DNA of 64,000 nucleotides from Talaromyces rugulosus (taxonomy: Eukaryota > Ascomycota > Eurotiomycetes > Eurotiales > Trichocomaceae), in assembly GCF_013368755.1 (NCBI RefSeq), contig NC_049566.1:434001-498000 (forward strand). Direction: 5' to 3'. Under the pieces are notes generated by a model that was not told the DNA's origin, made no database searches, and worked only from the letters and a program-made list of their open reading frames with translations. Position 1 is the stretch's first letter. Each line of letters begins with the position of its first letter. A program made the position numbers and the translations under genes. This document shows positions 1 to 64,000 of this stretch, in pieces.

Positions 1-2213
1 TGTTTAATCGGCTAGCATCGCTCATAAGTTCGCTATTCTTGCGAGAAAGATCATTGACTTGCTGCTTCAGAGCTGTATGATCTGTTGCCGATTCCTGTCG
101 GAAAGTGTCGAAATGAGCCTGGACGTTGCGTAGGAGGTCTGCATAATCAGTGACGTCGGCAGATTGCTGTGGTATCGTTGGTGGTGCTGATCCAAGGGGC
201 ACCGATTGTGAGAAGATGGAGTTGTCGGCGCTGGCTTGACCTCTGCGCATCAGCATGCTGCGGAATGTATCGCGCTCCTTCACGTAACTCTTGGTTTGGG
301 CTGTGAGGTTCGTTATTTCGTCCCGATATGTCTGGACGCGAATGCGCAGTTCCTTTAGTTCTTCTTGATCTTGCTGATACGAAGCTTCTCGTTCTCTAGC
401 TTCCTGGCTTTCCATGCGGTCACCAAGGTCTCGGAGCATGCGGCGAAGGGTAACGTTTTGCTCCTGAAGCTCGTTTAGGTCTTTGAACGTGGTCAAATTT
501 TGTGTTATGAAACGACCAGTAGAGTTGAGAGTAGACATGGACTCCTCGACCTCGTTGCGAGCAATCTTCTCCAACTCTTCCCTATTATATTCCTGGCCTT
601 CCTTGGAAAGGGCAACCTCCAAGACAAGGACTTTAATTTGGGCACTAAGATCTCGAAGCTGTTGTCGCAGAATTTCCGTTTCTTTGGTCAGCCCTTCGAC
701 TTGGCCACGCCACTTCCTTGCCTCGCGGGTAGCTTCGTCACGTTCCTTCCCAGATGTCTCAAGGATATTGGACATTTCCATGACAGCATTTTCAAGTCTT
801 GCATGGTCAGCACGCAAGTCATCGATTTCGGGCTTGCTTGATTCTAGATCCTGGACCATCTCATCGAGAGTTGCTTTTAATTCCGCATTGTTGCGCTGCT
901 CGGCGATAAGCTGTGACCTGACTCTGTCGTACTCGGAATATAGTTGTGTCATTGTTAGGCCGCCTCTGGATTTAGATGTCCGCGGCGAAAACGTCCCAGC
1001 AGGAGTCGAGGGGCGTAGGGGCGTGGAAGGGCCGCCATTGAGATGAGCCGGACTGAGAGGTCCCTGGGATTCGAGCTGGCCGATTCGCGTCTCGAGCTCG
1101 ACGATTTTGCGTTCAGCAGCTTCTTTGTCCGAATGCTCAGTTTCACCTTCCACTCGCAACCTCGATATTTCTTCAGCAGCGTCGTCGCGTGCTTTCTCTA
1201 GAGCAAGCTGGCATTCTTGGACACGCTGCTTGGCTGTGGTAGCCGCGTTTCCTTGAAGCTCGGCTAGACGGTTGGCGCTGTCAAGCTCGATGCGAAGCGA
1301 TTCACTAGTGGACGTGAATTCTTCCCTAAGAGATTGCATAGAGGCAATGGATTCTTCATATTTCTGTTCGACGTCGTCTAGACGGCTCTTCAGCGTGTTT
1401 TCATTCCGGCGGAGTTGGTCGATCGTTGTAGAGGCCTCTTCGATTTCACGTTGGAGCTCGGAAATGCGAGCACCCTTTTCCTTGCGGAACTTGAGGTACT
1501 CCGCATTTTTCGCCTGAAGTTCCGTCTCAAAGTATTCATTGTTCTTCTTGGTCAGGTCAAGCTCTTGCTGAAGGCTCTGTTCGCGGAAGCGAGCACTTGC
1601 AGATGCTGAGTTTGCTGCTTGAAGATTTTGCTCCACTGTAGACAGCTGGCGTCTCAGGTCGACAGTTTTCTGGTGAGTAGCGGACAGTTCGTCCGAAAGT
1701 TTGTCGTAGGCAGAGGTTTTGGATTCCAAGAGAGACAAAGTATCGCGGTTCGATGTCTCCAGGGAAGTGATGCGTGACTTGAGTCCGTTGGCTTCCGACT
1801 CATTCGAGCTAGTCGACGATTTGATAGTGGAAATCTCGGATTCAAGGTTCGACCGGTTGTTCTCTGCGAAGTAGTGAGAAAGGGGGGAAGCTATATTTGT
1901 TAAAAGCAAACAGAAAATTACCTGACTCTTGAAGACGGGTACGAAGGTCGTGGATTTCGGTCAAGCCCTTTTCAACCGACGTCTTCAGCACTTTAGTCTT
2001 TGACTCGCTCGAGCGGACTGAGTTTTCCAGCTCGACTTCTAGGCGCAGTTTATCCGACTTGAGGTCGTCGAATTCGCGGGCCTTGGTCGATATGCTCTCC
2101 AGGAGCTGGTTCACAAGGTCGACCGTGGGAGCCTGGGTGAGGGTGGTCAAGCTGGCTTCAGAAAGGCCATAGTGCGACGCGAGAAAAGGGATTTCGATCG
2201 TGGCTGCAGCCAT
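1..2213 (-). CDS. mlp1: Mlp1/TPR-type nuclear pore basket protein, N-terminal part (runs off left edge)
   Basis: Large coiled-coil protein of the nuclear pore basket, which in this family acts in mRNA export quality control and chromatin tethering. Exon 1 is 2213-1922, a 58 nt intron is 1921-1864, and exon 2 stays open from 1863 to the window edge, giving about 718 residues with no stop. The protein starts MAAATIEIPFLASHYG and is then almost entirely heptad-rich Glu/Lys/Arg/Leu sequence, broken by a Pro/Ser/Thr linker (around GGPSTPLRPSTPAGTF) and followed by the LYSEYDRVRSQL segment I associate with fungal Mlp1/TPR proteins. The first ATG with a fungal-type context is at 2213. The gene is divergent from TFIIE beta. 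The C-terminal part lies outside the window. Another long coiled-coil protein is possible, but the N-terminus and segment order fit Mlp1/TPR well. Confidence 0.85.
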
Positions 2214-2748
2214 GTTGAGTTCCAAATGGCCTCAACAGGCCGCTCCCTGGGTGTAAAGTCGGGAAGTGACTCCGGCTGCGAAGACGAAAACTCGCAAAGG
2301 AAGGGCGACGTATGGGGCGACAACGAGGATAATCGGTGCGCGTATGTGCAATTAAGATGAAATGGCACAGGGCGCAGTCCTAAAGAATCAGGACATGTCG
2401 CTGCGTGGGTTGCTTGTCTCGGCCTCAACAAAGCGATCCGGCGCGTTTGAGAGAGCTGGCTGTAGCGGGTTTAGCGCGACCGGCACGTGACCTCGCTGCC
2501 TAATACAGCCTAAGCTGCGAACAAGTCTAGGGCTGCGGCTCTTACAGTCTTGCTCCTCATCTTTATCTTGCCTCGACTCTCGAGGTGTGCGCTGCGTGGT
2601 ATCTGCCTGCTTTCTTTTTATGTCAGCTTGTTTTGGTTTCATTTCATTTTCACTTTTCTCTCATATCTCTCATATCACACGGCTCACCAACGTTTGGTCA
2701 CCCACCGACCGCTTTGGCCTGATCGGAACTCGCCTTCAGTCTCCCATA
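2214..2748. promoter_or_regulatory. Divergent promoter region between Mlp1 and TFIIE beta
   Basis: The 535 bases lie between two start codons on opposite strands. The half near TFIIE beta is rich in C and T (pyrimidine tracts about 2600-2690), as is common just upstream of fungal start codons. I see no further gene here. Confidence 0.6.
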
Positions 2749-3630
2749 ATGTCGTATTTACAGCAGCAGATCAACAACTTCAACGCCAGCGTTGTTTCAT
2801 CTGCTGGCCGACTCCCACAGCAGAAGCGAGTCGCGGCCACCAGCCTGCCGGGCTCGTCAACTCCTTCGCATGTTGCGTCTACGCCGAGCACGCCGGGCAC
2901 TGCGAGCGATCACCGACGTCGTCATGATGCCAACATTGTATACTCGCAGCCTGCAGACACGGGGACGGGGAAGGATATTATGACGAACGTCCTTTATGCG
3001 ATACAAAAACTAAAGGAAAAAAACGCGCCCCTCTCGTTTGAGGACATTGTCGGTTACCTCTCGCTGCAAGAACGGCGGCACGATCAGGGCTATGTGCGTG
3101 CGTTGCGTAGTATCCTGCAAGTTCATGAAAAGATCAACTACGACCCAAACGGAGACAACGGAAATGGCTCGTTCAGTTTCCGGCCGCCGCATGATATTCG
3201 CACGGGAGAACAGCTGCTCCAGAAGCTGCAGGCGCAAACTACGATGAGCGGTATCTCCGTCAAAGACTTGAAAGAGGGCTGGCCGGATGTGGAGCAGGCA
3301 ATCGATGCACTCGAAAAGGACGGGAAGCTTCTTGTGACGCGGAATAGAAAGGACAATCATCCAAGGATGGTTTGGGCCAACGATCCCTCGCTCGTGCACC
3401 ACTTTGACGACGAATTTCGCCACATCTGGGAGAAGACCAAGATTCCAGAGCAACAGCGCGTGGTTGAAGAGCTCGAAAAGGCGGGAATGATCCCAGCGAA
3501 TAAGAATAAAGTTGTGAAGCCGCGGGTGAAGATTGAGCAGAAGAAGACCAAGAAGCCCCGACGAACTGGCAAGACCACCAACACGCACATGATGGGGATA
3601 CTACGGGATTATTCGCATATGAAACGGTAG
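2749..3630 (+). CDS. tfa2: Transcription initiation factor TFIIE subunit beta
   Basis: Intronless 293-residue protein. TFIIE beta pairs with TFIIE alpha, recruits TFIIH and helps open the promoter in RNA polymerase II initiation. Residues 1-70 are low-complexity Ser/Thr/Pro/Gln. Residues about 75-150 form the first winged helix (begins DIMTNVLYAIQKLK, contains LSFEDIVGYLS) and about 160-220 the second (TGEQLLQKLQ, VSVKDL-like SVKDLKEGWPDVEQ, DGKLLVTRNRKDN). The tail is strongly basic (KPRVKIEQKKTKKPRRTGK), as expected for DNA contact. Start chosen at the ATG opening MSYLQQQINNFNASV, which matches fungal homologs; upstream in-frame codons are pyrimidine-rich leader. Its 3' flank carries one copy of the island-boundary repeat. 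Confidence 0.93.
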   Translation: MSYLQQQINNFNASVVSSAGRLPQQKRVAATSLPGSSTPSHVASTPSTPGTASDHRRRHDANIVYSQPADTGTGKDIMTNVLYAIQKLKEKNAPLSFEDIVGYLSLQERRHDQGYVRALRSILQVHEKINYDPNGDNGNGSFSFRPPHDIRTGEQLLQKLQAQTTMSGISVKDLKEGWPDVEQAIDALEKDGKLLVTRNRKDNHPRMVWANDPSLVHHFDDEFRHIWEKTKIPEQQRVVEELEKAGMIPANKNKVVKPRVKIEQKKTKKPRRTGKTTNTHMMGILRDYSHMKR

Positions 3631-3730
3631 ATGTGGATTTATTATTTTGGTTTGCATTGCATTGCATGGCGTTGACTTTTCTTTCTTTTTAATCTGCTAT
3701 ATGTATTATATCAAGATGCTTGAAAACTGT

Positions 3731-3850
3731 ATTTTTAAAAATGACCGAAAATGCCAGACCGATACCCAATAAAGATGAAATACTATGAATTTGAATATAA
3801 ACCACGTTCTTGCCTTTTTCTATTTGCTTATGATATACGTTGGTACTATC
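3731..3850 (+). repeat. Boundary direct repeat, left copy
   Basis: About 120 bp, from the run AAAAATGACCGAAAATGCCAG to GTTGGTACTAT, located 100 bp after the TFIIE beta stop codon. A second copy in the same orientation is at 19161-19280. By eye the copies agree at roughly 80-85 % of positions, and many differences are transitions. The copies flank the whole accessory island. Confidence 0.8.
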
Positions 3851-4762
3851 CAATCAGTGAGCAACTCAGCTATATCTCTCTTATATAACCCGATTACAGT
3901 GCTCACAATCAGATCCTTTCCTAAGAATATCTAATTAGGTAATTACTTGTTTAAGTAGGTAACATCTACTTGTATTAATTAGCTGAGCTATAAGAAATGA
4001 ATATCAAGTCAATCTAGATTTAGATTCAAAATTATATATTTTTCTAACTAACTTTATTATATAGCAACCAACATTTGAAAGGAATTAATTACCTGGAAAG
4101 GGTGAGGGCAGCTAAGCTAAATACTAATTAATTATAAGAGTTTAGACTCACACTCCAAAGTAATCTCCACTTTGACACCCCACATGACCAAAAAGTTCAA
4201 CCAAAGTTGAGGGTAAGTGTGGCTTTCTTGATCTGCCAGGCAATACCAACACAGCTCTCTTTTCTTCAACATCTCACTGCTCTTGCCCCACCCGTTCGCT
4301 AGAATCCGAGTGACAACATAGATCGGGCTCTGTGCGGTCACTTGCGTTGTCCTTCTGTGGTCGCCTCTGCTGTGGCCTCTGTCGCTTCTATCTCGGAAAC
4401 TGGGCTGGCACTGGCATCCCAATTGACTGGAAATGGCTGACCAAAGGAAGTTAGATGTGCATATAAGCATCCCTATTGGAGTCAATTGTAGCATCGAACC
4501 AGGGATCAGTATAACCCGCTATTCAGAATCCAGAGAAAATCGATTTCGTTCTTACACGGACCTGTCAACTACGTCATTTGTTTTGTGGCGAATTATTTGC
4601 ACCTGGCACATGATACTTATCATACAGAAAAATAATTATATATGTAGGTTCTATAGTTCACGCACATGCTGAGATCCTCTTGTTCAGCAGTGGGCGAGCT
4701 TCGCTGCTTACAGACCGCGAGCTTGCTTCTCGAAAAATGGCCATCAAACCGCGGTTATCAAA
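3851..4762. other. AT-rich intergenic stretch at the left end of the island
   Basis: About 0.9 kb. The first part (3900-4130) is very AT-rich with no open frame; the rest has only short frames without convincing starts or splice sites. Nothing else recognised. Confidence 0.5.
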
Positions 4763-5644
4763 ATGCTGAAGGTTGGCCAAGTGAATGAAACGGATACAGC
4801 GCTGGCATATTTTATTACTGCTGTCATTGCCATTTCTCTATACAATTCAATCGAGACGGTTGTTATCGTGCTTTTCGTGTTCAAACGTTATGGCGGAACC
4901 TACTTCTGGAGTCTCCTAGCCGCCTGTCTGGGCTTGTTCATGATGACCTTTGGCTATTCTACCTACTTCTACGACATCGTCCCCAATCTCTTCGGCCAAA
5001 GTGCTCCAACAATCGTGGGCTGGTGCATCTTCATGGTTGCACAGTCAGTTGTTCTATGGTCACGACTCCACCTCGTCCTGCAAAATCGCAAAATCCTACG
5101 CGCTGTCATAGTCATGATCTGCAGCACAGCTATCTTTCTCCTGATTCCGACGGCGGTCCTGGCATTCGGTAACGACATCCGCCCTCCGAGACAAGTGTTT
5201 ATACGCGGCTATCAGATAATGGAGAATATACAGTTGACAGTATTCACTCTCCAAGAAGCTATCATATCGGCACTTTATATATGGGGAACGATTTCGATTC
5301 TGCGATACGCGACTGAGAAAAGTAAACGGAATCTCATCCTTCAACTCCTCGCTATTAATGTTGTCCTCATCCTAATGGACGTCACCATCTTGGTTATCCA
5401 ATACTGCGGGTACAGAACCCTGCAGATCAATATAAAGTCCTTGATTTATAGTCTCAAGTTGAAGCTCGAGCTTGCTGTCTTGACCAGGCTGGTAGACTAC
5501 GTGAAGAAAGATCATAGCGAGACATCGGATTTCGTCAATTCTGTGCATTCAGTTCATGGTGCTCTAAACGTGTCACACAGCAAGAGCGCCACCGAAGAAG
5601 TTGAAGTCCCAGAGGAGGTGGTTCCCAGGATGGTTCCAGAATGA
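4763..5644 (+). CDS. Seven-helix integral membrane protein, DUF7703-like
   Basis: Intronless 293-residue membrane protein. I count seven hydrophobic segments, at about residues 14-38, 48-70, 82-103, 112-134, 155-180, 192-214 and possibly 218-238, followed by a polar cytosolic-type tail of about 55 residues rich in Ser, Glu and Val. Motifs such as FKRYGGTYFWSLL, SVVLWSRLHLVLQN, FIRGYQIMENIQLTVF and QEAIISALYIWGT resemble a fungal family of uncharacterised membrane proteins (DUF7703). No function is known for that family. It is the first gene inside the accessory island. Confidence 0.75.
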   Translation: MLKVGQVNETDTALAYFITAVIAISLYNSIETVVIVLFVFKRYGGTYFWSLLAACLGLFMMTFGYSTYFYDIVPNLFGQSAPTIVGWCIFMVAQSVVLWSRLHLVLQNRKILRAVIVMICSTAIFLLIPTAVLAFGNDIRPPRQVFIRGYQIMENIQLTVFTLQEAIISALYIWGTISILRYATEKSKRNLILQLLAINVVLILMDVTILVIQYCGYRTLQINIKSLIYSLKLKLELAVLTRLVDYVKKDHSETSDFVNSVHSVHGALNVSHSKSATEEVEVPEEVVPRMVPE

Positions 5645-5931
5645 ATGGGTTATGACAACTAGACGTCCTAAGTGCCCGCGATATATACCGGTTAATAGGA
5701 CTTCTCGGCAATAACCATGACATAGCCCGGCGGCACCGCTGACTTTATCGCCCCTTAACCCTCAAGTGAATATTCAATGTTGGTAATGATCGGCAAGATA
5801 TATTCGGCGGGGTCTCCGTGAATGAGGCCGGCGGGGTGGTTCAACAAGATTATAAAAGCAAGATCAGAAAGGACCCAAGTTGGATCGTCATTATTGTCTT
5901 TTCTCAGCACGCCTCGGTCTTTCTGCTCGCC

Positions 5932-6620
5932 ATGATGCGAATTGCCCTCTTCCATCTTGCCCTCGACCTGCTCAGCCCTGTGGCGTCCTCCATACTCCGG
6001 CCACGCGATACGGCCTTCACCCATAGGGACGAGTCGACTGCCGTCTATGCTACTGGCGACACGTATGAGAATTTCCAGCCCGGCTACCTTGGGGGCACGT
6101 GGGAGCTGTTCAAGCGCGGCGAATACGTCGACCTGTCCGGGACCGGCTACATGCGCGTGCGCTGGGAAGTCGAGTACTGGCAGGGTGTTGGCCCGCTATA
6201 TGAGCCGACGTTCGACCAGGTTGCGGGAACTTTGCTGTTCGTGGCCGGCGGCGGTGGTTTCCAGTGGGGGGATGCGTATGACGGCGCCTGCTCGCACGGT
6301 ACTGGGTGCGTAAACCGGACTGGTGCGAGCGAGTACGGTTACAGCTACTTCCCAGATGGCTCTGACCCGTGGATTAACATGTGTTATTATCTCGATGGGT
6401 CGGTGACCATCACGAACCACGAGAGCGGCGGAGACTATAATGTGGGCGTCGAGCCGATTGGTAAGTATTGCTGCAGGACTGATGGTGTTTTTGTCTTACT
6501 GATGGTGTAGCCTACGCCGATATACTAGTTGATATCAATACAACCCCAGCCGACAAGAACACCAAGTATGGGTATTCGTACGACCCGTCGGAAGCCTCTT
6601 GTCCATGTTCGGAGACTTGA
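5932..6620 (+). CDS. Putative secreted protein of unknown function
   Basis: Two exons, 5932-6460 and 6511-6620, around a 50 nt intron (GTAAGT...GTGTAG). The 212-residue product starts MMRIALFHLALDLLSPVASS, a plausible signal peptide. The mature part is acidic and rich in Gly, Tyr and Trp (WELFKRGEYVDLSG, FVAGGGGFQWGDAYDG) with cysteines in DGACSHGTGCVNRTG, NMCYYLDGS and the C-terminal SCPCSET. Size, secretion signal and Cys content are compatible with a secreted effector-like or surface protein, but I recognise no family. ATG codons at 5932 and 5935 are both possible starts. Near-upstream in-frame sequence opens with GTG only. Confidence 0.65.
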
Positions 6621-7160
6621 ATATAGAATTGCTTTGTATATCGAGGTTGAGATAAATATCATCTGCAGCAATGGCACATAATAATCCCTTTTCTCTACAC
6701 ATTAATTGCAAAAGCACGTCCTTGTCATGATGATTTTTTCTGTCAAAGAGCCCTCCCCTAATTAATATTCTACCCAAACCCCAAAGGACACACGAAATCC
6801 AAATACATTCATCTTAGTATTCAACTCCGCTGGCTCTCTAGCTGACCTAACATTCGATAACAAAAAAGACAGTCAACTATCAGACACTTTATTGGCTGTT
6901 ATTCTCTTTCCACCTTCCCTTAACTTACCAAAGGATCGGAGTTTGAGTCTTTGCTTTTATCTACCGAGCTAGATATCTCAGGTGTCGGGTGTCGTCAAAG
7001 GTTTCGTAGCCCTTCATGCTTCGTATAGGAATAGCGTACGAAACTTATTTTCAATAGAGCCGGCTTAGAATACCATATTTAGACTTGAATTTCTTATTCT
7101 TTGTTACCTTTAATAATAGGAAGACCAAGGCATGAAGAAATCTTTCATCACATTTTAAGT
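6621..7160. other. Intergenic, no gene seen
   Basis: About 540 AT-rich bases between the convergent ends of the secreted-protein gene and the two-exon gene on the minus strand. Only short frames with no coding character are present. Confidence 0.5.
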
Positions 7161-7649
7161 TCAAGATGGAATTCCGACAAACAGGCATGTCAGTCCAGGA
7201 AGAAGGTCTACAGGACCATCATGATACAAATATGAACCAAGGTGTATGTCCACTGCTTTATCGTGATAGATGTGAGTTTCCGGATGTAATCTGTCTCGAG
7301 GGACAAGTTTTGGTTCAGTTCCAGGGATAGAGAGAATAGGGATAATGTATTCTGGACCAATTTTGTTTCTTATGGGTAACCTCGTTACAACTTTCCACGC
7401 TGTGTAACCCAGGCCCTACCATATTTCTCAGCATAACCCAACATTAATGACACTTCCACTTACCGTCAGTTCTAGGCACTTAAGCAGAGATAAAACTTTG
7501 TTGTCAAGACTTTTGTCTAAGTAGTGCACATTTCCGTTGTCCTCGGTATGCTTGATTTCGGCACTTTGTAATGCATCCTGTAGGAGTTTCAGGGAATTTC
7601 GACTTTCATTACTTGTAATATCCAGGTTTCGGATGGCAGCAGAGTCCAT
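7161..7649 (-). CDS. Unknown two-exon protein, 146 residues
   Basis: Exon 1 is 7649-7464 and exon 2 is 7415-7161, joined in phase over a 48 nt intron with a strong donor (GTAAGT) and acceptor (GGTAG). Exon 1 encodes a polar helical N-terminus (MDSAAIRNLDITSNESRNSL, then LSLLKCLELT). Exon 2 stays open for 85 codons to a TGA and contains GLGYTAWKVVTRLPIRNKIG, SIPGTEPKLVPRDRLHPE and YLYHDGPVDLLPGL. A possible 5'UTR intron lies just upstream (donor GTATGT near 7710, acceptor about 7657). I recognise no family. The gene is easy to miss because neither exon alone is long. Confidence 0.6.
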
Positions 7650-8221
7650 TTTGCAGCTTTGGAAGGTTATTAGGAAAATACGTATACCACAAGAGGGGAC
7701 GCAACATACCTGAGATTGTATTCGGTATTATGTAAATAGCCGAATTTCGTTTTTAAAGAGGTGTCTAGTAAGGAAAACAGTATTACAGAATGTAGTATTA
7801 AGAAGGAAAAAAAACTAATTTTGAAATGAGGGAAATCCTATAACCGTACAATTTTCAGTCGTGGGGTTGATGAGGGGTTAGACTACAGGAGGGCAGATAG
7901 TTATATTAAAGCGGATGATATTCTATGCATGCTAACAGCTCAAACCCCGTCCGGACCACAGCTCATCATCAGTTGAAATTCTTATCTCCGCCTCAATTAA
8001 GATATCTCTGTCGATCTTCTTATCCCGCGGTGATGCCTCAAAAGTTTGTGAAGGTTAAATTCTAGGGTAGTTGCCTAAGCTATACCTATTTAGGAATACA
8101 GGCTATGCTGTCATACATATCATCCCTGGATTGAGGCAAACCTCCTTCGTTTATTTAGGCCTCGGACAAGTCTTGGGGTTAGAATATTCCTTTGTGTCGT
8201 CCTTCTATCAGTATCTTCACA
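7650..8221. promoter_or_regulatory. Divergent intergenic region
   Basis: About 570 bases between the start of the minus-strand two-exon gene and the ATG at 8222. It contains a GTCCGGAC palindrome near 7949-7956 and otherwise AT-rich sequence. No gene seen. Confidence 0.4.
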
Positions 8222-8725
8222 ATGGAGGACTCTAAGCAACAAATTCGCGAGCATATCATGGATCAAATCCCAGATACCATAAAGAATTTCCTTCAAACGG
8301 TTGATCCAGCGGCGATTCGAATACTTGGTGATACTCCCAATAGCGTTCTCGACTCTAGAGATTATTTGGGATCTATACGTCCATTTGTATCAGCGGTCGA
8401 GCGTTCCCTTCGGCAACATCGCCTAGACAATCAGACTTCCTTCCTCGCTGTGAGCATATACCCCGGACGCCACTCTTATTTCGTGCTAGACCTCAACAAT
8501 TCCGACTATGTCTACGAGACTGCTCATAACGACATGAATCCAATATCTGTCTACGTCCTTCGCCTATCGAGAAATCCCAAAATTTTCAGAAAGGAAGCTC
8601 TAGATAAAACGCTCGCTGAGACACTTGCAGAGATGCACAACGGGCATGGCTACGAGCCTCTACCTTTGTTTGATGATCATAATCAGATTGTTCAATACCA
8701 CAACCCACGCAGCCTTCAGTCTTGA
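8222..8725 (+). CDS. Unknown protein, 167 residues
   Basis: Single open frame with a good ATG (ACAATGGAGG) giving MEDSKQQIREHIMDQIPDTI. The sequence is mixed helix/strand in character (FLAVSIYPGRHSYFVLDLNN, SVYVLRLSRNPKIFRKEALD) with no signal peptide, membrane segment or motif I know. Base composition is lower in GC than the core genes. The stop TGA at 8723 is followed directly by GTAAGC, so an alternative intron cannot be fully excluded, but the stop precedes the donor. Function unknown. Confidence 0.55.
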   Translation: MEDSKQQIREHIMDQIPDTIKNFLQTVDPAAIRILGDTPNSVLDSRDYLGSIRPFVSAVERSLRQHRLDNQTSFLAVSIYPGRHSYFVLDLNNSDYVYETAHNDMNPISVYVLRLSRNPKIFRKEALDKTLAETLAEMHNGHGYEPLPLFDDHNQIVQYHNPRSLQS

Positions 8726-8928
8726 TGTAAGCAGCCTGCGGAGCACTTCAATGTTGTCATCAGCCACGAGAACAGAGGCAAATTTCTGGCTTCCAATGAG
8801 ACAGCACCTTGGCCATCTCATGAGCCTGCTCAACATAAGAGGCCAATTATCAGAAATTAGCCTCTTTATCTAGTAATTTTTCCTTAACTCGGTAGCCACG
8901 GGTTATATATTTTTCAAATCCACCCGAT

Positions 8929-9131
8929 GGGAAACTCTAACTGGTATATCTGCATTAGGAAACTAATTGATATTTTGAACCATAGCTTTCCTACATGTAA
9001 GGGCTGACTGGGTTTGGATGAATACTTGTCCAGAGTCATCAAAGGCTTAGAATGGTCGTCCATTTTTCAAACAACACTTGACCTTCTGGCCTTTCGCAAA
9101 CAACAGAAGATTAATAGTCTAGAGCCGACCG
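8929..9131 (+). repeat. Intra-island repeat, copy 1 (promoter-like)
   Basis: Shares ordered blocks with 15374-15525, which is the promoter of the intact FAD oxidase: GAAAC(T/C)CTAA(C/T)TGG, TTTTGAACCAT(A/G)G(C/T)TTTCCTA, TTGGA(T/C)GAATACTTG, CAACAC(T/C)TGACCTT(C/G)TGGCCTT and AATAGTC(T)AGAGCC. Differences are mostly transitions plus an extra ~50 bases in this copy. It lies upstream of the decayed FAD-oxidase relic, consistent with an old duplication of promoter plus gene. Confidence 0.7.
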
Positions 9132-9429
9132 ATTTGCTTAAGTATAAAAATTGTCCTAACTAGTAGGCCTTAGGTAGAGGTGCTTCATCCCGAGCTGAGA
9201 AAGTAGCCTAAGTATGACAGCGCACTGGACAGTGCAAACTATTTTCATTCTTCATTCTGGCCTGCCTTCTCCACGGGCCCCAGTCTCTCCCAAAAGAGGG
9301 TCTCGGAATAGTTGACAGTAAAATGCAGCTTTTTGCAAGATTAAAATTCATTCAAGTATCAGGGTGTTAGTCTGAGATAGTAGTACACAGGTGCACTTTT
9401 GTGCTACATAGACGATTGCAACAAGATGG

Positions 9430-9880
9430 CTACTTGACATCAGTGCGCTTTCCAGTGGAAGCCTTTTCCGCCTTTGGAATGTTGATAGAAAGAACCCCGT
9501 TCTTCAGTGTCGCATCCACGTGGTCGCGATCAACAGGCCCGGGGAAAGAGAACGAGCGTCTAAAGTCTCCGGTCGACCGCTCCGCGCACCACCAAGACCC
9601 CTCGGTGCCCTCGTCGCCCTCCGACGAGGTAGACTGCTCGGTGTGGCCTTTGACGTTCAGCGTGTTTTGGTCGGAGGACTCGATCTCAATGTCCTTTTTC
9701 TCAACGCCGGGGAGGTCACCGTTGAGCTGGTATCCGTCCTTTGTTTCGCGGAAGTCGAACCGGGGCGAGAAGGCCGTGAGTTGGCTGGAGAGGGCTGGAG
9801 AGAGAGTTGTCGAAATTGTCCAGTGCTCGCGCGAGGGAGAACAGGCCTCCTCCTGGCCGACGCTGCGTCAGTGAAGACAT
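9430..9880 (-). pseudogene. HSP20/alpha-crystallin small heat-shock protein, frameshifted
   Basis: Small heat-shock proteins are ATP-independent holdases. The minus strand starts at ATG 9880 with MSSLTQRRPGGGLFSLARAL and continues as an alpha-crystallin domain (SPRFDFRETKDGYQLNGDLP, GVEKKDIEIESSDQNTLNVK, FRRSFSFPGPVDRDHV, LKNGVLSINIPKAE) to TAG at 9430. The two parts are in different frames. The shift is exactly explained by a tandem duplication of the 10-mer GGCTGGAGAG (plus strand 9783-9792 and 9793-9802); with one copy the frame would be continuous for about 146 codons. All HSP20 motifs downstream are undamaged, so the break looks recent, or it could be a base-calling or assembly error. 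Confidence 0.85.
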
Positions 9881-10059
9881 GGTCCGGGTTTGTGATGGTA
9901 AATGTGATGGTAATCGGTAGAAAGGGAGCTTGCAGAAACTGCGCGCAAGCAATCTTAATTGAACGATCTTCGACATTTGGTCTTATCTTCAATTCAGGCG
10001 AGGGAATTGCGGCGAATTTATCTTCATTGGCGTTCTCTGTCTAGTGAAGTCTCCTGGTA

Positions 10060-10675
10060 TCTATGACGACACCATACGAGCCATACAAAAAGCCCATCCA
10101 GGCTTTAATGCTCCATTTATTATTATAGTAGTAAACCACGAGGTCGATCAGACAACCGATGCTGTTCCCTCACCACTACATCACTGTGGGGCACATTATG
10201 TGGAAGAGACCATGGTTACGACGATGTTTTACAATGACCCCATGGAGAAGGCGACTGCTTTTTTCCGCCTCTTCTCTCGCTGCATTCAGCGCTTGGGAAG
10301 GTCGACATAATGTCCTGTGCGGAGGTGAATCGGCTCGCCAATATCGAATCACGTTTCCGCTGGACAAGAAGCTAGCCGACGAGCTCTGGGCTGAGTTCAA
10401 TTAGCTCATGCTGCTTTATCCCGGCATGGGCAATAGCGTGTTGGCCCTTGAGTTCTTGTTTTAACTCGATTCTAATTACTCTGGTAAGTATTTTGTAATC
10501 CATTAGTCCCACTAACGCACCTGGCTCACTCGTCCCAGGGCACAACTATAGTCCTAAGTACCTCTTGGACCAAATCTGCCCCGGCCCCAAGAAACTCAAA
10601 AAGAGATACGACCAGTTAAATATGTTTCATAAGTGGCACAACCTAGTCTCTCCGACTGACGATCAGCGTCGTTAA
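10060..10675 (+). pseudogene. Relic of a FAD-linked (BBE-like) oxidase, C-terminal half
   Basis: Broken fragments align in order with the intact oxidase at 15627-17247. TMFYNDPMEKATAFF here matches VLFYNGSESEARQFF there; YRITFPLDKKLADELWAEFN matches the NITLPLDVDFVRLIYDEFN segment; and LKKRYDQLNMFHKWHNL matches LKEKYDAHNIFRKWHNL at the C-terminus. Frames change between blocks, an in-frame TAG sits at about 10402, and a middle portion is missing. The last intron is still recognisable (GTAAGT at about 10482 to CCCAG at about 10540), at the same place as in the intact gene. The N-terminal FAD-binding half is absent. Confidence 0.8.
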
Positions 10676-11037
10676 CATTGGGATCAAAACAAACCTTTCT
10701 TCGGTGTTGAGAAGTATTTCCCCTGACTTTGATTACAGTCACTAGTTTTTCTAACGGTCTTATGAGGTCTATCAATCTACCACTAGGCTGTATTTTCTAA
10801 ATAGGTAGTATATGTAGATTGGTTAGTCTGGGTTTCCTCTCTGTTATTAAAAATGTACCAATGTCAGTGTAGTATCTGGATGTCGGATTCTGGGCATTCG
10901 AAGAACTATGATACATCAAGTATCTCTAAGAGGTTTTCCAAGGGTCTCTAGCTACATACCAGCTAGAGTCATGATTAGACATTATCTCATTTGATTATTT
11001 CGGCAGGTACTACGAAACACTTTTACCAACTTGCCAG
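10676..11037. other. Intergenic, no gene seen
   Basis: About 360 AT-rich bases between the oxidase relic and the 3' end of the minus-strand gene at 11038. No open frame of note. Confidence 0.4.
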
Positions 11038-11727
11038 TCAGCGAATCCTCATGGCCGCCTCGGCGACACCTACAGCCTTCAGCTCCAGGGTCTTGACAAC
11101 ATTCACCAAGTAGTTCGTCCCATATTCTGACGCAGCATGCACAATTACATTCTCCCCATATCCGCAGTCTGTCTCGTCTGGCCCAGCCTCGCTATACTCC
11201 GCGAAGCTATCCTTCGTGATCCCATCCTCAGGAGATAGCAACACAGTACTCGCAAACTTTCTCGCCTCAGCATAAGAAGCAAACGCTCCCTCAACATCAA
11301 TATCCCGCACCAGACTCCCATCATCACCACCGTACTCGACGCTCGCCTGGATCACGTAGTACAGTGGGACTGAGACGCGTCCATCGGGCAGATCGCTCGT
11401 CAGCGCCAGCGCCTCGTTGGGCGAGTTTTTGATACGGACTCGGAAGATCGTCCCGTCTGCGGCGCTGGCGTGGATAATGACGCCGGAATCGCGTTCATTT
11501 TGTTCCTTTTCCGCGCGGCCCGGGTTGATTTCATACGTTTTGAAAAACTCCTCTTCGTAGCCTGCGTCGTACAGGCAGCTGTGCGCGGCTGCTTTTGCTG
11601 CTATGAGCGAGGTATACGACCCCAAGACCCGTACTTTTTCAACAACATTATTGGGGTTCTTGCTGATATGCGATGTTGTAAGTAGAATGTGGTATAGATC
11701 CTCGGGGATATGCGCGTTCTGAGCCAT
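11038..11727 (-). CDS. Unknown protein with two tandem related domains
   Basis: Intronless 229-residue, acidic, soluble protein from a good ATG (MAQNAHIPEDLYHILLTTSH). Two related halves are visible. Each has a YTSLIAAKAAAHSCLYDAGY / YAEARKFASTVLLSPEDG helix, then an acidic stretch, then a VIIHASAADGTIFRVRI / VIVHAASEYGTNYLVNV strand pair. This suggests an internal duplication. I have seen similar small proteins in Aspergillus and Penicillium genomes annotated as hypothetical, but know no function. The second half starts near YYVIQASVEYGGDDGSLV. Confidence 0.7.
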   Translation of the reverse strand: MAQNAHIPEDLYHILLTTSHISKNPNNVVEKVRVLGSYTSLIAAKAAAHSCLYDAGYEEEFFKTYEINPGRAEKEQNERDSGVIIHASAADGTIFRVRIKNSPNEALALTSDLPDGRVSVPLYYVIQASVEYGGDDGSLVRDIDVEGAFASYAEARKFASTVLLSPEDGITKDSFAEYSEAGPDETDCGYGENVIVHAASEYGTNYLVNVVKTLELKAVGVAEAAMRIR

Positions 11728-12239
11728 GATGATCCGAATGCTTTTGTTGTCTCCTACGATTTTTTTTCTCTGTTCACTGGAGTATGGAGACTCTCATGAT
11801 ATATAACATATTTAATGCACTCTTTGGTCAGTCATGCCACCTAATTTCCATGATCATTAGACATGAACCATGACGTATAACCGAGATCGAGTCGATCGGA
11901 TGAGAACCATGGAACAGCGGTGGATATGGGTTCGTAGACTTAGGTGCCGAGATGCGAGCGATCAATCCATGGTCGTCATTTAAGCCTCATTTAGACAGAT
12001 ATCGGTCATTAATAGGGCATTTGGTCTCCATCATGCGTCATGGACTAAGATGGTACTTTCTGTGCAAAAGACAGTGGCTCTGGACGGCCAATAATCACAG
12101 ATACCCCTTTCATGTTCTGACGCTTCATAGGACAGGCCGGTGTCGTTGGAGATGCATCCACTGAGGGCCAGTTGCTTAGATCGGATAATAGAGCCAACGT
12201 GGGCAATACTGTACGCTGGGTACTGGCATCAAAGTGAAT
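11728..12239. other. Intergenic, mostly non-coding
   Basis: About 510 bases upstream of the two-domain gene. Short frames only. The right end merges into the alcohol-dehydrogenase relic on the minus strand. Confidence 0.4.
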
Positions 12240-12452
12240 CCAAATATTATCCTGGGCTGACCACCTCATCAGCTCCGAGCCGCGTCGCGTGCTCCAGCCG
12301 TGTTTCAATTACCACTGTGGGGTGTACATCGCCGACAGGCCAACGGTACCTGCTCCGACAATGGCGACTTTACTTCCGGGCTGCACGTTGGCGTTGATTG
12401 TTCCGCATTCATATATGTAGCCTGTAGGTAATGCATCGGAGAAAGCCACGGC
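12240..12452 (-). pseudogene. Truncated zinc-type alcohol dehydrogenase relic
   Basis: Minus-strand reading gives FSDALPTGY, then YECGTINANVQPGSKVAIVG and AGTVGLSAM, a clear match to the cofactor-binding entry of medium-chain Zn-dependent alcohol dehydrogenases (LSD.LPTG.E.G...VQPGS.VAIVGAGP.GL). After a frameshift it continues as EHATRLGADEVVSPG, then stops. The catalytic N-terminal domain is missing: the homology ends abruptly at about 12452, where the telomere-like repeat begins. It is a decayed fragment, not an expressed gene. Confidence 0.75.
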
Positions 12453-12496
12453 AGGGTTATTAGGGTTAGGGTTACCCGAACCCTAACCCTAACCCT
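12453..12496. repeat. Head-to-head interstitial telomere repeat
   Basis: Forward TTAGGG units (12460-12474) are followed within a few bases by reverse CCCTAA units (12479-12496), giving TTAGGGTTAGGG...CCCTAACCCTAACCCT, an imperfect inverted repeat. TTAGGG is the usual telomere unit in filamentous ascomycetes. The element abuts the broken end of the alcohol-dehydrogenase relic. Confidence 0.85.
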
Positions 12497-12939
12497 TTGC
12501 CAAACATGTGGTTGTTGCCATCTTTTCCTTTTTTTTCTCTTCCGACCGGGGGCAGGAGAGCTGTGATGAATAGAGACGTCAATTATACTCATGCTGAACC
12601 AACCTACAATCAACTAGAAATGCCACCAGCAGTTGAGGTATAGTCTTGGTTACGTCATGGCGGATACCTTACCTTGGTTGTCCTCGACCAAGCACCTACT
12701 CGGGACTAGAACATATATATCATATGTTCGACAAGACCACCTTGTCACACCACCTAATCTTTGATTCAATGGGATTCATATGCAGGCAGTTTGCGGAAGA
12801 TCGGGGTTGTCTGGTACCCAGGCCATCCAAATGGGAAATGCCGAAAATATAAGTAAAGACGAGAATCTTTTGTTATCGTCTATTTGGCCACTCGCCTCAT
12901 TTTCAATACTCACCCTTATCTTTTGAATGTCCTATTGAC

Positions 12940-15169
12940 ATGGAAATGGAAACTTGGATTAACCCGCCCTCGAATGTGCGGCACCCTTCAGCTCATATCT
13001 ATCTGCTGCGAGTTTCTGACGAGAGCAGGTTGTATACGCGGGGGTATCGGAGCTCGTGGTTACAGATTCCATAGCTCGGTTTGCGATTGTCGTGCGGAAC
13101 GTGTCCGACCTAGTCAGCTTCTTCGAGTGCCAGCTTGCCCTCGCGCCCTCTCATGATAAATCAACTGCAGTTCCAGACCTTGTACTTCAAAAACTGATTG
13201 AATACCGTAACTCGTATAACAAAAAATTCGCGGCTGTTGCACTTCCGCGCTCGTTGGCGGACCAATGCCCTTCCCTCTGCCTCCGTCTCTGGAAAGAACT
13301 GGATAGTGTTCCGTATGTAATCGCAAAAGAACCGCACCAGAGAACACGCGCGGACCAGGGAGAGCTGGCGACATTTGCTGGGTGGGAGGAAAAGCAGATC
13401 GACGAGCAGGCGGACTCGCTCGCCAGGAAGTGCATAAGGTCTGCATTCTTCCTTCTGATTTTACCGCCCATTCTAAATCGTATACAGATCATTTGGCATC
13501 GGACATGTCATGCCTGCTGCTCAGCTTGATTTGCACGGCATGGTTACGAACTTCCGAGTGTCCTTTGTGGACGAGACTGATTACCAACGGACTGTCGGAA
13601 ACCGTACATGGTCCCTAGTGCAGAATTACGCCGATGATCTTCGAAAGAGAAAAGTCAAAGTGGCCTTCTTTAGTAGCACAACTCACGGAAGGCCAGATGT
13701 ATCTACGCGCCATGCGCTCATTCGCCTAGCGCAGTGCTTGGGAGTCGATTTCCAATGGTCGGTTTACCTCACTCCATGAACACCCCTTACTTAATTTCTC
13801 CATAGGTACGTTCCTCGGCCACGTCCACAGCTCCTTGATATTATCCGAAGGGTGCAGAGGATCCTCCATTGCGTCGAGGCCCCATCGCAGCCTCTTAGTG
13901 CCGACGAGGAGCTCGGCATCCTAGAGTGGGTTTACAAGACCGCCAAGCGATACTGGCTCACCAAGGGAGGCCCTCTGCTACCGGCTTCCGACGGTGGAGC
14001 AGACGTGGTGGTCATTAGTGATGCAATCCTGTCTTCGCTAGCCCTAATTGCAAAGCAGTCGGATCCATGGCGCCCTGTGGTTTTTGAGAATCGTTTACAC
14101 GTCCACCACTGGGCTGAAGACCGCGACAACGACGATAACCGCAGAAGATGGGAAAATCAAACGTTAGAGTTCCTACGTGCACGGCTGAAACATGTGGACC
14201 TGCTCGTTTCCCAGGAACCAAAAGCCTTCGCTCCAAGTCTCCTGCCGATGAAGCAGGTGGGCTACATACCGGTGGCGATTGATCAGTATGGATGCTGCAC
14301 ATGATAGAAAGTCCAAACCAAGTGGCCTAATTTTGTGTCACAGGATCGACGGCGTAAATAAACCCTTACAAGACTGGGACATTTCCTTCTACGGCCGCGA
14401 ATTGAATGCGATTTGCAGGAGTGCAGGCAAGCCAGTACTCGATTACCCTTACAGTAGGATTATTACCCGACTCTCCTCTTCTTTGGAATTTTTTTAATAA
14501 AAATGACAATGTCCAGGACGCTACTTCATTCACCTGGTACAGCTTCTCCCCGACGAAGGTACGACCCGCCTTTTGGACAGTTACAAGGCCTTCTACCATC
14601 AATACCGAGCTGAGAACCCAAATGCTTCGGTCCCCTACTTCCTGATCTGTCACTACAGCTCCACGAACACTCCCGATACGGACCAAGTGCACGCCAATCT
14701 CCTCACCCACATCCAGTCCCACATGCCAGACCTCGAGGGCCTCATCTCGATCATCCGGCTCCGACCACCAGAGCAACTGTGGAACTCGCTTGTCTCACAA
14801 GCACTCGCCGTGGTGCAACTTCGCGACTACGAAGGAATCCCCGAGATGCTGCTGGGTGCTGTCCAGAAGCGGACACCTGTCATCGTCAGCAGGGAGTTTG
14901 CGTACTATCCATTTCTGCAGGAGAGCAATGGTGCCCTCGTTTTCGAGTACAATGAGGGTAACTCGCTCTCGCAGTATTTACTTGATGTCGTTAAAGGCGA
15001 AACTCAGACTGAGAAGCACGCAGCAGCTAAAACGAGGCTCGAAGACAGGGCGACCACGGTTGGCAATGCTTTGTGCTGGTTTTTCCTGACTTCGGAATTG
15101 TCGAGGGGGGAGAAGGTTGAGCCGGCGGGAGAGGACATTTATGTGATGGCTGAAAGGAAAGACTTGTAG
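12940..15169 (+). CDS. Trehalose-phosphorylase-like (GT4) protein, probably not catalytic
   Basis: Six exons: 12940-12975, 13029-13438, 13488-13757, 13806-14285, 14344-14453, 14517-15169; all splice phases agree, giving 652 residues. The small first exon is the least certain; an in-frame stop at 13017 forces a splice or a start after it. The order of motifs follows fungal retaining trehalose phosphorylase (Neurospora CCG-9 type): VYAGVSELVVTD, DEQADSLARKCIRSFG, FQWYVPRPRPQLLDI, DGVNKPLQDWDISFYGRELN, TVGNALCWFFL. However, the phosphate/nucleotide-binding segment, usually QVARFDPSKGIPD, reads HLVQLLPDEGTTR (Arg to Gln, Lys to Glu), and the EX7E motif reads EGIPEMLLG, losing the second Glu. From family knowledge I infer a divergent pseudoenzyme or an altered function. 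Active enzyme would be cytosolic and act on trehalose and phosphate. Confidence 0.75.
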
Positions 15170-15373
15170 TATATCCGTTATTTTTTTTTTAATAGTATGT
15201 AATTTTTTCCAGTTCTTTACTTGGAGACTAATCCCTCCCTTATTCTTTCACCGGCTTCATTCCTTTTGCGCTTGACGAAGCATAAATTGTTTATGTTGTA
15301 GCTTACCTAGATTACGGATTCATACTAGAAGTATAGATCAAAGCAAGTAATACTAGCTGGGTACCCTGGTTGA

Positions 15374-15525
15374 CGAGAAACCCTAATTGGCGTATCATGC
15401 ATGTTTTGAACCATGGTTTCCTAGAGTAAGGTGGGTTTCCAGGTTGGACGAATACTTGAAAAGGGTATCAGACAACACCTGACCTTGTGGCCTTCTGTAG
15501 AATTAAATAGTCAGAGCCCACCGAT
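15374..15525 (+). repeat. Intra-island repeat, copy 2 (oxidase promoter)
   Basis: Counterpart of 8929-9131, ending about 100 bases before the start codon of the intact FAD oxidase. It probably holds part of that gene's promoter. Confidence 0.7.
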
Positions 15526-15626
15526 CATGAAATGTTTAACTCTAGCCCCAGGTAGCAGCTATACTAGTACACGGTATAGACGAGATCTCTTGCCACACCC
15601 CTTGCTATTCTGAAAACTATCTGGTC

Positions 15627-17247
15627 ATGCCATTTTTACCCTTCTCTATTGTGCATAGTCTACGGAGAGAACTGGCTGGGTCAGATGCCGAGATTCTGAC
15701 ATGGGGCTGTGATGGCTATGAAAACTGCACACAACAATGGAGCGAAACGTGTGATACATTTGTGGTATCTCGACACCTCAACCCCGTCTTTGCTTTTCTC
15801 TTCTGGTTTGCTTGAACAATGGGATTAATCCCTCACAGGGCGCAATGGTCCGGGTCGCATCAATCCATCAAGCAGCGACCGTCGTCCGCTTTGCCTCACA
15901 CCACGAGATCCCCTTCACAACCCGGGGAGGCGGATACTCGACCAGCGGCGCATCGATAACCTATGGCGGAATCGTCCTCGACCTCTCCAAGCTCCGAGCT
16001 GTCCACGTCTTTCCCGATTCCCAAACCGTCACGGTCGAGGGCGGAGCAGTCTGGGCCGATGTCGACGTCGCCGCCGCGCAGCACCAGCTCATCGTGGTGG
16101 GAAGCACACTGAACCAAATCGGCGTCGCGGGAGCAACACTGGGAGGCGGGTACGGGTGGTTAACGGGCCAGTATGGCCTCGTGATTGACAACCTTCTCTG
16201 GGCGAAGATGATCCTGGCCGATGGGTCGATCGTCACGGCGTCGGAGACGGCCCACAGAGACCTGTTTTGGGGAGTCCGAGGCGCAGGCCAGTGTTTTGGG
16301 GTCGCTGTAGAGTTGGGGTTTCGTGCGCATCGCCAGGAGAACCATGTGTTTGCGGGCACTCTTTGCTTCTCGCCGGACAAGCTGCCGCAAATTGTTGCTT
16401 TTGCTAATCATTTTGAGACTGTGACCGACGGCAAGCAGGGGTTTTGGTTTGGGTTCACGATGCAAGACTCCATGGCCCAGTGTTCCATCTTAGTGGTGCT
16501 GTTCTACAATGGATCCGAGAGCGAGGCGAGACAATTCTTCTCGCCAGTGCTGTCGCTGGAGCCGGCGATGGATAGAACGCAGATGCTTCCATACGATGGT
16601 CTCAACGAGATACTAAACACCACGGACGTCACCACTCGCCGCGACAGGCTTTCCAAGATTGATATTACCTATCCCGACAAGAGTGTGGGGTTCCGGAAGA
16701 GTCTGCGCGGTTCAAACATCACTCTGCCTCTCGATGTCGATTTCGTGCGATTAATCTATGACGAGTTCAATGCTGTGTTGACAGACCACCCCCAGGCGCG
16801 AGACAGCAGGATCCTCTTTGAACTTCTTCCCAACAGACAGATAACGAAAGTTGCCAACAGCGCTACGGCGTTTGCTAGTCGTGGTCCGTATTACAATGTC
16901 AGCTCGCTTTTTGAGTGGACTGAGGCACACCTGGACAACGAGATACGCTCACTGCAACAGAGCTTGATGGACAGGATCGGGAGATGTGCCGGTATCACGA
17001 GACAGCCTGGCTATAATCCTTCAACCCATGGGACAGGACTATATGCGAATTATGCCGGTACGTATAGACTAAACTCCCGTGGTGTGTCGGGAGGCAGAGT
17101 TACTGACAAGGAACAGGCCGTGACGTCCCTGTCGGGGAGATATTTGGAGACAATCTTTCTCGTCTTCGGAGACTGAAGGAGAAATATGATGCGCATAATA
17201 TCTTCAGGAAGTGGCACAACCTTAACAAGCATGATCCTCCGGCTTGA
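15627..17247 (+). CDS. FAD-linked oxidase, BBE-like (PCMH FAD-binding domain)
   Basis: Exons 15627-15764, 15839-17057 and 17117-17247, introns 74 and 59 nt, all in phase, giving 495 residues. Residues about 50-215 are the PCMH FAD-binding fold (VVLDLSKL-like IVLDLSKLRAVHVFPDSQTV, GVAGATLGGGYGWLTGQYGL). The C-terminus is a BBE domain (YDAHNIFRKWHNL). Such enzymes oxidise carbohydrates, alcohols or natural-product intermediates. The usual flavin-anchoring His in the RGGGHS motif is Tyr here (RGGGYSTSG), so a covalent histidyl-FAD bond is not expected. There is no clear signal peptide, unlike many secreted relatives. A decayed paralog lies 5 kb upstream and shares its promoter sequence. Confidence 0.85.
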
Positions 17248-18243
17248 TGCTTGGAGTACCTTGGGTAATAGTCCGGGAAAGATGAATCGAAGGGGTTGAA
17301 TTCCTCCGAGTCATAGCTATGGATCGAGGAATTGCAACGACTTATTATACGGCTTTTAAAAGATGGAAGTGGTCTAAAGAAGGAATATCACAAAGGTGTT
17401 GCTACGCATTACTTATAAGGCAACCGACACCTTAGCAATGTTAGGTCGTAGGAAGTTTTAAATATAGTTTTCTACTTATTGCCCTTACAAGTTTAAATGT
17501 ACGTAGTGGTAAACATCCTGTAGGTTTAACTAAATAAAAGTCTTTGTGCAACTTAAATAGTTAATTACAGCGCTTGCTTATACTAATGATATTAATAGTA
17601 ACTATATCTAGCCCGTCGAATTAATATAAAGATATAATATACTATCCTTTTAGACAGGAAGCAACACTGCACATCCCACTTGTCTTCATTGCAACCTAGG
17701 ATGTCAGAATCAACAATCAGAGAGTGAACAGCTACGGACATGTTGCCGAAACAATCCGATAATAACCAGGCGCAAGGAGACATTAGCAAGTTTGGAACGT
17801 CTTCATGCTGATAAATATCCAGCACGAGGGTCGATGTTACCGTTGATGCTGGTAACAAGCAGCAAAACCTTCGTGCCACTTATGTCGTTCCACAGCACAT
17901 CATGTGAAGCAATTTGTAAGAACTGTTTCGTTGTCGGCTGATTTTAAACCCTATCTTCCTTATTTCCTGGTTACGGTTGCCTTGTATTATTTATTGTTTT
18001 ATTTAGATTTATCGGCGGAGAAAGATGTTCCTCTGATAGTCAGTAATGAAATGGTTATTAAGAAGATCAACCCTCTATGATAACCAATAGAACCATTCAG
18101 CTTAATAAAGGGGGTTCCCTTGGCATAAAGTCTGGTCCTGAAAGCAATGCTGCCTAAATTTGAAGACTACATAAATTACATTTCCCAAGGGATAAGTGGG
18201 GGTCACTTTATAACACAGGAATTGTTTCAATATTACATTTTTT
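17248..18243. other. AT-rich intergenic, no supportable gene
   Basis: About 1 kb. A minus-strand frame at 17592-17879 has Cys-rich, protein-like stretches but opens only at GTG and has no ATG before its middle, so I do not call it. The remainder is AT-rich. Confidence 0.4.
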
Positions 18244-19047
18244 ATGGACGTGATTCAGTTTTCTGAATATTTTGGAGATGAAAATGACGACGTTGCATTT
18301 CAATATACGCAAGTCATATTTCAACACGACAATCAAATTTATCACGGCCTTTCAAAGAAGAGATATGGCTCGAAGTTGGACATCAATGATCACGACTTGT
18401 ACGACACGACTCGCATTCCCGTCGAAGAACTCAAGCCAAAATTTGAAAATACGTTTACTAAGGCATGCGACTATTCGGAACCTGTTCAGTGGTATATCAA
18501 GCGCCAGTGCTTATCGCATTACGATCCACAACACCCGGATCGACTCAAATACCAGACACTTCAGGAAGTTAAAATGTGTGAAATCCTCAGGGCGAACCCC
18601 CACCCGAACATTGCTGTATATCATGGCTGCGAAGTAATGGACGGGCAAATAAGGGGTCTTTGTTTTACAAAGTACAGCCAAACCCTGATGGAAAAAGTAA
18701 ATGGAGCAAAGTACAACAAACAATCTTTTGCTTTGAAAACGGTTGGCAACATCCCAGCTGAAGCCAATCAATGGCTCGATGATATTGGATGCGGAATTCG
18801 ACACCTTCACTCGCTTGGATTGATCCATAACGACATCAACCCCTCTAATATCATGTTCGATGGAGATCATCCAGTGATCATCGATTTTGGCTCTTGTACG
18901 CCAGACGGACACAATCTAAACGAGATTGGGCGGACGTACGAATGGCACGATGGAAAAATCATGGAGGCCAAGCGGAGTAACGATTTGGATGCCCTGGAAG
19001 AGATAAGACTATGGCTAAAGGGAGACGTTGACAGCTTCAAGCATTAA
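18244..19047 (+). CDS. Protein-kinase-like protein with incomplete N-lobe
   Basis: Intronless, 267 residues. The C-lobe motifs are readable: catalytic loop HNDINPSNIMF (HxDxxxxN with Asn for the usual Arg) and metal-binding DFG in VIIDFGSC. Upstream, VKMCEILRANPHPNIAVYHG resembles the alpha-C/beta-4 region. No glycine-rich loop and no typical beta-3 VAIK lysine are visible in the first 100 residues, so the N-lobe is atypical or lost. Families of such short kinase-like proteins are expanded in Eurotiales. Activity is uncertain. The gene ends about 110 bases before the right boundary repeat. Confidence 0.75.
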   Translation: MDVIQFSEYFGDENDDVAFQYTQVIFQHDNQIYHGLSKKRYGSKLDINDHDLYDTTRIPVEELKPKFENTFTKACDYSEPVQWYIKRQCLSHYDPQHPDRLKYQTLQEVKMCEILRANPHPNIAVYHGCEVMDGQIRGLCFTKYSQTLMEKVNGAKYNKQSFALKTVGNIPAEANQWLDDIGCGIRHLHSLGLIHNDINPSNIMFDGDHPVIIDFGSCTPDGHNLNEIGRTYEWHDGKIMEAKRSNDLDALEEIRLWLKGDVDSFKH

Positions 19048-19160
19048 AATTTCCACACACGATTGAACACTTTTCGTTTCTTTTCCTGTTTCCTCAAGTA
19101 CAGTTTTGTCTCGTGACTGGTATGGTTTCCTAATATTCATTACTTCGATAGTATTCAACC

Positions 19161-19280
19161 AATATTTTAAAATGACCGAAACTGTCAGCCAGATACCCAA
19201 TAAAAGTGAATTGTTATGGATTTGAATATACACCACGCCTTGCCTTTTTTCTATTTTCTCATAACATACGTCGGTACTAT
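19161..19280 (+). repeat. Boundary direct repeat, right copy
   Basis: Second copy of the sequence at 3731-3850, same orientation. Key shared blocks: AAAATGACCGAAA, GATACCCAATAAA, ATTTGAATATA, CACCACG, CTTGCC followed by T-rich CTATTT, and CGGTACTAT versus TGGTACTAT. It sits 97 bases beyond the RIB3 stop codon, so it could be original TFIIE beta-RIB3 intergenic sequence. Confidence 0.8.
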
Positions 19281-19376
19281 ACATGGCGAAGAACTGGATC
19301 TATATCGGCATCAGAAACCCACCACCAACATGCAACCCAAAGACCAAAAAAAAAAAACATAAAGCAAAATGCAATT

Positions 19377-20278
19377 TTAATGACCGTTAGCACTAGCCAG
19401 ATCCCCCGACGGATCCACCTTTGTCAAATACGCCACCATATCCTCAATCGTGGTGACTTTGATGCCGAACCGGTGACCGAACCTGAGACAGGAGTCCCTC
19501 CTCATCATGTCATTGTTTCCAGTAACCTCTGCGACGCCGTCAACGACATCGCCTTCCTCGACCAGCTCACCAATCACACCGGCGGGTGCGCGGCCGGCCA
19601 ACCGGCACAGATCAATGGCGGCTTCAGTATGGCCTCTACGCTCGCGCACGCCGCCGGCGCGAGCACGCAGGGGCAGGATATGGCCGGGGCGGCGGAAGTT
19701 GTCCGGTTTGATGGCAGGGTCAGCCAGGCGTCGGCATGTCAGGGCGCGGTCGTGCGCGGATATCCCTGTTGTTACGGAGGCGTCGTTGGAGTCGATGGAG
19801 ATTGTGTATGCGGTGATGAGCGGGTCGGCGTTGTTGATCACCATTTGGGGGAGTTGCAGTTTGTCGGCGTGTGAGGGCAGGATGGGTGCGCAGACGTAGC
19901 CACTGGGGGGGAAAAAAATTGAAATTAGTCTAGAGTTGTGTGTTTGTGCTGAAAAAGGTGTATATATATATGTACCTCGAGTATCGCACCAGAAACGCCA
20001 TCTGGGCGTCTGTGACGGCGTCGGCGGCGATGATCAAGTCGCCCTCGTTCTCGCGGTCTTGCGAGTCGAGGATGATGACGAACTGGCCATTTTCTGTCAC
20101 AGATACCGTTAGCGATTCTGTCTGTATCCTATATGCATTCTGTCTCCAGTGCGACACGACATTGAATGATTGCCGTCACATGTCAAGAGACGATAGCACG
20201 AGGGGGAAACGCACTGAACGCAGCTACCACGTCCTCCACCGAGTCAAATTGCAAATTGCCATCTGTTGTTGACGGCAT
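19377..20278 (-). CDS. rib3: 3,4-dihydroxy-2-butanone 4-phosphate synthase (riboflavin biosynthesis)
   Basis: Makes the four-carbon unit of riboflavin from ribulose 5-phosphate, releasing formate. Exons 20278-20215, 20093-19976 and 19902-19377; 235 residues, all junctions in phase. Signature motifs are present: [16 protein letters not shown] (acidic metal/substrate loop), [27 protein letters not shown], and [18 protein letters not shown] with the conserved His-Thr-Glu. No GTP-cyclohydrolase-II domain is fused, as usual in fungi. The start ATG ([13 protein letters not shown]) matches fungal homologs. An ordinary housekeeping gene that marks the right edge of the first accessory island. Confidence 0.95.
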
Positions 20279-21067
20279 TGTTTCGCCGTCTCGATATGTA
20301 TAAAGGTCTGTATAGAGGGGGAGAGGGAAAAAAAGTCGAGTTTCTGCGCGCTTCTCCCAGAAGCGGGGAAGTTTTTGCGGTTTTTTATAAATGCAGACGA
20401 GGACGTTCGTCGGAAGTGAGCGGGTTGGCAAGCAGTAGTTTGTAGACAATTTCCGCTATTCCGCGCTATTCAGAATATACGAATTCTGCTCAAGTGTCTT
20501 GGGTTGATTGTTTTGTCAGTCGTTGTCCAGAGTCTCGCGCAATCCGACAGTGGCCGCGGCGGAGAAGAGAGCGAGCGAGCTGCGGGGACGATCTAAACTC
20601 AGCGACTGTCTTGGGTTTAGACCAAACGGTTGTTGTAGTATTACTCGATTTGTTTTAGTTTTTTTAGTATTTTTTGCTTAAATTGCATCTGGTTTGTCAG
20701 ATATGAGAAATCAGTCTAGAATTGCCAGCATTACTCAGTCTGATATGTAATCAATCAGCTGTCCCCACCACAATATCGAATAAGTGTCAGTTGCTTACAT
20801 TAATTGATCAACCGATCCTGTCTTGCCATGATAGTCTAAACTCGTACTCGATGTTTATTATTATTACGCTGGTCGGGCCTCGGCCAACCGTATCGCATTA
20901 TGATCGCTGCCGAGGCATCCAAACTATAGAAAATAGTATATCCGTATACCCGTCTATATTGATCTGACGGCTTTAAATTTCTATCCAAGCATGCCACGAA
21001 GTACATGTATCCAGTACGCTGTATATGTAGCTATAGACGGCATGTATATATCATGTTATCGTTTATT
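20279..21067. other. Intergenic, RIB3 promoter side
   Basis: About 790 bases. The part near RIB3 is its promoter; the rest is AT-rich with no supported gene. Confidence 0.4.
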
Positions 21068-23141
21068 CTAGGCCATTCCGAGTCGCCCCATCCAGCGCAC
21101 TTCGTCCGCTTGACGCTCCAACGCCAGACGCATCATGCGCGCATATTCCTTCTCGCGACGGCGCAGCGCCTGGCGACTGTTTCGGCGAGCTTGACGCTGT
21201 GCAGGGTCGAGATCGCTGTCGTCAGCCGGTATGTCATCTTCGGCATCGTCATTGCCATCCTCATCCTCATCGTCCGTTGCGCCATCCGGGTCAGGCGAAA
21301 AGCGCAGGCGGCCGATACGGTCGCCAGTCCATAAAAGAAGCTCGTCGCCATCTAAATTGGCGTCTGTAGGTAGGATCTTTCGCGCGACCGCGTTCCTAGT
21401 GCTCGCTTCCGAAGTTAAGAACATGCCCGACGGAGAAATGATGCCGTCGACAGAGTTGTCGTCCGAAGACGCCGCCACTGGCGACTGCTGTCGGTCTGTG
21501 TTGATGTTCCAGCGGCGAACCTCGGTGCGTCCGTCGCGTTCGACCCATTTGATATTTCCATTCGCATCTGAGAAGACGATGCGCGCTCCATGAGAAGCCA
21601 CCGAGAGTAGCTTCGAGCTCGCCGCGCTTTGCCGGTTCCGATACCGGGCTGTGTGCATGGTCGACTCGGCGTCTCGGTCTTGGGGATCGGTGCCCTTGAA
21701 ATCGAGGTCATGGAGTTCCAAGGAGCCTCTTCCATTGTAGTCTCCACATGCAACAATCGTGTGTTTATTGGGCCAACTCGAGTCGGAACAGACGGGAAAG
21801 CTGGGTGGCGGAATAGAGGTTAAGCCGCACAACCGTCCCCCGGAATGGATAGGCTGTTGTAATTTGGGAAATGTGCGTCGGTCATAGCAAAGAATGCTAG
21901 GAAATCTCCCAGCGAGAAGTATCGTATTCACATGAGGTGTCGGTGGATGTAGTATGGACAGGGGGCCCGGCTGAAAGAGAGGAGCGTAGTTGGCGCCTCT
22001 GTCATTTGGCTCCGGACTTCGAATGCGTTGAGGTGGCTGTCCATTGGGGAGAAGGCGTAAAATCTGAGAATCAGGGTGGCTGTATAAATTCGAGTTGGGG
22101 AGAAAGTCTTCGGCTGGGTGTTTTTCGCACCGGAAGCTGATTTCAGCCTCTTCATCTGGAGTCGAGAGCCGCGCATCGTAGATCTGCAGGCTCAGCGTCG
22201 TCGCCAGTGTAATTGGAACCGAGTAGTCTGTCTCTTGTGACAGAGCAAAGATGGACCAGGCATATCTTTCTTGGTGCACAACACGCAGGGTTTCCAAATC
22301 AACTTCATTGAGAATGTTTCCCACACAGACATAGGCTCTTTTTCGCACCGAGTCCACGCTCATGCACTCGCCAACTCCAAGAAACTCCAGTGGCGGACCT
22401 CGTGGTTGTGAATTTTCGCCGCGCTTCGACAAATCTGCGAACAATATACCAGGCTGACTTGTCCCAGAAATTCTACCCTTGGTCACACGTGAAAAGGCCG
22501 AGTGGGAATGATTTAAATCCCACACGCAGACAGTGCCATCCTCGAGCGGAGCAACAACTTTATCCTCTCGCGCGAAGCTCCAATCTCTTAGCAAGCCCAT
22601 GCCCTTCACATCGCGAGTAGTATCTTTTTCGGGATGGGTGGCCGGACGCTGTAGCCAGGAAAACGACAGCGGGGCACTGCGCGCAATGTATTCCGAATAC
22701 CAATCCACATCTTCGGATTCGTACGAGGGATCCCACTCGGCGGCGGCCCGGCTTCTTTGGCCCATGCTCGGCTCAGTAAACTCGTCTTCGGCGGCATCGT
22801 TGGAGGACGTGAGGGGATAAATTAAGGTACGCAATGAGTCGGGTCCCAGCGAGCTCAGAGTTGTTGTTGACGCCTGCGACAGGCCCGCGGTTTGATTGCG
22901 TGCGCGGAAGGCATCCTGTCTCCCATTCCACGAGCCCTCGTAGCAATGGAGCCTCCATAAGTAATTATCGCGCGACAGCTCAAAGAACCGGCGTGAGACA
23001 AGCTGCAGTTGGACCTGCTCGCGCGGGGTGAGGTCTGCGACAGAAAGCGTCAGCCAGTCTCGGGTTATCGGCGGGGGTTCTCCGTTTCTCGGACTCACAG
23101 TCGATGATCTTGGTCAAGATCTCTACAGGAAGGCTGTCCAT
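21068..23141 (-). CDS. F-box protein with WD40-like repeats
   Basis: Exons 23141-23099 and 23034-21068 around a 64 nt intron; 669 residues. Splicing creates an F-box at the N-terminus: MDSLPVEILTKIIDYL followed by TPREQVQLQLVSRRFFELSR and DNYLWR. Without the intron the start of the F-box is lost, which supports the exon. The middle carries weak WD-like blades (VCVWDLNHS, TIVACGDYNGRGSLELHDLD, NIKWVERDGR, ELLLWTGDRIGRLRF). The tail is very acidic and then basic (DDEDEDGNDDAEDD, then RRNSRQALRRREKEYAR). It probably acts as a substrate adaptor of an SCF ubiquitin ligase; the substrate is unknown. Confidence 0.85.
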
Positions 23142-23561
23142 GGAGAATCAGGCGAGACGGGCAGCATGAGGGGCTTTTCTGAGCGCGGAGAACTTGCACG
23201 GAAGTTCTCTTGCTGAAGAAGACAGAACCGGCGTTGTTGATGGCCATCGCCCTCGCAGCGCCAAAGAGCGAACGAAGCAAGCGAGTTTGACGCCCCCGCA
23301 ACGTCCGGCGCTTCTAGATTGGCGTCACGTGTCTGGGCTGACTCTCAAGTCCAGACTGTTGACAACTGGGCTGGCTGTCAGGGCCAGATTCTAAATGTCC
23401 ACATCGCCGGAATTCATTTCCTGTGACCAGGCGTGCTTCTTAGTGGACGTTGCTGTCTCGCCGCGTCGGTTTTGTTTCGGGCTGGTGTTTCTTTCTCTCG
23501 AGGGTCTAATTCTAGAAGATAATGGACTGTACGTTTCTATTTTCAGAAATGGCAAAATTAT
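23142..23561. promoter_or_regulatory. Intergenic between F-box gene start and Chk1 end
   Basis: About 420 bases upstream of the F-box gene and downstream of Chk1. No gene seen. Confidence 0.4.
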
Positions 23562-25220
23562 CTAGTCTGGTTTGTACACTGCGTCTTTGCACAACACGGC
23601 GACCTTCTTGAAGAAGCGCCTCCACTCGAGGGGGTCGCCTTTGACTTTGGTGAACTCGGCCTCGAACAGGCCATCGGAGACGCATTCCACTATAATTGTG
23701 CCCTGCAGCAGACAGAGCCGCTGATCCTTGGTCGCGACTCGAATGGCAATCGGACCAACGCTGTCCGAGCCCGGAAGATGAGCCGGAACAGGAACGCCCA
23801 GACGATGGAGCGCTTCGCTCAAGAAAGGGACAAGGAGCTTCAGCGCCCACGTAGAGTAGAAGCGATTCAACGACCGCGAGGGGATGATGTCGCGGAACTT
23901 TTGCGCATTTTGCGTGCGGCTGATGGGTACCGACGGATTCTGGCTGAATTGGGACATGGCCGGCTCGTCTTCCAGTCGGTCTGCCATGAGGAAGTCCTGG
24001 GTGGTGGATATGCCATAATCGATTGGCTGTGTAGCAGAGAATGCATTGCCCAGCGGCGCATCCCAGTCCACGGTCAGGTTATCGGTTGGCATCTCGGGCT
24101 GTGTAGAGGACAGTCGCGCCTCCAGCCCGTCGGAGGAGTCGATTTCCATGGCCGAGGAAGAAGCTCGTTGGCGACTTCTCTGTGACTGTGCAATAGGATC
24201 TTGGCTGAAATCGATACGCAGCGACTCGAACATGCTGGTTGCAAGATTCACCTGGTCTCGCAACTTTCCCTCGGTAGATAGATACTTGTTCGGCTGTGTA
24301 AACCAGGGATGTCTCCTCACATCTTCCATGGTGAAGCGGCTGTTCACGTCCACTTTCATCATGCCTCGTAGAAGCGACAAGACGGTTGGCGGCAGTCGCT
24401 GCCAGAGCTCGTCGGTTGTCCTTGCATTCTTCTCGACGTACTCGCTATACTCGTAGCTATTTTCCGTTGGGCTGTCCCAGGGGGTGTTGCCGGCCAGCAG
24501 CACAAACAAGACCACGCCGCACGACCAGATATCCGCAGAGTCGGCTCGATAGCCTGGGCCCTTGGTCTGGCCGCGCGTGCTGCACCCAATGACCTCTGGG
24601 GCTATATACGGCGGACTCCCACACAAGGTTGTGCACATCTTCATCTTGCCGTTGTACTCGAAGACGGTGGCCAGTCCAAAATCGGCAATCTTCAAATTGC
24701 CGTCATCGGACAGCAGAATGTTCTCTGGTTTGATGTCGCGGTGGCCGACGCCCCTCGAGTGCATGTAGCTGACAGCGCTGATCAGCTGGGTAAAGTAGAG
24801 GTGGGCAATGTGCTCGCCGACGCCCTCATCGGCCTCGATCTTGTCGAAGAGGTCGCCGCCCTCGGCCAGCTCCATGGCGATCCACCGCCAGGTCGCATCC
24901 TCGCCGGTGTGGAAGAAGGAGATGATGTTGTTGTGGTCGCCAATGTGCTTGTGCACCGTCACCTCCATCTGCAGCTGGCGCGCCCCGATCTTGCCATGGC
25001 GCTGTGCGTACTCTTTGTGGATGAACTTGACGGCGAAAACGGGATTTTCGTCCTGCAGGGGCGACGCCTTCTTGATGCTGTGCTGGCAGCGATTAGTCTA
25101 TCTTTGCTCGTCATTCGTTGCCACTACTACTGACCATGCATAAGCGCCCTGGCCGATTGTTTTGGAGACGATGCGAAAGGGCAGCTCCGTTGGCAACGGG
25201 GCCAGCTGCGAGTGCTGCAT
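23562..25220 (-). CDS. chk1: DNA-damage checkpoint kinase Chk1
   Basis: Effector Ser/Thr kinase that arrests the cycle after DNA damage or replication stress by acting on Cdc25/Wee1. Exons 25220-25135 and 25077-23562 (intron 57 nt); 533 residues. Kinase motifs in order: glycine loop IGQGAYACIKKA (about 22-33), AVKFIHKE lysine, catalytic loop HRDIKPENILL, DFGLA, activation segment ending SPPYIAPEVIG, and WSCGVVLFVLLAGNTPW. After residue about 300 comes a Ser/Gln-rich regulatory linker with SQ/TQ sites (DFSQDP, STQPEMP, SATQP, STTQD, MSQFSQ), likely ATM/ATR targets. A C-terminal KA1-like domain (RFYSTWALKLLVPFLSEAL to WRRFFKKVAVLCKD) follows. Confidence 0.93.
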
Positions 25221-25735
25221 GGCCAGCGCTGGTCTCGTCGCGTCGCCAATACACGAGGACGGCAGGAGTAATAATAATAATAACAATAACGACGCCAAAT
25301 CACGACGGTCTGGGTGAAGCGAGGAAAACACGCGTCGCAATTTATCCGTTTGCAGTTAAAAGCAAGTATCGCAAGTGGGGGAAGTCGTTGCCCCGGACGG
25401 CCGCAGTAGTAAACAAAACCAGCCGCTTGTCTCCGCTTTCCTCTCCCTCTCTCTCTCCCTCTCTCTCTCTCTAGCTTACTCTCACTTTCTCAACCCACGA
25501 TCTCTGTGTTTATCCCATCGGAGTTTGTCCTCTGCCTTATTGTGTATCTCTCTCCCTCGACCTGCCTTACTCCTGCCTTGCGGTGGGCCATAGTTACAAT
25601 TAGTCACGCTCACGGTCACTTGCATCGACGGATCCGTCCTCGTCACATTCGCTGCATTCCAGAGATCTACACTTTCTTCTACCCCCGATCCTTCCACCAA
25701 CTCGTCGCTGCTTCCTCACTCTACTGTCTTTCAGC
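25221..25735. promoter_or_regulatory. Divergent promoter between Chk1 and UBC11, with CT tract
   Basis: Holds a pure pyrimidine (CT)n tract at about 25437-25474, typical of strong fungal promoters near transcription starts, and an ATAATAATAATAACAATAAC stretch at about 25270. Two cell-cycle genes share this region. Confidence 0.6.
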
Positions 25736-26395
25736 ATGGACTACAGCATGGAAGACACTCAGAACGCTGCGCCCCAAGCCCGCGAGGCCTCGAAGCTGGG
25801 TGCTCCCGCGCCACGCAATGACACCCAGAGCGTCACTAAACGGTTAGTCGTCGATCCACAAAGGAAAAACCTATACAAGTAGCTAATATGAACCTTTCTT
25901 TTACAGTTTACAGTCGGAACTCGTGCAGCTCATGCTCTCTCCGTCGCCTGGCATCTCCGCCTTCCCTAATGCCGATGGCAACATGTTATCGTGGATTGCG
26001 ACTATTGACGGACCGACCGAAACTCCTTATGAAAACCTGACATTCAAGCTGTCCTTCGCCTTCCCCAACAACTATCCATATGCTCCCCCGACTGTTCTGT
26101 TCAAGACACCCATTTACCACCCCAACGTCGACTTTTCCGGTCGCATTTGCTTGGATATTCTCAAAGACAAGTGGAGCGCCGTCTACAACGTGCAGAGCGT
26201 CCTCCTGAGCTTGCAGAGTCTGCTTGGCGAACCCAATAAGTATGACTAGTCCTCTTGCAAATAGGTGTTGGTGACTAACAAGTTTACAGTGCCAGTCCGT
26301 TGAACGGTGAAGCCGCCGAGCTATGGGACAAGAACTTTGAGGAATTCAAGCGCAAAGTTCTTGCCCGACACCGCGACATTGATGACGACGAGTAA
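25736..26395 (+). CDS. ubc11: Ubiquitin-conjugating enzyme E2, UbcH10/Ubc11 type
   Basis: E2 that works with the anaphase-promoting complex on mitotic cyclins and securin. Exons 25736-25842, 25907-26239 and 26290-26395; 181 residues. The UBC fold includes [13 protein letters not shown] [18 protein letters not shown], the HPN motif in [17 protein letters not shown] with catalytic Cys, [20 protein letters not shown], and [17 protein letters not shown]. The N-terminal extension of about 35 residues before the fold is characteristic of the UbcH10 group. Splice sites are consensus and all phases match. Confidence 0.9.
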
Positions 26396-27192
26396 ATGGA
26401 CTTGCTCACATAATTTTTTGGGAATACACTTGACGCAAAGTCAGTTGCATATAGTGGCGCGGCGTTTACTAGCTTGTGATATTTTTCCTCGTCTTTCTCT
26501 TGTGCTGACCAGGTTTGGCTATCAATGACGACTTTGGGATGCACCTTTGACTGTTATAGTATTATGATACCTTGAATTTAGTACTTTTCCTCAAACTGCA
26601 GAGATAGTATTCGTATGACGCTGGTTATGAACTCATACAAGGCGTAGGTGTTATACAGTAGGTTCATCGACCAGGATCCAGCAATGACGACTTGGCTATA
26701 ACAGACCATGCACGAATATTCAGGAACTGCCACAGTTTATGCACCTGTACCTAATAAATGGTACTGTTATTACTGAGTATGCAATCCAATCCAGTCATGG
26801 CAGGCCTCCCGCTAGGGTTAGGGTTAGGGCTAATATAACTAGTAGTCTAAAAAACAAGGCTTCCCAGACATCAAAACAGGTAAAGGGGCACTACTCTTAG
26901 TATCAGTTGCTAAAAATCAAAGTCGAGTATGTATAATCCTGAATTTGAATTCTTAGCACCAAAAGTTCAGCAGCGGCATGTAACACTTGCGAAATCGGCC
27001 TGTAGGAAGCGGTAGAAATGAGTATAAATGAGTCATCGATTTAATCGGAATATTTCGTTCATCTTATACATGTAACATTCGAAACATTGAATTCTGATAT
27101 TTCCCCCAAAGTTGAACTCCTTCTCTTCAATTCAATGTAATGTGATCTGACCTATAACTAAACATTTTAATACTACAAGTATCTATACAACC
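26396..27192. other. Intergenic between core block and second accessory block
   Basis: About 800 AT-rich bases, containing a short telomere-like repeat (listed separately). No coding frame is supported. Confidence 0.5.
26813..26829 (+). repeat. Short interstitial telomere-like repeat
   Basis: TAGGGTTAGGGTTAGGG, nearly three telomere units in one orientation, in the gap between UBC11 and the methyltransferase. Could be a healed break or a binding site for a Tbf1/Teb1-type protein. Confidence 0.75.
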
Positions 27193-28271
27193 ATGTCATC
27201 CCTCGACCCAACATTCTCCTCGTATACAAAACCCCAAGCCCAAAAATACGCACAAGCGCGTCTCTCATACCCATCCCAGCTCTACGAAACCATCATCACG
27301 CATCACACGCAGACCGGTGGCCGACTAGATACTCTCGTCGATGTGGGATGCGGACCGGGCAATGCGACGCGCGATCTGGCGCTCTCGTTTGAGTATGCCT
27401 TTGGTTTGGATCCTGGTACGGAAATGATTATTTCGGCGCGTCAAAGAGGTGGCAGGACGCGGAGTGGGAATGAGGCGCGTTTTGCTGTTGCGCCAGCGGA
27501 GGAGTGTGTTGGGGTGGTTGCAGAGATGACGAGAGCTGGAGGTGTAGAGGGAGGAGATGGGAAGGTGGATTTGTTGACGGCTGCTATGGCGGTAAGAAGC
27601 TTCTTCTCCTAACGTATCTATTTGCTTTCTCTGACTCTGGCAATTACCAGGCACACTGGTTCGATATGCCCAAGTTTTGGACCAATGCGGCCGAGATGGT
27701 GAAACCCGGGGGAACCGTTGCTCTTTGGACCTGCGCATCCCTTTACTGCCGTGAGTAGCTTCATATAAAAAAAATTCCTTTTTGTTTCTAACATCCAAAT
27801 GCAGACCCCTCAACACCAAACGCAGCAGCCGTCCAAGCGGCACTCTTCCGATTAGAACGAGAGATCCTCGCTCCTTATGAACTACCATCCAACCGTCTAT
27901 CTCGGGATCTTTACGACAAACTTGTGTTGCCATGGGATGTACCCCGAAACAATGAGGCGGTATTTCCTGCTTCGGAATTTGTACGCATGGAGTGGGATCG
28001 CGATGGTGTCCTCAGTGATGGAAAAGAGTTCTTTGGTGGCGAGAGTAAAAGAATTACGCTGGCGGATCTCGCCAAGAGCCTAGATACAGCGAGTATGGTT
28101 ACTAGATGGAGGGAGGCGCATCCGGAGCTGGTGGGTACAGATAAAGACTGCGTGCGTGAGACGATAGACGAGGTCCGAAGGTCTTTGGGAGAGTCAGGTG
28201 AAATAGGGAATGAGGATGTTTCGATTAAAGTTGGATCTGGCACTGTTTTGCTATTGTTTAAACGGAGATGA
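27193..28271 (+). CDS. SAM-dependent methyltransferase, class I (type 11-like)
   Basis: Exons 27193-27591, 27651-27750 and 27805-28271; introns 59 and 54 nt; 321 residues. Opens MSSLDPTFSSYTKPQAQKYA, typical of fungal small-molecule methyltransferases related to trans-aconitate methyltransferase. SAM motif I is VDVGCGPGNATRDLAL, with the acidic end of the second strand in FGLDPGTEM. Motif AMAAHWFDMPKFWTNAAEMV, followed by KPGGTVALWT, is the usual post-I/III region. The substrate is unknown. It ends 57 bases from the convergent 3' end of the Zn2Cys6 factor. Its upstream region lacks the CGG direct repeat seen in the neighbouring genes, so it may not belong to the same regulon. Confidence 0.85.
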
Positions 28272-28327
28272 CAATGTTCTATATACAAATGATGTCAACT
28301 AACCTTTAAACCGGCTATAAGTCGGGA

Positions 28328-30697
28328 CTACTTGTCGGCACGAGGATTTACAACGTTGTTGGCCTTGTCCAGAACCTGGATTGACCATTCCATGCTATTG
28401 GAAATTTCACTCGGCCATTCAAAATCCAGGTCCGCCAAGCTATCGGGTGGGAAATCAAGGGCTAGAGATCCCATAGACATAGCGGAGAGAGCTTCTGTAT
28501 GCGTCCCAAGAGGGATGGACGAATCGGGAGCGCGAGGAGTCACTAAAAAGTCAGCAAACAGCCCATCCAATATCCTGGTGGATAGAAATTGGTACCTCCT
28601 GAAACAGATCTCAGATGCGCTAGGTTTTGCAACATGCCGACTGCCTGTTTTGCGGCGGGCGACTGGACACTCAGAGCTTGAAAGACCTTTAAACATGTAT
28701 TTGCATCTTCATTCAAATATCCAGAGAACTCATTGGATCTCTCGTTGGCATCGCAAAACACGTCAGCAACAAATAATATAGAGCCCGCACAGATCAGACA
28801 GGAGATCATCTGCCACCATGGAAAGTCTTGAACAAGGCTGCGTTCATCTGCGACATTGTGCAGTAAACGTGCTGTTTGCTGCGCAGCAGATATGCACTTT
28901 TTTTCGGCTTCCTGTATTTCTGTCCTATAACTACGCAATGAGGCCATGAATGCATCACTGTGGTGCGGGAGTCTGGGTAGGGCAAGAAACGGTCTGTGTA
29001 TCAGAGCACGAAGGTGGTGAAATTTGACCGCGAGCATGTTTCGCTGAATAAAGTAAGCTATAAATATCTTTCGCAGAAGAGAACTTCTTGCCATACCTGT
29101 CGCTGGAACACAACCGACCTTTCGAATGTGTGACCCAGATCAAAACGAAGATGATGGGGAAGACTGGATCTCCATCTGAGAAGAGAAGAGTCGATGGCGG
29201 AAGCATTCAAGAGGAGCTGATCAGCAGATATCTCCGGCTGTATCGGCTGGTACAGCTCCTGAATCACATCCTCGACAATGCTGGAAAATTGTATAACATG
29301 GAGGAAATAGTCCATTATCAAGTTCCCCACCATGTTATCATCAGAGTCAGCATCCATGTTCTCGCGAGAGGGCAGAGCGACATGAAAGTCTGCTTGACGA
29401 ATAGCCATTGGTCGTCCAAGCTGTAGGGCAAGAAGACGATCAAGCACATACATGGAATACCATGTTCGCCGCCTGAGCTCGCATTCTGTATCAATTGAAA
29501 CTGAAAGTCCTCGACGCGGTGGCGAGGTTTCCACGTGAAGGCCGATACTCTGTCCCATGCGGACAGCGAAGCCAAGAGTATTCCAACACCTGTCAGAACT
29601 CGTAAGACCACCTTGCCACTAGTATCAATTAATAAAAGTATGCTGATAAACATACCGATCCGTCTGGCAAATAGCCAACAAAAAGAAACATCGCAGTAAA
29701 GAAGCCCAAACATTGACCAGACTGCATTGAGCCATTAATTCGTTTGAAAAATACACGGCTTGCTCGAAATACTGAAAATGTGATTGCGAGCTTGGATGGT
29801 CATCGTGAGGAAAAGATAAATAGTAGGAACCGATAGCAAAGATGAAATCTAAAGCAGTCAACATCTACCCAAGAAGTAAAATGCGCAGAGGTGACTTGCT
29901 CAGTACTGCCAGCATAGATCTATCTTGATGTTCGTTGAGTTTAGATTTCTTTGCCCACATTTGTTGAAATTGTGCGCACACAAGGTCCCTGCATAAAAAG
30001 GGATACGCAACCTGAATAGTAGAGAAATAAATATCAAGATATCTGGAACCCTCCTCCTGTGAAGTACAAAGTAAAGGCCGTCCAAGAATTGTGGTGTTTT
30101 CGGGGATATCTGTTTGATCATAGTATTGTTTGCTTAAATCATCTCCGCCCATACAGCTCTCGATAGTCTTAAAGAAATACAAGTCACTGGCCCGTCCGAC
30201 ATAGGTTGGTGACCGTTCTTCAGAAGGACTTTCAGGCTGCTCGCTACTCTCCACGCGCTGTGCCTGATCGCCGAGCTCGTCTGGTAAGCGTTGTCGAATG
30301 CTGGTCAATGTGAGGTCCAGTGCCACCTGGTCCCCTTGATCCAGCTTTGACTGAAAGCTTCGGATCAAGGCCTCGTAGGACTTGACAATATACGAGCAAG
30401 CCCTATGCCCATCATGCTCGACATCTGTTTCAGCACGCTGTGCTCTTCCACCTGTACTAGTATTATGGTTGCGTTTCCGAGAGCTCAGCCAGGTGCAGGT
30501 AAACCCGTAGCCTTTACAGCGGCCACACTCGGGCTGCTGGCCATCACACTGCAAGGAAATGGTCAATATCTGGAAATGAAATATCACCGAGGCGGTGAGA
30601 ATCCAACTTTTGCTTTGAGAGCCCGACATTTCTCACAGGCTAATCCAACGCGCTGCCGCTTCAACGCTCTCCCGTCTGACTTGCGAACAAGGGCCAT
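28328..30697 (-). CDS. Zn2Cys6 transcription factor with fungal-specific TF domain
   Basis: Six exons: 30697-30608, 30548-29907, 29864-29656, 29589-29097, 29043-28596, 28542-28328; all phases agree, 698 residues. The zinc cluster is split by intron 1 and restored by splicing: ACEKCRALKAK + CDGQQPECGRCKGYGFTC, giving C-x2-C-x6-C-x6-C-x2-C-x6-C. A basic region follows (SSRKRNH). The middle homology domain contains DFIFAIGSYYLSF, GFAVRMGQSIGLHVE, RRRTWYSMYVLDRLLALQLG and RNMLAVKFHHLRALIHRPFL. Intron 2 is only 42 nt and is the weakest junction. It is divergent from the pyrophosphatase gene over a promoter with two CGG-N5-ACGGAT repeats, so self-regulation plus control of the cluster is likely. 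Confidence 0.9.
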
Positions 30698-30850
30698 CGG
30701 GAAACACGGATCTACACAGCCGATTCAAGTAACAATTGGAACACAATATATTTCCAAGAGGGTCTGGTGAGCCGATTGTCAACTATTGAGAACAGGTTCA
30801 TTATCTATCGCTCCCTACGACATCATCCTTGTTTGCCCCACACCCGACAC

Positions 30851-30864
30851 ATCCGTCTCAACCG
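30851..30864 (-). promoter_or_regulatory. Candidate Zn2Cys6 binding site 1
   Basis: On the minus strand reads CGGTTGAGACGGAT: two CGG triplets in direct repeat separated by six bases, with the shared ACGGAT end. Confidence 0.55.
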
Positions 30865-30868
30865 GGGT

Positions 30869-30882
30869 ATCCGTCCGGACCG
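30869..30882 (-). promoter_or_regulatory. Candidate Zn2Cys6 binding site 2
   Basis: On the minus strand reads CGGTCCGGACGGAT, the same spacing and ACGGAT end as site 1, only four bases away from it. Confidence 0.6.
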
Positions 30883-31133
30883 GATCAATCTAGTAAATTT
30901 CCCAGGAACTTGACTGAAATGCAGGCAAAAATGTTGCCTGTCTTGGTTTTTGTTTTTTGTATGTGACGTGTACCTGGCCGGGTAGGACGGGTTCGACCAT
31001 CATGACGTGGAGTAAACGTGATATAGCAAGTGTATACCATTTGCCTCGCATACAAAATTATTTTTTTAAGTAGATCAATTAACGCCAATTGATATCTAAT
31101 ACAGCTAAAAATCTGTTTTGCATCAAGTTACAA

Positions 31134-32097
31134 ATGTCTCCGTCCCCCAAATACCAGACCCAGGTGTCGGGCAGTGTCGAAAACGGGGACTTTCAACTTT
31201 CATTTGCAGCAGATAATGGCAGCCCTATTTCTCCATGGCATGATATTCCACTCATGGCAGACTCCACGGAGCGAATATTCCACATGGTAGTGGAGATACC
31301 AAGAGGATCTCGCCCAAAAATGGAGGTAGGGGGAAAAGCCATCTTTAAATCTACCAGTTGCATAGGGTAATCTGGCTGATGATCATTACAGATTGCCAAG
31401 GAGGTGCCTGGGAACCCTATTAAACAAGATATGGTGAATGGGAAACCTCGCTGCCTGGCTGATATTTTTCCTTTCAAGGGATACCCATGTAATTATGGAG
31501 CATTTCCACAAGTGCGAAAGATCACGTTTGCCCGAAAGAAATATTGATAATTAACATTATCAGTAGACTTGGGAAGATCCATCAACGATTGACTCGGAGA
31601 CCAATGCAAATGGAGACGACGACCCCCTTGATGTTTGTGAGATAGGCTCGCGAGTTTCTACCGTTGGGGAGGTCAAGAGAGTCAAAGTGCTCGGAGCGTT
31701 TGTAATTATCGACCAAGGCGAGACCGACTGGAAAGTGGTAGCTGTGGACGTTGAGGATCCTCTAGCAACCAAACTAAACGATATTTCCGATGTCGAAGCC
31801 AATACTCCTGGGTTTATGGCTTCCTTGAAAAATTGGTTCTGCATGTACAAGGTCCCCGAAGGAAAGAAAGCAAACACTCTACCTTTGGGGCAAACAGATA
31901 AAACCCAAAGGTCTGTAATGAGAAAAAATATCCTGTTCACTTGCATAATGGCTGAATCTTGATTTTCTAGTTACGCGTTAGATCTGATCGATCGCTGCCA
32001 TAACGAATGGCACAGCTGTCGAAGACGGCTTTTGGAGCGAAGCCACAAAAGCGAGTCGAAGCCGGATGTTGATATTTCAGAAGAATCTTCTGCGTAA
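31134..32097 (+). CDS. Inorganic pyrophosphatase (family I), cluster paralog
   Basis: Hydrolyses pyrophosphate to phosphate and so pulls PPi-releasing reactions forward. Exons 31134-31325, 31392-31511, 31567-31910 and 31971-32097; 260 residues, all in phase. Compared with yeast Ipp1, the metal-binding motif is intact (GDDDPLDVCEIG), as are DQGETDWKVVAVDV, KLNDISDVE, the EIPRG glutamate, and NYGAFPQTWEDP after splicing. It is shorter than Ipp1 (about 286 residues) at the C-terminus, ending DVDISEESSA. The protein should be active and cytosolic. A housekeeping PPase must exist elsewhere, so this is a second, cluster-bound copy; that is inference. Confidence 0.9.
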
Positions 32098-32278
32098 TAG
32101 TGGACGGGAAGACTATGCTAGTTACATTTGACATTGTCAATTGAATTAATTGCTTCGGAACTGAATTGGCGTGTACATAATAGGGACTTTGATAAACCCA
32201 AATACTCCCCAACTGTGAATCTACAAAGCAAAATCGATCTCATCGACGTAAGATTTTCTCCAGCCCATTTTTCATTCT

Positions 32279-32649
32279 CTACAGAGATATCACATATGGC
32301 TGCCTCAGATGGTAAAAAGTCTTGCGGCAAGCTGGACATGTCGCTTTGTAGGCGCATAGCCAGGTGTCAATGCAACATAGATGGAATATGTGGCCACACG
32401 AGAGTTGGCGGAATGCAGACATGCTTGTTAATTTTTTATCGCAGAAGATGCAATTTTCTGGGGCATAATCTACGCAAGAGACTTTTCATTAAAACCAACT
32501 AAGAACCCACCCACAAGGAAAGAGAGAGTCATACCTCGCAGCTCAACGGGGAGGCCAAATAAAGAGGGCATCCCGGAGATGTTTAGATCATATTGCCTAA
32601 TTGGGCCTTTTTGTGTGCGCGAAGGTACATGTATGTAGTGATTTTTCAT
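32279..32649 (-). CDS. Small RING-H2 finger protein
   Basis: Exons 32649-32535 and 32469-32279, joined in phase over a 65 nt intron (GTATGA...GCGTAG); 101 residues. Splicing and frame reveal a RING-H2 domain: ENCIFCDKKLTSM (Cys pair 1), LSCGHIFHLCCIDTWL (Cys, His, His, Cys) and KATCPACRKTF (last Cys pair). The N-terminus (MKNHYIHVPSRTQKGPIRQY) has no motif I know. Such small RING-H2 proteins are usually E3 ubiquitin ligases. It lies between the pyrophosphatase and phosphatase genes, on the opposite strand, with a CGG direct repeat about 100 bases upstream of its start. Confidence 0.75.
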
Positions 32650-32746
32650 TGTTAGCAATACATTATGATTATGGAATACCTTGAAAGGCTGATATACCTA
32701 AATGCCTTTCGTTAGCCGTAATATTATCGGAATAGAGTCCCAGGGA

Positions 32747-32760
32747 CGGCCCGGACGGAT
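32747..32760 (+). promoter_or_regulatory. Candidate Zn2Cys6 binding site 3
   Basis: Plus strand reads CGGCCCGGACGGAT. It differs from site 2 at one base. Located about 100 bases before the RING-H2 start and about 290 before the small ORF at 33048. Confidence 0.6.
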
Positions 32761-33047
32761 CGGATGTCGATAGTGACGTGGTTGATCCTTTTGCATATAT
32801 TCACTTAGCTAAAATTATTAAACATGTATGCTTAAGCAATAATTATCAAGCTATTTCTGCAGCTATAAGATAGCCAAGTCAGCTGGCGGTTGCAAAGTGG
32901 GTGATGTACGAACCACCGCCTAGAATACTCTGGTAAATTTTTCATTTCTTTTACTTTTCCCTCGGTCAAATATTAACAGATCTTCATCATCTTAGCCAAC
33001 GACTTGCATCATCAAATTTGAACAGTCAACATCTTGGTCCAATTACC

Positions 33048-33278
33048 ATGTGGCCTCTTACCTGGCTCCGTGAAACAATCCGTAAACTCACTCACTCGGA
33101 GCATAGTCGACCCCCAGAGAGCGCAAGACCAGAAAATAGGACTCCAGATAACACAGATTTACCCGGAGATTCTTTCGGTGCGCTCAGTGAGGTCGCCGCC
33201 CCCGCTCCCATACAACATCCGGAGAGAGAGCCAGAGGACACCTTGGAGAAGCAGCTCTCCGGTGCCACCATGAAATAG
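33048..33278 (+). CDS. Small unknown protein, 76 residues
   Basis: Short open frame from ATG 33048 (MWPLTWLRETIRKLTHSEHS) with a Pro/Glu-rich second half (DNTDLPGDSFGALSEVAAPA). It follows a C/T-rich leader (32940-33000) typical of fungal 5' ends, which supports expression. No family recognised; it may instead be a leader or an untranslated transcript. Confidence 0.35.
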   Translation: MWPLTWLRETIRKLTHSEHSRPPESARPENRTPDNTDLPGDSFGALSEVAAPAPIQHPEREPEDTLEKQLSGATMK

Positions 33279-33655
33279 GCATGCGTTTTTTCTTTAGTAG
33301 TGAGAGGAGATACTAACTTCAAACTAGCCATACTAAATCCTTCGTTGTTGATTTCATCAGAGGTCAAAACATGGCATCAATTTACTTTTGGTCTAGGATT
33401 TTATACTCCTATAATCGTATTGAAACATGTGTACGAGTCAATCGTTATATCTAATTGCGTTCAATGTCTGGGGAAATATACAACAACCGTTTGATCCGTT
33501 GGTTCCGTTGGAAATCATGTAATTACGAAATAAGCGCGTCATGAACGTTTGAATGAACATAAAAGGGGCACTTATAGTGCTTCATCAATCTATAAAATAA
33601 AAATTTTTCAATTTTAAGAGACAATTTAGATTGTTTATCATAAACATCTGTACCA
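33279..33655. promoter_or_regulatory. Promoter region of the SHB17-like gene
   Basis: About 380 AT-rich bases containing candidate site 4. No gene supported. Confidence 0.5.
33494..33507 (-). promoter_or_regulatory. Candidate Zn2Cys6 binding site 4
   Basis: Minus strand reads CGGAACCAACGGAT: CGG direct repeat with N6 spacing and the ACGGAT end, about 150 bases before the start codon at 33656. Confidence 0.55.
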
Positions 33656-34528
33656 ATGAGCGTCCGCGTTTTCCTCATTCGTCATGGAGAAACGGAGTGG
33701 TCGGCAGCGCAAAAACATACTGGCAGCACTGATCTGCCATTAACGGAAAAAGGAGAAAACGAGATCAAGAAAGCTAGAGCTTCGTTTGTCGGGACTGTCA
33801 AATTAATTGATCCAGCAAGTATTCGACGAGTGTGAGCCACAAGAAACACGCACAAGGACTATGTATGTGTTGCACAGATTAACCTAAATGATCGTATTAG
33901 TTACTGCTCTCCGCGAACACGTGCCCTCCAAACAGCAGAAATTCTGTTTCCCAATATCACAAGTAAATCTCAGCAGAGTAATGGGCCCAAACTTGAAGTT
34001 GCGCCATGTCTTCAAGAATGGGATTATGGCGACTACGAAGGCCTGACTAGGGATCAAGTTTTCCAAGCACGATCCGACCAGGGCGTTGAGAATTATCGGG
34101 ATTGGAACATTTGGAGGGATGGCTGCGCAGGTGGAGAGTATGTCATCCGAGATCATCACTTTGATATACACCCTAAGTCTTTATTTGATACTCCGCAGGT
34201 CCCCGGTTGATGTTTCGTTACGCCTTGGGAATTTTATTTCACGCTTGAAAAATGAAATAGAGAAAGAAATAAAGGAGAATCCGAATCAAAACAGGCCCGG
34301 GGATATTGTCTGCGTTGCACATGGGCACATCCTGTCGTCATTAGCCATGGTATGGGCAAAAATTCCTCTGGGCAATGGGGTAAGACTGCTCTTGGAGACG
34401 GCTGGCGTGGCAACTTTAGGGTAGGTAAACAGACTATTTCATGTCAATTATTACTAAAGGAGAATAGGTTTGAGCACGATGATGTTAATGAACCTGCAAT
34501 TTTTATTGGTGTCCGCCCCAGATCGTAA
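33656..34528 (+). CDS. Histidine-phosphatase family protein, SHB17 / phosphoglycerate-mutase-like
   Basis: Exons 33656-33831, 33901-34137, 34199-34420 and 34468-34528; 231 residues, all in phase. The phosphohistidine motif is [11 protein letters not shown]; the second catalytic set is [13 protein letters not shown] (Arg), [14 protein letters not shown] (Glu) and [11 protein letters not shown] (His). [15 protein letters not shown] and the C-terminal [12 protein letters not shown] place it with yeast Shb17 (sedoheptulose-1,7-bisphosphatase) and related fungal sugar phosphatases, rather than with classical glycolytic mutase. Shb17 feeds carbon into ribose synthesis. All catalytic residues are present. 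It is the second central-metabolism paralog of the cluster, sitting between pyrophosphatase and enolase on the same strand. Confidence 0.88.
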
Positions 34529-34983
34529 ACGATGTCATGCTCATAAAACTGTCTACTGATTTTTATTTTATTTTTGCATTAATGACAACATAATTGTCAA
34601 CAGAAATTGCACTTGCAACGTATCAAAGAATATAAACACCATTCCTGTCAACATATCGCAAATGTAGCTGTTGGCATTTCCAGATGTCCAACATAACCAC
34701 ATTTTTGACACATCAATTGATGGGTTGTTATATTTATTTATAGTCTAGATAAGTATTGAAGTCAGCAGCTCAGTATGTGTAGATTTCTTTGAAACGTACT
34801 ATAAAGCCTACAAACGTCAACCTGCAGTAAGTGGTCTCTTCTTTTCCGGTATTGTGGTATACTCCCGTGATAGCCGTTGTTGACGTCACAGTCTGCGAGC
34901 ATTTGGCGCCACGCTTCGCTAGCATTTTCTTAGGTATATAGTCACCTCGTTCAAAGAGTCACCAATGATACCACCAGCAAGAA
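34529..34983. promoter_or_regulatory. Promoter region of the cluster enolase
   Basis: 455 bases, AT-rich, with candidate site 5 and a C/T patch just before the start. No gene seen. Confidence 0.5.
34865..34876 (-). promoter_or_regulatory. Candidate Zn2Cys6 binding site 5
   Basis: Minus strand reads CGGCTATCACGG: direct repeat with the same N6 spacing and the A before the second CGG, but without the trailing AT. About 110 bases before the enolase start. Confidence 0.45.
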
Positions 34984-36525
34984 ATGAATGTTGTCAGCAA
35001 GATGCAGAACGATTCTGGAATAGTCCGCTCCGTCGCTGCGTCACAGCGGCTTGACTCGAGAGGTAAACCCACCGTAAAGGTGACAATTACAACTGAAAAA
35101 GGTAATTAATAATATTTATTAAAAATATATTGTACTAAATGACCTATACAAGGGAACTTTACTGCCTTGGTGCCGTCGGGAGCTTCTGTGGGCGCCTACG
35201 AGGCTCATGAGCTACGAGATGAAGATGCACGCCAGTATGGAGGTAATAGTGTTCTAAAGGCAGTGCACAATGTGGAGAACATCATTGGTCCAGAATTAGT
35301 CAAGCAGAGGTTCAATACGCGAGATCTGCGCGAGATAGACAAGTTCATGATTCACCTAGATGGCTCTCATGATAAGAAAAGGCTGGGAGCCAACGCCATC
35401 CTAGGTGTTAGCATGGCCTGCGCACGCGCCGGAGCTGCGGAAACGGTCTGTTTTTCTTTCAATATTGCTAGAAATGACGTCTTATTAATATGAGGATACA
35501 GGGCGTACCTTTGTATGAGTTCCTAAGACAGACTGCGGAGATAACAGGCCCATATATTCTCCCGACCCCCTTTTTCAACGTCCTTAATGGTGGAAGACAT
35601 TTTGGAAATGAAATAGTTTTTCAGGAGTTCATGATTGCACCTACCGCAGCGCAGTCCATCACGGAGGCGATTCAATGGGGCAGCGAAGTGTATCAGTCAC
35701 TCAAAGGGGTGATTACAGAAAAGTTTGGTTCATCTGGTTAGCATTTTTATACCTATTTTCTCCGTCAATTTTGAAATGTGATTGGCCTAATATCTCTTAG
35801 CCATCGGAATAGGAGATGAGGGTGGATTTGTACCTCCCATTACACAACCCACGGAGGCTTTGGACCTCTTGATGACCGCTATCAAAAAGGCAGGCCATGA
35901 AGGCAAAATCAAATTCGCAATCGATCCTGCCGCGAGTGAATTCTTCAAGTCCGGAAAATACGATCTTGGAATGAAGGCCCATAAACCTAATGCGCTATCC
36001 GCCGATGAGCTTCAGGAATTGTATAAATCCCTGCTTGACCAATATCCTATTATACTTCTGGAGGATCCTTTCGCAGAAGATGACTGGGAAGCATGGAAAT
36101 CCTTCCACCAGAATTACTCAGTAGAGTTAGTGGGTGATGACCTTTTGGCGACAAACATTGAACGTATCGACTTGGCACATGCGCAAAAGGCATGCAATTC
36201 ACTTTTGCTCAAAATAAACCAAGTGGGGACTATAACCGAGGCTCTAGATGCGTACGTAACCTTATCTCTCTACATTAAACTTATTAATTGAATGTATAGG
36301 GCTCGAAAAGCGCAGAGTTATGGCTGGAGCGTTTTCGTTTCGCATCGATCAGGCGAGACGACAGACGATTTCATTGCAGACCTCACCGTGGCCATATCAG
36401 TAGGACATCTCAAGTCAGGTAGTCCATGTAGAGGAGAAAGAGTTGCTAAGTACAACCGGCTCATGGATATTGAGGAGGAGCTAAAAGGGTCTCGTTGCGA
36501 ATTTCAATATGCCGGTCTTCCATGA
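34984..36525 (+). CDS. Enolase, cluster paralog
   Basis: Interconverts 2-phosphoglycerate and phosphoenolpyruvate. Exons 34984-35101, 35153-35445, 35502-35736, 35801-36251 and 36300-36525; 440 residues, all in phase. Catalytic landmarks (yeast numbering from memory): loop 1 [25 protein letters not shown] (E168), [11 protein letters not shown] (E211), [11 protein letters not shown] (D246), [11 protein letters not shown] (E295), VGDDLL (D320), [10 protein letters not shown] (K345), [11 protein letters not shown] (H373) and [14 protein letters not shown] (K396). The loop around His159, normally NGGSHAG, reads NGGRHFG, with both neighbours of the His changed. The sequence is far more diverged than a housekeeping enolase should be, yet keeps every catalytic residue. 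ATGs at 34984 and 35002 are both possible starts. Confidence 0.9.
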
Positions 36526-36729
36526 AGAAAAGAAATGCAAGATTTATTGTTTATTAAAAGGAGATTGCAGTATTTGATTCAATGTTTCTCATTGATATAC
36601 CATGCAGATGACCTCTGTACATCATGTGGTCAACTGGTGTTGATATCTATTTATAAAACTAGCAGGATATCAGACCTGAAACATATCAACATGCCGTCAA
36701 CGGTGTCATAACATATTCTCAAACTATAG

Positions 36730-36998
36730 CTAACTAGTATACTGGACACCTCGAGGAGAACCAAGACCCCGCGTCTTGTCGAAGCCACTCCATACCAGAC
36801 GATCGTGATAGATGAGTTTCACGAGAATAAAGGCGCAGGGACCAATCTCGTGAGGTTTCTCAAGATCATGACTGGTGGCAAGAATCCGCCCAGGCTCTAC
36901 GGGCTGAGCCGCCGTATCCTGAGCAAAAACCCAAGTGACCTTGAAGGGATCGTCATCGCCTTCCGGATGTACGATGAATGGAGGATCGGCTACAAGGA
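36730..36998 (-). CDS. Possible terminal exon of an unknown gene
   Basis: The minus-strand frame VLVADPPFIVHPEGDDDPFK to LGSPRGVQYTS reads like coding sequence and begins right after a good intron acceptor (CTCAAC...CTTCTTCAG, ending at 36999). I could not find a convincing upstream exon or start codon between 37000 and 37900. It may be a real 3' exon, a relic, or chance. No family recognised. Confidence 0.3.
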
Positions 36999-38070
36999 CT
37001 GAAGAAGGTAAGTTGAGATTTCTAGAATATTTCTTGTCTAGGTATCTGACAGCACAGAAAGTAGAAGTCTTATTTTTATTCTCATGTTTTTTCATTTTCA
37101 ATGCTATTGAAAATGTCTTCTTATGAGAGTTGGTGCCGCATGGGCGTTCTTCTGGTACAGTGAGGAGATGATTCGTCACCTTCTAAACGACAACAGCCTT
37201 TCTCGCAAGGTCCGTTATTCCTCATTCACCCTTGGTATACTTGCAGTAGCTAATCTATACCGCTTATCACAGGCATACGAGCGTAATACGTGTTGTGTGG
37301 TGATACGTCTGGTACAACTTCTCGGCGTGTGCTCCTACATATTCTCCCATACTCGCTCCGCTCATATTTACCATTTGCAGGCTGCTTCTGCTTCACAAAT
37401 GGTAGCATGTCAATGGACCACAACACTCACAAATCATTCGACGATGCTCTATTGGGTCCAAACCGGTTGATAATAAGGTTTCAATAACAATGAAGTTTTA
37501 TTGCTGGCTCACGATGAGAAAGTATTCGACCTAGTCTCTAAAGACAAAAATATCGGCCAAGATAGGTTCGGATTCTTTTAACTTCGAGTCTTTGACACCC
37601 TAGATGCGATCGGCTCTAGCGATAAGAGTCGACTATCGACGTTAGATGCGACCGAGGCCCCCCTGACCAACTCTGCTCTCTTGAATATGCAATGGCAGAG
37701 TTGCTGCTCTGTGTGCAGGAGCGGAACCTGAGGATATCTCTTGAGTACGACCACGACAGTAGAGGAGCATGCAGTTTGGGTGCTGTACTGGGAAAATGTT
37801 CACCAGGAAATGTTCCGTGAATCTTCTTCGGGTTTTGCATTCCTTGCAATCATATGTTTCTGAGAAAGAAACTGGACAATGTCTCGTGCCGTAGATGTGT
37901 TTCTTTTTATACACTTCGGGACGGCATGATATTCGTTAAGTGTCCTGGGCCGAAAGTGGAGAGACCTCGCTGTACTACGTGGACTACGATAGATGTACTA
38001 CAGAATCCAGACTCTTTTAAAAACTGGCATAGACTTATGATAGATTACCAAGCCTACGATGATACACAGA
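36999..38070. other. Region with decayed or uncertain coding frames
   Basis: About 1.07 kb. Several short frames look protein-like but shift frame or stop quickly: plus-strand MIRHLLNDNSLSRK followed by possible introns (37168-37480), VFDLVSKDKNIGQDRFGF (about 37525-37580) and VEEHAVWVLYWENVHQEMFR (about 37755-37815); and a minus-strand CKECKTRRRF frame (37642-37914). No consistent gene model could be built. Best read as relics at the right edge of the second accessory block. Confidence 0.35.
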
Positions 38071-40081
38071 CTACTCGTCAATAATGACCAAACCCGCCAT
38101 ACTAGCACTGGTAAATGTGCTTAAAGCACCGGTGATCAAAGCAGAAACGGCGACGCGCGCAATGTCGCTGCTTCGGCCAGGCGCAATCTGGGCGAGCACA
38201 CCGATTTGGTTACCTAGAGAGCCGATGTTGGCAAATCCACACAGCGCGTACGTGACGATCAGGCGGGAGCGAGAGGAGAGGTCGGCATAGGCCGGGTCAG
38301 TTACAAGCGCCTTGTAAGCAACGAACTCGTTCTAAAATTGTTTAAATCAGCTTTTTTCCCCTTAGGTTAAATAAGATACTATTTAACTTACCGCAATGAT
38401 CTTCAGCCCAATTAGCTGGGCGACGTGGTAAATGTCGTTGCCCTCGCGCGAAACCCCCAATAAGAAAGCAATCGGGTAGCAGACGTATCCCAGAATCATT
38501 TGTAGGGTCAACCCGTCGTCTTTGTTGATGTTGAGATAATGGCCCCACCAGGTAAGCAGTCCGTTGATGAGACCGATCAAGGAGATAATGCAGAGAAGGG
38601 TAGCGCCAATCATGCCGGCGATCTTCAAGCCCAACCAGGCACCGTTGGTGAATGCTTCGAGGGCGTTCGCGGAGTGGTGGCCCTCATCGTCCTCGGGTAT
38701 GACAACGCGGCCAGATGTCAATGTTTCTTCGGTTTCGGGCCAGCGTAATTTGGAGACGGCCAAAGAGGCGGGGATACTCATCACGCACGATGACACCAAG
38801 GCTTGAGGATTCACACCTAGTGAAATATAGGCAATCAACACACTGCCGGCAATTGTGGCGAATCCGGAGCACATGGCCTGGTGTATTTCTGCCAGGGTCA
38901 AGTGAGCAATGAACGGGCGAATCAACATGGCAGATTCTCCCTGGCCGATAAACGGCGAAGCGGCGGCGACAACGGCCTCAGCACCGGACACTTTCATCGT
39001 GAAGAAGAAGAAGCTGGCAAATTTTCCGATAAACCACTGTAGAATACCAAAGTGGTAAAGTAACTGCACAAACGAAACGAAAAAGATAATCGCAGGGATG
39101 ACAGTGACCAAAAACCAGCTGCTGATGGAAGCAGGAACCGGGTTCTCGGTGAGGAACTCAACACCCTGGGTAGCAAACCCCAAAAGATCGGTGGCCAGGC
39201 CAGAAATGAAGTTGAAAATATCGTAGCCAGCGCCGGTCCGAAGCACAAACAAGGCGACAAGGAATTGGACCAGCATGCCGACAATCACAGCTTGCCAGTT
39301 GATCATCTTTCGGTTTCGGGACGTCGCCCACAGGACAGCAATGAGAACACCAAGGCCGACAAGACTGACAACACGATCGACACGGGTATTCTGCGGCGAT
39401 TCGGGCGAAGCAAAAGAACCAATGATAATCACAGAGACTACGAGAAGACCGGCAGCGGGGAACCTCAGCTTCTGGGGAATGAGTGGGACTACTACCAAGG
39501 CAGTGTGATCCCATACCCAGCGCATCGGCACTGTCACGATGGTAATCGGGACATAAAAGAATATAATCCGAAGTGTTATGGCGAGGTAGAGCAGAAATGG
39601 GATCAGCCAGCCGAGATCGTGGCGGTGGAGGATCAGACCTGCAATCCACCAGCTACGATGTTGTCAGTGTTGGATCAAAGTACAAGCTCGTGAAGAAATC
39701 TCATGCATCTCTTCTCCTTGTTTTTTTATTTTTTTTAACGTACCCGGTAAAGAGAAGCCAGACGAAGATATGCGCAGCATGGCGCCATTGCTTAAGCATC
39801 CGACGTTGCCATGGACGCTTTGCGTGGCCTTCGCCCAAGTCCTCAACATCACTAATATCCTTGCTGTTCTTGTCCGGGAACGAATGGTCGAGCGAATTGG
39901 GATCGGGGCCTTTGACATCAACGCTGTAGACAACTTGGTCTTCGAGACCCTTCTCTGCAAAGGCCGTGTGGTGGTGATGGGCGTGGTGGTGTTCGTTAGC
40001 CGGATCCAGTGCCGGATCTCGGGGAGGCTGAGGCTGGTGCTCCAAGCCGTCGTCAGCTGCTGTGTTCTCTGCGACACTCAT
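38071..40081 (-). CDS. Concentrative nucleoside transporter (CNT family)
   Basis: Cation-coupled uptake of nucleosides at the plasma membrane. Exons 40081-39744, 39652-38392 and 38331-38071; introns 91 and 60 nt; 619 residues. The N-terminal 100 residues are cytosolic, with a His-rich run (NEHHHAHHHHTAF). About 12 membrane segments follow. CNT signatures are clear: FIGQGESAMLIRPFIA, MCSGFATIAGSVLIAYISLG, and the NEFVAYKALV motif followed by YALCGFANIGSLGNQIG. The last exon ends STFTSASMAGLVIIDE. The extreme conservation of these motifs indicates a working transporter. Confidence 0.92.
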
Positions 40082-42683
40082 GGTTACTCAGAGTGGCTGT
40101 TTCTTTTCGCCCAGGTTGTCAGGAAAAAGTGGTGTCAATTGAACTGGGTCTGCGGGTAAAACCTTTCAACAACAAGGCCCACCGTCACCAGATGAGCTTC
40201 TCGACCATGTGGCGGCAGTACGGGTAGGGATCTGCTTTTAATATAGGCGTTCAGAAACGAGTGCCCCGCTCAATGGCCTGTCAAACCAACAAGATATGTG
40301 CGGAGGATGGCAATGCGACCCCAGAGTTGAGAGACTTTGTCTCGCTTGCTACCGCTGATAAGAAGTTATGCCGCACGCGACCAATGACTGAAGCGGGCCA
40401 GCGCAGAAGAGGGGACTTGCCAAAGAGGATTGGAAGCAAGGTATCGACGGATTCGACGCTCAGACGGCGCCTATCACTTGGCTGAGCTCGGCTCGGCCGA
40501 TGGTAGCCAGAGCGAGACACACACTGGACGGAGGCAAATTCCATTTTGATAAGGAAGCAACGGCAGATTTAGACATAATGCGACCCTGTCTGCGATTACC
40601 GGCTGCCATTGGCGGCTGCGGCCCCGCAGGTACATTGCTAGGCCTGTTTGGGAAGGCGGTGATTTCCGCATGTCACGCAGCTGGCGATCTCAGCCCTCGG
40701 ACTAATAAATAGAGAAATATTAGTTGCGAAAAGAAGTGAAGCAATTATGCTGATGATCATAAGGTGAAAATAAAAAGAATCAATGTTTGCAGAAGTAGCT
40801 GCGATAAAGTGGCAATTCACTTGGGGGTTTTCCGGGAGGATATGTTGCGGACAATTTGCAATATTTGCAAATATTTAGCGCGTAAATTTGCAGATATTTT
40901 CAAATTGTTTTACCTACTCCCTGCACAGGTCGATGGTGAAAACAGATGGTGAAAACACGTGAAAGCCTTACAGTGGTCAATGGACATGCTTTTGTAGCAT
41001 GTGCATGCGTGGTCATTGACTGTCGACATTTCGGCCTCAGGCCAACATGCGGTCACGTGGAAGCAAACAGAGAAAACGGTTTTTACAAATCCTGTACTTA
41101 TCCTTACACACAGTCAATTTAGTCATTTCCCATCAAGCAAAGCTGTCTCATGCGACCCAGAGCCTCAATATCTAACCTGCTTCGTCCGGTTCGACAATGA
41201 CCTGGTCGACTGGTGACTTTTGAAAGTTTGTTATAATTATATCTACTCCGTCATTAAATGCAGTCAGTCGACAACAAACAAAAAAGGGGTCAGCGCGAAG
41301 AATAACCCTAGAAGCCGACGGCTTTGATGCACCGAATGTTCTACGGCCGATGATCTTATATATATATATATATGATCAGTGATTAGTGGTTTCTAGTACG
41401 GAATAACTAGTAGCGAGAATTTCTTTGTTTCACTCCCTAGGCGTCCACCTGCTGTGTTGCTAGTTAACCCAAGCGTCGGAGTATAATAATAACAATAATG
41501 AATGCAACTAACAGTCTACAAAATCCGAGTTCCGACCCGTAAATTCTTTCTCGCTGCTCTCCCAGTATTCAATCTTAGTGTTCGTTTAGAGAGCAAACTC
41601 ATCAAAGCGCCGAAATAAGGCGGATTTAACAATCCCGTTTATGACAAGTCCTACTCCGTATAAGTGAGCGCCTAAATAGTAAATATGTACGCCTTTATTA
41701 TTATAACTAGTTCATCCTTAAACGAAAGGAATCTGGGAGAATCCCCCGATGGCTTGAAGATGGGCGTCAGCTAGTACGAATACGATGACTCCCAACCAAC
41801 AAAGACGAAAAAAACTCCTGCTGGGTCCTGGGGGCACATTTATAGTAATACTAAATGTTAATATTTACAACAATGTTCTTTCTCATGTGAGTCAACATTA
41901 CTGTACCTCTCGTGGCTGAGGCTGTCACACAATACAAAAATATAAGACATTCGGCCAGGGGAGCCAATCGGAGAGGCAGTATTTGGCAGGGGAATGTTAC
42001 AAAACGCCAGAAATACGGACCGGGTTCCGGGGCTGTGGAGGGCGGATGCGCTTAGCCCCTTTGGGGCCGACCGCCGGCTCCAGAAAGCATGCTGGAAAAG
42101 TTGTGGCTTTGAGACAAATTGTACTAGTAGTTGGCTCGTCTATTTGTTTTCTTTCTTTCTTTTTTTTGCCCCGACCATGATGACCATCGGCAGTTTCAAT
42201 AATAAGGGACCGAACAGGCGGGTTGCAACATCCACTCGCTAAAGGTTGCAATTCTTTGAACCAGCGGAGTGCATTCACCGCATCGTCGTAGCGCTTAAAG
42301 TTAGGGTGGAGGCCGTCCCTCTTTTTTTTTTTGAATTTTTTTTGCTTTTTATACTTTTTCCCTCGGGACAGCTGGGGAAGGGCGAGCTGTGGCGGAGAAC
42401 AACGAGTGTGACGCTGATCCCTTATAGGACGTAGTATAGGCCACAGCATGGCTGAGCATGGATGAGCCAAGAGGCAGTGGGGCTAGTCCCGATCTGGCAG
42501 TCCTCCAGAAGCCCCACAGAACAAATCCCCGCGCGCTGACTGGCTGGGCGTGGATCCACTTCCCCGAAAGGGCGCGCCTGCCCGAACCAGACTTTTGCCA
42601 GGCAGAAAATTCGGGCACCAGGCTAAAAGAACCGCCTCGCCCGCTCTGTTCATCTTAAGTACTACTTAGTTACTTAGTACTGT

Positions 42684-42721
<38 letters not shown>

Positions 42722-43038
42722 CTCTCCCTCCAGACCATCATCATCATCATCATCAGCCATCATCAACTCCTCTCGTCTAATTAATAGTTCTTCTTTAAAT
42801 TACTCTGACCCGAACTGCACTCTCCGCCCCTCGCTGGGATTCGCCCCAGCGTTTACTCATCTCATCTCAGTTCTCACGCTCATCCCGCTTCGCTGTCCAT
42901 CCTGCAGCCCCCAACCTGCCAACGGCCGGCCCGATTTCATCATCTCATATATATTCGTCCGACCTCCAAATCGTCTCTGCAATAACTCATCGTTGTTTTG
43001 AGTACTGACCCGCCGCTGGACGATTCGTCGGCATCATC
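40082..43038. other. Large divergent intergenic region
   Basis: About 3 kb between two divergent starts. It contains an AT palindrome (TGATC...(TA)n...GATCA) at about 41350-41377, poly-T runs near 42320-42350, and triplet microsatellites at 42680-42760. A Lys-rich minus-strand frame at 41997-42470 depends on a poly-T run and is not called. The last several hundred bases are C/T-rich and are probably the promoter and long 5'UTR of the gene at 43039. Confidence 0.5.
42680..42760 (+). repeat. Triplet microsatellites (CTA)n and (CAT)n
   Basis: ACTACTACTACT repeated for about 36 bases, followed after a short gap by CATCATCATCATCATCAT, both upstream of the gene at 43039. Ordinary simple repeats, likely length-variable. 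Confidence 0.85.
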
Positions 43039-44070
43039 ATGTTTGAGAACTTCTCATTCCCCTCCCCGTCCAACGGCATGGATGGGGATGACCGCCTAAT
43101 GTTAGAATGCGACAGCACAATGATTTCTCCACTGTCGTCTCGGTCACCGTCACCATCGTGTATATCAAGACGACCTCATCCTCTGTCACGGCCCCGGTCT
43201 CCATACATCCGCTCTCGTCCACAGGCGCCTACCTCCATGCCCACCAACTATGAAGCCTTTCCGCGTCGGATCTCTGTCGGCACCTTGACAGCAAAGCTGA
43301 ACGCCCACACGCTTGACCAGACCGCAACTGTGACGCGGCCGGCTGCTGTCTACGAACAACCACCCTCGTCCCCGCTATCCCCCACCTCCACATCGTTTTC
43401 GACCGGCTCAGAATCCATCTCCACGCGTGGAAGCAGTGCGTATACGCTTTTGACTTCGCCTGGCGACTACGAAGACGACGAATTCGACGAGCCAATGTCT
43501 CTGCACTGGGAACGGGCCTCGCATTCGTCCGGCCGTTTCCCGTCGCCGACGTCTGTTCCCTCTCAGAATCCTGATTTCCTTCTTCCCGAAGGCAACCGAC
43601 AACCTTGCATGCGCTCACAACGCCAGCGTCTCTACCGTGCACAATACAGTATCGATGCCGTCAGGCTGGCCTTGATGGCCGAGGCTTCTTCCAGGCGGAC
43701 CTCTGACTCCTCTGAAGCCTTGCCCGGCGATGACTGCCACCCCAGTTCCCTCCCGCCAGACGTTTCTCCAGCTCGACGAGTATCAAGTCACAGACACCAC
43801 CACAGATCCACCCGCGGTGTCTCTCCATCGCTATTAGGCGGCAGCGGTAGCGGCCTTAGGTCCCGCGAGCGCACTCCACCAGAACAAGGGATGCGCCGAC
43901 GCAGCACATCAGCGACTACTTTTGCCTCTGCAACCCGGATCGCCAAGCCTCGTGCTCGTGATCTACACACGAAAAAGAGTGAGCAGACGTTGCGGCGGAA
44001 GAGCCTGGTCTCTGCCGCGTTGTCGTCGATGATGTATAACACGCCGAGTCCAGAGCCGTCTAGCCCATAG
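43039..44070 (+). CDS. Unknown disordered Ser/Pro/Arg-rich protein
   Basis: Intronless, 343 residues, starting MFENFSFPSPSNGMDGDDRL. Nearly the whole protein is low-complexity (SRSPSPSCISRRPHPLSRPR; SSPLSPTSTSFSTGSESIS). More ordered islands are YEAFPRRISVGTLTAKLNAH, DEFDEPMSLHWERA, RSQRQRLYRAQYSIDAVRLA and SLVSAALSSMMYNTP. The many SP/TP and RxxS sites suggest heavy phosphorylation. The ordered islands look like conserved short motifs of a fungal-specific protein, but I know no function. The long C/T-rich leader and good start context support a real gene. Confidence 0.75.
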   Translation: MFENFSFPSPSNGMDGDDRLMLECDSTMISPLSSRSPSPSCISRRPHPLSRPRSPYIRSRPQAPTSMPTNYEAFPRRISVGTLTAKLNAHTLDQTATVTRPAAVYEQPPSSPLSPTSTSFSTGSESISTRGSSAYTLLTSPGDYEDDEFDEPMSLHWERASHSSGRFPSPTSVPSQNPDFLLPEGNRQPCMRSQRQRLYRAQYSIDAVRLALMAEASSRRTSDSSEALPGDDCHPSSLPPDVSPARRVSSHRHHHRSTRGVSPSLLGGSGSGLRSRERTPPEQGMRRRSTSATTFASATRIAKPRARDLHTKKSEQTLRRKSLVSAALSSMMYNTPSPEPSSP

Positions 44071-44882
44071 ACCTTGTTTCGGGAGTTTTGATTCTTTGTT
44101 AACCTTGAGGATACCCTTGTTCTTTTTGATTTTTTGTTCTCGCGTACTTCATTGTCTATATTTATAAATTATTCGCGGACAATTTTTTTTTTTTTTCTTT
44201 GTCCCGATTTCTTGGGCATGGCATTATCGGAGTTTATATCTTGTGCATCAAGATGTTTGTACATAATATGCATTGGAGGATTATTTGGAGTTTTGCAGGT
44301 GGAATCGATCATCGGTGATGATCTGGATTCGAAATATTCTTTGCTACTAGTTATCAACACTGTGCCTGGTCACTGACTGAGGCGAGGAAAAGTAATTAGA
44401 ATACATGGTTTGCATGCAGAGGCTTCGCCTGTCTGCACTTTCTGGCAAAATACATCCACAAAGCAGCGTACTCTTGTAACCTAGTTTTTTTTTGTTAAAA
44501 AAAATCCATGACTCTCCAAGTCCAAACGCACATGCAAGAGACCCAACGGCCAATATCGCTTCTCGAGAATCTCCACTGCTGCTGACCGTTACTTGTGTCC
44601 ATAGTCATACTCCGTACAATCAGTCAAACACTGCAAATAGTAAATACTAATAATAATCGGCTCCTTCCCGACTTGGACGTCGAGCCGGCCAAAAACGGAA
44701 AGAGCGATGGACCCAAGAAACTTTGCTCACACGGATTTTTCTCCTCTCCGTGTCCGCAAGACTTTTTCTTTCACTTCACCACTCAGGAGCAGCAGCATCC
44801 AGAAGCTAGTATCAACAATAGTCTCTGTCAGCACGGGGCGGCTAAAGTTGTGTCGCGTATATACTGACTGGTGCAGTATATA
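44071..44882. other. Intergenic between convergent genes
   Basis: About 810 bases holding the two 3' ends. An alternative final exon of the minus-strand gene (acceptor at about 44835) is possible but not preferred. Confidence 0.4.
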
Positions 44883-47754
44883 CTACACCGGAAATGGAGA
44901 TGACTTACCGCGCTTGTCCTTTTGCTGATGCTTTTTGGTTGCTTTCTTCATCTTGCCTCCACTTCCCCTGACGCCGGTTAAAGGCGCCGATCCTCGCAAC
45001 AACGTCGCTTTGGATCCAGGGTCCGCAGCGCCATGTACCAAGTCTTCGGGGACGCCTAAATGACAGTTAAGGCCTGTTCCAGCAGCTATCTGCGGCCCCG
45101 GCGACAGTGACACCGTGGGGGCGGGGGCGGGCACTCTGGTAGCACTTGCGACTGTTTCGGCGCTAGGGCTATTGGCACTGCTACCATTATTACCACCAGC
45201 TGCAGTATCGTCGGCCTTGGGGCTTTGGACGTTTTGGCAAGACGGCGACAGCGACGAGCTGGACCTCGACTCGGCTAGGAAGATTGGGATGTCGAGTTCA
45301 GGTGGGTTCGAGGAGAGGGGCCGCGCTCGATGGGAGATGGCTCGACGCATCGTTGACTTGCGGCTAGAAGGGAGTTTGGCTGCCTAGAGGGCTTGTTAAT
45401 TCAATTCTCTTCTTGTTCAAAGGGTCATCAACAGGCTGAGGGAGTTTGGCTGGCTGCGCTCGCCCCGAGCTCCAAGAGAAGCACATGGGAAAACGCAAGT
45501 GATATTTGAAGATGAGTTTCATGATACAGCAGAGAAACAACACACAACAGATGGCGATTTGGGTTGACAATTTCAACCCCTTTATGACGAGTCGCATCTG
45601 CCGTCTACAGGAAAACTCTGGCTTTGTTCGCCACGTGCAGGATCCATCTAAAGAAAGGGGAAACAAAAAAGAAAGAGAAATGGAAAACTTACAGCTTCTT
45701 CAATCGCCTCTTCCATTGCAAATTCGGCCCGCTTCTCGGTTTCATTATCTTCAACATCGTCTATCGCAGTGCCAAACGAAGTGACACTAGCGTTGTCAAG
45801 GCCGTCTCCTGCAATAAACGCAGCAGCCTGCCTGGCATACGGACGGATCGATGGTCTTGTACTGGGCGCAGTTGTGGAAAGCTCACCATCCGATGCGCGA
45901 CTACACAGTGGCCGGGAAAAGGTTTCGAGCTCGTGCCATGTTTCGGGCTGCCACGGCTTCTCGACGCCATCGTGAGTTTGGGATTCACAGTCCACCTCTC
46001 CTGCTTGAGATCGGAGAAATTCTGTGATGTCTTCGTATGTCACTCCGCTCTGACGGTTGGTGTTCAACTGACTCAGTGCGTCATGCAGAGTTTGATGTCT
46101 GTTGGAAGAGTGAGAACCGTAGACTGGTCGACGCCAGGGCCTTGTACAGACGGTATTTTTGGTTTGCCCATCATCGTTACACGCAGCTGGCAGAGTATCT
46201 TCTTGTTGTTCATCTTGTTCAACGGCTTGGTCGTGCCACTGGGCGGCTGCTAGCTTGGAACCTGGCGTTTCAGAGTCGAGGGAAGAGACGCGACGAAGAT
46301 CACCTGGAATGGAAGGCTCTGACTCTACAGCACCGTGTTTTTCACCCACCCCGTTCTCTTCGGAAAAGCTCAAAAAGTCGTCTTCACCAAACAGATAGCG
46401 AGGCACCTCCAGCGATAGAGGAGTGATGGGAGCTTCGTCAATGGTGCACTCCTCATCATCATCACTACTACTATCAATCGATTTGCGTGCAGCGATAGAT
46501 GGCTGATGGGAACCGGCGTAGAGAGTCGATACATTTGAGCTGCGCTTCCCGCTATTCTGGGAATCGACATCGCCCCTTTTCTCGGCACTGCCAAAAAAAT
46601 GAGAAACCTTCTGGCGTAGTGTGCGTGTAGGCGCTCTTTCTGGAAGCTGAGGTGTTTCTGGCCTTGAAGACATAGGCTCATCCTTAATAGAAGGCAATGC
46701 AACGAACGAAGAGTCAGAATTTGTTTCTTCAGCTGGAATAGGCGGTGCAGGTTTCATCGGAGCTCTTGATAATATGTCACTCTCAGAAGCTGACAGTGGA
46801 CGCACAAAACCATCCAATAGCGACTGCTCTCGTGCCAGGTAAGGCTTTTCTTGGTCTATCTGAAGCATCTCGGCTAGCCCAGACTGGGTGGATGAGCGGA
46901 CCGATGGTGGCACAATTCTTGAGCCTTCCAGAGACTTGTGAGGATTGAGAATCTGAAAAGAAGCACCGTTGTGATTAATAGTCGGGTGCGAATTTTCCAT
47001 TCCAAGCATCGAATCTGATGAAGCTCGATGGTGGGCATATGAGATGGTTGATTCGTTTTTGGACTGTTTGATCCTGGATGAGAAGGATTCCTGACAGTGT
47101 TGTCAGAAGAGTTTGGACAGGAGAAAAAGAAGGATTGTGTGAGGGAAAGATTTTTTTGAGTGACAGTGAATAATGGCAGTGAGTGAAACGACGACGAAAC
47201 CCAGGCAACAGGCAGTCAGCGTGCTCAGCGTGCTCAGCATGCTTGCTCAGCGTGCATGCTCAGCGTGCATGCTCAGTGTGCGTGCATACACATGGCAACA
47301 TGGCAACACTGGACAGAAAACAAACAAACAACAGAAAGAGAGGGGGGGGGGGGAAGGAACCCACTATTCGCTGTGAAGCTGATGATCTGGCTACTGATGA
47401 CGGCCTAGACAACGACCTGATGGTTGATGATGGGAGTGGTGATGGAGATACTGGAGTAGGCAGGTCTCCATGCAGTGTCACCACAGACTGACAGAACGAA
47501 AGAGGAGGCGGACTTGATGGAGCGGAAGAGACAGGAGAATACAGAAGAAAGTCATGCTGTGGCTGTTTATGAATCTTTGCCTGGTGAAGATTGATGGTGG
47601 CTGGTTTTCTTTTGAGGGTGCGGCGTGATGCCTCAGCAGGAATGGTGATGATGTCGTTTGACTGTGAGAGGAACTTGCGGTAATTGTGCAGTGACAGCTG
47701 CCCATTGGGAAGATTGGCCTCAATGGCCAGGCCATACATTAGTGGCTGGGCCAT
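44883..47754 (-). CDS. Unknown Ser/Asp-rich protein
   Basis: Proposed exons 47754-47365, 47090-45693 and 45383-44883, all joined in phase 0; 762 residues. Exon 1 starts MAQPLMYGLAIEANLPNGQL with an ordered segment (LHNYRKFLSQSNDIITIPAE), then is Ser/Pro-rich. The large middle exon is acidic and disordered, with possible motifs RTLRQKVSHFFGSAEKRG and SGVTYEDITEFLRSQAG. The end is Lys-rich (GGKMKKATKKHQQKDKRG). The introns are long for this genome (274 and 309 nt), and intron 1 contains a tandem repeat. Exon 1 could belong to a separate gene, and a donor at the end of exon 3 (GTAAGT) leaves the C-terminus open. No family recognised. Confidence 0.6.
47214..47285 (+). repeat. Short tandem repeat of GCTCAGCGTG-like units
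   Basis: Six to seven imperfect copies of GCTCAGCGTG / CATGCTCAGCGTG in a row, inside the proposed first intron of the minus-strand gene. Confidence 0.8.
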
Positions 47755-50271
47755 GTTGATCTCGATGTTGCTGACTATGAGCTACAGATTGGATGGGTAT
47801 GAAAATGCAGGATATTCATTTTCAACTGACCATCAAGATACCATAATGACTGTGTAATGTCAGCTCTTGTCCTGCACCAGAAAGATCAGAAAGCGACTCA
47901 GGAACTCACAATTAGTTCTTGAATTTTTGACTGGCGCCTTTCCCCAGGGTATCCCGAAACTCCAATGCTAACCCGAAATATAGAACACTGACACAAGGAG
48001 AAGAAGAAATGATGATGAAAATATATGTGACCCGAAAGAAGGCGAATATCGATTATTATTATGCACGAGCCAACGCGCAAACGAGCGAGGGGAATGAAAC
48101 GAGGGACAAGTCCAGGCCGGTCTTTTTGTTGTTGTTTTTTTACTCTTCCATGGTGGAACGCTTCAGATATATTTGAAGCAGGCCCATGAATAGTACCAGA
48201 AAACAAAAAAGAAAACAAAAATGATGTCAAAGACAAAGAAAGCTTCAAGTCAGTCAATTAATCCCAAAAGTTGTTTATGCCATCCATACGAGTTATATGC
48301 TCCGAGGACCCAAAGCCGGTCTCGCCCACCACACACCACCACAACTTTTCTTCATAAGGCACCCACACATCCGAACCCAAATAAAAAAAAAAATTAAGGT
48401 ACACAAATCACGGCGCGAGCAAATAATCGACTTGCTCTTCAGCATCAAGATGCGCATCGCCAGCCAACCAGCTGATGATCAGCTTGCGAGGCGGGCCGGC
48501 CAATCAGTGCGCTCAGCGGCGTCTTTGGTCGCTTGGAACTAAGAACGTGCCGCGGCCAATGGGAGCGCCAGACTGCCTTTTCTTCTTCTTCAACCTCTCC
48601 TCCTGATGACGAGGGCGAACACTTGGCCTACGAACTAGTTGGTTGCATTCAATCACCCGGGGGAGACGTGTGACTCGCTGGTCGAACGTGGCTCAATATG
48701 CTGATCTCATCGTGGGCCGAGGAGAGCCAATAGTTGCTCTCCTAGCTGCAGTATTACTTACTCTTGAATTCTAGCTTCCGGTTACATCTAGCAAGGAAAC
48801 CCGCTTTGCCGGTTGAGAATCGAGAGCCGATAGTTGGACTGGAAGCTATCCGGGCTGTTTGATTATCAAGAATCTCGATGGGTCCAGCCACGCGGACTCT
48901 CTCCGTGGACCTCTTTTTTTTTAAATTTTCACTTTAGAACAGGTACTATGTACGGTAGGAGTAATAATAATATGGCGGCATGTGATACGGCAGTCCACGG
49001 ATCTCAGCCACCCCGTTGTTGTGTGTTGCACCCTTATGCATCTTCCCGAGTAGCACATAGTCCGTTCGCCGCCTAGGGCGACCTCTTGTGTCATGTATGG
49101 CCCCGTCTGCTTGCGCATGACATATTTTTTTTACCGATATGAAGGATTTCAGCCTCACGTCTCTGATGTTTGTGTGAGGGGTAATCTAGTACGTAGAACA
49201 AAAAAAAAACAAAATGAGATTATTCAACCGTACTCTATCAGCTGCCTCGGAGAAAAGGAGGCTGGAATTGCCGAATCGTAATCTCGCTGGTCTCATCCAG
49301 TCTGCCAATAAGACGCGCGAGATAGCCCCTGTCTATGTTACTTTTTTGGCAACATAATAATAATAATTGAAAAAAAAGAGAGAGAGAGATGATTCATACG
49401 TACGTAATAATATCAGCAGCCAAGGGGAGGCAAAAAAAAAAAAGGTAGTACGTAGTAATAATAACAATAATAATAATAGACTCTCACACCGACTTTTCTG
49501 GGGGCGTTCTTCTCATTCAATCATCTTTTCAATCGTGATGTATGACTGTGGATCAGCCCTGCTGCCCCTGCGGTCGTAATGATTCGGTACCATATTCTTG
49601 GTAACTCGTTAGATTATTATTTTCGCCAGAGATGATCGAAAAAATGTGACAAACTGGGTCCTAAACTTAATCAACAGTCACACTGGAGACCAATTGATAG
49701 GATCGGATTGATCGATCTTGGGTTGTAGAGCGAAAAAGGCTAAAAAGAGGGGGAGGTGAAGAGATCCGCGATCCATGCGGAGTTCGCTTCATTGGGTGTC
49801 GGAATCTGGCGTTGAAACGATTTAATAATCTATTGCCAGTAGTTATGGGGAGAGGCAAATTAGTTGTTGATTTTTGGGGTTTGTTGTTATTGATTCTCTC
49901 TGTAAAGCTAGCTGATCGCACTGTCCTAGTGATACTTCCAGGTGATATGATATCTGCTAGACTGCGATACGATACTCCAAAAAGAAAACAAAATATGAAA
50001 TCAATAACGTAGAAGAATATATATATAGGATATCTCGTAACTGAGTAATCTATCAAATAGATATGTGCAACGCTAAACTGAATAGAGCTTCAAATGCAAG
50101 TCGTTAATATCTTTAGCGCTCTAAATGGGACAAAAAGAAATTTCAAAAATGAGTCGTCGAATACGAGCAAAACAGGGGATATATTGCAGCTTGGTAAATC
50201 TGTGTCAAATAGTGCAACGCCAAACTCAACAAAACTTCAAGATTCCAGAATGCAGGTGCTTAAAAAAAAGA
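47755..50271. other. Large intergenic region, no gene seen
   Basis: About 2.5 kb upstream of the minus-strand gene and downstream of ATG2. It contains a GC-richer patch near 48450-48560 with CCAATCAG and CCAATGGG boxes, poly-A runs, and (AATAAT)n simple sequence at 49352 and 49455-49480. Only short frames are present. Confidence 0.5.
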
Positions 50272-53200
50272 CTAATGGCGTTTATATTTCTGTAAACAAT
50301 AATTAGTACCACATATAAAAACAGCATCAAGAAACTTACATCTTCAATCCTCCGTCGATTCGTGGGATCTAGCGTATTGCCTGCACCCAGGAGAGTCTGC
50401 CCAACAGCCTTTGAAGCACCGATGGCAGGACGCAAAATGACCGTCGGGGCACGTCGCCAGACGGCCTTTGCAGCCCCTGCTGCGCTGCCACTTTCCATGA
50501 CTTCTCCAGGCACCGCCACAATGGCATCGCGTGCGGTGAGCAAGTCGCGTTCCAAGCTGCTGAACGCGCCGCGGAGTCCTTGAACAACGCCCACAGGCTG
50601 ATCGGCATAGTGGGAAATCTGCTTCTTCTCCTCTTCGTCTGCAGAATCCCCGTCTCCCTCGAGATGATGATGAGCTCCTTGTGCCGCCTTTGGCGCACCG
50701 AGGAAATCCTCGGCACTCTGGAGAACAGTTTGAGTCCCGATAGCCAACTTAGCTCCCAGTTTGACAAGCTCGTTGCTTGTGGTCTTTGCAAACGAGAACG
50801 CTCCTTTCTGTATACTGCGCACAATTCGTCCGTCCTTTTGATACTCGCGCATCGGAACCACAACAAGGTCTTTGAACCCGCTTCCGACATTGACCAAAGA
50901 CCGGATTGGGGCGAGACCTGCCAACACTCCAGGCAGCTGGTTCCGCTTAATATCAGGCATCCAGATATCATTCAGCGTTTGGCCAAGCTTGTCAAATCCT
51001 GATACTCCATAGATGATGACATGTCGCATCACCATGTCCGCTTCATCCAGGACGAAAAAGTTCATGAATTCAGTCGTCCGTCCAGAGCGCAATCCTGCAT
51101 AGTCGACCCGCTTGGGTTTGAAGTCAAGTTTGACAGGAACGGCGTTTATTTCAACCCTTTGCAAGAATGGTTGATCACTGGGAGAACTTGGAGCAGGTGC
51201 TGACTCGTCCTTGAACTCAAAGAATCGACTTAAAAAGTCTAGAGCGTCTTGGTCGACGTGGAGGCGCAAAGGTAGAAGAGTAGCCTAGAACATGTCAGAT
51301 CCATGCACATTAAAATCGAACACTCAGTGACTGGATATGTGTATAACGTACCTTTAGAACAATCTCCGATGCAGCCAGCTCCGCCACTGGCTTAACATTC
51401 AGAATCTCCAGGTGCACCATGCTGGTCCCACTCTCTCGCTCCCCAGCATCGTACATATATGTAGCAAACTTTTTCCAAGTTGACGTGGGAATATGGTCAA
51501 ATATTTCAAGATCGTGCACTCGCACATCTATCGAGCTTTGCGTTTCCCCTGCGTTTGGCGGGAAGACAACAAAGTCTGCCGAGATGCCTTTTAGTTCAAA
51601 TGTCATTTTATGGTGTCTACTGCGCGACAGTCGTAATCTTTTCGTCCTAACCGAAGGGGCTCTGTTTTGACGCGATGTCATTCCCGTGACTGTAGTCGAC
51701 GTAATATAGCTGCCCGTCTCACTGGCCAGGTCGTCGATGTCATGATTGATCGCCCTGGAAAGTTCACGAGGATCTTTGTTCGCTGGGATTCCAATGTAAA
51801 TTGAATTGAAGAGAAAGTCGCCGATCACTGATTCTTCCTCGTCCTCTTCGACAGGCGCGAGACCGCCCTTTTTGGCGCGTCGCTCTGTCGCTTTTATCTC
51901 GACGTCTTTGACGGCTTTTGAAATCGTATCTCTTGTGCGTTGCCAATCATAACCGTCAAACAAATTCCAAATAAAATGCACATCGCGCACTCTGACTCTA
52001 AGAGGGCTTCCATGGATCTTGACCTCGTTTGCAAGTCCATACGTGTTATGGGAAGAATCCCATCGGTGAGCTGTGCCACCAACAGTCGACTGCTTGGCAA
52101 AATGGTCATCTCTAAAATCAAGTCCGGACATGCTAATTGTGACGTTATTATCCGATTGGAAGCTATCCAGAAGATGTGGTGGCCTGGAAGCATCGCTTGT
52201 CGAACTCATCATACTCGCGCTCATGGCTTCCTCTTGATCGGGCTTTTGAGGATAGAATTCGCTCACGTATTCCAGCTCATCTTCAATGGCGCCTCCGAGC
52301 TGTTCATCAAAATCGTGTCCAGAGATGTCCTCGGCATCCGTTATTTCATCTGTAGCAAAAGCATCCCCCGTGAAAGACGCGAGCATGTCCTGTATAGGCA
52401 TAACTTCGGTGCGGTATTTGAGCGCCGTGCTTGGCGGTGTTGGGGGAGAGAGGCCGTTAATAAGACTGATGAAAGTCTGGGTCGAATCCGCACAGGTTTC
52501 CAAGATGAGTAGATCATCTCTAACATCAATATCTACTGATTTAGTCCCATCGTTGTCAGGTTGGTTTATCTTTGCTGAAATCATGGCCGAAGATATAAAC
52601 GATACAGGAACAAAGCCTTTGTCCGTGAAGCCCTTGATCTGCTCGCTTTGCCCGGCAGATATGCTCCGTTGGTTTGATGTATCCACCGAATCAATATTTT
52701 GCGTGTCATCTATGATCATGACGGTTGCCTTTTTGATTTCAAAATTAGCCTCAGAAGTCGTTTCTTTTTCAAGACTACCCCTGAGCTTGGCAAATGCAAA
52801 TACCACGAGGCCTTTAGCCGGCATGTCTCGTGGATTCAGTCCAATAACACAATCTCTGAGCGACACAGCAAGCTTGTACGGTTTTGTCTCAGGTTTGTAG
52901 ACCACAGAGGCCGATGGAGACATCGCTTGGTGTAGAGAAGTTTGTAATTCGGTGAGGTTGGCAACGGAATTAGCCAAATTAACCGCCAAATCCTCCGATG
53001 TTGTTTCATCTCCAAGCCCCATAAATGCCATGACAGCAGAAACCATGTACTCTACCCTCAGATTACACAGCTTAACTTTCACAGTCGGTTCCATTTCATC
53101 CGCAAGGAATCGAGTCATTATCATGGGGACAGATGGCCGGGCGGGACCAGCAACGGGGGGCTTTTCCAGTGCTTCACCGATAAGTTCTTCTGTGCCGTTT

Positions 53201-56200
53201 CTGTTGACTGAAAGACGCTTCACTTGGCCGGCAACCAGGGAGGGAAGGCCGATATGCGCTGCCTCCATATCTTGAGAAATCACATTCAAATCACCAATCT
53301 TCCCACCGACGCGAATCTGACTTTCAAATTCGCGAATCAATGCTAAAGTCATGATACCCGGTCGGTCATCTTCGGGTAGGTATTTCGCTACGTTAGACAG
53401 TTTGGAAACCTCGTTGGGAAGAGACGATAAAGGATGTAAGCCATGAAGGTCGGAAATGAGAAGGTTTAGCGTTGTTATTGTGACCCGGAGGACACCTCCC
53501 TGTCGCCTTTGTCGCAGAAGTGTATCAAGCATGATATCGTCGTCTTCCTCGTACTTGTCTTGAGATGGTGTTAACAGGGATAAAAGTCTATCTAAATCGA
53601 CTTCCCTCGGCGAAAACAAGTATTCAACCCGAATATTCCCCAATGTGACCTTAGCGGGAGCATCGTTACTGTCGTCAATCAGATACGGTCCACTCAGCTC
53701 GCCCTTGTCGATTTGGATGCCGATTCCTTCGAACCTGCTAACAACTTTAACAGCAGTAGTTCTTAGCTCGAGGGCGCAGGTTTCGCCAATCAAATCAACA
53801 AGGACGCCACCTAGCCTTGCGTTCACCTTCCATGGAGTGGACGTCGAGGACGTGGACACGGAAGCGGGCTCGGTAGGAGGAATGCCTGCAAACCTGACAC
53901 CGGGGGAGGATTTGACAGGTTTTTGAGGTTTTTCTTCTCGAACAGTAGAAACAGATGCTATCGAGCCTCCGAGTTCTAGGATGGTACTCAGCCCACCGAA
54001 CCACCCAAGAAGTTCTTCCAATCTCTGAATATTAAAATTCAAATGAATTGGCAATGTGGACAAGTCGATTCTCGCGGATCCAGTGGTCTTTGTTATAGAA
54101 AGAGAAAGGTCATTGTGAACCGGTGCGAGAATGTCTCTTACAGACTCTCTCATTTTCAGTCCTTCGTTGAAGGAAATCAAGTCCTCTGATGCATATCCTA
54201 GAACAAACTTGGCTATTTTGAGCTGAAACTCCGCTGTGTCTGTCCTAAGACCAAGAGTGGATTTGGCACCTGCTATTGACACTTGTAATATGACATCTTG
54301 GACGGGAGAGAGACCTGGGTGTGAAAAATCGGTTCCATGTCGACCATGATATGGAATGCCAGTCAAATGTTGAAGAAACTTAATCGAACAAGTTTGAAGG
54401 GAGAAATTAAGGCTCTGAGAGCTCGGTGCTGAGGACTTTGGAGTATTGGTGGAGTTGAATTCGGCCATTATTCCCTCAGAAACAGATGCCATTTTCTGGC
54501 CTGCTTTGATTAGTAGCCAGCCCGTTGCTATGTCGAACAAAATGACCGCATTGTTGATGTCGACAGATATGTCGGGTGCTGAATTCTTAGGCCTTGTTTG
54601 GTCAGTACCTTGTGGTTTATCTGCAGCCGCCTGCTCTGCTTCTTCGTGAGAAACAGGAGACATCAGAGAATCCCAGCGGCTTCGCGTGGAAAACGCCAGT
54701 TTTGAGGCTCCGAGGCTGTCACCCATCGTGGAGTGAGATGGATTTGTCGAAAATTTAGTATTGGTGCTACCCTGGTGATCTTCCTCCGGTTCTTGATGCC
54801 TTTCCGGCTCTCCATTAATATTCCCCACTGGAATCCATATCGTAATTCGATCGACCTCCAGGACTTTGCGAGCAACCTCAATGTTCTCGCTAGTCGCATC
54901 TGATGGTGTTTGAGATCGATCGCGGTGAATTGATGCATGCGTGGAAGTCGAGTAATCGCCTGGGCCATCTTTGTCTTGATCCAAAGTAGAATCACCGGTG
55001 TGGACAGTCAGTTTCGGTGTCGACGTTTTTGTGTCACTATCGTCATCAATTTCTGACCCAGAGATAACCCGAGACCTCGTAGGAAGTGATGTTGACTCTT
55101 CTCTAAAACTTGACGAGTCCCAGGCACCGGGCATTGCAGGACTGTAATCCTCTGAGCCATGACTGATGGCGCTCATGTACATGCTAGAGGCCTCTTCGTG
55201 GGTGAACAATTTAGACTCCGACAAGTCGCCTGTCTGTGAGCCTGAAGAGGAGCTTGTCCGGCTAGAAATGACATTCTCATCGTTATTGTTGTCGCTATGA
55301 ACAGCTCCAAGGCCCTCAAATGATGCAGCATAGTAAGATGTATCAGCAGCCTGTGAAGGCGGCAATTCATGAAATATGGTTCGAGAAGTGTCTTCCGATG
55401 TATCATCGTGCAAATAACTAGACGCGAGATTGTGATCTTCATGCTCAACTGGCAGCTGAGGCTGGTCAAAATCATGCCAGGTTTCTGCCGACACCGGAGA
55501 ATCAAGCTGCGGGCTATGTGGCCGTGGAGTACCCGCACCTTCTTCCATGGACCGTGGAGGCAGTATGCCAGAGTCCTCAACGCCATCTAGGTACTGAGAG
55601 TGAAAGACCTCATCGAGATAAGCCGGGTTGTCGTAAATCTCTTCATTGACGTCGTCGTAACGACTGCCAGACGTCGACTGGTCTACTAGATATGAACGAG
55701 GATCGTACTCGGCTTCACTCCCAGCATCCGAGAACCGTCCTTCCAAGGTGTGTGTTGAACTCTCCATGTTTCTGTTTTCTAGGAAGGTCGACCTCTCGGT
55801 GACTTGAGAACGATTCCACACCACTGAACGGGATAAATCCAGGGTTGAGTCGGATGTAGAAGAAGTCTGGGACGGCGATGGTAATTCTGTTCGTATCGAC
55901 TCCTGGTCCGTTTTCGAATGCGTTGTCGACGGAGAAGAAGGAGCTGCGCCGAAGCGTGAATAATTGGAAAAAACAACAGGGTCTGATACGAGCATAGCAT
56001 GGAGATTGTCGACGGTGATCGTCCTTCCGCGCTGATTCGTTGCCGAGTCTTCGTCATCGGAATTAGATAGAAGACCAGTAGCTGAGATTTCTCGAATTAC
56101 TAGCAGTGCCGTAACCTGGTCTGGTTTGTTTTCTGGTGCTCGTTTCACGGGCCCATCTTGGGGCAGATCCATGGCAATCCGAATATTAATGCCATTAACC

Positions 56201-56862
56201 TTGACTTGCAGCCTATCGGTGATACCCTGAATAAAGCTGGAAATGAAGCTAGGAAGCGACAAGCCCTCGTTCCCAATGCCCACGTCACCATCGTCACTGA
56301 GCGACGTCGTTGATTGCTGTAGGTATTGGGATTGAGACGAAATCGCTGCTTCTAGTTCTTCCCTCTCCTCTTTGGGCTCAGACTTTAGGAACGATTCCGC
56401 CAAGTCGTCTGTCGTCGGGAGGATGTTATCTTCCGAGGGGGGTTTCTCTGTTGGGTGGTTGAAATTTCTGCTAGCTTCGAGGCTATCGTCTGATAGCAAG
56501 CGAAGATGAATATCGATTCCTTCGATCTCGACCACCACCCCATCGTTGTAAAGATCCGCGGGTATATTAAGACGTAGCAAGGATACGCGGGCTTTCAAAA
56601 GTTGACATGTTTGCGGCAATCGGAGAAGAGAAGCTATTTTCTAAATTCACGACGGACTGGTCAGCAATGAACACTAGAAAACTATATGAGGATGACATAC
56701 CTCGACCTTCAAGTCTATATCCTGCAGTTGCATCGAACTCTTCTGTCCCCAGCGGAAACCCAAGCCATCGAGGTCCGCGGAGTCGAGGTCCAGCAGGTCG
56801 ATACGGGTCAGTGCATAGCGCAACAAGCGCTTCTGCACGAACCAAGGTAGGAAGAAGGCCAT
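50272..56862 (-). CDS. atg2: Autophagy-related protein 2 (lipid transfer protein)
   Basis: Bridge-like lipid transfer protein of the VPS13/ATG2 group that carries phospholipids from the ER to the growing autophagosome, with Atg9 and Atg18. Exons 56862-56701, 56640-51352, 51284-50340 and 50289-50272; 2137 residues. The chorein N-terminus is [20 protein letters not shown], continuing [20 protein letters not shown] across intron 1. A long Ser/Asp/Glu-rich insert covers about residues 300-650. The C-terminal half has the conserved [58 protein letters not shown] and [20 protein letters not shown] motifs. The last exon adds only KYKRH, the normal end of fungal Atg2. All four exons join in phase 0. 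Confidence 0.95.
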
Positions 56863-57560
56863 GTCGCCGTCGGCCAAGAGCCAAACAAGGCTCCCAGTGT
56901 TTCTCAGATCTTCGTCATCGCCCGGGGGGTCCAAGTGTCGTCTTCGAGGTAACCGGAACGAAGAAAAAGAGATTATATCGTTAGGGCGCTCACCAATTTC
57001 CCAGAGAAAGGCAATATGTGGCGCTATAACAGCAATTTGTTTAGTTGAGGCGAAACGGCTCGAGTCCGGAGATGGGAGCGGAGACGATAAGGAACTGATA
57101 AACTGGGTTGCGTCACGCCGTCAACAAGCGACCCCTCCTCGGGAATCAAATAGAGAGAAGCTCCAACCAGCCGACCTTTGCACAATGCAGCGAGGCAAAC
57201 AGGGAGGCGAGCAGAAACGCTGACAGTACTCTGAGACAGGATGTGAGGCGGGCAAGTGTCAAGGGCAGACGAGCAAGCAGTTAGTTGTCTGTCACGCCGT
57301 CGCTGCTTCTGATGGGAAGCGGCGACTACGGTAGTTTGGGCCGCTACGGGCGCGCTAAACCATAAGCGGAAACGCCTTGTGATGCGGCCGATCACGTCTC
57401 TCTCGCGTGCTTGCGGTTTCTACTATTGCAACTACTGCTAGTACTACGCTGGTGGACATCGTGGAAGCGGTCAGGCTCGGTATATCATTATTACACGGCG
57501 GATCATTCCTATCTATAGCGTGGTTGTGTGATTGTGTGATACCGGCGATCTGTCCAACCT
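56863..57560. promoter_or_regulatory. ATG2 promoter region
   Basis: About 700 bases between the ATG2 start and the 3' end of the deaminase gene, both on the minus strand. No gene seen. Confidence 0.45.
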
Positions 57561-59342
57561 CTAGTCCACCTCGTCCGCAAACTCCAACACCACCCACTGG
57601 CAAAACTTCTCAAAGTCCTCGTACCATTCCTGCAGACGCTTCGCCTTGGTGCCGCTGCCCATGATTCCGCCTCGAATGCCGGCCTGCCACTCTTGAGAGC
57701 TTTGGTCCTCGAAACAGCTCCAGCGGACGGAATTCTCGGCCATGGTGGCCAGGCCCGACAGGCCCATGTTGGCCAACCCTTGAAGAACCTGCCAAAAGTC
57801 ATGTGTGAGGCCGTTCTTGCCGTGGCCAAGTATGGCCGGGTCGTCATTGTTGAGAGAAACAGAGACGCCCCGCGATAACAGCGCGGGAAGAGAATGGTGC
57901 TTGATTGTGCTGGCTAGTCGCAGGATCTCGTTGGATATGGGGCAGCATTCAATCAGGATCTTCTTCTCCTTGACCAAATCGATTAGTAGTGGGTGTTTAT
58001 ATAAGGAGTATCCATGACCGATACGGCGTGTGCCTAGCAAAATAGCATCGTATAGATTCTCGTCCGTCTCGTCGCCATCCCCCAGACATTCGCCTGCATG
58101 GAAGAAGAACGGGATTTCAACGCCCTCTTCCGCACAGAGCTTGCGGAACCAGAACAATACCGGGATCAGGTCAGCTAGCGGTCGTCCATTGTCTTCCTGG
58201 CCGACGACATCGAAACCACAGATCATTTCGGGATACTCATGCTTGGCGATTATGCATTGCTTCATACTCTCGACAACGCCTCTATTGTCGAAGAACCTAA
58301 GGGTGGTCCAGATCATTCGTGCGCCGTAAAAGCGTGCTCCATCTTCCGTAACCTTAAATTTCTCAATCTCATCCTTGAAGACGCGGATAAACTCCACGTA
58401 GTCCTCTTCGGCGGCATCCGCGCCCTCGCGGCGATACTCAAAGACAAATGCAGTCCTGAAATCGACATATCTGATGCCATCCTTGGAAAGCTCTGTTAGC
58501 ATTCGTCGTAGACAGGCCCGGAAGATCGGTTCGTAGAATAAAATAGAACCTATAAACGGAAAAGTGCGCTGAAAGATGTCCCATATGGCATTCACACCGT
58601 GGTGGTGCTGATATGAATGCTCGGCAGAAATCACCATTCTGCCTCTCAGCCATTTCCGGAATCCTTCCTCACCGCCGTTGGGGAACGTGGTGGCCGCCTT
58701 GCGTATGTGGATCAGAGACGAGGGGCTGTATTCCTTGCTCCAGACGGGCTCCTTGTTTTCTGACGCTGCCAAGGGCGTTGAAGAATATTGAAAAGTAAGG
58801 GGTGCTACTTCCAGATCTTGCTCCGTCAACAACGGGGCCGGGGCGGATATGTGGATGCCCGGTGTATCGAATGCTTGGTCGATGAGAAAATCGACGTCAA
58901 ACATGGCATCAAGATGGGCGTGTAGGAGAGACCCCTTGGGCATTTGCTCGACAATCTTCCATAGCTTGGTCTTTTCCATGCGTTCCCGAGCGACCGTGAA
59001 CATCACCCCTGGATAGAGAAGCTCGTCGTCTTGCTGGTGGTCCTTGGTCCAGATTTCACGCAGTTCCTTGTCTCGGATGGTAGCAACAATGCGACAGGCT
59101 TCCTTCGCGACTGCAGACATGGAGTTGTAGAATTTGAAGTCTTTTTTTTCCGACGGTTAGCAAATGAAAGACCAGGAAGTTGGAGCAAAGAATTACGCAC
59201 CATGCCGCTGTTTGTGTTCCTGTTCTATTAGTGCATCACGCCCATTAAGATATTTCTGAATAAACGCGTCTTCAAATTGAGGAATCCCTTCCTCCTGCTC
59301 CCATTCCGAATCATCCTGTGAGGGAATATTGGAAGCCAACAT
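57561..59342 (-). CDS. Adenosine deaminase, ADGF/CECR1 type
   Basis: Deaminates adenosine or 2'-deoxyadenosine to inosine. Exons 59342-59201 and 59140-57561, intron 60 nt with an A-rich acceptor (AAAAAAAG); 573 residues. Zinc and catalytic motifs are in order: GSLLHAHLDAMFD (HxH), FFFHAGECLGDGD (His/Glu), RIGHGYSLYKHP, CCPISNEILRL and VSLNNDDPAILGHG (Asp pair). The ADGF-type N-terminal region (DALIEQEHKQRHDFKFYNSM) precedes the domain, but there is no signal peptide (MLASNIPSQDDSEWEQEEG), so unlike animal ADGF it should stay in the cell. A nucleoside transporter gene lies in the same 20 kb, though not adjacent. Confidence 0.92.
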
Positions 59343-59852
59343 GATCGATGGTGGAAAATAATGATCGCCGTGGAATAATGCAATTGAGACTGTTTGTTAT
59401 TGTTGTGGAGGAGGAGGTATGACGGAGCAAGGAACCCCGCAGTTAATTGGCTGCTCAAAGTTTGTTCAATTCAAGGTCACATTGGAGGTCGCATGACTAA
59501 GCCGATCGTGATATATGTAGTGATAAATGAAGATATATTATAAATGTACTGTATCAGGTCGATTAAATACAAACAGAAAGAGTGTCGACAACAATCTAGG
59601 GGCTCCAACTGACGTCATCGCGATAGCATCATTTTTGCGAAGCATAAAACTACATAGTTGACATCAACATACATATAAGTTTTAAATGTTCGGGCTTTTA
59701 TATTTGATGTAGTAATATGTAATTCCATGTATATAAACACCATCTCATTATCTAGATCCAACCGTATATCTATACAATATATACACTATCTAGCTCTTGT
59801 ATCTCATAAGACCACCGTCTACAAAAGTATTGTACGCTGATCAGCGTTTTTA
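59343..59852. promoter_or_regulatory. Deaminase promoter / MDP-1 downstream region
   Basis: About 510 AT-rich bases. No gene seen. Confidence 0.4.
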
Positions 59853-62510
<2,658 letters not shown>

Positions 62511-64000
62511 ATGGATACCCTAAACTCGCCGTCTCACATTCGAGACGCGTCGCCGACGCCTGATCCTGTCAGCCATGCTTCTCGACAGTCCTCCTCAAAG
62601 AACTCTCGTAAACGAGATATTGAAGAAATGCAGGAGGTTACGGCAGGCCTCGTGCCGTCCAGCAGTCTCGGCCAGTTCTCCTTTGCTCCCGCCACCCGAA
62701 CGACCGTCGTAACAACGACCACCACCACAACCACCAACTTTCCTCCTCTGGTTTTCAACCCACCTCGATCCGCTCGTCATCTTGATCCTAAACTATACCC
62801 TCTTGCTGCTAATCCAACTCCTTCCGAACTAAGACGCTTCCAGTTCGAACTCGGCGGACAGTCTGTCATTTTTAATGAACCAGATGATACTACTGCTGCC
62901 CTCGACGAGGTTAGTTTTCCCAGCCGGTTTCGCCTGCCATCGACTAACGAAAAATCCAGTTAAATGAACAACGAGATGCTTTGAAAGCATCAAAAGGCGT
63001 CCTCACTTCTGTTGCAGTCTACGATGGCCCCGATCAAAACGCCACCCCTTCCCAACCACCGACGCATCAGGTTTCTAAAGCGACTGGTTCGAGACGTCGG
63101 CCGGGCTCTCCCCTTGGTAAACGCGAATCTTCTCGTAAAAATCGATCTTTGGGAACAGCGCCAGAGCCCCGTGGCCCGAATATGCCGAGAAGGAGTCGTT
63201 TGGGACGAGTTGCCTCCGCCACTAGTTCATCGGCCCCTGGCTTGGCCACACCAGAAACAGAATCAAACCAATTCCGCCTCGATCACCATGCGGTACTGAG
63301 AAAGCGAATTCACGGCGGGAGGGCAGGCCACAAAGTCAACTCCGGCTCTTCCAACGACGATCAAGACTCCTTGCAATCCTCGAATCCTAGACCACCTTTG
63401 TTTACAAGAGCTCCCAGTGAAACACATGATAAGTCTGAGGAGGCCACCAGCGCCGTGGAGAACTCCCAAGACTCTCAACACGCTCTATCAGCACCCGGGG
63501 GACTTGACTCTGGAGAGGCCATGATAGAGGACAATGAGACAAGCCAATATCCGGAATCATCTGCTACTCAGCCGTACCGGACCGTGCCCGGCCTTGCTAA
63601 CCTGCCTGCTATCGATAGTGCTCTAAGCCAAGATATGTGTTTGCCTAGTCCAAGCCTATCGCCTGTTACCGCTATGAACACCCACAACCCCGATTCCTTT
63701 TTCGAATTTACTGAAGACCAGGGAACCGAAACCGACTCCAGCCTTGATAATCAGGTATCCAAATTGACACGCCTTACTTCCCGAAATGGCGCCACGAGTG
63801 TATCAGCGCCAGCAGACGTTTACAATGGTACTATACAACCACGCCCTCCGTCTCTAATGGAAATTCCGGCTACGTTGGATTTCTTTGAATCGATCCCAGA
63901 CGAGATGAAGACTTATATGATGTATCAGCTGCTGAGACGTTGTCCCAAGTCTACATTACAGTTCGTTGCCGACGTCGTGAATCCAGCCCTCAAGTGCGAT
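62511..64000 (+). CDS. cdc4: Cdc4-type F-box/WD40 protein, N-terminal part (runs off right edge)
   Basis: Exon 1 is 62511-62909, a 50 nt intron is 62910-62959, and exon 2 is open from 62960 to the window end; about 480 residues are visible. The first 400 residues are disordered (Ser, Thr, Pro, Arg). Near the end comes the D-domain used for dimerisation in Cdc4/FBXW7 proteins: FFESIPDEMKTYMMYQLLRR, then STLQFVADVVNPALKCD, which normally leads straight into the F-box. The F-box and WD40 propeller are therefore expected just past the edge. Such proteins select phosphorylated cell-cycle and metabolic regulators for SCF ubiquitination. Another F-box/WD40 protein with the same D-domain is the alternative. 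Confidence 0.85.

What the first reader, a model, noticed from the sequence alone, without database searches (positions are those of the whole stretch)
30698..34983. A shared CGG-N5-ACGG(AT) direct repeat marks a Zn2Cys6 regulon in the metabolic cluster
Five copies of a CGG direct repeat with exactly six bases between the triplets lie in the four intergenic regions of the cluster: 30851-30864, 30869-30882, 32747-32760, 33494-33507 and 34865-34876. Four read CGG-N5-ACGGAT; the fifth keeps CGG-N5-ACGG. They sit roughly 100-290 bases before the starts of the Zn2Cys6 factor, pyrophosphatase, RING-H2 protein, SHB17-like phosphatase and enolase. Zn2Cys6 proteins bind CGG repeats of fixed spacing. 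With equal base use, CGG-N6-CGG is expected about once in these ~1.7 kb on both strands, and the nine-base form about 0.01 times. The motif was picked after looking, so this is suggestive, not a formal test.
Basis: partly seen in the sequence, partly recalled or inferred. Interest (0 to 1): 0.9.

Follow-up and report, generated by a model that had tools for sequence, protein, structure and literature searches.

The report
Fungal fluoride-resistance gene cluster and regulon
A mould appears to carry its own fluoride-defence kit, with spare copies of two enzymes that fluoride is known to poison switched together with a fluoride exporter elsewhere in the genome through one shared DNA tag, which would be a eukaryotic counterpart of the fluoride switches known in bacteria.

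Summary
The motif is real and stronger than reported. In the 1,847 intergenic bases of the cluster, CGG-N6-CGG occurs 11 times; shuffles average 0.19 and 0 of 2,000 reach 11. It builds a five-CGG and a three-CGG array of exact 9-bp period. The window is Talaromyces rugulosus. The shared logic of the genes is fluoride: enolase and pyrophosphatase are classic fluoride targets, and a bacterial fluoride-riboswitch operon carries ppaC, eno, gpmA and crcB (PMC5533749, passages). This genome's FEX2 fluoride channel, on another chromosome, has two CGG-N5-ACGG sites 115-147 bp before its ATG, a pair that matches once in the genome in the form searched. In other fungi, orthologues of the regulator, the enolase and FEX share contigs pairwise in 22 named species, with consecutive locus tags in seven; several species show no such link. 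I conclude that this is a conserved fungal fluoride-resistance cluster whose Zn2Cys6 protein most likely controls it, and FEX2 in trans. Binding, fluoride induction and sensing are inferred, not shown. CGG arrays also stand before two other Zn2Cys6 genes here, so array form alone is not specific.

The parts
28543..30697 (-). Zn2Cys6 + Fungal_trans transcription factor gene (5 exons; proposed regulator). DBD CEKCRALKAKCDGQQPECGRCKGYGFTC = CX2CX6CX6CX2CX6C. C-terminal exon structure uncertain.
   Evidence: model; Pfam PF00172 E 5.7e-10, PF04082 E 3.1e-24; orthologues; DBD comparison
30698..30711 (+). CGG-N5-ACGGAT, begins at the base just upstream of the regulator's ATG (possible autoregulation)
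30979..30990 (+). CGG-N5-ACGG in the same divergent promoter
31134..32097 (+). PPA2: family I inorganic pyrophosphatase paralogue, 4 exons, 260 aa
   Evidence: (PF00719 E 3.3e-43)
32279..32649 (-). small RING-H2 protein, 2 exons, 101 aa
   Evidence: PF12678, PF13639 over cut-off
32747..32763 (+). two overlapping CGG-N6-CGG units (32747-32758, 32752-32763), 98 bp upstream of the RING-H2 ATG
33048..33278 (+). 76-aa open frame without a Pfam match; may or may not be a gene
33487..33507 (-). array of three CGG at 9-bp period, 149 bp upstream of SHB17L ATG
33656..34528 (+). SHB17L: histidine phosphatase, best PDB relative yeast YKR043C (SHB17, name recalled); 4 exons, 231 aa
34865..34876 (-). CGG-N5-ACGG, 108 bp upstream of ENO2 ATG
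34984..36525 (+). ENO2: second enolase, 5 exons, 440 aa as modelled (record TRUGW13939_10510 has 434)

Best explanation
The cluster is a fungal fluoride-resistance module. The Zn2Cys6 protein at 28543-30697 binds direct repeats of CGG at 9-bp period (CGG-N6-CGG, preferably CGG-N5-ACGGAT), in arrays where several dimers can sit, and activates its own gene, a spare pyrophosphatase, a RING-H2 protein, an SHB17-like sugar phosphatase and a spare enolase, plus in trans the fluoride channel FEX2 on another chromosome. FEX2 lets fluoride out; the spare enolase and pyrophosphatase make up for the activities that fluoride blocks; SHB17L would drain sugar phosphates that pile up above blocked enolase. 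Shown here: the genes, the motif and its statistics, the FEX2 sites, and linkage of regulator, enolase and FEX in other fungi. Inferred: binding, activation, induction by fluoride, and the roles of SHB17L and the RING-H2 protein. The signal is unknown; I think a consequence of enolase or pyrophosphatase block is somewhat likelier than fluoride itself.
For: (1) Motif statistics in the cluster. (2) FEX2 (L047:4118-5494) has CGGGTCTCACGG at 3971-3982 (+) and CGGATAGGACGG at 3992-4003 (-), 115-147 bp before its ATG. CGGGN4ACGG-N0-30-CCGTN5CCG matches once in 35.76 Mb, there. FEX1, ENO1 and PPA1 have no CGG-N5-ACGG within 1 kb upstream (starts of these genes estimated from frames and alignments). 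Consecutive locus tags in 7: Aspvir_002903/002904 (enolase/FEX), BP6252_08014/08015 and E0L32_000296/000295 (regulator/enolase), VTN77DRAFT_1128/1129, ABOM_000038/000039, N7507_005925/005926, N7508_011032/011033 (regulator/FEX). (4) A published Trichoderma virens gene table lists pyrophosphatase, CrcB protein and enolase as CDS1025-1027 (PMC7303927, one passage). (5) FEX2 is closer than FEX1 to the linked FEX proteins: 53-60% against 41-46% in 12 of the 13 compared (of 14 linked); the 13th is 48% against 47%. These were found with FEX2 as query, which favours this outcome. (6) The E. cloacae operon ppaC-uspA-eno-gpmA-crcB-orf5249 is fluoride-induced and needed for high resistance (PMC5533749, passages). 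(7) Four-CGG arrays of the same period stand before two further Zn2Cys6 genes, which suggests that such proteins bind such arrays at their own promoters.
Against: No expression or binding data. In this species FEX is not in the cluster; both FEX genes lie on C3. Unlinked in the lists: regulator and enolase on contigs of different length in Fonsecaea multimorphosa, Cladophialophora bantiana, Sporothrix eucalyptigena, Niveomyces insectorum and Pestalotiopsis sp. NC0098; regulator and FEX in Penicillium cinerascens; enolase and FEX in Dothideomycetes sp. NU459; and several mismatches where the strains differ or may differ (Paecilomyces variotii, Rasamsonia emersonii, Exophiala dermatitidis, Penicillium brevicompactum) (not an exhaustive tally). 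In 12 of the 22 linked species only a shared contig is known (116 kb to 10.2 Mb; two over 5 Mb). PPA2 is a family I enzyme by homology, and family I enzymes are strongly inhibited by 0.5 mM fluoride (PMC11857102, passages), so it helps by amount unless its changed residues matter. SHB17L and RING-H2 were not traced in other species. A pair of direct sites also lies in DNA without a long frame at C3:1911169 (L062), not explained. Arrays of this form occur at other Zn2Cys6 genes, so another factor could act here. Yeast Fex1p is titled 'constitutively expressed' (title in a reference list).
Confidence: 0.8

Rival explanations
1. Central-carbon regulon: the cluster is a carbon-source switch (alternative glycolysis/gluconeogenesis isozymes) and the Zn2Cys6 protein is an AcuK/AcuM-, FacB- or Hap1-like regulator; FEX linkage is incidental.
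For: Enolase and a sugar phosphatase are central-carbon enzymes; some regulator homologues bear source names such as 'transcriptional activator acu-15'.
Against: Repeated adjacency of the regulator or enolase to the fluoride channel FEX and the paired site at FEX2 are not expected. The AcuK/AcuM spacing (N7, recalled) occurs 0 times in the intergenic DNA. The Hap1 spacer TA (recalled) is in 0 of 13 units of the cluster and FEX2. Pyrophosphatase does not fit a carbon switch.
Confidence: 0.08
2. Secondary-metabolite or self-resistance cluster, for example phosphonate chemistry in which spare enolase and phosphatase are pathway or immunity enzymes.
For: Duplicated housekeeping enzymes beside a Zn2Cys6 gene are a known self-resistance sign (recalled); enolase- and mutase-like enzymes occur in bacterial phosphinothricin clusters (recalled).
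Against: 17 PEP_mutase-family matches in the genome, none in the window. Of 15 larger frames of the window outside the cluster put to Pfam, none is a polyketide, peptide or terpene synthase; one is a FAD_binding_4 protein and five have no match, so the test is partial. FEX linkage is unexplained.
Confidence: 0.05
3. The CGG-N6-CGG arrays are real sites but for another Zn2Cys6 protein; the resident factor regulates something else.
For: Binding was not tested; arrays of the same period stand before at least two other Zn2Cys6 genes in this genome, so more than one factor may use this form.
Against: The densest array lies in the factor's own promoter and one unit abuts its ATG; the arrays at the divergent MFS/Zn2Cys6 promoter (L054) have no ACGG, unlike the cluster and FEX2; the factor's orthologues travel with FEX or enolase and keep the zinc-cluster cysteines.
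Confidence: 0.1
4. Chance or local duplication made the repeats; there is no regulon.
For: The motif was chosen after looking; runs of four CGG at this period occur elsewhere (30 matches, control 47).
Against: 0 of 2,000 shuffles; sequences around the units differ, so they are not copies of one block; an independent gene chosen by function has a paired site.
Confidence: 0.02

Closest known systems
Enterobacter cloacae FRM fluoride operon (ppaC-uspA-eno-gpmA-crcB-orf5249) and other fluoride-riboswitch operons
   Same: Spare pyrophosphatase, enolase and a phosphoglycerate mutase (histidine phosphatase superfamily, recalled) bundled with a fluoride channel (PMC5533749, passages).
   Different: Bacterial, Mn-dependent pyrophosphatase, riboswitch control; here family I pyrophosphatase, SHB17-type rather than phosphoglycerate mutase, separate promoters with CGG repeats, no fluoride riboswitch in 28000-37500, channel on another chromosome.
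Yeast/fungal FEX fluoride channels
   Same: FEX2 is a CRCB protein with two matched stretches.
   Different: What I saw on FEX treats export alone. A yeast deletion screen names the stress factor CRZ1 among genes for fluoride tolerance, called probably general (PMC7329995, passages). No dedicated regulon or linked isozymes turned up in 10 literature searches.
Hap1-type CGG-N6-CGG direct-repeat sites (recalled)
   Same: Direct repeat of CGG with 6-bp spacer.
   Different: No TA in the spacer (0 of 13 units); A before the second CGG in 10 of 13; tandem arrays of up to five triplets.

Membership tests
Fluoride-resistance gene cluster | spare copies of fluoride-sensitive enzymes beside the housekeeping ones | tested here: met
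   two enolase loci, three pyrophosphatase loci; ENO2 is 46-54% identical to ENO1 over the aligned pieces
Fluoride-resistance gene cluster | fluoride exporter in the unit | tested here: inconclusive
   not in the window; motif at FEX2; exporter on the contig of, or beside, the enolase or regulator orthologue in other fungi
Fluoride-resistance gene cluster | induced by and protective against fluoride | not testable with these tools
   needs expression and knock-out data
Bacterial fluoride-riboswitch operon | fluoride riboswitch (RF01734) | tested here: not met
   Rfam scan of 28000-37500 at E up to 1: no fluoride riboswitch; three matches to other families, all below their gathering scores
Zn2Cys6 regulon | intact Zn2Cys6 domain | tested here: met
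   PF00172 39.6 bits, cut-off 21
Zn2Cys6 regulon | fixed-spacing CGG repeats in target promoters | tested here: met
Zn2Cys6 regulon | the factor binds the sites | not testable with these tools
   needs EMSA/ChIP
Zn2Cys6 regulon | site conserved in orthologous clusters | not testable with these tools
   no other fungal DNA is held; only protein records
Hap1-type site | CGG-N3-TA-N-CGG (recalled) | tested here: not met
   0 of 13 units
AcuK/AcuM-type site | CGG-N7-CGG (recalled) | tested here: not met
   0 in 1,847 intergenic bp
SHB17 | closest to yeast SHB17 (YKR043C) among solved structures | tested here: met
   3f3k E 4.4e-43 against phosphoglycerate mutase 1e58 E 1.6e-5
FEX (for FEX2) | two CRCB domains | tested here: met
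   PF02537, 2 stretches

The most novel reading that the evidence does not exclude
A dedicated eukaryotic fluoride sensor-regulator: the Zn2Cys6 protein itself senses fluoride (or a Mg-F or phosphate complex) and, across Pezizomycotina, switches on a module of FEX plus truly fluoride-tolerant isozymes. Candidate tolerance changes: Asp-Val-Ala to Asp-Pro-Ala next to an enolase Mg ligand and Gly-Glu-Thr-Glu to Gly-Glu-Thr-Thr after the active-site His, both widespread among ENO2 relatives, and loss of an Arg and a Trp that the housekeeping pyrophosphatase keeps.
Probability: 0.3. Interest if true: 0.92.

Novelty: new variant of a known kind. Interest (0 to 1): 0.82.

Why it matters
How eukaryotes detect fluoride is, as far as I know, open: many bacteria use riboswitches, while yeast Fex1p is titled constitutively expressed (title seen). 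A transcription factor, a defined DNA site and a short list of target genes would make the question directly testable. It also fits ecology: fluoride released from fluorapatite strongly inhibits rock-phosphate solubilisation by Aspergillus niger, and Penicillium rugulosum mutants have been made for phosphate solubilisation (PMC4195724, passages); that T. rugulosus is the current name of P. rugulosum is recalled. It could supply fluoride-tolerant enzymes and a fluoride-responsive promoter for organofluorine biotechnology.

Tried and rejected
Phosphonate biosynthesis was considered because of the enolase plus mutase-like gene and put low for lack of a PEP mutase in the window. Pair-of-sites scans looked for further regulon members: everted pairs within 30 bp at 3 places (each inside a frame of more than 200 codons) and 11 direct pairs, one of them the cluster array; 4 of the other 10 were fetched, 3 lie inside frames of over 600 codons and one (L062) in DNA without a long frame, not followed further; 6 were not looked at. 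Inverted pairs were searched only with the first spacer base fixed as G, the form seen at FEX2, so their genome-wide number is not known. Four-CGG arrays: 8 of the 30 matches were fetched; L009, L011, L015, L016 lie inside frames of 150 codons or more; L010, L012, L013, L014 do not and were followed to their genes; the other matches were not looked at, the two of the cluster apart. Pfam was run on 15 larger frames of the window outside the cluster, not the strict 15 largest and not all 439. Contig-length matching used rows with contigs of about 10 kb or more, typed by hand: 89 enolase, 73 FEX and 97 regulator rows of 120 each, themselves the best 120 of longer hit lists. Enolase signature counts leave aside proteins that did not match the search strings (39 of 120 for D-x-A, 10 of 120 for GET-x-D).
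Full report
WHAT WAS CHECKED. The five sites exist where stated. Eleven CGG-N6-CGG units lie in the intergenic DNA of the cluster, eight of them with A before the second CGG and five with ACGGAT. On the minus strand 30844-30882 carries five CGG at an exact 9-bp period and 33487-33507 three.

CHANCE. In 1,847 intergenic bp the spacing spectrum is 11 at k=6, 5 at k=15 (harmonic) and 0-4 elsewhere; 0 of 2,000 dinucleotide shuffles reach 11, and no shuffle exceeds 5 at any spacing from 2 to 20. In 6,136 genic bp k=6 gives 2. The genome holds 3,727 CGG-N5-ACGG (reversed control 6,340) and 199 CGG-N5-ACGGAT (control 194), so neither word is enriched genome-wide. Runs of four CGG are likewise no commoner than control (30 against 47). 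The signal is local concentration in promoters.

OTHER ARRAYS. Eight loci with four-CGG runs were fetched. Four lie inside frames of 150 codons or more. The rest are three non-coding places: one before a Zn2Cys6 gene (L010; PF00172 and PF04082 over cut-off), one divergent promoter between an MFS transporter and another Zn2Cys6 gene with two arrays, k=6 count 6 in 340 bp, none with ACGG (L054), and one before an FSH1 hydrolase beside polyketide-synthase frames (L055). So such arrays tend to stand before Zn2Cys6 genes, which suits autoregulation by the neighbouring factor, but the array form alone cannot assign a site to one factor.

THE GENES. The organism is Talaromyces rugulosus (the enolase is TRUGW13939_10510). 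Gene models and Pfam: Zn2Cys6/Fungal_trans regulator (-), family I inorganic pyrophosphatase PPA2 (+), 101-aa RING-H2 protein (-), a 76-aa frame (+), SHB17-like histidine phosphatase (+), enolase ENO2 (+). ENO2 is one of two enolase loci, 46-54% identical to the housekeeping one over the aligned pieces, yet 57-74% identical to the other 119 of its 120 listed best hits, so it belongs to a separate paralogous lineage. The enolase catalytic residues that I recall are kept in the alignment to the best-matching solved enolases. Of those 120 proteins 103 read SHRSGETTD where the two solved relatives shown and ENO1 read SHRSGETED, and 79 read D-P-A where those read D-V-A (10 and 39 did not match the search strings). 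PPA2 lacks the tryptophan of PRWTNAK and has alanine where PPA1 has the arginine of YVRNCFP. Whether any of this changes fluoride sensitivity is unknown.

WHY FLUORIDE. Enolase and pyrophosphatase are well-known fluoride targets and are often found in fluoride-riboswitch operons (PMC11139923, passages). [quoted passage not shown] This prompted a search for the fluoride channel: the genome has two FEX genes, both on C3. FEX2 (TRUGW13939_06623) has two CGG-N5-ACGG sites in inverted orientation 115-147 bp before its ATG; that pair, with the first spacer base fixed as G, matches nowhere else in the genome. FEX1, ENO1 and PPA1 have no such site within 1 kb upstream. Among 25 loci held from family searches (FEX2's own included) the only two sites that start within 42 bp of each other are those of FEX2. 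A third pyrophosphatase locus (L050), a close relative of PPA2 with an in-frame stop, has two sites 131-292 bp before its ATG; it may have inherited them from the cluster, so I do not count it as independent.

LINKAGE IN OTHER FUNGI. The protein search reports contig lengths and locus tags. Matching them (89 enolase, 73 FEX and 97 regulator rows of 120 each) gives 4 enolase-FEX, 11 enolase-regulator and 12 FEX-regulator coincidences; where both rows are named the species agree (my reading). Together these are 22 named species and one unnamed contig. Locus tags are consecutive in seven, differ by two or eight in Penicillium angulare and Talaromyces pinophilus, and by 20 in Dothideomycetidae sp. 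11243; in the other 12 species only a shared contig (116 kb to 10.2 Mb) is known. Aspergillus pseudocaelatus and Penicilliopsis zonata have all three on one contig. A Trichoderma virens table lists pyrophosphatase, CrcB protein and enolase as neighbouring genes (PMC7303927, one passage), labelled primary metabolism and defence there. FEX2 is the closer relative of the linked FEX proteins in 12 of 13 compared, though these were found with FEX2 as query. Against: in at least seven species that appear in two lists the genes lie on different contigs (named under evidence against), besides cases where strains differ.

MECHANISM. Fluoride blocks enolase and pyrophosphatase, and in yeast raises pyrophosphate (PMC11857102, passages). 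I propose that this state activates the Zn2Cys6 protein, which binds CGG-N6-CGG arrays and turns on its own gene, PPA2, SHB17L, ENO2, the RING-H2 protein and FEX2. Over-expression of a family I pyrophosphatase alone raises yeast fluoride tolerance (same paper), so dosage can suffice even if PPA2 is itself inhibited. SHB17L fits as an outlet for sugar phosphates above the enolase block, and the RING-H2 protein as a remover of damaged protein or of the regulator; both are guesses.

WHAT IT IS NOT. No fluoride riboswitch in 28000-37500. Not a Hap1-type (spacer TA absent in 13 of 13 units) or AcuK/AcuM-type site (N7 absent), both definitions recalled. Not an evident phosphonate cluster.

NOVELTY. 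Ten full-text searches of the held library showed no paper on a fungal fluoride gene cluster or a fluoride-responsive fungal transcription factor, judged from the listings and from passages of six papers. Three listings were capped (15 of 34, 12 of 76, 12 of 417), and subscription papers and preprints are not covered. I call it a new variant of a known kind: the fluoride-resistance module is known from bacteria; a eukaryotic version with a protein regulator and its own DNA site is, as far as I could see, undescribed.

Noticed in passing
L054:6147-6486 (G000:C1:3859147-3859486) and L010:1501-1530 (G000:C1:2281653-2281682): Tandem CGG arrays of the same 9-bp period stand before two other Zn2Cys6 genes, one shared with a divergent MFS transporter; tandem CGG-N6 arrays may be a general mark of Zn2Cys6 autoregulation in this fungus.
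   Followed up: partly
L050:5659-6862 (G000:C6:4371659-4372862): Third pyrophosphatase locus, close to PPA2 but with an in-frame stop, has two CGG-N5-ACGG sites upstream; before the next gene, an HPP-family membrane protein (L050:7272-8412), lies one more (7186).
   Followed up: partly
window 28328-28708 (-): Overlapping and running past the stop of the modelled regulator another frame continues with an acidic, activation-domain-like stretch; an unmodelled intron, a frame change or chance.
   Followed up: no
PMC7303927 gene table (Trichoderma virens): A pyrophosphatase-CrcB-enolase trio stands in the table of large deletions of the gamma-ray mutant M7 (one passage seen); the fluoride tolerance of that mutant would be a ready test.
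   Followed up: partly
window 38383-39663 (-): Concentrative nucleoside transporter frame near the cluster; it holds one CGG-N5-ACGG (38964-38975) inside the frame, no array seen.
   Followed up: no
L062 (G000:C3:1911169-1911219): Direct pair of CGG-N5-ACGG in DNA without a long open frame; possible further target, gene not identified.
   Followed up: no
ENO2 relatives P0001-P0120: The second fungal enolase lineage shares changes next to a Mg ligand and in an active-site loop and scores slightly higher against beta- and alpha-enolase chains than against yeast enolase 1 among solved structures; origin unclear.
   Followed up: partly
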